Part shown: positions 1 to 23,154 of the stretch, in pieces
How the letters are laid out: the number at the start of each line of letters is the position of its first letter
How positions within the stretch are numbered: position 1 is the stretch's first letter
Source: a virus
Strand: one strand, 5' to 3'
DNA length: 23,154 nt
Virus record (IMG/VR): IMGVR_UViG_3300045927_000062
Coordinates: 1 to 23,154 of that record
Translations under genes and position numbers: made by a program
The notes under the pieces: model-generated
Seen by the model: the letters and a program-made list of their open reading frames with translations, nothing else
Databases searched by the model: none
What the model was told of the DNA's origin: nothing

Positions 1-49
1 CCGACGCGCGAATTTTCGGGCAACGCGGCGATTTAGGCCCGTATTTATT

Positions 50-139
50 GGGGTTTTTGAGGTGCTGGGCCAAAAGCTGATTTCCTTAGGGTTTTGGGCC
101 GTTTTCCTCGTGATTTATGGCCTGTTTTTAGGGTTTTTG
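50..139. repeat. Three RGGGTTTT(T)G repeats upstream of small terminase
   Basis: The first 173 bases hold no credible gene. Three copies of a G/T motif lie at 50-59 (GGGGTTTTTG), 88-96 (AGGGTTTTG) and 130-139 (AGGGTTTTTG), spaced about 40 bases, or four helical turns. In cos phages the small terminase binds repeated sites between the cut site and its own gene, so these are candidate terminase-binding sites. That role is inferred from position only; a late promoter was looked for here and not found. Confidence 0.35.
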
Positions 140-173
140 TGGATGGTGGTCCTGGCCATTCAGCGGAGTATTC

Positions 174-659
174 ATGGGGTATGAACGCAGCGGACGCCGG
201 CCGAAGCCCACGGCGCTCCATGTGCTGCTCGGCAATCCCTCGAAAAAGAAACTCAATCTCCGGGAACCGCGGCCGCCGGCCGGCGCGGTGCTGCCGCCGA
301 AGGAGCTCTCCGCCGCGGCCCGCGCGCTCTGGCAGGAACTGGCGCCCAAGGCGATCGAGATGGGCGTCCTGACGACGGTCGACGTGCGCGCGTTCGGGGC
401 GCTCTGCGAGCTCCAGGCGACATTTAACGAAATATCGGCGCAAAAAGCGGTAGACGGCTATAAGGCGGTCACCTGGGCGGAGGATGAATTCGGGGTCGAC
501 GTGTTAAAAATCAGCCCAATTCTGCGGCTCGAGCGAGACACGGCGGCGGCGCTCAAGTGGTACTACGCCATGTTCGGGCTGGAGCCGAGCAGTCGTTCCA
601 AGCTGGTCGTGGGGTCGCTCGCGTCCACGCCAGCGGCGGCCGTGTCGAAGTGGGCGTAA
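174..659 (+). CDS. terS: Phage terminase small subunit (P27 family)
   Basis: This 161-residue protein is the DNA-recognition subunit of the packaging motor. The N-terminus has the P27-family signature: a basic GRRPKPTALHVLLGNPSKK stretch followed by an EPRPP segment, then a helical region (about residues 43-110) with ELSAAARALWQEL and a mixed helical C-terminus. Length matches the family (roughly 140-170). The ATG at 174 is preceded by GGAG at a good distance. It lies upstream of the large terminase with one structural-type gene between, and it would follow the HNH gene at the right end of the window if the ends were joined, the usual HNH-TerS-TerL packaging block. It should bind the packaging initiation site and hand DNA to TerL. 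Confidence 0.88.
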   Translation: MGYERSGRRPKPTALHVLLGNPSKKKLNLREPRPPAGAVLPPKELSAAARALWQELAPKAIEMGVLTTVDVRAFGALCELQATFNEISAQKAVDGYKAVTWAEDEFGVDVLKISPILRLERDTAAALKWYYAMFGLEPSSRSKLVVGSLASTPAAAVSKWA

Positions 660-678
660 CAGGAAGGAAGTGATTCCC

Positions 679-1248
679 ATGCCGAGTAAACAAGTCACGA
701 TCCAGGGCGTGTTGACGTGGGAGGAAGGCGAACCGCCGTCGATCTGGGGCGGGGCGAATCAACCGTTCCCAGGCTACGGTCTCCCAGGGCAACCGCCGGG
801 GATCTGGGGCGGCGGGCCGTTTCCGCAACCGCCGATCCATATTCCGCCGCAACCGCCTGGGATCTGGGGCGGCGCGAATCAACCGTTTCCAGGCTACGGG
901 CTCCCAGGCCGTCCGCCGGGAACGTGGGGCGGTTCGGGCGAGCCGTTTCCTGGCTACGGGCTGCCAGGACCACCGCCGGGGATCTGGGGCGGTGCGAATC
1001 AGCCGTTTCCCGGATACGGATTACCTGGAGGCGGTTCCGGCGGCGGAGGTGAACCAGGGTATCCGGGCGGTCCCAGCGGCGGGATCAATCAGCCGATCGC
1101 GGGTGTGCCGGGTCCAGGCGGCGCCTATGTCTGGTACTGGTCGCCAGCGTGGGGCTGGATTGCGAAGCTCGAGTCCGGGCCTTTGACGCCTGGCAGCGGA
1201 AGCGCGGAGCATCCGGCAGACCTGCCGGAGCCAAAAACGGGCGTCTAG
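679..1248 (+). CDS. Gly/Pro/Trp-rich tandem-repeat protein, unknown function
   Basis: I do not recognise a characterised function. The protein has 189 residues from ATG 679, which follows AGGAAGGAAGTG; an upstream in-frame ATT/ATG-like start at 670 is less likely. Residues 1-17 (MPSKQVTIQGVLTWEEG) form a leader whose near-copy occurs as a separate mini-ORF at 21833-21898. Residues 18-117 are five tandem 20-residue units built on PPGIWGGANQPFPGYGLPG. A Gly-rich linker follows, then an aromatic patch (AYVWYWSPAWGWIAKLE, about residues 153-169) and a charged Pro-rich tail. No signal peptide or membrane helix is seen. Its place between the terminase genes suggests a late, possibly virion-associated or surface-exposed protein; that is inference. 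Low-complexity proteins of this PGIWG type occur in other environmental phages, to my knowledge without an assigned role. Confidence 0.75.
   Translation: MPSKQVTIQGVLTWEEGEPPSIWGGANQPFPGYGLPGQPPGIWGGGPFPQPPIHIPPQPPGIWGGANQPFPGYGLPGRPPGTWGGSGEPFPGYGLPGPPPGIWGGANQPFPGYGLPGGGSGGGGEPGYPGGPSGGINQPIAGVPGPGGAYVWYWSPAWGWIAKLESGPLTPGSGSAEHPADLPEPKTGV
730..1029 (+). repeat. Five 60-bp in-frame tandem repeats
   Basis: Five consecutive 60-base units encode five 20-residue repeats. Units 1, 3 and 5 share IWGGANQPFPGYGLPG exactly; unit 4 is a variant (TWGGSGEPFPGYGLPG) and unit 2 is divergent (IWGGGPFPQPPIHIPP) but keeps exact length. The conserved register and nucleotide similarity indicate duplication within the gene, and copy number could vary by slippage or recombination. 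Confidence 0.92.
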
Positions 1249-1250
1249 CT

Positions 1251-1290
1251 AAAAAAAATGGGCCGTCATGTGTTCGAAGCATGGCGGCCC
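1251..1290 (-). terminator. Intrinsic-terminator-like hairpin pointing leftward
   Basis: Eight A residues at 1251-1258 precede an 11-bp stem (GGGCCGTCATG at 1260-1270 pairing with CATGGCGGCCC at 1280-1290, one G-U pair) with a 9-base loop. Read on the minus strand this is a GC-rich hairpin followed directly by a T8 tract, the form of a Rho-independent terminator. No minus-strand gene ends here. On the plus strand it sits between two genes in the 90-base gap before the large terminase and has no T tract. Confidence 0.5.
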
Positions 1291-1338
1291 GATGCCGGGA
1301 ACCGCACCCGCGGCGCGGGTGCACGAGCAGTATAGCAA

Positions 1339-2883
1339 ATGGCTCAAGGGCGGCCGCCTCTTCCGTCGACCCGCAAGATCAAACTCATTAATCAACTCAA
1401 GCACGTCAAGGGTCCGTTTGCCGGCCAGACATTCAATCTGCGACCCTGGCAGAAGGCGATCATTCGGCGGCTGTTTGAGCTCGATCCGTACGGCCGGCGG
1501 AAACATCGACTCGCGCTCCTGATGCTGCCGCGCAAGAACGGGAAAAGCGCCTTAGGCGCGGCGCTGGCGATCGACGGGCTCCTGTTCGATCACGAAGCGG
1601 GCGCGGAGGTGATCAGCGCCGCGGCGGATCGGGAGCAGGCGAGCCTCATCTTCAACATGGCGGTCGCCATGATCCGGGCGGATGCGGAGCTCGAGGCGAT
1701 GTGTGAAATCGTGGAATCGCAAAAGCGGATCGTGCATCGGCCGAGCGGATCGGTCTATCGGGCGATTTCCGCGGAGGCGTATAGCAAGCATGGCGCGAAC
1801 GTGTCCCGGTGTATCTACGACGAGCTCCACGCGGCGCCGTCGCGGGACTTGTTCGATGTCCTGATGACGTCGATGGGCGGGCGAGCGCAACCCCTGATGA
1901 TTGCGATATCCACGGCTGGCTACGATCGACATAGTGTGCTGTTCGAGCTCTACAGCCATGCGAAAAAGGTTCTGGACGATCCTGCGCTCGATCCGTCGTT
2001 TCTGCCGATCGTGTATGAGGCTGCACCTGATGATGATTGGACGGATGAGCAAATCTGGACGAAAGCGAATCCGGCGCTAGGGGATTTCCGGTCGCTCGAG
2101 GAGATGCGGATGGCGGCGGCGCGGGCGAAGGAAATCCCGGCCCAGGAGCAAGCATTTCGACGGCTGTATCTGAACCAGTGGACGGAAAGCGGGGAACGCT
2201 GGATCAGCCTCGAGGCGTGGGATCGTTGCCGTGTGGGAGTCGAGCGCGCGGCGCTCGCCGGCCGGCGCTGCTTCGTCGGGCTTGATCTGTCCACGACAAC
2301 GGATCTGAGTGCGGCCGTGGCCGTGTTTCCTGATGGGGACGGCTTCGATGTGCTGGCGCAGTTCTTCTTGCCGGAGGAGGCCATCCGGCGCCGCGTGGTC
2401 CGGGATCGCGTGCCGTATGATGTCTGGACGCGCGAAGGGCATATCACGGCGATCCCCGGCGCGGTGGTTGATTATGAACGCGTCCGCGCGTTGCTCAAGG
2501 AGTGGGACGCGGCCTTCGATCTGCGGGTGATTGCGTATGATCCGTGGAATGCAACCGACCTGGTGAACCGGCTCGAGAAAGAGGATGGATTGAATTGCTT
2601 CAAGGTGCGGCAGGGATTTGCGTCCTTGACGGCGCCGTCAAAAAGCCTGGAAACGGCCGTGCTCTCTCGAAAGCTCCGGCACACGGGCGATCCGGTGCTG
2701 CGCTGGAACGTCGGCAACGTGGTCGCGGAAACGGACCAGGCCGGCAATGTGCGACCGTCGAAAAAGCTCTCGACCGAGCGGATTGACGGCGCCGTCGCGC
2801 TGATCATGGCGATTGACGCCATGGAACGGAACGATCACGATCGGCCGCCGGCATTCCAGATGTTTATCTACGGCCGACCATAG
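1339..2883 (+). CDS. terL: Phage terminase large subunit (HK97-like TerL)
   Basis: The 514-residue motor ATPase/nuclease pumps DNA into the prohead and cuts it. It has an adenine-binding Q motif (LRPWQ, residues 34-38), Walker A PRKNGKS (64-70), Walker B CIYDE (158-162, catalytic Glu162) and a coupling-type STAG motif (191-194). The RNase H-like nuclease domain shows acidic residues at Asp316 (GLDLSTTTD), Asp401 (IAYDPWN) and Asp483 (ERIDGAVALIMA). Length is normal for the family. ATG 1339 is the first start after an in-frame TAG at 1333 and lacks a clear Shine-Dalgarno sequence, so expression may depend on the upstream gene. Its partner is the P27-type small subunit at 174. Both domains look intact. 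Confidence 0.95.
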   Translation: MAQGRPPLPSTRKIKLINQLKHVKGPFAGQTFNLRPWQKAIIRRLFELDPYGRRKHRLALLMLPRKNGKSALGAALAIDGLLFDHEAGAEVISAAADREQASLIFNMAVAMIRADAELEAMCEIVESQKRIVHRPSGSVYRAISAEAYSKHGANVSRCIYDELHAAPSRDLFDVLMTSMGGRAQPLMIAISTAGYDRHSVLFELYSHAKKVLDDPALDPSFLPIVYEAAPDDDWTDEQIWTKANPALGDFRSLEEMRMAAARAKEIPAQEQAFRRLYLNQWTESGERWISLEAWDRCRVGVERAALAGRRCFVGLDLSTTTDLSAAVAVFPDGDGFDVLAQFFLPEEAIRRRVVRDRVPYDVWTREGHITAIPGAVVDYERVRALLKEWDAAFDLRVIAYDPWNATDLVNRLEKEDGLNCFKVRQGFASLTAPSKSLETAVLSRKLRHTGDPVLRWNVGNVVAETDQAGNVRPSKKLSTERIDGAVALIMAIDAMERNDHDRPPAFQMFIYGRP

Positions 2884-2891
2884 CGTGGGGA

Positions 2892-3086
2892 ATGGCGGAC
2901 AAGCCACGGCGCGGCCGGCCGCCGGTAGAGCCTGGGGAACGGTCCGTGCTGGTCACGGTGACGCTGCCGGCCGGCTCCTACGATCGCTATTGCCTCGAAG
3001 CGCTCCGCGAATCGGTCAGCGTACCGGAAATCATTCGGCGGCAGCTCAAACTGACTAAACAACCAAAAAATCGCCACGAACGCTGA
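2892..3086 (+). CDS. Small ribbon-helix-helix-like phage protein
   Basis: This is a 64-residue basic protein. After an Arg/Pro-rich start (KPRRGRPPVEPGERS) comes a predicted beta strand (VLVTVTLPAGSYDRY) and a helical stretch (CLEALRESVSVPEIIRRQLKL), the order expected for a ribbon-helix-helix DNA-binding fold. The start ATG follows TGGGGA eight bases after the TerL stop. Small proteins of this pattern are common between TerL and head genes in phages of GC-rich hosts; a role in regulation or packaging is inferred, not shown. It is separated from the capsid fusion gene by 22 bases. Confidence 0.65.
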   Translation: MADKPRRGRPPVEPGERSVLVTVTLPAGSYDRYCLEALRESVSVPEIIRRQLKLTKQPKNRHER

Positions 3087-3108
3087 CGGCTGGCATAGTC
3101 AGTCGGCG

Positions 3109-4962
3109 GTGCTCTCGAACGCGTACGCGCTGCTCGAGGTGAAGTCCGTCGACGCGGAAGCCCGGACAATCACGGGCATGGCGTCGACCCCGTCCCCGGA
3201 TCGGATGGGGGACGAGCTCGATCCGTTCGGCGCCGTCTTTCGGAATCCCCTCCCGCTCCTGCTGCACCACGATCACCACCGGCCGGTCGGCCGCGTCACG
3301 CTCGGGCCCGTGACCGCGAAAGGCATCGCCTTTACGGCGGTCCTTCCTCAAATCACTGAAGCGGGCGCGCTGCGCGATCGGGTGACGGAAGCCTGGCAGT
3401 CGATCAAGGCGGGGCTGCTCACGGGCGTCAGTGTCGGCTATCGCATTCTCGACGGCGGGATCACTCCGCTGGCCAAGGGCGGGGTCCGGCTCACGCGGAC
3501 GGAAATTTGTGAGCTCAGCCTGGTGTCGATTCCCGCGAACCACGAAGCGACGATCTACAGCGTGAAAACGCTCGACGCTCAATATACGGCCGCGATGGGC
3601 CGCGAGGAACCGCGCCGCGATGGGCGCTCGACGAACGGGCAGACCATGACCACGGGAGAACGCATCAAGCAATTTGAAAACTCGCGGGCGGCACGGGTCG
3701 CACGCATGGCGGCGATCATGGAATCAGCCGCCGACGATTCGACGCTCGAGCAAGCGGCGCGGGATGAATACGACGGGATTGCGATCGAGGTCAAGGGAAT
3801 CGATGAGGATCTGATTCGCTACCGGGAACTCGAGCGGGTCCAAGCCGCCGGGGCGACCAGGGTCGAGGGGAACGGGTCGGCGGCCGCGGCCCAGGTGCGA
3901 TCGGGGTCGGTCGTGTCGGTGAAATCGAATGCGCCGGCCGGCTCCGCGTTCGTTCGGAGCACAAAGGTGCTGCTCCAGGCGAAGGGCGATTCGTTCCGGG
4001 CGATGGAGCTGGCGAAGGCGTATCGCGATCCGGATGTGGAACTCCTCGTGAAAGCGGCGGTCGCGCCTGGAAACACCACCGATCCGGCGTGGGCGGGCGC
4101 GCTGGTTCAGATCACGAACCTCACGAACGAGTTCATTGCGTTGCAGCGTCCTGGCTCGATTATCGGCCAAATCGCTTTGAAGAAAGTTCCGCCCAATACG
4201 TCGATACCGATGGTCACGGCCGGCGGTACCTACAAGTGGGTCGGGCAGGGCGGCGCGAAGCCTGTCGGGAAAATGCAATTCGGATCGGTATCGATCGGTC
4301 TGACGAAGTGCGCCGGAATCATGGCGCTCACAGAGGAATTGGTTCGTAGTTCCTCGCCTGATGCGGAGGGGATCATTCGCGACGAAATGATCAAGGGGAT
4401 CAACGCGTTCCTTGATCAGCAATTTACCGATCCAACGGTGGCGGCGGTCGCGAACGTCTCGCCGGCGTCAATCACGAACGGCGCGCCGACGACGGCAAGC
4501 CTGGACGATCCGGCGAAGGATATCGGGGCGCTCGTGGCGTACTTCTCGAGCAACGGTCTACCGTTGGCGGGCCTGACGATCATCATGTCGGAAAAGAACG
4601 CCTATGCGATGGGCGCGAAAACGAACGCGCTCGGGGCGCCGGCGTTTCCGGGGGTCGGGGCGACTGGTGGAAGCTCGATGGGCGTCAAGATCGTGGCGTC
4701 CAACGTCGTCGGGGCGAACGTGATTGCGCTCGCACCGAATTACGTCCTGCTCGTGGACGAAGGCGGGGTGTCAATCGACGTTTCGCGCGAGGCATCCGTC
4801 CAGATGTCCGATACGCCGGTGTCCCCGACGGATGCCACGGCGGTCTGGACGTCGTTCTTTCAGGAGAACCTGGTCGGGATCAGGGCGGAACGCTACATCA
4901 ACTGGAAAAAGGCGACCAATACGGCCGTCTACTACCTCACGGATGCCGTGTACGCCGTCTAG
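3109..4962 (+). CDS. Fused HK97-type prohead protease and major capsid protein
   Basis: One 617-residue protein joins two head functions that are usually separate. Residues about 1-155 are an HK97-type (U35) prohead protease with His53/His54 in LLLHHDHHRPVGRV and the Ser140 motif LSLVSIPAN. Residues about 165-260 are a charged helical linker (TGERIKQFENSRAARVARM and on) that matches the scaffolding delta domain. From about 285 onward is the HK97 capsid fold, including the IPMVTAGGTYKWVGQG and CAGIMALTEELV segments and a C-terminal GIRAERYINWKKA strand. The start is GTG 3109 with a weak ribosome site. The protease must cut the fusion to free mature capsid protein, probably in residues 250-290. 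Such fusions are known in some HK97-like phages. The gene lies before the portal, unlike the usual portal-protease-capsid order. Confidence 0.92.
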   Translation: MLSNAYALLEVKSVDAEARTITGMASTPSPDRMGDELDPFGAVFRNPLPLLLHHDHHRPVGRVTLGPVTAKGIAFTAVLPQITEAGALRDRVTEAWQSIKAGLLTGVSVGYRILDGGITPLAKGGVRLTRTEICELSLVSIPANHEATIYSVKTLDAQYTAAMGREEPRRDGRSTNGQTMTTGERIKQFENSRAARVARMAAIMESAADDSTLEQAARDEYDGIAIEVKGIDEDLIRYRELERVQAAGATRVEGNGSAAAAQVRSGSVVSVKSNAPAGSAFVRSTKVLLQAKGDSFRAMELAKAYRDPDVELLVKAAVAPGNTTDPAWAGALVQITNLTNEFIALQRPGSIIGQIALKKVPPNTSIPMVTAGGTYKWVGQGGAKPVGKMQFGSVSIGLTKCAGIMALTEELVRSSSPDAEGIIRDEMIKGINAFLDQQFTDPTVAAVANVSPASITNGAPTTASLDDPAKDIGALVAYFSSNGLPLAGLTIIMSEKNAYAMGAKTNALGAPAFPGVGATGGSSMGVKIVASNVVGANVIALAPNYVLLVDEGGVSIDVSREASVQMSDTPVSPTDATAVWTSFFQENLVGIRAERYINWKKATNTAVYYLTDAVYAV

Positions 4963-4967
4963 CGGGA

Positions 4968-6362
4968 ATGGAACTGAAGATCGGGCGGTTCGAGCTCAGT
5001 CTGAAAGCGCTGCCTCGCGCGCCGGTGCTCCAGCCGGCGCGCGGGTCCGGCGGTTGGTATCCGATCGTCCGCGAGCCGTCGATGGGCGCCTGGCAACGGA
5101 ACGAAGCGATCCACGGGGATACGGCGCTCAGCTATCCGGCCGTGTTCGCGTGCGTGACGCTGATCGCCCAGGATATCGCCAAGCTCCGGCTCCGGCTCGT
5201 GGAAGTGGACGAGGACGGGATCTGGACGGAGGCGGTCAATCCGGCCTACTCACCGTTCCTGCGACGGCCCAATCGCTACCAGAACATCATCAAGTTCGTC
5301 GAACAGTGGATCACCTCCAAGGTCTATCGCGGGAATGCGTACGCCTTGAAGGAACGCGATCAACGCGGGATCGTGAAGGCGGCCTATGTGCTCGATCCGT
5401 CGAAAGTGACCCCGCTGGTCGCGGAGGACGGCGCCGTCTATTACGAGCTCCGCCGGGACAATCTCTCCGGGGTGACCACGCCGGCCGGGATTCCCGCAGA
5501 CACGCTCACGGTGCCGGCCTCGGAAATCATGCACGATCCGATGGTCTGCCTGTTTCATCCGCTGATCGGCGTCTCGCCGCTCTATGCGTGTGGCCTGTCG
5601 GCGCTCCAGGGCCTGACCATGCAGCAGACGTCCAGCAATTTCTTTGCGGCCGGCGCCGCGCCGGGCGGCGTGCTCACAGCGCCCGGCCATATCGGGGACG
5701 ATACGGCGCTCCGCCTCAAGGACTATTTCGAGCGCGAATTTACGGGGGAGAACGCGGGCCGGATTGCGGTCGTGGGCGATGGTCTGAAGTACGAGCCCAT
5801 GACGGTCAACGCGGCCGATTCCAAACTCATCGAGCAGCTCAACTGGACCGCGGAAACGATCTGCACCTGTTACCACGTGCCGCCCTACATGGTGGGGATC
5901 GGGCCGCATCCGCCGTACCAGAACAGTGAACCGCTGCTCCAGCAGTACTACTCGCAATGTCTGCAGAGTCTGATCAATTCCTTTGAAACGGTGCTGGACG
6001 AAGGCCTGGGACTAACGGGCTCGAACCTGGGGACGGAATTCGATCCGGATGATCTGATCTGGCTCGACACGGCCACGCGGACGAAGGCGGCTGCGGACGG
6101 GATCGGCTCGGGCGCGCTGGCGCCGAACGAAGCCCGAAAAAAGTATTTCGGCCTCGGTCCCGTGCCCGGCGGCGAATCGCCCTATATGCAGCAGCAAAAT
6201 TACAGCCTCGAGGCGCTGACGGCGCGCGATTCCGCGGCCGTCACGCCGGCGCCCACGCCAGCCATCCCGGCGCCAGTTGAGGACGAAGGCGAAAAGACGT
6301 GGACCGCGATCGCGGTGGCGCTCCTGCGCAAGGATTGGTCGGGGCTGACCGATGCCGCTTGA
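4968..6362 (+). CDS. Portal protein (HK97 family)
   Basis: This 464-residue protein forms the dodecameric DNA channel at one capsid vertex and the docking site for TerL and the tail. The N-terminal half carries the family core: NEAIHGDTALSYPAVFACVTLIAQDIAKL, a Pro-rich LRRPNRYQN segment, then VYRGNAYALKERD. The clip/stem region follows, with DPMVCLFHPLIGVSPLYACG and FFAAGAAPGGVLTAPG. The C-terminal part has the portal signature ICTCYHVPPYMVG. A Pro/Ala-rich tail (about residues 420-440) precedes the end. ATG 4968 is six bases after the capsid stop with GCGGGA upstream. The 3' end overlaps the next gene by 11 bases, so the two are likely translationally coupled. Confidence 0.94.
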   Translation: MELKIGRFELSLKALPRAPVLQPARGSGGWYPIVREPSMGAWQRNEAIHGDTALSYPAVFACVTLIAQDIAKLRLRLVEVDEDGIWTEAVNPAYSPFLRRPNRYQNIIKFVEQWITSKVYRGNAYALKERDQRGIVKAAYVLDPSKVTPLVAEDGAVYYELRRDNLSGVTTPAGIPADTLTVPASEIMHDPMVCLFHPLIGVSPLYACGLSALQGLTMQQTSSNFFAAGAAPGGVLTAPGHIGDDTALRLKDYFEREFTGENAGRIAVVGDGLKYEPMTVNAADSKLIEQLNWTAETICTCYHVPPYMVGIGPHPPYQNSEPLLQQYYSQCLQSLINSFETVLDEGLGLTGSNLGTEFDPDDLIWLDTATRTKAAADGIGSGALAPNEARKKYFGLGPVPGGESPYMQQQNYSLEALTARDSAAVTPAPTPAIPAPVEDEGEKTWTAIAVALLRKDWSGLTDAA

Positions 6363-6843
6363 AGCTGCCGCGGTCGCGGACGTGCTGGAAACGGTCATTC
6401 GGACCGCCCTCGCGCCCTTGAACGCGCGGGTCAAGGCGCTGGAGTACTACAACTACCCGGAGATGATCGGGGCGCTCAGAGAGCGGCTGGCGGCCCTGGA
6501 AGCGCAACCGCTGATTCCTGGTCCGCCTGGGGAGAACGGCGCGGACGGCGCCCCGGGCGCGGACGGGCTCGGCTTCGACGACTACGAGGTGATCTACGAC
6601 GGCGAGCGGACGTTTACGCATCGCTGGACGCGGGGCGATCGCGTGGTCGAGAAATCGTTTGCCGTGCCGATGCCGCTGTACCGGGGCGTGTTCGTCGAGG
6701 GGCGGATCTACGAACGGGGCGATGTCGTGACGGTGCGGGGCTCGATGTACGTCTGCCTCGAGGATACAACGGGGCGGCCGGCGTCGGAGTCGAAGGCGTG
6801 GACGCTCTCAGTCAAGAGCGGACAGGACTCCCGCGGACGCTAG
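6352..6843 (+). CDS. Collagen-like protein with carbohydrate-binding-like C-terminus
   Basis: The 163-residue protein has three parts. Residues 1-52 are helical with heptad spacing (ADVLETVIRTALAPLNARVKALE, then EMIGALRERLAALEAQ) and could trimerise. Residues 57-72 are five Gly-X-Y triplets (GPPGENGADGAPGADG), a short collagen-like segment. Residues about 108-155 (YRGVFVEGRIYERGDVV, VRGSMYVCLED, AWTLSV) match the pattern of small carbohydrate-binding (CBM5/12-like) modules found in phage and chitinase proteins. It starts inside the portal gene. The combination of a coiled coil, a collagen-like stalk and a glycan-binding head suggests a trimeric fibre displayed on the virion, perhaps at the head or neck; that placement is inferred from gene order. 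Confidence 0.7.
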   Translation: MPLEAAAVADVLETVIRTALAPLNARVKALEYYNYPEMIGALRERLAALEAQPLIPGPPGENGADGAPGADGLGFDDYEVIYDGERTFTHRWTRGDRVVEKSFAVPMPLYRGVFVEGRIYERGDVVTVRGSMYVCLEDTTGRPASESKAWTLSVKSGQDSRGR

Positions 6844-6846
6844 GCG

Positions 6847-7158
6847 ATGGCAACCCTGGTCACGCTCGAGGAAGCCAAACGCCAGCTCCGGATTACCGAC
6901 ACGTTCCACGATGCCGAGGTCCAGGCCGTGGTCGATGACGCCGACGCGATCATCCGGCGCTACCTCAAGAAAGCGAACGATCCGCTCTGGAACAGTACGA
7001 GCGTGCCATTCGAAATTAAAGCGGCGGTCAAACTGATGATCGGGCACCTGTACGAGCACCGCGGCGATGAGTGGGGCGAATCGAACGAGGCGGACGATCG
7101 CACCTGGTCGGCCGTGGGCAATCTGCTCGTGATGTGGCGCGATCCGGCGCTGGCGTGA
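6847..7158 (+). CDS. Head-tail connector protein (gp6-like)
   Basis: At 103 residues this matches the HK97 gp6/phage connector family in length and pattern. It begins LVTLEEAKRQLRI, has an acidic helix pair (DAEVQAVVDDADAIIRRYL), a hydrophobic helix FEIKAAVKLMIGHLYEHR and a final helix WSAVGNLLVMWRDP. Family members form a ring beneath the portal that extends the DNA channel. The ATG is three bases after the preceding stop, and the stop TGA overlaps the next ATG (TGATG). Confidence 0.85.
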   Translation: MATLVTLEEAKRQLRITDTFHDAEVQAVVDDADAIIRRYLKKANDPLWNSTSVPFEIKAAVKLMIGHLYEHRGDEWGESNEADDRTWSAVGNLLVMWRDPALA

Positions 7159-7490
7159 TGGGCGTCGGGCAATTCCGGCATCTCGGGCTGTTTCAGAAGC
7201 CCGGCGCTGCGGTGCCGGATGGCGAAGGCGGCTATACCGAAGGGTGGACCGATCTGGAGCCGCCGCAGTGGGCGGTCGACATTGCGCCGGCGTCGGTGCG
7301 GGATCTGGAACGCCTGAGCTCGTCGACGGTCGCGGCGACGGCGACGCACGTCATCACCGGCCGCTACCGGCCGGATGTGGACGTCTCGACGCGCATGCTG
7401 TTCGAGGGGCGCGTGTTCCAGGTGACCGGCGTGATCAATGAATTCGAGCGCGATCGGCTGATGCGCCTGGTCGCGGAGGAACAGGTCTAG
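7158..7490 (+). CDS. Head closure / head-tail joining protein
   Basis: This 110-residue protein fits the SPP1 gp16-like head-tail joining family: a small beta-barrel with LFQKPGAAVPDGEGGYTEGW, a strand WAVDIAPASVRDLERL, the typical ATHVITGRYRPDVDVSTRM core and a C-terminal FQVTGVINEFERDRLMRLVAEE. Open frame extends upstream to 7071, but the ATG at 7158 overlaps the connector stop and begins the conserved part. It should plug or seal the connector after packaging and provide the tail docking surface. Confidence 0.84.
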   Translation: MGVGQFRHLGLFQKPGAAVPDGEGGYTEGWTDLEPPQWAVDIAPASVRDLERLSSSTVAATATHVITGRYRPDVDVSTRMLFEGRVFQVTGVINEFERDRLMRLVAEEQV

Positions 7491-7496
7491 GCGGGC

Positions 7497-7886
7497 ATGG
7501 CGAACAATCGGATTGTCATCACGGGCATCGAGGACTTCAAACGCCTGCCTCGAGAGCTCCGCGACAGTGCGGCGCCGATCGTCCGCGCCGGCGCGGAGGA
7601 GGCTGTCGCACGCGTGCGGAGCGCCTATCCGCGGATCACGGGCCGACTCCAGGACGGCGTCCGGCTGCGACCGCGGTCGGCGTCCGATCCGGCGGAAGTC
7701 GTCTACACCGTGGAATCGACGGCGCCCTATGCCTTGATTTACGAATTCGGCGCCGCCAGCGGGAAGGGGCAGCGGGCGCGGCCCACGTTCCTCCCGATTA
7801 CGGGGCGCAGCCGCCGCGAGACGACGGACGACGTGATCGACCTGGTCGAACAGGCGGGGTTGACGGTACGCGGGAACGCGGACTAA
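7497..7886 (+). CDS. HK97 gp10-like tail completion protein
   Basis: The 129-residue protein has the gp10 pattern: GIEDFKRLPREL at the start, an amphipathic helix with AGAEEAVARVRSAYPRITGRLQDGVRLR, then VVYTVESTAPYALIYEFGA and RARPTFLPITGRSRRE near the end. The motif around YALIYEFG and the RPTFLP motif are family hallmarks. These proteins act at the head-tail junction or in completing the tail. The stop overlaps the start of the following gene by one base (TAATGG). Confidence 0.87.
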   Translation: MANNRIVITGIEDFKRLPRELRDSAAPIVRAGAEEAVARVRSAYPRITGRLQDGVRLRPRSASDPAEVVYTVESTAPYALIYEFGAASGKGQRARPTFLPITGRSRRETTDDVIDLVEQAGLTVRGNAD

Positions 7887-8323
7887 TGGCGGCCGACCTG
7901 AGCGCGATCGATAACCGGCTGCTCGAGGTGCTGGGATCCGATCCAACGCTCGCGGCGCTCCTGCCGGACGGGGCGTGGTTCGATCCGGCGCCGGCGGGGT
8001 TGTCGGCGTTCCTGGTCCTGAACCGGCCGCCCGAAATGGAACGGGCCAATGCGCTCGGGGACGCGGACGGCTGGGAACGGGTGCAGTACACGGTGAAGTC
8101 GGTGATCGAGAGCTCGAGCCGGGGTCCGTCGAATGACGCGGCGCATCGGATCCACGAACTCCTCCATCGGGGGTTACGGGAGACCGAGGCCGGCGGCTAC
8201 CGCGTCATGCACCTCGAGCGCCTGTTTGCCATTACGTACGGCGAACGCGATCCGACCAACACGGCGATTGTCTATCAACATAACGGCGGGCAGTATCAGG
8301 TGATGCTCTGCCCGGCCGAGTAG
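7886..8323 (+). CDS. Tail terminator-like protein
   Basis: This 145-residue protein lies where siphophages encode the tail terminator (DUF3168-like): after gp10 and before the tail tube. It has an N-terminal helix (IDNRLLEVLGSDPTLAALLPDG), alternating strands (SAFLVLNRPPEMER, GWERVQYTVKSVIESS), a helix NDAAHRIHELLHRGL and a C-terminal strand pair. That order fits the alpha/beta terminator fold that caps the tail tube and joins it to the head. Sequence alone gives only moderate certainty because this family is highly divergent. Confidence 0.65.
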   Translation: MAADLSAIDNRLLEVLGSDPTLAALLPDGAWFDPAPAGLSAFLVLNRPPEMERANALGDADGWERVQYTVKSVIESSSRGPSNDAAHRIHELLHRGLRETEAGGYRVMHLERLFAITYGERDPTNTAIVYQHNGGQYQVMLCPAE

Positions 8324-8360
8324 GACGGTCTCAGATGATGCTCGAGGGAAGGGGTGACGC

Positions 8361-8783
8361 ATGGCGGTTTTGAGGCGGCATGGATCAACGGGCCAGGTTC
8401 TGATGGATCCGACGGGCGTGATCCCTGGAACGCTGGTTGCGGTTGTGTCCTTGAACAAGTGGAGCGCCGATTTCGCAAAAGACATGGTGGACGTGACGGC
8501 ATTTGGCGATACCGGCCATGTGTTCGTCCCTGGTCTGCCGAATGTCAAGGGCACGCTGGGCGGCTGGTGGGAAGCGCTCGCGAGTCGCGTGCTGTTCGAT
8601 GCGGCGTTCGGGACGACGCCAGTGACGTTGAAGCTGGTTCCGTCCACGTTGGATGCCACGACGTTTTTCACGGGGCTCGCCTACCTCGATGCGTCCGTGG
8701 AAACGGCGGCGGATGGCGCGGTCTCGGTGACGGGCAATTGGGCGGCAGCTGGCCCCTGGACGTTGGAACCGCCTGGAACATAG
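8361..8783 (+). CDS. Major tail (tube) protein
   Basis: The 140-residue protein is predicted mostly beta. The segment LNKWSADFAKDMVDVTAFGDTG followed by VPGLPNVKGTLGGWW is the conserved pattern of siphophage tube proteins, and a late VSVTGNWAAAGPW strand matches the end of the fold. A strong ribosome site (GGGAAGGGG) precedes ATG 8361, in keeping with a high-copy structural protein. A 37-base gap separates it from the terminator-like gene. It stacks as hexameric rings to form the tail tube; the following genes (chaperones, tape measure) support this. Confidence 0.82.
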   Translation: MAVLRRHGSTGQVLMDPTGVIPGTLVAVVSLNKWSADFAKDMVDVTAFGDTGHVFVPGLPNVKGTLGGWWEALASRVLFDAAFGTTPVTLKLVPSTLDATTFFTGLAYLDASVETAADGAVSVTGNWAAAGPWTLEPPGT

Positions 8784-8786
8784 GCC

Positions 8787-9116
8787 ATGCCGATCGGCGG
8801 CGCGGTCGCGTTCATCCGCTGGCATTTCTATCAGGCGGCGGAGCTCAGGAACTACGCGATCGTGCCGGTCGACGGCGCCGGCGGGGTTGGGCGCGGGCTC
8901 GAGCTCACGGCGACCGTGGTCAGTCGGGATGCGTTCAAACTCAGTCAACGACCGCTGATCCTCGAAGTGCCGTGGGTCGTGCGGAAAGTGGGGCAGCCGG
9001 TGAATAGTGGCACGTGGCGTTGGCCGATCGTCACGCTGAAGATTCACGAAAACGGTCGGCTGAAGGCGATGCTCGGGCCGCCGGATGAACGGCCAGACTT
9101 AGTGATTGGTGACTAG
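8787..9116 (+). CDS. Unknown tail-region protein
   Basis: I do not recognise this 109-residue protein. It is predicted mainly beta (AVAFIRWHFYQAAELRNYAIVPV, LELTATVVSRDAFKL, WRWPIVTLKIHENGRLKAMLG) with no signal peptide or membrane segment. It starts three bases after the tube gene and its stop TAG directly abuts the GTG start of the chaperone gene, so it belongs to the tail operon. Position suggests a minor tail or tube-decoration role. The C-terminal DERPDLVIGD is acidic. Confidence 0.7.
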   Translation: MPIGGAVAFIRWHFYQAAELRNYAIVPVDGAGGVGRGLELTATVVSRDAFKLSQRPLILEVPWVVRKVGQPVNSGTWRWPIVTLKIHENGRLKAMLGPPDERPDLVIGD

Positions 9117-9491
9117 GTGTCTCGATTCCTGAAGCCGGAGCTCGTCCGGCTCGATATCAGCGGCGGCGATTGGATTCTGATCAAGAAACGCCTGAGCGCC
9201 GGCGAGAAGCGCAATATTTTCGTCCGCATGGTGCGGTCGATGAAAGCGGGCGAAAAGGTCGAGCTCGATCCGGCGGCCGCGCAGATCGCCCAGGTCGCGG
9301 AGTACCTGGTGGATTGGTCGCTCGCGGACGGGGACGGCCAGGTCGTCAACATCCGGGGCGTGGACGCGGCCACGATCAAGTCGGTGCTCGATAACCTCGA
9401 CGCGGACACGTACAGCGAAATCGAAAAAGCCGTGGAAGCGCATATCGAGGCGATGGAGCAAGAAAAAAAAATCCCGGCTACCGGGAGCTGA
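9117..9491 (+). CDS. Tail assembly chaperone, short form (gpG-like)
   Basis: The 124-residue zero-frame product starts at GTG 9117, immediately after the preceding stop. It has a beta-rich start (LVRLDISGGDWILIKKRLSAGEKRN) and a helical C-terminal half (AATIKSVLDNLDADTYSEIEKAVEAHIEAMEQEKK). Position directly before the tape measure, and the A9 slippery tract at its 3' end, identify it as the lambda gpG equivalent. Such chaperones coat the tape measure until the tube polymerises and are not in the virion. The normal terminator is TGA 9489-9491, 18 bases after the tract. Confidence 0.83.
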   Translation: MSRFLKPELVRLDISGGDWILIKKRLSAGEKRNIFVRMVRSMKAGEKVELDPAAAQIAQVAEYLVDWSLADGDGQVVNIRGVDAATIKSVLDNLDADTYSEIEKAVEAHIEAMEQEKKIPATGS

Positions 9492-9616
9492 TCGCGAGCG
9501 ATCTGCGGATTTGCAAGATCATGGGCTGGACCTACGCGGACGTGCTGAACCTTCCGGCGGATGTGTACGATGTGCTGCTCGAGGAATTAAAGAAACCAGC
9601 GGACGAGGCCTCATAA
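9117..9616 (+). CDS. Tail assembly chaperone, frameshifted long form (gpGT-like)
   Basis: A -1 shift on A_AAA_AAA at 9464-9470 moves ribosomes from frame 0 into a frame open to TAA 9614-9616. The product has 166 residues: 118 from the short form, then 48 more reading NPGYRELIASDLRICKIMGW, ending ELKKPADEAS. The extension looks like a real T domain (helical, with a WTYADVLNLP loop), while the +1 alternative gives low-quality sequence. The long form ends one base before the tape-measure ATG, exactly where the G-T extension ends in other siphophages. The ratio of short to long form is normally set by slip efficiency. There is no independent start with a ribosome site for the T part. Confidence 0.82.
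9463..9486 (+). promoter_or_regulatory. Programmed -1 ribosomal frameshift site
   Basis: Nine consecutive A residues (9463-9471) contain A_AAA_AAA in the correct codon register (GAA AAA AAA ATC). A 6-bp hairpin TCCCGG-CTA-CCGGGA (9472-9486) follows only one base after the heptamer. That is closer than the usual 5-9-base spacer, so it may act differently or partly melt. The tandem AAA Lys codons alone are known to be slippery. Confidence 0.82.
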
Positions 9617-9617
9617 C

Positions 9618-12206
9618 ATGGCCTTGACGGCCTCCTTCGTCGCGGATTTTAGTGCGCTAACCGCGGCGTTCAATAAAGCCACGACACAAGCGGAAACATT
9701 CCAAAAGAGCGCGGACGCGGCCGGGGTCGCGCTCAACACCATGGTCGACGCCCTCTCGAGCGGGCCGGCGATCGAGAACGCGGCAGATCTCGCGACCGCG
9801 GTGGAATCCATCGAGCCCGCGGCCGCCGGCGCCAGCGACAGTATCGAGAAGGTGTCGAAGGCGGCCGATGATGCCGGGAATAGTTTCCAATTGTCGGCAG
9901 GGTCGATCGCGGCGTTCGCGGCCGGATTCGTGACCCTCAATGAAGCATGGAAACTCGTCAAGACTGGGTTCGGCGTCGTGAAAGATTTCCTGGTCGAGAG
10001 CGTCGAGCTCGCGGCGAAGTCGTCAGGCGTCTACAGCGCGAAGATCGCAGAGCTCACCACCAACTGGCAGAACCTACAGGTGTCGATCGGGCAGGCGGTG
10101 ACACAGAATCAAACCGTCATAGCGCTGTTCGATGAGGTCTCGACCGCGATTAAGGGGATGCAGGAAGGATTCAGCGGGAATAGAGACACGATGAACCTCG
10201 TCTCCGATACCGTCATTCTCCTCGTGCAGTCGTTCTCGCTTCTGATGAACGTGATCGCGCAGCTCGCCTATCCCATCCGGCAGACGATTAAGGAATTCAA
10301 GTTCTTTCCGGATGCTGCGGCGAAGGCGGTCCATGCCGTTCTGCTGATGGAACAAGCGCTCGTGAAGGTCGGAATCGGATCGGCCGAAGGCGTGCGAAAC
10401 CTACAAGCGGCCGAAGCGACCTTACGCGGCTATAGCGCCAGCATGCAAACCGGCGTCGAGGCCACCGATAAGTTTATCGAGGTCTCGAGCACGGTTGCGA
10501 CGAAGGCATCAGAGCTCGCAGAGCGGCTCAAAGAGACCCGCGGCCAGGTCGTGGCGCAAGCGGCCGCGGTCGAGGATTCCACCGCCGCCGAGAAGGAAGC
10601 GCTCGGGGCGCTCAATAAGAAAGTCGAAGCGGAGCTCCGATCGGCGCGGGCCACGATCGCGAGCGCCGGAGCGACCAAAACGGTCACGATCGCGACCGAA
10701 GATTATGCGGTCGCGATGCGTCTGCTCGAGGGCTCGACATCCGGCGCGGTCTCTGGCATCGAGAAACTTCCCCCGGCGCTCGATGATACGGTGTCGGCGC
10801 TCGAACAATCTCGCGGGGCGGCCGGCGGGCTGGCGGTCGAGTATCGCAAGGTGGCGAGCGCTGCGGAAGAACTGCCGCCGGCGCTCGAGACCGCGGCCGC
10901 CAGTACGCGAAGTTTCGGCAGCACGATGACCGAGTATTTCGGCGGCGAATTCGGCCGCACGGTCGTCGGGGCGCTTCAAGGTGGGGGATCGGTCATTCAG
11001 TCCGCTATGGCGGGCCTGGGAAATGCGATCGTCGGGAAAGATTCGGCGCTCGCGGGGACGATTTCGAAGGGTGTCTCTAGCGTGTTCGGCTCGAGCGGGA
11101 TGATGGGCCAGATCGGGTCGATGATTGGCTCATTCGTTCCGGCAATCGGGCCGATGCTGGCGCCGGCGATCGAAGGGGTCACCAAGCTCTTTAGCTCTCT
11201 ATTCGGGGGCGGCGAAGAAGCACAGAAAGTCTCGCCGCTGCGGGATGAGTTCTTCGCGCTCGCCGGCGGGATCGAGACCTTAAATCCGAAGGTCGAGAAA
11301 CTGACGGGAAATTTCGCGCTGGTCGAGGGCGTTCTTCGGGCTGAAACGGTCGAGGAATATAACGCGGCGATCGGCGAGCTCAACGGGCTGTTCGCCATGG
11401 AATCGGCCGCGATCGAGGAAGTCACCGCCACGGCGCAGAAGTACGGGATCACGATCGAGGAGCTGGGTCCGGCCATGCGCCGGCAGGAGCTCGACAAACA
11501 GGCGCAACAGCTCTACCGCGATTGGGAGATGCTGAACGCGGCCGGCATTAAGACGTCCGTCATTACGAAAAAAATGGCGGACGAGGTCAACAAGTACGTC
11601 AAGCAGGCGACGAAGATGGGCGGCGAAGTGCCGGCCGCCATGCGTCCCATGCTCGAGCGCATGGCCGAAATGGGCGTGCTGACGGACAAGAGCGGCAAGA
11701 AAGTCACCGACCTGGAAAAGAGCGGGATCAAGTTTGCGATGAGCATGAGCGACGGGTTCAATGCGCTCATTTCGGAAGTGCAGCAACTCTCGAATGTCCT
11801 GGCAAAGTCGCTCGGGGTCGAGCTCGAGCGGACCGCCGATCGCGTGGAAGCGATCCCGGATGAAGTGAATGTCCAAGTGAAGTATGACGATCCGGGGCCG
11901 CCACGGCATAGCGGGACATCCGTCCCCGGCTACCAGGGCGGCACGGGCGGGAAGTTTGTCGACTTCGGCGCCGGCTCGCTCGTGATGCTCCATGGCAGGG
12001 AAGCGGTCGTCCCGGAGTCGACGGTGCGGCCGGCCGGCCTGTCGCCGACAGCCGCGGTCGCGGGCTCGAGCGCGGGCGTGACGATCATCATCAACGCGAA
12101 CGGGAGTTTTTTTGATACGCCGGGAGACTTGCAGCGCCTGGCGGCGAAGGTCAACGAAGCGCTCACGGCGAAGTACGGGCAGACGAACCGGCTGCGGGCG
12201 GCGTGA
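9618..12206 (+). CDS. Tape measure protein
   Basis: At 862 residues this is the longest gene, as expected for the tail-length ruler. The N-terminal half is Ala-rich helix/coiled coil (FSALTAAFNKATTQAETFQKS onward), with a hydrophobic segment near residues 92-112 (SIAAFAAGFVTLNEAWKLVKTGF). A Gly/Phe-rich hydrophobic stretch lies at about 490-530 (GQIGSMIGSFVPAIGPMLAP, then LFSSLFGGGEE). The C-terminus has FVDFGAGSLVMLHGREAVVP, a signature shared with many siphophage tape measures. Using about 0.15 nm per residue, the tail would be near 130 nm. ATG 9618 follows GAGG and the end of the frameshifted chaperone. No peptidase or lytic domain is obvious. Confidence 0.92.
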   Translation: MALTASFVADFSALTAAFNKATTQAETFQKSADAAGVALNTMVDALSSGPAIENAADLATAVESIEPAAAGASDSIEKVSKAADDAGNSFQLSAGSIAAFAAGFVTLNEAWKLVKTGFGVVKDFLVESVELAAKSSGVYSAKIAELTTNWQNLQVSIGQAVTQNQTVIALFDEVSTAIKGMQEGFSGNRDTMNLVSDTVILLVQSFSLLMNVIAQLAYPIRQTIKEFKFFPDAAAKAVHAVLLMEQALVKVGIGSAEGVRNLQAAEATLRGYSASMQTGVEATDKFIEVSSTVATKASELAERLKETRGQVVAQAAAVEDSTAAEKEALGALNKKVEAELRSARATIASAGATKTVTIATEDYAVAMRLLEGSTSGAVSGIEKLPPALDDTVSALEQSRGAAGGLAVEYRKVASAAEELPPALETAAASTRSFGSTMTEYFGGEFGRTVVGALQGGGSVIQSAMAGLGNAIVGKDSALAGTISKGVSSVFGSSGMMGQIGSMIGSFVPAIGPMLAPAIEGVTKLFSSLFGGGEEAQKVSPLRDEFFALAGGIETLNPKVEKLTGNFALVEGVLRAETVEEYNAAIGELNGLFAMESAAIEEVTATAQKYGITIEELGPAMRRQELDKQAQQLYRDWEMLNAAGIKTSVITKKMADEVNKYVKQATKMGGEVPAAMRPMLERMAEMGVLTDKSGKKVTDLEKSGIKFAMSMSDGFNALISEVQQLSNVLAKSLGVELERTADRVEAIPDEVNVQVKYDDPGPPRHSGTSVPGYQGGTGGKFVDFGAGSLVMLHGREAVVPESTVRPAGLSPTAAVAGSSAGVTIIINANGSFFDTPGDLQRLAAKVNEALTAKYGQTNRLRAA

Positions 12207-12212
12207 TGTGGA

Positions 12213-13895
12213 ATGGCTCTGAGCGGCAGCGACAAAGCGTACCTCTATGCGCGGGCCGGGCTGGCGCGATCGGGCGCGACCCGATCGGGCTATGTGCCGC
12301 CGCTGCTCGGGGTCGAGTGGATCCGACGCGATAGCGCCGGCGCGATCACCTCGATTGTCGATATCACCGGGCTCGTCCTGCTCGGGTCGCTCCATGTGAC
12401 GCAAGCGCTGAACGACGAGCCGGATACCTGTAGTTTTGAAATCGGGCCGCAGGATCCGCCGGCCGATCTGCCGCGCGTCGGGCAGGAAATCCGGGTGACC
12501 TGGGCGCCGGGCACCGCGCCGCTGTTTCACGGCTATGTGCTCGTGACACAGGAGGACTGGCGACTCGGCAATCTCCAGGCGCCCTGGCTCTCGGTCCAGT
12601 GCCAGGATGCCATGTGGCGATTCGATGCGCGGATCGTCGTCTATAAGTTTCCTCAACAGTCTGTGTCCCAGTCGATCGCGGATCTGGTGCGGCTGTTCTG
12701 TAACCTCGATCCGGAAAGCGCCGGCGCCCTAGATTTCTCAACGGCATTTGTTCAGCCGGGTATGCCGATCATTCCGGCGGTCGAAGTCATGAACGAACGG
12801 CCGTCGACCGTGCTGCGAACGCTGACGGCCGCGGTCGGCGGCGGATTCTACATCGAAGGCTTAAACGTCCATGCGTGGGCGGGCTCGGTGAGTGAACCTG
12901 GGCAGGCCGATCCGGTTCCGCTGACCGTGGGGCTCAAGAGTCTCAAATCATTCCGGCTGACGACGGATGCCACACAAGTACGGCGCCGCGTGCTGGTCGA
13001 GGGGCGGCGGACGTCTACGCTGATTGGCTGGCCGGAGTCGATCGCGTCGCATACAAACATGATGGGGATTCCGCTCTCCGATGCGTCGATGTTCGACCTC
13101 ACGCTGCCATCAAACTCGCCGCAACTGACGCGGACGGGCGCGGCGTGGTTGCGGATGACGTATCCGAACACGGCCGGGAGTGCGGCGCCGAACGCCTTAC
13201 AAACGAAGGTCGCGGTCGCGTATGCGCCAACACAGCAGGAACTGCATGTGGAAGCGGTTCCGGTCGCGCCTGCGCCGTCTGGCTGGATTCGGGTTGGCGG
13301 ACAGATCGGGCGCTATAACGCGATCACGGGCAATCCGCTCACGGGTGTCTTTCAGTTGCACATTATCGAGGAATCGTTCTTACCCTACGGCCATTTTACG
13401 TCGCCGATGAAGATCGGCGAGACGGTGGAATGGGTCGATGGCGTCATGGGGATGCTTCAGGCGAAATACGGGCCGTGGGATTCGAACCTGACCTGGGCGG
13501 AGACGGCGTTCGCGCAAGTGGTCGGCGCGCCCGTGGTGACATTGGGGACGGCGCAAATGGCGCTCGACGGCTGGCCACCGCTCGAGGGATTTGTCCAGGA
13601 TGGACGCTACAGCTATGCCGGCGCCCAGGCGCGGGCCGCGGCCGATTTGGACGCGTTCAAGGACCCACTCAAATCCGTGGAATGGGTGACGGAGGACGTC
13701 ACCGCGCTGCCGGGGCGCTCGCAGGTAATTGCGCTCGAGAGTGCCACGATCGATCCGCCCATCAATTTAACGGTCACGATCCTGTCGGTGGATCTGTCCT
13801 TTCCGCTCCGCACCTTGGCGCCGCGGCGCGCCTGTGCGGGCGGGATCCTCAAGCCGAGTACGTTCCTCGATCTCGTGGTCACCACGCAGAATTAG
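12213..13895 (+). CDS. Tail hub/tip (baseplate-like) protein
   Basis: This 560-residue protein directly follows the tape measure. Strand-rich segments (SLHVTQALNDEPDTCSFEIG, VGQEIRVTW, APLFHGYVLVTQEDW, PWLSVQCQDAMWRFD) resemble the first domain of tail hub proteins such as gp27-like and distal/tail-associated proteins. A following domain contains SVSQSIADLVRLFCN and a beta-rich remainder. It is the only large protein between tape measure and fibre, so it probably combines distal-tail and hub roles in one chain. The start ATG 12213 has a weak ribosome site (GTGGA). No enzyme motif is evident. Confidence 0.72.
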   Translation: MALSGSDKAYLYARAGLARSGATRSGYVPPLLGVEWIRRDSAGAITSIVDITGLVLLGSLHVTQALNDEPDTCSFEIGPQDPPADLPRVGQEIRVTWAPGTAPLFHGYVLVTQEDWRLGNLQAPWLSVQCQDAMWRFDARIVVYKFPQQSVSQSIADLVRLFCNLDPESAGALDFSTAFVQPGMPIIPAVEVMNERPSTVLRTLTAAVGGGFYIEGLNVHAWAGSVSEPGQADPVPLTVGLKSLKSFRLTTDATQVRRRVLVEGRRTSTLIGWPESIASHTNMMGIPLSDASMFDLTLPSNSPQLTRTGAAWLRMTYPNTAGSAAPNALQTKVAVAYAPTQQELHVEAVPVAPAPSGWIRVGGQIGRYNAITGNPLTGVFQLHIIEESFLPYGHFTSPMKIGETVEWVDGVMGMLQAKYGPWDSNLTWAETAFAQVVGAPVVTLGTAQMALDGWPPLEGFVQDGRYSYAGAQARAAADLDAFKDPLKSVEWVTEDVTALPGRSQVIALESATIDPPINLTVTILSVDLSFPLRTLAPRRACAGGILKPSTFLDLVVTTQN

Positions 13896-13906
13896 ACGGA
13901 GCCCGT

Positions 13907-14533
13907 ATGCCGATTACACGGACGCCGATGATTGACGATGATGGGTCGGGTACGACTGGCACCATCATCAATAACGCCTGGAAGCAGGAGCTGTACAACC
14001 AGATTGATGCGCTGGCCGGCGGCGGGGATTTTACGGCGGAGGATCTCACCGTGACGGGCGCGCTGGCGGTCGCGGGCGCGTCGACGCTCGGCGCCGTGAC
14101 CGCGCCGAGCTATCACGAGGCGGGCCGGGCGGTCGCGCTCGGGCATATCGTGGCGGTGCCGTATGCGGCCGGCAATTTCACGGCGAGCACGGGCGCCTGG
14201 ACGGTCGAAGCGGCGGATCAGATCGTGTATCGGTATGCGCGGGTCGGCAAGCTCGTCTTCGTGACGTTCAACCTGATGAATACGAGCGTGAGCGTGGCGA
14301 CCACATACTTGCAGATCTTGTTACCGATTGCGGGGCCGCCGGCCGGCATCTCGAATGCGCGCGGGATGCTGGTCTATCGGGATGCCGGGGGGACCCAGGA
14401 GCAAGTCGGCGCGGTCCTGGCGCAAGCCGGCAACCAGAATTTGTTTCTGGAAAAACAAGGGCTCGTGCAGTGGGCGGTGGCGGCGAACAATACGAGTGTG
14501 ACTGGCTCGATCTGGTACGAATCGACGACGTGA
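13907..14533 (+). CDS. Tail fibre-like protein
   Basis: The 208-residue protein begins PITRTPMIDDDGSGTTGTI, an N-terminal pattern I associate with fibre-like proteins of related environmental phages (from memory). A short helix (NAWKQELYNQIDAL) and a repetitive stretch LTVTGALAVAGASTLGAVTAP form a stalk. A C-terminal beta domain follows (YRYARVGKLVFVTFNLMNTSVSV, YLQILLPIAGPP, GLVQWAVAANNTSVTGSIWY). The frame is open upstream, but ATG 13907 with GGAG upstream begins the conserved part, 11 bases after the hub stop. It is likely the receptor-binding tip component; trimeric assembly is inferred. Confidence 0.7.
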   Translation: MPITRTPMIDDDGSGTTGTIINNAWKQELYNQIDALAGGGDFTAEDLTVTGALAVAGASTLGAVTAPSYHEAGRAVALGHIVAVPYAAGNFTASTGAWTVEAADQIVYRYARVGKLVFVTFNLMNTSVSVATTYLQILLPIAGPPAGISNARGMLVYRDAGGTQEQVGAVLAQAGNQNLFLEKQGLVQWAVAANNTSVTGSIWYESTT

Positions 14534-14547
14534 GGGAGCGATCCGCG

Positions 14548-14811
14548 ATGCAGAAGCAATATGTGGCGAAGGCGACCAAAATCCTCGGCGAGCAATTCCT
14601 CACGAGCGCGTCGCCACCGGCAAAAGGCGTCTGCACCTGTAATCTCAGCATTCCCTATGAAGCGAGCGGACATCCCCCGCATGTGCATGCCGTCTCCGGT
14701 GTGGCGATGCTCCACGAGACCGACTGGATTCTTTATAACCGGCAGAACACCGACTGTGTCGGCGTCGCGAGCGATGCGGATTTTCAAGAGGACTACACCG
14801 GGCCAGGATAG
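14548..14811 (+). CDS. Unknown small protein with Cys/His cluster
   Basis: I do not recognise this 87-residue protein. ATG 14548 has GGGAG upstream; the frame is open further 5' but without a ribosome site. Notable is the C-x-C and His-rich stretch GVCTCNLSIPYEASGHPPHVHAV (positions about 28-50), which could bind metal, and a later NTDCVGV. There is no signal peptide or membrane helix. It lies between the fibre gene and the holin-like gene, so it may be a fibre accessory protein or a lysis-module protein. Confidence 0.6.
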   Translation: MQKQYVAKATKILGEQFLTSASPPAKGVCTCNLSIPYEASGHPPHVHAVSGVAMLHETDWILYNRQNTDCVGVASDADFQEDYTGPG

Positions 14812-14820
14812 CGAGGGCAC

Positions 14821-14994
14821 ATGATCAGTCTCATCATCGCGCTGGTGATCCTCGGCGTCGTGCTCTACCTCATCGAGACCATGATCCCGATGGCGCCGCC
14901 GATCAAGCTCGTCATCCGGCTCGTCGTCGTCTTCACGATGATCCTGCTGCTGCTGCGCTGGGCGAACCTCATCGCCGGCCCGCCGGTCTGGTGA
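14821..14994 (+). CDS. Two-helix holin-like membrane protein
   Basis: This 57-residue gene is short. The product is almost all hydrophobic: helix 1 MISLIIALVILGVVLYLIE, a short hinge TMIPMAPPIK, helix 2 LVIRLVVVFTMILLLLRWA and the tail NLIAGPPVW. The arrangement, including the (I/N)xxIPM hinge, matches the Thivi_2564-type small membrane proteins. It sits at the end of the late operon, where siphophages put holins. It could form or trigger the membrane lesion at lysis, but no endolysin partner is recognisable next to it, so the function is inferred. ATG 14821 follows GCGAGGGCAC; the TGA overlaps the next ATG. Confidence 0.72.
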   Translation: MISLIIALVILGVVLYLIETMIPMAPPIKLVIRLVVVFTMILLLLRWANLIAGPPVW

Positions 14995-15252
14995 TGACCG
15001 ACCGCGCCGAGGTCGAACGCCGCGCCCTGGCGCACCTACTCGAGCTCGTCGCCGAACGGGATCAGCTCGGGGCAGATTCCGCTCGACTCGGATGCGGACC
15101 TCTCCGAGCTCTACGCGTGGCTCTGCACCATCACGTCCAACCTCTCGAGGTCCACCGACACCACAGACACCGCAGCCGCAGCCCCTCCGGTCGGCGCTCC
15201 ACGACCGTCTGATGGAAGCCGAACCAGCACGCCAGGCGACGACGCAGACTGA
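14994..15252 (+). pseudogene. Frameshifted small late gene
   Basis: ATG 14994 overlaps the holin-like stop. Frame 0 reads MTDRAEVERRALAHLLELVA then ERDQLG and then becomes an Arg/His-rich shadow up to 15212. The +1 frame from about 15073 instead reads QIPLDSDADLSELYAWLCTI, continuing with a Ser/Thr/Ala/Pro tail to TGA 15250-15252. That looks like natural protein and joins well after GLN-LEU-GLY at the GGGG run 15069-15072. Removing one G gives a single protein of about 85 residues. It could be a mutation, an assembly error or a programmed +1 shift. No function is recognised. Confidence 0.45.
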
Positions 15253-15386
15253 CAGGGTAGGTCACAGGGCGCCATCATCGCCGATCGTTCGTCGTAAGGC
15301 ATCGTGGCGCGTCCTGGCACCCGTCTACGCCTCGACGGAACCGGACGTGTCGAGCGCGCGCGGCGCCTGATAGTCAATGCTGTTTA

Positions 15387-15405
15387 CGGGAACGTACCGG
15401 GAATG
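15387..15405 (+). repeat. 19-bp direct repeat, left copy (candidate integrase arm site)
   Basis: CGGGAACGTACCGGGAATG is repeated identically at 15615-15633. The two copies flank the tRNA core on opposite sides, about 150 and 80 bases from its centre. Identical repeats on both sides of an attP core fit arm-type integrase or accessory-protein sites. Confidence 0.7.
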
Positions 15406-15410
15406 AAAAG

Positions 15411-15440
15411 TGGTGAAACGTGGCGAAAGGTGGTGAAAGG
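15411..15440 (+). repeat. Three 10-bp tandem repeats in attP
   Basis: TGGTGAAACG, TGGCGAAAGG and TGGTGAAAGG follow one another without gaps, a one-helical-turn period. A related inverted segment (GGGCGAAAGT on the minus strand) lies near 15602-15611 on the other side of the core. These are candidate arm-type or excisionase sites. Confidence 0.65.
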
Positions 15441-15518
15441 TCACGAGGAGGCAGACTTCCATGTTTCGGAGCTCAAGGCCCTGAAGGCCCGGATTTATTG
15501 AATGTTTGGGGGTTTTGG

Positions 15519-15568
15519 TGGTGGACGGCAAGGGGCTCGAACCCTTGACCTCCGCGTTGCGAACGCGG
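15519..15568 (-). tRNA. Partial tRNA-Ala(CGC), 3' half (attP core)
   Basis: On the minus strand the sequence gives a complete anticodon arm (CCGCG-TTCGCAA-CGCGG, anticodon CGC), a 5-base variable loop, a T arm (AAGGG-TTCGAGC-CCCTT), the 3' acceptor strand GCCGTCC, discriminator A and CCA. U at position 70 would form the G3-U70 pair that marks alanine tRNAs. No matching 5' acceptor strand or D arm is present upstream, so it cannot fold as a full tRNA. This is what a phage carries to restore the 3' end of the host tRNA-Ala gene after integration. Confidence 0.88.
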
Positions 15569-15577
15569 GGGAATTCG

Positions 15578-15853
15578 CTATTTTCTTAATGTTTTGAGCG
15601 ACTTTCGCCCTGAGCGGGAACGTACCGGGAATGGAATCGCCGCGAGTCGGTCCGGTCGGCTCTGCAGATCCTCCAGCACGTGCACCTTGCTCCACCGATA
15701 GTCCTGGCCGTCGAGCGGGGCGGGCTGAAACGTCCCGGCCTGGACCGCCTGCACGATGACGGATTCCTCAAGGCCATAGATCAGGGCGAGCTCGGACACG
15801 ACGAGCACCAGGGGCCACGTATCCACGTCATCGACAAGAAACCGAGGGGACAT
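15578..15853 (-). CDS. Excisionase-like small HTH protein
   Basis: The 91-residue protein starts at an ATG that overlaps the integrase stop (TGATG), so the two are translationally coupled. Residues about 18-62 (VVSELALIYGLEESVIVQAVQAG, then YRWSKVHVLEDLQ) match the winged-helix/AlpA-excisionase pattern: a helix-turn-helix, a hydrophobic wing containing an aromatic-Arg-Trp, and a closing helix. The basic C-terminus (RSRSGRKSLKTLRK) could contact DNA. The stop lies 10 bases from the tRNA core of attP. A recombination directionality factor is the likeliest role; a transcription regulator is possible. Open frame upstream to 16033 overlaps the integrase and is not used. Confidence 0.65.
   Translation of the reverse strand: MSPRFLVDDVDTWPLVLVVSELALIYGLEESVIVQAVQAGTFQPAPLDGQDYRWSKVHVLEDLQSRPDRLAAIPFPVRSRSGRKSLKTLRK
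15615..15633 (+). repeat. 19-bp direct repeat, right copy
   Basis: This copy is identical to 15387-15405. It lies inside the 3' part of the excisionase-like gene, so the same bases serve coding and probably binding. Confidence 0.7.
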
Positions 15854-16911
15854 CACGCGCTCTTGCGACGGCGGCCGGCGCCGACCATTTGGAGTTGATC
15901 GTCCCGGCGGGCTTCGGCATAAATGCGCAGCAGCATCTCGGGATGCTTCCAGTTGCCCTGCTTCTGCACGGCACTGATGGGCGCGCCCTTCTCGAGCAGA
16001 TACCGCGTCGCGCCCGTGCGGCGCGTGGCCCAATGGAAGGTGAGCCCGCCTCGCCGGCGACCATAGGCCAGGCCGGCTTGCGTGCAGAGATACTCGAACC
16101 GTTGGCGCACGGAGCCGAGCCAGTCGCGCGGATTCTGGGCGCGGCGAAACTTCGCGAAATAGAACCGCTCGTCACCGCGCTCGAGCTCCTTGAGCACGGC
16201 CTGGGCGCGCGTCGAGAGCGCCGTCTCGTAGGCCTCGCCGCTCTTCGCATGTTTCACGTACAACCAGGCACCATCATGTTCGCTGCGCTCGAGGTCCAGG
16301 AGGTCGCCGAGCCGGATCAGCGTGTCGAGGCCCAGGATGATCAGGGCGCGGTCCTGGGCATCGTCGCAGGCGTCGAGCAGGCGCCGCTCTTCGGCCGGCG
16401 CGAGCAGCCGCCGCTTGAGGGGCGGCGCCTTCAAGCGCTTCAGGCCGGCGATGGGCGAGGCGGTGAGGTACTTCGGCACGGCGTCGCGGAGCATGCCCTT
16501 GAGGAGGTCGACTTCCCGGTTGACCGTGCGCGGCTGGACTTTGCGCGACGCCATGTAGGCGCGGACCCGGTCGGCGTCAATCGCGGAGAGGAGATCGCGG
16601 TCGAAGAACGCGCGGAGCGGGGTGAGCATTTCGAGCTCGCGCCGGGCGCCCCGGCGGAGCGCGATGACGTGCGCGGCGTAGGTCTCGGCATAGGCGCTGA
16701 AGCGGACCATCGGCGCGGCGTCGGGGAGGCGCTTGACGGTGCGGGTCGCCAGCTCGAGCATGCGGCGCTGGTAGGCTTCCTGAGCGAGCCGCTTCGCATC
16801 GCGACGTTGCGTGACGGTCTTGCCGATGAGGATGTCGGTGCGTTCCTTCCGGCGCGCCGTCTCGAGCCAAAGCCACCAGTACTGTGATTCCGGTCGGGTG
16901 AAAATACCCAC
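15853..16911 (-). CDS. int: Tyrosine-type phage integrase
   Basis: The 352-residue site-specific recombinase has an N-terminal arm/core-binding part (SAM-like segment about residues 69-158, FSAYAETYAAHVIALRRGARR through NREVDLLKGMLRDA). The catalytic domain shows Arg200 (TLIRLGDLLDLE), Lys223 (KHAKSGEAYET), Arg297 in FHWATRRTGATRYLLEKG, Trp321 (GNWKHPEM) and the nucleophile Tyr331 (LLRIYAEARR). The position three residues before Arg297, usually His, is Trp294, with a His at 293. GTG 16911 is the start, with GGAG about 11 bases upstream. The gene should recombine the adjacent attP with a host tRNA-Ala gene, helped by the coupled downstream excisionase-like protein. Confidence 0.93.
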   Translation of the reverse strand: MGIFTRPESQYWWLWLETARRKERTDILIGKTVTQRRDAKRLAQEAYQRRMLELATRTVKRLPDAAPMVRFSAYAETYAAHVIALRRGARRELEMLTPLRAFFDRDLLSAIDADRVRAYMASRKVQPRTVNREVDLLKGMLRDAVPKYLTASPIAGLKRLKAPPLKRRLLAPAEERRLLDACDDAQDRALIILGLDTLIRLGDLLDLERSEHDGAWLYVKHAKSGEAYETALSTRAQAVLKELERGDERFYFAKFRRAQNPRDWLGSVRQRFEYLCTQAGLAYGRRRGGLTFHWATRRTGATRYLLEKGAPISAVQKQGNWKHPEMLLRIYAEARRDDQLQMVGAGRRRKSA

Positions 16912-16924
16912 GGACCACGGACTC

Positions 16925-17137
16925 CTACGTCTGCCGGCGCCGGCGACCGTTCCGGTGTAACTCTCGGGTCACGCGGGCAATGCTCTGACGAGCCAAGAGC
17001 TTGAGTTCGGCTTTGAAGGCCGGATCGTTCAACATCTCGCGGGCCGCTTCGGCGGCGATCTTCTCAATCGTCAGACTGATGGCCGAATAGACCACGTCGT
17101 TCGTGCGTTGCTGGGCGAGCCGCTCAAGGATTGTCAT
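16925..17137 (-). CDS. Unknown small phage protein upstream of integrase
   Basis: This 70-residue, mostly helical protein reads ILERLAQQRTNDVVYSAISL, TIEKIAAEAAREMLNDPAFK, AELKLLARQSIARVTREL and ends in a basic HRNGRRRRQT tail. No family is recognised with certainty. GTG at 17143 is also possible, but ATG 17137 has GAGAGG eight bases upstream. It precedes the integrase by 13 bases and is probably co-transcribed. The basic tail and helices would allow nucleic-acid or protein binding; no function is claimed. Confidence 0.6.
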   Translation of the reverse strand: MTILERLAQQRTNDVVYSAISLTIEKIAAEAAREMLNDPAFKAELKLLARQSIARVTRELHRNGRRRRQT

Positions 17138-17193
17138 CGTCACGTCCTCTCATTCCGGAACCGCATATGAAGATGCCATGAAGAAAAATCCTA

Positions 17194-17222
17194 TTGCAGG
17201 AGTTTCTTCTCGGGTGTTACGG
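17194..17222 (+). promoter_or_regulatory. Possible sigma70-type promoter
   Basis: TTGCAG (17194-17199), a 17-base spacer, then TTACGG (17217-17222) lie upstream of GAAAGGGG and ATG 17254. The -35 is good and the -10 weak. It would drive the small rightward gene that converges on the repressor. Confidence 0.3.
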
Positions 17223-17253
17223 TGAGGGCTTGTGTGGAAAGGGGCGTCCGCTG

Positions 17254-17511
17254 ATGGCTTCGTCTTCCTCACGTCTTCCCTCCGTCGTCGACAAATTCCG
17301 CTGGGTTATCGAGCAGTACGACGCGTTACTCCCCGAGGGCCAGGCCGCGGTGGACGCGGTGCTCGTCGCGGTCCCGCGTCGCCCGGTATCGGCGCAGGCC
17401 CTGTCGTCTCAGCCGCCCACGGCAGCGCATCCGACACGCCCAGCAGAGCCGTCCGACCCGCCACGGTTGTCCCGTAGAGTTTCCGCACGACATGGGCGGC
17501 CTCGGGGGTAA
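17254..17511 (+). CDS. Small unknown protein, converging on and overlapping the repressor gene
   Basis: The 85-residue frame has a good ribosome site (GAAAGGGG). Its first 37 residues look like real protein (LPSVVDKFRWVIEQYDALLP, EGQAAVDAVLV), similar to C-terminal helices of small phage repressors in my recollection. The rest is a Pro/Ser/Arg-rich stretch complementary to the repressor tail and may be only a shadow. It overlaps the convergent repressor by about 206 bases. Either one of the two reading frames is shorter in reality, or the pair is a true convergent overlap with antisense potential. Confidence 0.4.
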   Translation: MASSSSRLPSVVDKFRWVIEQYDALLPEGQAAVDAVLVAVPRRPVSAQALSSQPPTAAHPTRPAEPSDPPRLSRRVSARHGRPRG

Positions 17512-17746
17512 GCGGCGTCTTCCCTGCGTCGATGATCGAGGTCAGAATATCAATGCACTCCAGGCCGAGCGCGCGCGCATACTTTCCGAGACTCTCGACC
17601 GTGCCGGCGTCGCCGGCTTCGATGGTCTGGACCGTCTTGTAGGTCGGCCCGCCGTTGCGTTCGACGTCGATCGGGCGCCACTTGCGGTTGAGGCGGTAGC
17701 GCTGCAGCGTTTGCCCCACGGCGACCCACAGTTCCTCATCGGTCAC
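17306..17746 (-). CDS. Putative phage repressor (XRE-type HTH)
   Basis: The protein carries an N-terminal lambda-repressor-like HTH: LWVAVGQTLQRYRLNRKWRP then IDVERNGGPTYKTVQTIEAG and TVESLGKYARALGLECIDILTSI. A short middle region (TPLTPEAAHVVRKLYGTTVAG) follows and then a Pro/Arg-rich tail of doubtful nature. There is no LexA-type Ser/Lys autocleavage domain. Open frame extends to TTG 17818 with a GTG at 17785, but GTG 17746 is chosen because a TATAAT box ends six bases before it, which gives a leaderless mRNA of 146 codons as for lambda cI from its maintenance promoter. It is divergent from the Cro-like gene and would shut the rightward early promoter. Confidence 0.7.
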   Translation of the reverse strand: MTDEELWVAVGQTLQRYRLNRKWRPIDVERNGGPTYKTVQTIEAGDAGTVESLGKYARALGLECIDILTSIIDAGKTPLTPEAAHVVRKLYGTTVAGRTALLGVSDALPWAAETTGPAPIPGDAGPRRAPRPPRPGPRGVTRRTAR

Positions 17747-17752
17747 CTCGAC

Positions 17753-17782
17753 ATTATAGAAAACTTCTTCTAGCGCTGTCTG
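17753..17782 (-). promoter_or_regulatory. Promoter of the repressor gene (PRM-like)
   Basis: On the minus strand CAGACA (17782-17777), an 18-base spacer and a perfect TATAAT (17758-17753) lie so that transcription should start at or next to GTG 17746. The -10 region is part of a 16-base element (17753-17768) that recurs, inverted, at the Cro-side promoter. Confidence 0.6.
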
Positions 17783-17810
17783 CACCCTTACCCCACTACC
17801 GGTTGTTGTT

Positions 17811-17887
17811 GGAATCAAATCCTACCATAGATTTTAATTCCTTGACATGCGCGGAGAAGTTTCCTATTTTCTCGGGAATGAATTTCC
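17811..17887. promoter_or_regulatory. Candidate operator cluster of the lysogeny switch
   Basis: Three GGA-N6/7-TCC elements occur: 17811-17822 (GGAATCAAATCC), 17853-17864 (GGAGAAGTTTCC) and 17875-17887 (GGAATGAATTTCC), the last covering the Cro-like start codon. An inverted pair GGAATCAAAT ... ATTTTAATTCC also spans 17811-17841. They are imperfect dyads of the size bound by XRE-type dimers. The exact operator unit cannot be fixed by eye. Confidence 0.4.
17842..17870 (+). promoter_or_regulatory. Rightward early promoter (PR-like)
   Basis: A perfect TTGACA (17842-17847), a 17-base spacer and TATTTT (17865-17870) lie just before ATG 17878. The expected start of transcription is at or one base before the ATG, so the Cro-like mRNA is probably leaderless. 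The spacer and -10 hold the shared element AGAAGTTTCCTATTTT (17855-17870), a candidate operator. Confidence 0.75.
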
Positions 17888-18090
17888 GTGAACTTCGGGA
17901 GCACGCCGGCATCACGCAGTACCGGCTAGCCCGACTGAGCGGCGTCGAACAGACGACGATCAGCCAGATCGAGCTGGGCAAAGTGCGGGATCCGCGCTGG
18001 TCCACGATTTCGGCCCTCGCGACGGCCCTTAATGTCGCCCCTGGGACCGTCGCGAAGGCTATTCAAGAAACGGCCAGGAAGATCGCATGA
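17878..18090 (+). CDS. Cro-like XRE-family regulator
   Basis: At 70 residues the protein is little more than one helix-turn-helix: NFRELREHAGITQYRLARLS, GVEQTTISQIELGKVRDPRW and STISALATALNVAPGTVAKA, the classic XRE pattern. ATG 17878 is chosen over an upstream open frame to TTG 17803 because a strong promoter ends seven bases before it and the HTH begins at once. It is the first gene of the rightward early operon and is divergent from the repressor. A Cro-type role, repressing the repressor promoter, is inferred. The stop overlaps the next gene's start (GCATGATGG). Confidence 0.85.
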   Translation: MNFRELREHAGITQYRLARLSGVEQTTISQIELGKVRDPRWSTISALATALNVAPGTVAKAIQETARKIA

Positions 18091-18299
18091 TGGAGAGCCC
18101 GTATCTGACGGCGCGCGAGACCCTCGCCTATCTGCGGATCGGCTCCCAGTCGGCGCTCTATCGGCTCATCCGGGAACATGCCCTGCCGTTCTGCCGGGTG
18201 GGACGGCTGTATCGCTTCGATCGGCGGGAGCTGGACGCGTGGATGCGGGGGTTCGGGTCTGCCCTGGAGCAGGTGCGTCATGAACGCCGGAGTGCCTGA
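18087..18299 (+). CDS. AlpA/excisionase-family HTH protein
   Basis: The 70-residue protein has the helix-turn-helix 17 pattern: YLTARETLAYLRIGSQSALY, RLIREHALPFCRVGRLYRFD and RRELDAWMRG, with the GR-x-YRF wing and the closing D-AW helix. This family includes excisionases, AlpA regulators and terminase-associated DNA binders. It is translationally coupled to the Cro-like gene in the early operon. That makes it a second candidate directionality factor besides the gene next to the integrase. Two in-frame ATGs (18087 and 18090) are equivalent. Confidence 0.82.
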   Translation: MMESPYLTARETLAYLRIGSQSALYRLIREHALPFCRVGRLYRFDRRELDAWMRGFGSALEQVRHERRSA

Positions 18300-18328
18300 G
18301 ATGTTCCGTTGGCGGCAGCAGGACGGCG

Positions 18329-19081
18329 ATGTCCCACAAGATGACTGAGCTGGTCTGGAATCTGGATGCGGATGTGGTCACGACGAACGAGCGGATCATC
18401 CTGGTCTGCCTGGCCGACTACTGCCGTGAGCACGGCCGGGAGGCGTGGCCGGCGTGGTCGACGATCGTGACGCGGACCTCGCTGGGGCGAAACACCGTCT
18501 GGCGGTGCCTGAACCGGCTCAAGCGGATCGGCATCCTCCAGGCGTCCGGCCGGACCCGGCGCGGCACGGTCGTCTACCGTCTGAACGTGGATCGAGTGGT
18601 CGATCTGGGCCGGACTCGACCAGTCCCAAAGCTTGGGACTGGTGGGACTGGTGGGACTGGCTCAGAAACTCCACTAGTTCAACAGCTTAGGACTGGTGGG
18701 ACGCTCCCAGCTCCCTCCCGTCCCACCCAGAAACTCGACCAGTCCCACCCAGAGACCCCCCCAGTCCCAAAGCTTGGGACTGCACCAGTCCCAAAGCTTG
18801 GGACACGATCCGGTATTGATCCGGAATTGAACCGGAATAAGAGCGCGGCTGTCGCCGCGAAGAGTCTCTCCCCCTTTTCGGAGAAGACAGAAAAGGCACC
18901 GGACAAAGCCAAAGCCAGACCGAGAACCTGGAACCCCGACCGGACGACGAAGCACGAACCGGGGAAGACCGACTACGGGGACGATCAACCCCCGCTCCTC
19001 ACGGACCACCCCGACCTGATCAAAGCCTGGATTGAACGCTGGTATCCCGAAATGCTCGAGGAAGGCCTGGTGGAGGACTGA
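18329..19081 (+). CDS. Replication initiator-like winged-helix protein with internal origin
   Basis: The 250-residue protein begins with a winged-helix domain (residues about 5-90: MTELVWNLDADVVTTNERII through STIVTRTSLGRNTVWRCLN, then RLKRIGILQASGRTRRGTVV), as in phage O-like replication initiators (helix-turn-helix 36). Residues about 97-160 are low-complexity and contain PVPKLGT three times, because the DNA beneath them is a repeat cluster. A charged linker and an acidic C-terminal helix (DLIKAWIERWYPEMLEEGL) follow, possibly for contacting a helicase loader. ATG 18329 has AGGACGG upstream. Position between the Cro-like module and the RecT gene fits an initiator. As in lambda O, the protein probably binds the iterons within its own gene. 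Confidence 0.75.
   Translation: MSHKMTELVWNLDADVVTTNERIILVCLADYCREHGREAWPAWSTIVTRTSLGRNTVWRCLNRLKRIGILQASGRTRRGTVVYRLNVDRVVDLGRTRPVPKLGTGGTGGTGSETPLVQQLRTGGTLPAPSRPTQKLDQSHPETPPVPKLGTAPVPKLGTRSGIDPELNRNKSAAVAAKSLSPFSEKTEKAPDKAKARPRTWNPDRTTKHEPGKTDYGDDQPPLLTDHPDLIKAWIERWYPEMLEEGLVED
18619..18839 (+). other. Candidate phage replication origin (iterons plus 11-mers)
   Basis: An inverted repeat with 11-bp arms (ACCAGTCCCAA, AGC, TTGGGACTGGT) occurs at 18619-18643. A degenerate copy lies at 18673-18697 (5 mismatches of 25), and near-perfect copies at 18760-18784 and 18784-18808, the last two 24 bases apart. Extra half-sites GTGGGACTGG fill 18643-18660, with more at 18690-18750. Directly after come three 11-mers, GATCCGGTATT, GATCCGGAATT and GAACCGGAATA (18807-18839), a lower-GC, GATC-bearing block that could be the unwinding element. 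Iterons plus a melting region inside an initiator gene is the lambda-type origin plan. Confidence 0.75.
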
Positions 19082-19082
19082 A

Positions 19083-19832
19083 ATGGCTGACGCGCTGCGC
19101 CTCGTCGACGCGACTCCGGCTGTCACCGCGGATCAGGTGGCCCTCATCAAGACGACCATCGCCAAGGATGCGACCGACGACGAATTGAAGTTGTTCTTCT
19201 ACGACTGCCAGCGCCAGGGCGTGCATCCGCTCGACCGGTTGATTCATTTCACGAAGCGGGGCGGGAAGTACACGCCGATCACCTCCATCGACTTTCTCCG
19301 TCAGCGCGCGGCGCAGACGAACGAGTGCGCCGGGATCGACGACGCCGTCTTCGTCGGCGATCCGAAGACGCCGGCCTTTGCGGCGACGGTCACGGTCTAT
19401 CGGCTCGTCCAGGGCCAGCGCTGCGCGTTCACGGCGACGGCGCGCTGGAGCGAGTACAAGCCCGAGGCGAACGATTTCATGTGGGCGAAGATGCCGCACG
19501 TCATGCTGGGCAAGGTGGCCGAAGCGCTGGCGCTCCGCAAGGGCTTTCCCCAACAGCTCGCCGGCCTCTATGCGACCGAGGAGCTCGACCAGGCGGCGGG
19601 CCGCGAGCCGATCCCCGGCGCGGAGACCACGATTTCCGCCGCCCAGCGCAAGCGCCTGTTTGCGATCGCGCTCTCTCACGGCTGGGGGAAGACCGACATG
19701 CAGGCCGCCTTGCTCGAGCGCTTCGGCCTGCGCCGGACGGCGGACATTCGCGCCGCCGACTACGACGAGATCGTGCGCGCGTTCGAGCAGCCGCCTGCCG
19801 CGGTCGCGCCGGAGGCGGATCAGCCGTTCTGA
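19083..19832 (+). CDS. bet: RecT/Bet-family single-strand annealing protein
   Basis: The 249-residue recombinase starts at ATG 19083, just after the upstream stop, although the frame is open from 19032. The family core is clear: LIKTTIAKDATDDELKLFFY, a Cys-Arg-Gln-Gly-Val-His-Pro segment, TSIDFLRQRAAQTNECAGID, CAFTATARWSEYKP and WAKMPHVMLGKVAEALALRK with FPQQLAGLYATEELDQA. The C-terminal 60 residues (ISAAQRKRLFAIALSHGW, then ALLERFGLRRTADI and YDEIVRAFEQ) form an added helical domain. It anneals complementary ssDNA during phage recombination or replication restart. No partner 5'-3' exonuclease is recognisable in the window; the DUF1064 nuclease at 21876 is the only other candidate. Confidence 0.88.
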   Translation: MADALRLVDATPAVTADQVALIKTTIAKDATDDELKLFFYDCQRQGVHPLDRLIHFTKRGGKYTPITSIDFLRQRAAQTNECAGIDDAVFVGDPKTPAFAATVTVYRLVQGQRCAFTATARWSEYKPEANDFMWAKMPHVMLGKVAEALALRKGFPQQLAGLYATEELDQAAGREPIPGAETTISAAQRKRLFAIALSHGWGKTDMQAALLERFGLRRTADIRAADYDEIVRAFEQPPAAVAPEADQPF

Positions 19833-19844
19833 CGGAGGACGCCG

Positions 19845-20282
19845 ATGACCCTCATGTCTCGCCGGCAACTCGTGTTCCTCGTGCTCCTGAGTGCCAGTGG
19901 CTGCCTGCTGCAAGGCTGCGAGGACGAGATCACGATCGTGGCGCCGACCGCCCCAGACCCGCCCCCGTCCCCGATTCCCGATCGGGTCGAGTTCCGGGTC
20001 CTCGGCACGTTCGAGTCCGTCACCGTCCGCCATGTGACGGCGCAAGATGGCACGGCGGTGGTTGAAACTGGGTTACCGTTTTTCAGTGCGTTCCAGACGA
20101 CGTCGGCGCAAATGTTCTTGTCCCTGACCGTGCAGGCAAACGGAGATGGATTTCTCCAGCTCCAAATTCTCGTCAATGGCAACGTGGTGCGCGAAGCGAC
20201 CAGTACGACCGACGATCCGCATCTCGCCATCTCTGTCACGTATCGGCGCGGGGATCAGCCGTCCGTCCCAGTTCCCGTTTGA
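19845..20282 (+). CDS. Predicted secreted lipoprotein
   Basis: This 145-residue protein has a type II signal peptide: MTLMSRRQ, then the hydrophobic LVFLVLLSASGCLLQGC. Two possible lipidation cysteines, Cys20 (ASGC) and Cys25 (LQGC), both differ slightly from the consensus lipobox. A Pro-rich tether (VAPTAPDPPPSPIPD) leads to a beta-rich domain of about 100 residues (VEFRVLGTFESVTVRHVT, MFLSLTVQANGDGFLQLQIL). GGAGG precedes ATG 19845. A membrane-anchored lipoprotein inside the early/recombination operon is odd; superinfection exclusion or host envelope modification is a reasonable guess, with no direct sequence match to known exclusion lipoproteins. Confidence 0.75.
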   Translation: MTLMSRRQLVFLVLLSASGCLLQGCEDEITIVAPTAPDPPPSPIPDRVEFRVLGTFESVTVRHVTAQDGTAVVETGLPFFSAFQTTSAQMFLSLTVQANGDGFLQLQILVNGNVVREATSTTDDPHLAISVTYRRGDQPSVPVPV

Positions 20283-20295
20283 CGAATTGTGCTGT

Positions 20296-20533
20296 GGCAA
20301 GGTCTGGGGCGGCAAGGCTAGGTGGGGCAGCGTTCGGTGCGGTGTGGCACGGCACGGCATGTCATGGTCCGGTCTGGCGCGGCTTGGTGTGACTGGGTCC
20401 GGTAGGGTGTGGCAGGGCGCGGTACGTAGCAGGCTGGGTTAGGCGCGGCGGGATGTGGCAAGGCTTGGTCAGGCAAGTCATGGGTCTGGCAGTGGTCGGG
20501 TTTGGCGGGTTCGGGTCTGGTATGGCAGGGCTT
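20296..20533 (+). repeat. Pentanucleotide-phased G-rich array A (GGYNN)
   Basis: This gene-free stretch can be cut into 5-base units without slack. From 20296 to 20425 there are 26 consecutive units (for example GGTCT, GGCAC, GGTGC, GGCAT): 22 start GGY, base 1 is G in 25 of 26 and base 3 is C or T in 25 of 26, while bases 4 and 5 vary. After a one-base slip near 20431 the pattern continues to about 20533 with further slips. The period is not a multiple of three, so frames through it are not coding. It lies just upstream of the gene at 20555. Confidence 0.88.
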
Positions 20534-20554
20534 TTCTGAAGGGATGGTGGCGGC

Positions 20555-21175
20555 ATGGCGACAACAGTCACGGCGATCGGTCCAGAGGTCACGAACGGCG
20601 CAAAAATTCTCATCGAAACGACGGTGCCCTATGGGGCCATCGTCGAGATCACGGGCACCGCTGATCTGCTCTTCCATCGGTGGAATGTCGAAGCGGTGGA
20701 AGCGAAGGGCAAAGCCGCAAAGGGGAGCAAGGCCAAGAAAACCGATGATCTCGAAAGCTATGTCTATCGGGATGATCACGGGATGCTGGCCATCCCCGGT
20801 GAATATCTCCGGCAGTCCATCATCAACGCGGCCAAGTATCGCCAGGACCCGCGCAGCCCGCGCAAGAGTGCGATGGATCTCTTCAAAGCGGGGATTGTCA
20901 CGCTCACGCCTCTAGCTTCGCTCGGCGTAACAGAGTGGACATACGAACACAAGTGCCGCGTGACGGTGCAACGCAACGGCATCACCCGCGTGCGGCCCGC
21001 GATCAAAGCGGGCTGGAGCACCAGCTTTATCTTTATGGTCAATCTCCCTGAATACATCCCGCCCGATGTGTTGCATGACGTGTTGATCAACGCGGGGCGC
21101 TTGATCGGCGTGGGGGATTCGAGACCCACCTATGGCCGATTCCAGGTCACACGGTTCGAATTGACGGGGCTGTAG
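20555..21175 (+). CDS. Conserved-looking protein of unknown function between two pentamer arrays
   Basis: I do not recognise a named family for this 206-residue protein. It looks well folded and alpha/beta: GAKILIETTVPYGAIVEITG, TADLLFHRWNVEAVEAKGKA, a Lys-rich loop (AAKGSKAKKTDD), YVYRDDHGMLAIPGEYLRQS, IINAAKYRQDPRSPRKSAMD, and a C-terminal PEYIPPDVLHDVLINAGRLI with DSRPTYGRFQVTRFEL. There is no signal or membrane helix. The IPGEYLR and AAKYRQDPRSPRKS motifs recall proteins near RecT genes in other temperate phages (from memory). AAGGGATGG precedes the ATG. Being placed between two similar G-rich arrays, its product may bind them or the DNA/RNA made from them. The basic loop suits nucleic-acid binding; this is a hypothesis. 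Confidence 0.85.
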   Translation: MATTVTAIGPEVTNGAKILIETTVPYGAIVEITGTADLLFHRWNVEAVEAKGKAAKGSKAKKTDDLESYVYRDDHGMLAIPGEYLRQSIINAAKYRQDPRSPRKSAMDLFKAGIVTLTPLASLGVTEWTYEHKCRVTVQRNGITRVRPAIKAGWSTSFIFMVNLPEYIPPDVLHDVLINAGRLIGVGDSRPTYGRFQVTRFELTGL

Positions 21176-21179
21176 TCTT

Positions 21180-21446
21180 GGCGTGGTCTGGTCGGGTGAG
21201 GCATGGTCGGATGCGTCGGGGCCGGTTTTGGTCGGGCGCGGTTTGGTGCGTCATGGTACGGTGAGGCCAGGCCGGATCAGGTCCGTCATGGTCGGGTGAG
21301 ATCCTGCCGTGTCAGGGTTGGGTATGGCGGGTTGGTGGCGGGGCAAGCTCGGGTCCGGTTCGGTGCGGCATGGCATGGTCGGATCAGATAGGGCGTGATT
21401 GGGTCGGCTTCGATTAGGCGGGGGCATGGTCGGGTTCGGCAGGGTA
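21180..21446 (+). repeat. Pentanucleotide-phased G-rich array B (GGYNN)
   Basis: The second array follows five bases after the stop of the 206-aa gene. From 21180 to 21304 there are 25 consecutive 5-base units (GGTCT, GGTCG, GGTGA, GGCAT, GTCAT and others). Base 1 is G and base 3 a pyrimidine in all 25; 18 are GGY. The pattern then slips phase and continues (for instance GGTCC GGTTC GGTGC GGCAT GGCAT GGTCG) to about 21446. Same strand bias and same consensus as array A, but not a direct copy. No gene is credible in it. Confidence 0.88.
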
Positions 21447-21487
21447 AAGGCATGATGCGACGGGTTGATGGCGCGCCAGGCGAGAGC

Positions 21488-21682
21488 ATGACCGGCACGG
21501 TCAGCGGACTCAAGCTCGAGAAGGGCTACGGCTTCATCACCGGTGACGACGGCGTCGAATACTTCTTCCATCGCACCGATGCGCCCGATTTCGACCGGCT
21601 CACTGCCGGCGTGCGCGTCGTCTTTCTGACGCGCGGCGGCGCGAAGGGGCCGAGGGCGGGCTCGATTGAACTCGAGGCATGA
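21488..21682 (+). CDS. Cold-shock-domain protein
   Basis: This 64-residue protein is a single cold-shock (OB-fold) domain: TGTVSGLKLEKGYGFITGDD with the RNP1-like KGYGFIT, then VEYFFHRTDA as RNP2-like, and a final RVVFLTRGGAKGPRAGSIEL. Such proteins bind ssDNA or RNA and melt structure. ATG 21488 begins at the usual family start; an in-frame ATG at 21452 with AGGGTAAAGG upstream would add 12 residues. It follows array B closely, so it may act on transcripts from the arrays or serve as an ssDNA-binding helper for the RecT protein. Its stop overlaps the next ATG. Confidence 0.88.
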   Translation: MTGTVSGLKLEKGYGFITGDDGVEYFFHRTDAPDFDRLTAGVRVVFLTRGGAKGPRAGSIELEA

Positions 21683-21879
21683 CGACCGACGACGACATCG
21701 CGAGGATGCTCGACGAACTCTGCGACCGCTATCTCACCGGCGACCGCACGATCTGGGTCCGGCCGAAAGTGCGGCACGACATTGCCGTCCTCGTCTATCT
21801 GTGCACGAAACTGCTGAAGGGAGCGAGGCCCGATGCCAGCCAAACACGTCACGATTCAGGGCGTGATGGCGTGGGATGA
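21679..21879 (+). CDS. Small unknown protein
   Basis: The 66-residue protein starts within the stop of the cold-shock gene (ATGA). The first 47 residues are plausible (TTDDDIARMLDELCDRYLTG, DRTIWVRPKVRHDIAVLVYL, then CTKLLKG), mostly helical. The last 19 overlap the start of a mini-ORF and look less natural. No family is recognised. It belongs to a chain of tiny overlapping early genes. Confidence 0.55.
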   Translation: MTTDDDIARMLDELCDRYLTGDRTIWVRPKVRHDIAVLVYLCTKLLKGARPDASQTRHDSGRDGVG

Positions 21880-21898
21880 ACGCGAGCCGGCGGAATAA
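21833..21898 (+). CDS. 21-residue mini-ORF, near-copy of the repeat-protein N-terminus
   Basis: ATG 21833, with GGGAG nine bases upstream, reads MPAKHVTIQGVMAWDEREP-A-E and then TAA. It matches the first 21 residues of the Gly/Pro/Trp repeat protein at 679 in 13 of 21 positions, including KxVTIQGV and W. It may be a remnant of a duplicated or truncated paralog, or an independently expressed leader-like peptide. It overlaps the end of the preceding gene and the start of the following one in other frames. Confidence 0.5.
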   Translation: MPAKHVTIQGVMAWDEREPAE

Positions 21899-22241
21899 GT
21901 ACGGAGCGCGCGCGCTCGAGCTCGAGGGGATCCGCTTTGACTCCAGGCGGGAGGCGGCACGGTATCGGGAGTTGCAGTATCTGACGGCGGCCGGACTGAT
22001 TCAGGAGCTCGAGGTCCATCCGCGCTATCCGTTGATGGTACTGGCGCTCTATCAGGATGGACCGCCGTGGGTGTTTCGCACGGTCGGGCACTACACCGCA
22101 GATTTCCGATATGTCGACGTCAGCTCCGGCGAAGTCGTGGTAGAGGATGTGAAGAGCCGGCCGACCAGGACGACCGCCTATCGATTACGGAAACGCCTGG
22201 TGGAAGCGATGCACGGTGTGGCGATCCGCGAAGTGGATTGA
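21876..22241 (+). CDS. DUF1064-family nuclease-like protein
   Basis: The 121-residue protein matches the phage DUF1064 pattern: NKYGARALELEGIRFDSRRE, AARYRELQYLTAAGLIQELE, HPRYPLMV, then HYTADFRYVDVSSGEVVVED and VKSRPTRTTAYRLRKRLVEA. Asp in ADFRY and the later E-D-V-K fit a PD-(D/E)xK-type active site. Family members are suspected endonucleases in phage replication/recombination regions. The start overlaps the mini-ORF. It may cut or resolve DNA in concert with the RecT protein; not proven. Confidence 0.82.
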   Translation: MNASRRNKYGARALELEGIRFDSRREAARYRELQYLTAAGLIQELEVHPRYPLMVLALYQDGPPWVFRTVGHYTADFRYVDVSSGEVVVEDVKSRPTRTTAYRLRKRLVEAMHGVAIREVD

Positions 22242-22246
22242 CGGCG

Positions 22247-22573
22247 ATGCAGTATTGTTCGGCTCCGGGCTGCTCGAGTGTGGTGCGATCCGGTCGGTGT
22301 CGGAAGCATCTCGGGTCGAACGATCAATTGCTCGGCAAGCGCTGGCGCCGGCGATCCGTGGCGTTTCGACAGCGCTATCCGTTATGCGGGATGCGGGCGA
22401 ACGGGGATCGACCGGTGATGTCGCGGTGTTTCGAAGGAGGACGAAGTACCGTGGCGACACAGGTCGATCACGTTCGGCCGCACTCTGGCGACCCGGCGCT
22501 CTTCTGGGACGAAGCGAACTGGCAATCGCTGTGTACCGCGTGCCACATGCGCAAGACGAGAGCGGGATTGTGA
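22247..22573 (+). CDS. HNH endonuclease
   Basis: The 108-residue protein has a Cys-rich N-terminus (CSAPGCSSVVRSGRCRKH), then RYPLCGMRANGDRPVMSRC, and the HNH core VDHVRPHSGDPALFWDEANW with Asp74-His75, Asn91 and CTACHMRK (Cys96, Cys99, His100). Six cysteines support zinc binding. ATG 22247 begins the Cys-rich part; upstream frame is a shadow of the previous gene. HNH proteins next to the small terminase are part of the cos-cleaving packaging machinery in HK97-like phages, and this gene would be upstream of terS if the genome ends are joined. Confidence 0.88.
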   Translation: MQYCSAPGCSSVVRSGRCRKHLGSNDQLLGKRWRRRSVAFRQRYPLCGMRANGDRPVMSRCFEGGRSTVATQVDHVRPHSGDPALFWDEANWQSLCTACHMRKTRAGL

Positions 22574-22749
22574 CGTCCACCTCAGAGCTGGCCTGCCCAC
22601 GGTGCGGCGAGACGCGGTTGCTCGAGCGGGGGGACGGGGGGGGTGGGGGTGCCTGGGTCTATTGCGCGGTGTGTGCCTATACCTTCCAGCCACCACCGCC
22701 GCCGCTGGACCTGCTGGTCCGCGTCGTCACGAGACTCGAACGATGGTGA
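22570..22749 (+). CDS. Small zinc-ribbon protein
   Basis: This 59-residue protein starts at GTG 22570, inside the HNH stop (GTGA). It reads ACPRCGETRLLERGDGGGGG, WVYCAVCAYTFQPPPPPLDL and ends LVRVVTRLERW. CPRCG and CAVC form a four-Cys zinc ribbon with a Gly-rich loop between. The partner is unknown; DNA or protein binding near packaging is possible. Confidence 0.65.
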   Translation: MTSTSELACPRCGETRLLERGDGGGGGAWVYCAVCAYTFQPPPPPLDLLVRVVTRLERW

Positions 22750-22973
22750 AGCGGCCGGCCTGGTTCAACGCGCGCGTGCGAGAAGATGAGGAAGCGATCC
22801 AGATCTTGGACGCCGCGATCCTGCTCATCGATGCGTACGAGCGGTTGTATCTCTACCTCGATCATCGTCCGCATTGTGGGGGGAGTGAGTGTACCTGCGG
22901 GCTCGTCCAGGCCTTGCATGGGGCGCGGATCGCGAGCCGGCGGATCCAGGCGGCCAAGCCTCGTGTTCAGTAG
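22743..22973 (+). CDS. Small Cys/His protein of unknown function
   Basis: ATG 22743 overlaps the zinc-ribbon gene by seven bases. The 76-residue protein has an acidic helix (REDEEAIQILDAAILLIDAY) and a Cys/His cluster, HRPHCGGSECTCGLVQALHG (H-x2-H-C-x4-C-x-C), likely to bind a metal, then a basic C-terminus (ARIASRRIQAAKPRVQ). No family is recognised. It is the last gene before the gene-free right end. Confidence 0.6.
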   Translation: MVKRPAWFNARVREDEEAIQILDAAILLIDAYERLYLYLDHRPHCGGSECTCGLVQALHGARIASRRIQAAKPRVQ

Positions 22974-23031
22974 GGTTCGACGGCTCAAGATGATCGGTGA
23001 TCGTGAGGCAGAAGGCATCGAACGGTGATGG

Positions 23032-23067
23032 GGATCACGAAAACATGAATAAAAACGGTCGTGATCC
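23032..23067. repeat. Inverted repeat GGATCACGA ... TCGTGATCC
   Basis: Perfect 9-bp arms at 23032-23040 and 23059-23067 are separated by 18 A-rich bases. A related GGTGATCGTGA occurs at 22996-23006. The region 22974-23154 has no gene, so this is probably a protein-binding or packaging element. Confidence 0.6.
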
Positions 23068-23130
23068 GGGTCACCAGCCGTAAGTGCCGGTATTTGCGAG
23101 GCTTACACCGACCGGGGGGTGCATAAAAGT

Positions 23131-23145
23131 GTGTAAAATTTACAC
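23131..23145. repeat. Palindrome GTGTAAA-A-TTTACAC near the right end
   Basis: A 15-base dyad with 7-bp arms lies nine bases from the window end. Around it, GACCGGG (23110-23116, within a longer G run ending GTG) pairs with CACCCGGTC (23143-23151), forming a larger imperfect dyad. It may be an operator or part of the packaging region that is joined to the left end in the circular form. Confidence 0.55.
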
Positions 23146-23154
23146 CCGGTCGAC

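Follow-up and report, generated by a model that had tools for sequence, protein, structure and literature searches.

Positions 18619–18839 of the window (the whole 23 154-nucleotide stretch of viral DNA analysed here) are most probably, with a probability of about 0.87, the replication origin of a temperate phage, located in the lambda style inside the gene for the replication initiator. This proposal, made in the initial annotation, has emerged as the likeliest reading: the gene belongs to an initiator family and the repeats within it are laid out as in lambdoid phages. The lambda paradigm thereby reaches beyond the lambda O family and takes in many HTH_36 phage initiators, which are often labelled only ‘helix-turn-helix’ or ‘hypothetical’ in databases, and the layout provides a rule for locating the origins of such phages from sequence. 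The features of the region are the following.

18329..19081, + strand: initiator gene, 250 amino acids (HTH_36, phrog_1032, phrog_391, AlphaFold2 model)
18614..18994, + strand: linker region, predicted to be disordered (pLDDT about 36–66), whose first half contains the candidate origin
18619..18643: iteron dyad 1, perfect 11-bp arms, ACCAGTCCCAA-AGC-TTGGGACTGGT
18642..18649, − strand: half-site AGTCCCAC
18651..18658, − strand: half-site AGTCCCAC
18673..18697: iteron dyad 2, degenerate, 7/11 arm matches over 25 bp
18696..18703, − strand: half-site CGTCCCAC
18719..18726, + strand: half-site CGTCCCAC, the first of three + sites
18741..18748, + strand: half-site AGTCCCAC, in a codon phase that differs from that of the dyads
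18762..18782: iteron dyad 3, CAGTCCCAAAGCTTGGGACTG; 9/11 arm matches over 25 bp (18760–18784)
18784..18804: iteron dyad 4, inner GTCCCAAAGCTTGGGAC intact; 8/11 arm matches over 25 bp (18784–18808)
18807..18839, + strand: three 11-bp direct repeats with GATCC, GATCC and GAACC boxes, candidate unwinding or loading element
19083..19832, + strand: next gene, RecT-type annealing protein (PF03837, E=1.6e-19)

The initiator and its linker

Judged by profile matches, the gene at 18329–19081 is a winged-helix (HTH_36) phage replication initiator that belongs to phrog_1032 and is related to the O-like phrog_391. The Pfam match to PF13730 (HTH_36), at the N-terminal winged helix, is marginal (E=1.6e-05, 25.1 bits, with a cut-off of 25); the phrog_1032 profile (‘replication initiation protein’) covers most of the protein (residues 1–238, E=9.2e-17), and phrog_391 (‘replication initiation O-like’) is matched with E=1.1e-12. 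According to Pfam, PF04492 (Phage_rep_O), which is present in lambda O, is absent from the product, and its C-terminal part has no significant match. Other initiators share no more than about 22–32% of their sequence with the product, and neither an IMG/VR protein search nor a plasmid search yields a close relative.

The product comprises a winged-helix N-domain (amino acids 1–95), a linker (96–222) and a short helical segment in the C-terminal part (228–244). In the AlphaFold2 model, built with 33 relatives, the N-domain is a confident winged helix with pLDDT mostly in the 80–97 range, and the pLDDT of most of the linker, from about amino acid 101 to 220, is about 36–66. The iteron array maps to this linker, which is predicted to be disordered and which, being a tolerant stretch between domains, can carry signals at the DNA level.

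The repeats

The previously reported repeats are found at 18619–18839, within the initiator-like gene, and their abundance is far outside the range expected by chance. The gene contains 12 exact copies of GTCCCA/TGGGAC, compared with a mean of 0.92 under codon shuffling and 0.63 under synonymous recoding, and none of the 2000 randomised genes under either null model reaches 12. In the whole 23 kb, there are 21 such hexamers, 11 of which fall within 18623–18804. Dyads with perfect 7-bp arms number 4, compared with 0.34 expected under codon shuffling (5/2000) and 0.82 under synonymous recoding (16/2000). The initial annotation described four iterons with 11-bp inverted arms, one of them degenerate; the arms are perfect only in dyad 1, with 9/11, 8/11 and 7/11 matches in the other three, although dyads 3 and 4 retain the inner GTCCCAA-AGC-TTGGGAC. 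The extra half-sites that it mentioned are present as listed above, and the + strand half-sites at 18719, 18741 and 18763 follow each other in 22-bp steps. The exact 21-bp dyad, for which IMG/VR contains no match elsewhere, is new. At 18331–18336 (+ strand), a lone GTCCCA half-site core coincides in part with the initiator start codon; this weak signal could reflect chance or autoregulation.

The three direct repeats, GATCCGGTATT, GATCCGGAATT and GAACCGGAATA, start at 18807, 18818 and 18829. A tandem triple of 11/12-mers appears in 0 of the 2000 genes randomised by codon shuffling and in 0 of the 2000 recoded synonymously, and the GA[AT][TC]C chain at 18807–18839 is the only one on the + strand of the 23 kb window. 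The three boxes lie 3′ of the iterons and on the same strand, with a spacing within the 11–13 bp range. Compared with those in relatives, the boxes are atypical, with two of the three being GATCC, as opposed to the commoner GAAYC, and with a spacing of 11 rather than 12–13 bp. The lower GC content ascribed to the repeats is borne out, at 0.47 for 18806–18841 vs 0.62 for the gene. The proposed check of duplex stability gives a divided answer: at 18806, a 35-bp window belongs to the least stable 1.7%, whereas the 50-bp and 80-bp windows rank at 17% and 10%, respectively, which is not extreme. Because the block is not exceptionally unstable over 50–80 bp, simple melting is no more likely than a sequence-specific role of the boxes. 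The other proposed check, GC skew, is uninformative, with the minimum and the maximum at the contig ends and no extremum at 18619–18839.

Conservation of the layout in related phages

The initial annotation predicted that the same layout would occur with different iterons in related phages, and this is the case in dozens of relatives. The set of 217 initiator genes, including that of the window, was gathered from named phages, IMG/VR and species genomes and reduced to 68 representatives, which are mutually related, so that their counts are not independent events; 46 of the 68 have a significant array of their own in the linker (codon-shuffle p<0.05). Among these 46, the array occupies more than one codon phase in 44 and both strands in 36; in several relatives, all array sites are oriented the same way (7:0, 12:0, 11:0). 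TCCCAA-type hexamers number 382 in the linkers of the representatives, compared with 126 expected under synonymous recoding or 65 under codon shuffling, and show no excess in amino acids 1–80 (19 vs 24.7 expected).

The iteron sequence varies by clade (CTAGTACCAA, ATCCCAAA, CCCCAAAA, CCCGTTTT, GTCCCAAA), with a CCCAA/ACCAA core common to many. The half-site is not peculiar to the window phage: at least three exact copies of GTCCCAA are present in 12 representatives, namely, the window, Burkholderia phage Bcep176 and ten others, so GTCCCAA is a standard type for this initiator family. Bcep176 gp11, with the same N-domain family and 32% identity to the 18329 product, carries AACAGTCCCAAA repeats in the same place of the linker, 22 bp apart, which is the spacing at 18719/18741/18763 in the window. 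Escherichia phage phiV10 p43 also shares the HTH_36 N-domain family and the place of the repeats, but differs from the window in its CCCGTTTT-type repeat and a DnaT-like C-domain.

The box triple across phages

In most of the relatives, three GAAYC boxes spaced by 12 or 13 bp are located directly 3′ of the iterons, usually in a block of lower GC (e.g. 0.44 vs 0.65 for the gene in Thermus phage Cumys). When 9–15 bp spacing is allowed, the triple (GA[AT][TC]C) is found on the + strand in 41 of 64 representatives, in some of which the pattern had been seen before counting, and on the − strand in 10, compared with 6.0 expected from synonymous recodings (maximum 11) and 0.3 from codon shuffles. A second test, independent of protein similarity, was therefore performed, in which three copies of AGAACC in steps of 13 and 12 bp were searched for across all of IMG/VR, with steps of 15 and 10 bp as the control. 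The search retrieved 19 stretches, compared with 1 for the altered spacing, and 16 of the 19 lie within ORFs for replication initiators or primosomal proteins (L256, L257 and L260 were assigned by near-identical translations). Four of the 16 contigs were already in the gathered set, and the other 12 form about six independent groups, with matches to HTH_36 (L248, L251, L252), to DUF1376 (L249, L253; a run of GAACCA hexamers makes the box spacing less telling in this group) or to an O-like PHROG only (L263). In L252, the boxes are read as EPSFRTVHRT, in a frame other than that of the common QNQSLEPVIEP.

Two of the retrieved contigs merit a separate description. In L252 (− strand ORF 78–1142), an initiator gene contains GGGGGGACA/TGTCCCC repeats with the AGAACC boxes directly after them. 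In L263 (11681–11830, − strand ORF 11299–12177), the AGAACC boxes of a distant O-like initiator gene come after dyads of the GTCCCAAAGGGAC type; the half-site is similar to that of the window, yet the protein has no HTH_36 match.

The box triple thus recurs, at the sequence level, in many phages that are only distantly related, and a common role in opening the DNA is possible. An incomplete search of the open-access literature, with subscription journals outside its scope, found no description of it. The iterons are clade-specific but the box triple has a fixed spacing, and iteron recognition and opening or loading therefore look like separable modules. A bolder conjecture, for which the odds are somewhat unfavorable, is that the triple is a common origin part across differing iterons and initiators (HTH_36, DUF1376 primosomal), with hosts from Thermus to proteobacteria, that would be a counterpart of the oriC 13-mers or the DnaA-trio and would be read by host DnaA, the helicase loader or the helicase as a shared partner rather than by the initiator N-domain. 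If this is true, the iterons are free to vary while the loading element is kept.

Alternatives to an origin

The contention that the repeats keep codon phase holds for the three PVPKLGT dyads only: the + strand half-sites start in codon phases 2, 1 and 0, and the 11-mers, whose length is not divisible by 3, fall into phases 1, 0 and 2. Given that half-sites and 11-mers are spread over all three phases, selection acts on DNA, not on protein, and the constraint on the 18619–18839 repeats is at the DNA level. The converse possibility, that PVPKLGT and GTGGTG are functional peptides and the DNA repeats their by-product, can draw on the frame common to the three dyads and on peptide repeats, such as NDPKNG, in many relatives. 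It is very unlikely, considering that the same protein recoded synonymously yields 0.63 half-sites instead of 12, that relatives read the same boxes as NLS/NLP, EP or RT, and that the linker is predicted to be disordered, in addition to the occupation of all three phases.

An operator array for transcriptional (auto)regulation would suit the modelled N-domain, a generic winged helix with many repressors among its best structural matches, as well as the half-site core overlapping the start codon. However, the array lies 290–480 bp inside the gene and adjoins the conserved lower-GC box triple, and the layout recurs with differing iterons in genes of replication-initiator families, all of which makes an operator very unlikely. 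A regulatory structure in the initiator mRNA, or a single-strand hairpin element, would account for the + strand RNA folding better than shuffles (z=−6.0), but a strong fold is expected of any inverted half-site array, and the arrays with a single orientation in several relatives (7:0, 12:0, 11:0) indicate that the sites are conserved and the hairpins are not; the chances of such an element are minimal. Just as improbable is the chance presence, within the initiator gene, of a partition-type site or of mobile palindromes that were inserted there: duplication could yield near-identical tandem dyads, but distant initiators from many hosts have differing site sequences at the same location, and the 21-bp dyad is not found elsewhere in IMG/VR.

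Comparison with known origins and a possible mechanism

The origin reading places the window next to lambda. In lambdoid phages, including the Stx phages P27 and 933W, the middle of the initiator gene contains iterons whose ends are inverted, followed by an unwinding region (PMC7466680). The window shares with ori-lambda (NC_001416) the inverted-end iteron array inside the initiator gene, and a block of lower GC, a candidate unwinding region, comes after it; the middle of the protein is tolerant in both, and the ATCCC...GGGA ends of the lambda iterons are similar to the TCCC/GGGA core of the window. The differences are also clear: lambda O is a Phage_rep_O protein in Pfam, whereas the window protein is HTH_36; by direct comparison, the lambda tract is an A-rich run of 23% GC without the GA[AT][TC]C box triple; and the neighbor of the initiator gene is the loader gene P in lambda but RecT in the window. 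A scan of the products of part of the window ORFs revealed no helicase and no P-like loader.

In Escherichia coli oriC, three short GATC-type direct repeats beside the initiator sites constitute the unwinding element. The window boxes are similar in arrangement, but differ from the 13-mers in their GA[AT][TC]C core at 11–13 bp and in being without T-rich tails. The GATCT consensus of the oriC 13-mers is quoted in the report on phage P1 (PMC9948254), where synonymous mutation of an AT-rich tract with a 13-mer-like GATCT motif showed oriL to lie inside repL. As described there, oriL is, like the candidate in the window, an origin within an initiator gene, but it has the AT-rich tract with the 13-mer-like motif instead of an iteron array and depends on a different initiator (PMC9948254). 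For the RepA protein of mycobacteriophages, the authors only suggest an origin in or upstream of repA (PMC7157519).

In the likeliest reading, the N-domain of the 18329 product would bind the AGTCCCAA half-sites and dyads, and an O-some-like complex would be built over about 190 bp. As in lambda (PMC7466680), initiator dimers on the dyads might cause the array to bend and the block next to it to open. The place of the boxes, their lower GC and their conservation suggest an opening or loading element, so that the GA[AT]CC block, with its 11-bp spacing, could serve for duplex opening and/or for engagement of the first single strand by the initiator, host DnaA or the helicase loader. The C-terminal part would then recruit the host helicase. 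What opens the phage origin and loads the helicase becomes a question that is testable via synonymous recoding.

Genome context

Apart from the initiator and RecT genes, the window encodes an integrase, a Cro/CI-type regulator, an excisionase-type HTH protein, a resolvase-type protein, HNH and terminase, a combination that indicates a temperate tailed-phage genome. The RecT relatives, 41–74% identical (L059–L071), have no initiator homologue in the stretches fetched and, therefore, the replication module appears to be mosaic, i.e. swapped. The HNH gene is at the right end (22067–22573) and the gene for the small subunit of terminase at the left (174–659); with these usual neighbors at opposite ends, the contig may represent an almost complete genome that was cut from a circle. 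In the gene at 670–1248, positions 726–1019 encode about five imperfect, Pro/Gly-rich repeats of 20 amino acids (GIWGGANQPFPGYGLPG), corresponding to a 60-bp tandem DNA repeat. Two intergenic G/T-rich tracts, at 20290–20510 and 21200–21400, contain many short imperfect words of the GGT/GGC type, and the former includes a 15-bp array at 20431–20491 (TRF).

What the first reader, a model, noticed from the sequence alone, without database searches (positions are those of the whole stretch)
20296..21446. Two pentanucleotide-phased GGYNN arrays flank one gene
Both intergenic stretches around the 206-aa gene at 20555 break into 5-base units. In uninterrupted runs of 26 and 25 units, base 1 is G (25/26, 25/25) and base 3 is a pyrimidine (25/26, 25/25), while bases 4-5 are free. 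A decayed simple repeat would lose all positions equally, so constraint on G1 and Y3 suggests something reads the DNA or RNA in 5-base steps. Two units are close to one helical turn. Possible roles: a nucleating track for an annealing/ssDNA-binding filament (some RecT-family complexes are, as I recall, organised in about 5-bp steps), a structured ncRNA, or a recognition track for the flanked protein. Nearby RecT and cold-shock-domain genes fit a nucleic-acid-handling role.
Basis: partly seen in the sequence, partly recalled or inferred. Interest (0 to 1): 0.88.

Follow-up and report, generated by a model that had tools for sequence, protein, structure and literature searches.

The report
Phage VIPR RNA-guided anti-phage locus
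The odd 5-base rhythm on both sides of this phage gene is a set of RNA guides for a recently described CRISPR-like protein (Vipr) that phages appear to use to find and silence genes of rival phages, here possibly a rival's coat-protein gene.

Summary
Lag-5 periodicity has z about 6 in both flanks; over 102 units base 1 is G in 101, base 3 is a pyrimidine in 100, and bases 4-5 are nearly uniform. It is a VIPR locus, a kind reported in April 2026 (PMC13142463). The 206-aa gene is Vipr: its family profile matches the solved SUSP1 Vipr chain (36pp, E 1.9e-10), and its predicted fold is a Cas7/Csm3 RAMP (Z 12). The flanking tracks are GGY/NN guide arrays. Such arrays flank the gene in 25 of 26 viral and 33 of 34 bacterial-genome relatives; conversely, 89 of 120 viral stretches found only by the pattern (GGYNN)9 encode a Vipr homologue. 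The published decoding rule (pair NN, skip one base) holds in this clade: 11 independent strong guide-target matches, against 2 and 1 for other spacings and 0 for shuffled guides. So decoded, 16 units of the upstream array (20331-20410) match the antisense strand of the capsid gene of sibling phages (26/32; 1 of 2000 permutations): suggestive, not proven. RNA was not tested; no 3' tail, promoter or accessory gene was recognised. Verdict: new member of a known, very new kind.

The parts
20291..20533 (+). Upstream guide (vrRNA) array: 48 GGYNN-type units with three 1-base slips
   Evidence: Lag-5 periodicity; unit segmentation and base counts; same-strand arrays at this place in most relatives
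20331..20410 (+). Best-supported single guide: 16 units whose NN letters, read with a 1-nt skip, match the antisense strand of sibling-phage capsid genes
   Evidence: 26/32 in L200, reached by 1 of 2000 unit-order permutations in the sibling set; skip 0/2 reach 22/21; skip bases fall on codon wobble positions (frame read from the window's capsid ORF). Not significant against the full 6.3-Mb set
20555..21175 (+). vipr: 206-aa single-RRM RAMP protein (Cas7/Csm3-like fold) with a glycine-rich loop G185-F196
   Evidence: phrog_4652 E 1e-15, a family that SUSP1 Vipr also hits; profile match to PDB 36pp SUSP1 Vipr E 1.9e-10; hhalign to SUSP1/LNA6 Vipr prob 97.4, E 1e-11; fold Z 12.2 to type VII and Csm Cas7 subunits
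21175..21447 (+). Downstream guide (vrRNA) array: 54 GGYNN-type units with three 1-base slips
   Evidence: no confident target found
4290..4337 (-). The window's own capsid-gene site homologous to the proposed target (antisense strand); it matches its own guide less well than many siblings do
   Evidence: 21/30 for the window against 22-24/30 for many siblings over units 7-21

Best explanation
This is a VIPR (Viral Interference Programmable Repeat) locus of a temperate phage. The flanking tracks are transcribed into guide RNAs. Vipr subunits line up along the RNA, one per 5-base unit, gripping GGY and presenting the two NN bases. The NN pairs bind double-stranded DNA two bases at a time, skipping one base, so a run of up to about 16 units specifies a gapped site that often skips codon wobble positions. 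Binding blocks transcription of the target gene. Shown here: the protein's family and fold, the arrays, their linkage to the gene, and the 1-nt-skip match excess in this clade. Inferred from the published SUSP1 work: RNA, assembly and silencing. Suggested here: one upstream guide aims at the major capsid gene of sibling phages.
For: Family: profile hit to solved SUSP1 Vipr, profile-profile match, RAMP fold. Arrays: adjacent to the gene in 25/26 viral and 33/34 genome loci, with almost none elsewhere in those loci; the same detector finds exactly four arrays in SUSP1, one upstream and three downstream, as published. Reverse association: 89 of 120 pattern-only loci encode a Vipr homologue. Code: clade guides give 11 independent matches of at least 20/22 with skip 1, against 2 (skip 0), 1 (skip 2) and 0 (shuffled). 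Targets lie in phage DNA-metabolism genes: single-strand-binding protein, helicase, ParB/methyltransferase. Window guide to sibling capsid 26/32, 1/2000 permutations. Temperate-phage context: integrase and excisionase.
Against: No RNA data. No conserved 3' tail, sigma-70 promoter or conserved accessory gene was found. Runs of 26 units exceed the 9-16 units per vrRNA reported, so guide borders are unknown. The window's capsid match is imperfect, its guide length of 16 was set after first matches had been seen at other lengths, and it is not significant against the whole 6.3-Mb set. Exact 8- and 9-unit seed scans of viral contigs found no better target.
Confidence: 0.93

Rival explanations
1. 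A VIPR locus by descent, but decaying: the protein or the array no longer works in this phage.
For: Six 1-base slips break the array phase, base 2 is G in only 78/102, no promoter or tail was found, and no perfect target was found.
Against: The ORF is intact with the family's invariant residues; base 1 and base 3 are kept at 99% and 98% over 102 units; slips also occur in relatives.
Confidence: 0.06
2. A DNA track that nucleates a RecT/annealase or single-stranded-DNA-binding filament in 5-base steps.
For: A RecT gene lies about 460 bp upstream of the array (19032-19832).
Against: Arrays follow the Vipr gene across unrelated hosts and gene contexts, and in this clade the NN letters carry target information by the 1-nt-skip rule, which a filament track would not need.
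Confidence: 0.005
3. A decayed simple pentanucleotide repeat without function.
For: The unit is short and the tracts are intergenic.
Against: Constraint is strongly uneven across the five positions and phase is held over 26 units; the same unevenness recurs beside the same gene in distant phages.
Confidence: 0.005

Closest known systems
VIPR system of Escherichia phage SUSP1 (type II; PMC13142463; Vipr structure 36pp)
   Same: Homologous single-RRM RAMP protein with the same glycine-rich loop (GVGD.RP..GRF), phage-borne, flanked on both sides by GGY/NN arrays on the coding strand
   Different: About 29% identity over the aligned part; window arrays are longer and nearly gapless (26-unit runs against 14-17 units), no conserved 3' tail and no vap1-like neighbour recognised
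Staggered (overlapping) VIPR arrays mentioned in PMC13142463
   Same: Long arrays in which guides may overlap, as the window's long runs suggest
   Different: Only named in the main text; the supplementary figure could not be read here, so the type of this clade is not assigned
Class 1 CRISPR Cas7/Csm3 RAMPs (type III-A Csm3, type VII Cas7)
   Same: Fold: Z about 11-12 over about 160 residues
   Different: No CRISPR repeats or cas genes recognised beside it, about 12% identity, guides coded in 5-base units instead of spacers

Membership tests
VIPR | Vipr protein: small single-RRM RAMP homologous to known Viprs | tested here: met
   Profile match to PDB 36pp SUSP1 Vipr E 1.9e-10; hhalign prob 97.4; Cas7/Csm3 fold
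VIPR | Flanking noncoding arrays of alternating GGY and variable NN | tested here: met
   102 units, G1 101, Y3 100, NN near-uniform; relatives
VIPR | NN letters specify a target with a 1-nt skip | tested here: met
   Clade level: 11 independent matches of at least 20/22 against 2, 1 and 0 in controls. For the window itself: one suggestive match
VIPR | vrRNA of 9-16 repeats followed by a conserved 3' tail | tested here: inconclusive
   Proposed guide is 16 units, but runs are longer and no shared tail was seen by eye in the window or L001; the paper reports other array architectures
VIPR | Accessory vap gene (typical, not universal) | tested here: inconclusive
   No conserved neighbour that includes the window apart from genes shared with L001 or L012; the adjacent cold-shock gene is unique to the window in this set
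VIPR | vrRNA transcribed and bound by Vipr; silencing of target | not testable with these tools
   Needs RNA and cells
VIPR | Carried by phage or prophage | tested here: met
   Terminase, portal, capsid, integrase and RecT genes in the same record
CRISPR-Cas (class 1) | CRISPR array with near-identical repeats and spacers | tested here: not met
   No such array among the window's tandem repeats; Rfam has no match at 17700-23154

The most novel reading that the evidence does not exclude
This clade is a distinct VIPR design: a single protein without accessory gene or guide tail, using a continuous track on which overlapping registers of up to 16 units each act as guides, with capsid and DNA-replication genes of sibling phages as targets.
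Probability: 0.2. Interest if true: 0.7.

Novelty: new member of a known kind. Interest (0 to 1): 0.55.

Why it matters
VIPR was reported only in April 2026, with experiments on an enterobacterial phage and a Pseudomonas prophage system, and is proposed as the ancestor of CRISPR. Here a tool-less reading of raw sequence pointed to it independently. The analysis adds a large clade in viral contigs and in genomes of Phycisphaerales, cyanobacteria, Alicyclobacillus, candidate phyla and others, and independent sequence support for the 1-nt-skip code outside the clades tested in that paper. Its apparent targets (single-strand-binding protein, helicase, methyltransferase, possibly capsid genes of sibling phages) fit the proposed role in phage-phage conflict and make it testable.

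Tried and rejected
Rfam search of 17700-23154: nothing at E up to 1, so no hammerhead ribozyme there. RNA folding: upstream z -0.7, downstream z -2.3, no convincing structure. Promoter/terminator scan: no promoter; terminator-like sites lie inside genes, none at an array end. PADLOC and NCBIfam give no name to the 206-aa protein. Exact seeds from window guides in viral contigs: 0, 1, 21 and 14 hits; the 36 loci found extend no further than chance. Decoding guides as wobble codons against sibling proteins: the upstream array's best score was reached by 16 of 400 permutations, the downstream array was not notable. Maximum-match statistic over all held loci: not significant for the window alone, and that set included loci picked by the seeds themselves. 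Skip 3 was dropped from the tests because an array matches itself at that spacing. The Foldseek/VIA lists do not show 36pp; its release date is not given by these tools, so its absence says nothing. Supplementary files of the VIPR paper were not readable, so the VIPR type was not assigned.

Full report
What was checked first. Both intergenic stretches around the 206-aa gene show strong 5-base periodicity: autocorrelation at lags 5, 10, 15 and 20 is 0.43-0.49 against about 0.32 in 1000 dinucleotide shuffles, z 4.4-6.0, and these two stretches are the strongest of the whole window. Segmenting them gives 48 units at 20291-20533 and 54 units at 21175-21447, broken by six 1-base slips. Base 1 is G in 101 of 102 units, base 3 is C or T in 100, base 2 is G in 78, and all 16 dinucleotides occur at bases 4-5.

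What it is. A text search for pentanucleotide repeats in phages returned a preprint of April 2026 (PMC13142463) that describes VIPR: a phage-borne RAMP protein, Vipr, with guide RNAs made of alternating GGY and variable NN, in which the NN letters pair with DNA and one target base is skipped between pairs. The window fits. Its protein hits PHROG 4652, which SUSP1 Vipr also hits. A profile of 23 relatives finds one chain in the Protein Data Bank, 36pp 'SUSP1 Vipr protein', E 1.9e-10, and aligns to SUSP1/LNA6 Vipr with probability 97.4; the glycine-rich loop GVGDSRPTYGRF corresponds to GVGDWRPRFGRF in SUSP1. The predicted structure (mean pLDDT 78) matches Cas7/Csm3 RAMP subunits of type III and type VII CRISPR complexes, best Z 12.2 over about 160 residues.

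Linkage of gene and arrays. A simple detector of GGY-phased units finds arrays beside the gene in 25 of 26 viral relatives and 33 of 34 relatives in bacterial genomes, with almost none elsewhere in those loci. The two exceptions, L018 and L176, sit on contigs cut at one end of the gene, so one flank of each cannot be seen. On SUSP1 the detector returns exactly four arrays, one upstream and three downstream, the number and places reported from RNA sequencing. In the other direction, of 120 viral stretches found only by the DNA pattern (GGYNN)9, 89 encode a Vipr homologue.

Does the published code hold in this clade? All 11-unit guides from the clade's arrays were compared with all held DNA under skips of 0, 1 and 2 bases. 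After merging related guides and targets, matches of at least 20/22 number 11 for skip 1 (four of them 21/22), 2 for skip 0, 1 for skip 2, and 0 for shuffled guides with skip 1 (first pass 155, 5 and 3 raw hits). The best-matched runs extend over roughly 11-16 units. The strongest targets lie in sibling or rival phages: a single-strand DNA-binding protein gene just upstream of vipr, a DEAD-type helicase gene, a ParB/methyltransferase gene in a contig that itself carries VIPR, and an unnamed gene.

The window's own targets. No held locus gave a near-perfect match. In phages fetched by similarity to the window's terminase, before any capsid match had been seen, 16 units of the upstream array (20331-20410) match the antisense strand of the major capsid gene: 26/32 in L200; skips 0 and 2 reach 22 and 21; 1 of 2000 unit-order permutations reaches 26. 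The skipped bases fall on codon wobble positions, judged from the capsid reading frame, as the paper reports for its targets. The same site recurs at 22-24/30 in many siblings and at 21/30 in the window itself. Reservations: the number of units was not fixed in advance, the siblings are homologous and not independent, and against the full 6.3-Mb set the match is unremarkable. I regard it as a likely but unproven target family; the exact target phage is not in hand. Exact seed scans of viral contigs for this and other window guides found nothing further.

How it most likely works. By analogy with SUSP1, the arrays are transcribed, Vipr coats the RNA one subunit per 5-base unit, the NN pairs read double-stranded DNA with one base skipped, and the bound complex blocks transcription. 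The one-subunit-per-unit step is my inference from the RAMP fold. No nuclease partner was recognised beside vipr, apart from phage HNH and resolvase-like genes further downstream that L001 shares. Transcription, RNA borders and silencing were not tested. No sigma-70 promoter, array-end terminator or shared 3' tail was recognised, and no conserved accessory gene; the 26-unit runs suggest overlapping guides, an architecture the paper mentions.

Verdict. A new member of a known but very recent kind. Confidence that this is VIPR is about 0.93; that the capsid gene of sibling phages is among its targets, about 0.6.

Noticed in passing
window 670-1248 (+): ORF of 192 aa next to the terminase genes with a degenerate 60-bp tandem repeat (726-1019), coding about 20-aa units such as PFPGYGLPGxPPGIWGG; no PHROG match
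   Followed up: no
window 21488-21682 (+): Cold-shock-domain gene directly after the downstream array; the ORF list's GTG start at 21395 lies inside the array, so ATG 21488 or 21452 is more likely. Not found beside vipr in the relatives compared
   Followed up: partly
window 19845-20282 (+): 145-aa ORF resembling a lipoprotein (N-terminal LSASGCLLQGC) between recT and the upstream array; a relative occurs near vipr in L012 only
   Followed up: no
L012 5605-6181: A very long downstream array of more than 100 GGYNN units with few slips, far beyond the 9-16 units per guide reported
   Followed up: no
L021 4691-4811: The upstream array lies on the strand opposite to vipr, unlike nearly all other relatives
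   Followed up: no
L027-L146: 31 of 120 stretches with (GGYNN)9 show no Vipr homologue by the profile used; some contigs are cut, others may hold distant Viprs or orphan arrays
   Followed up: no
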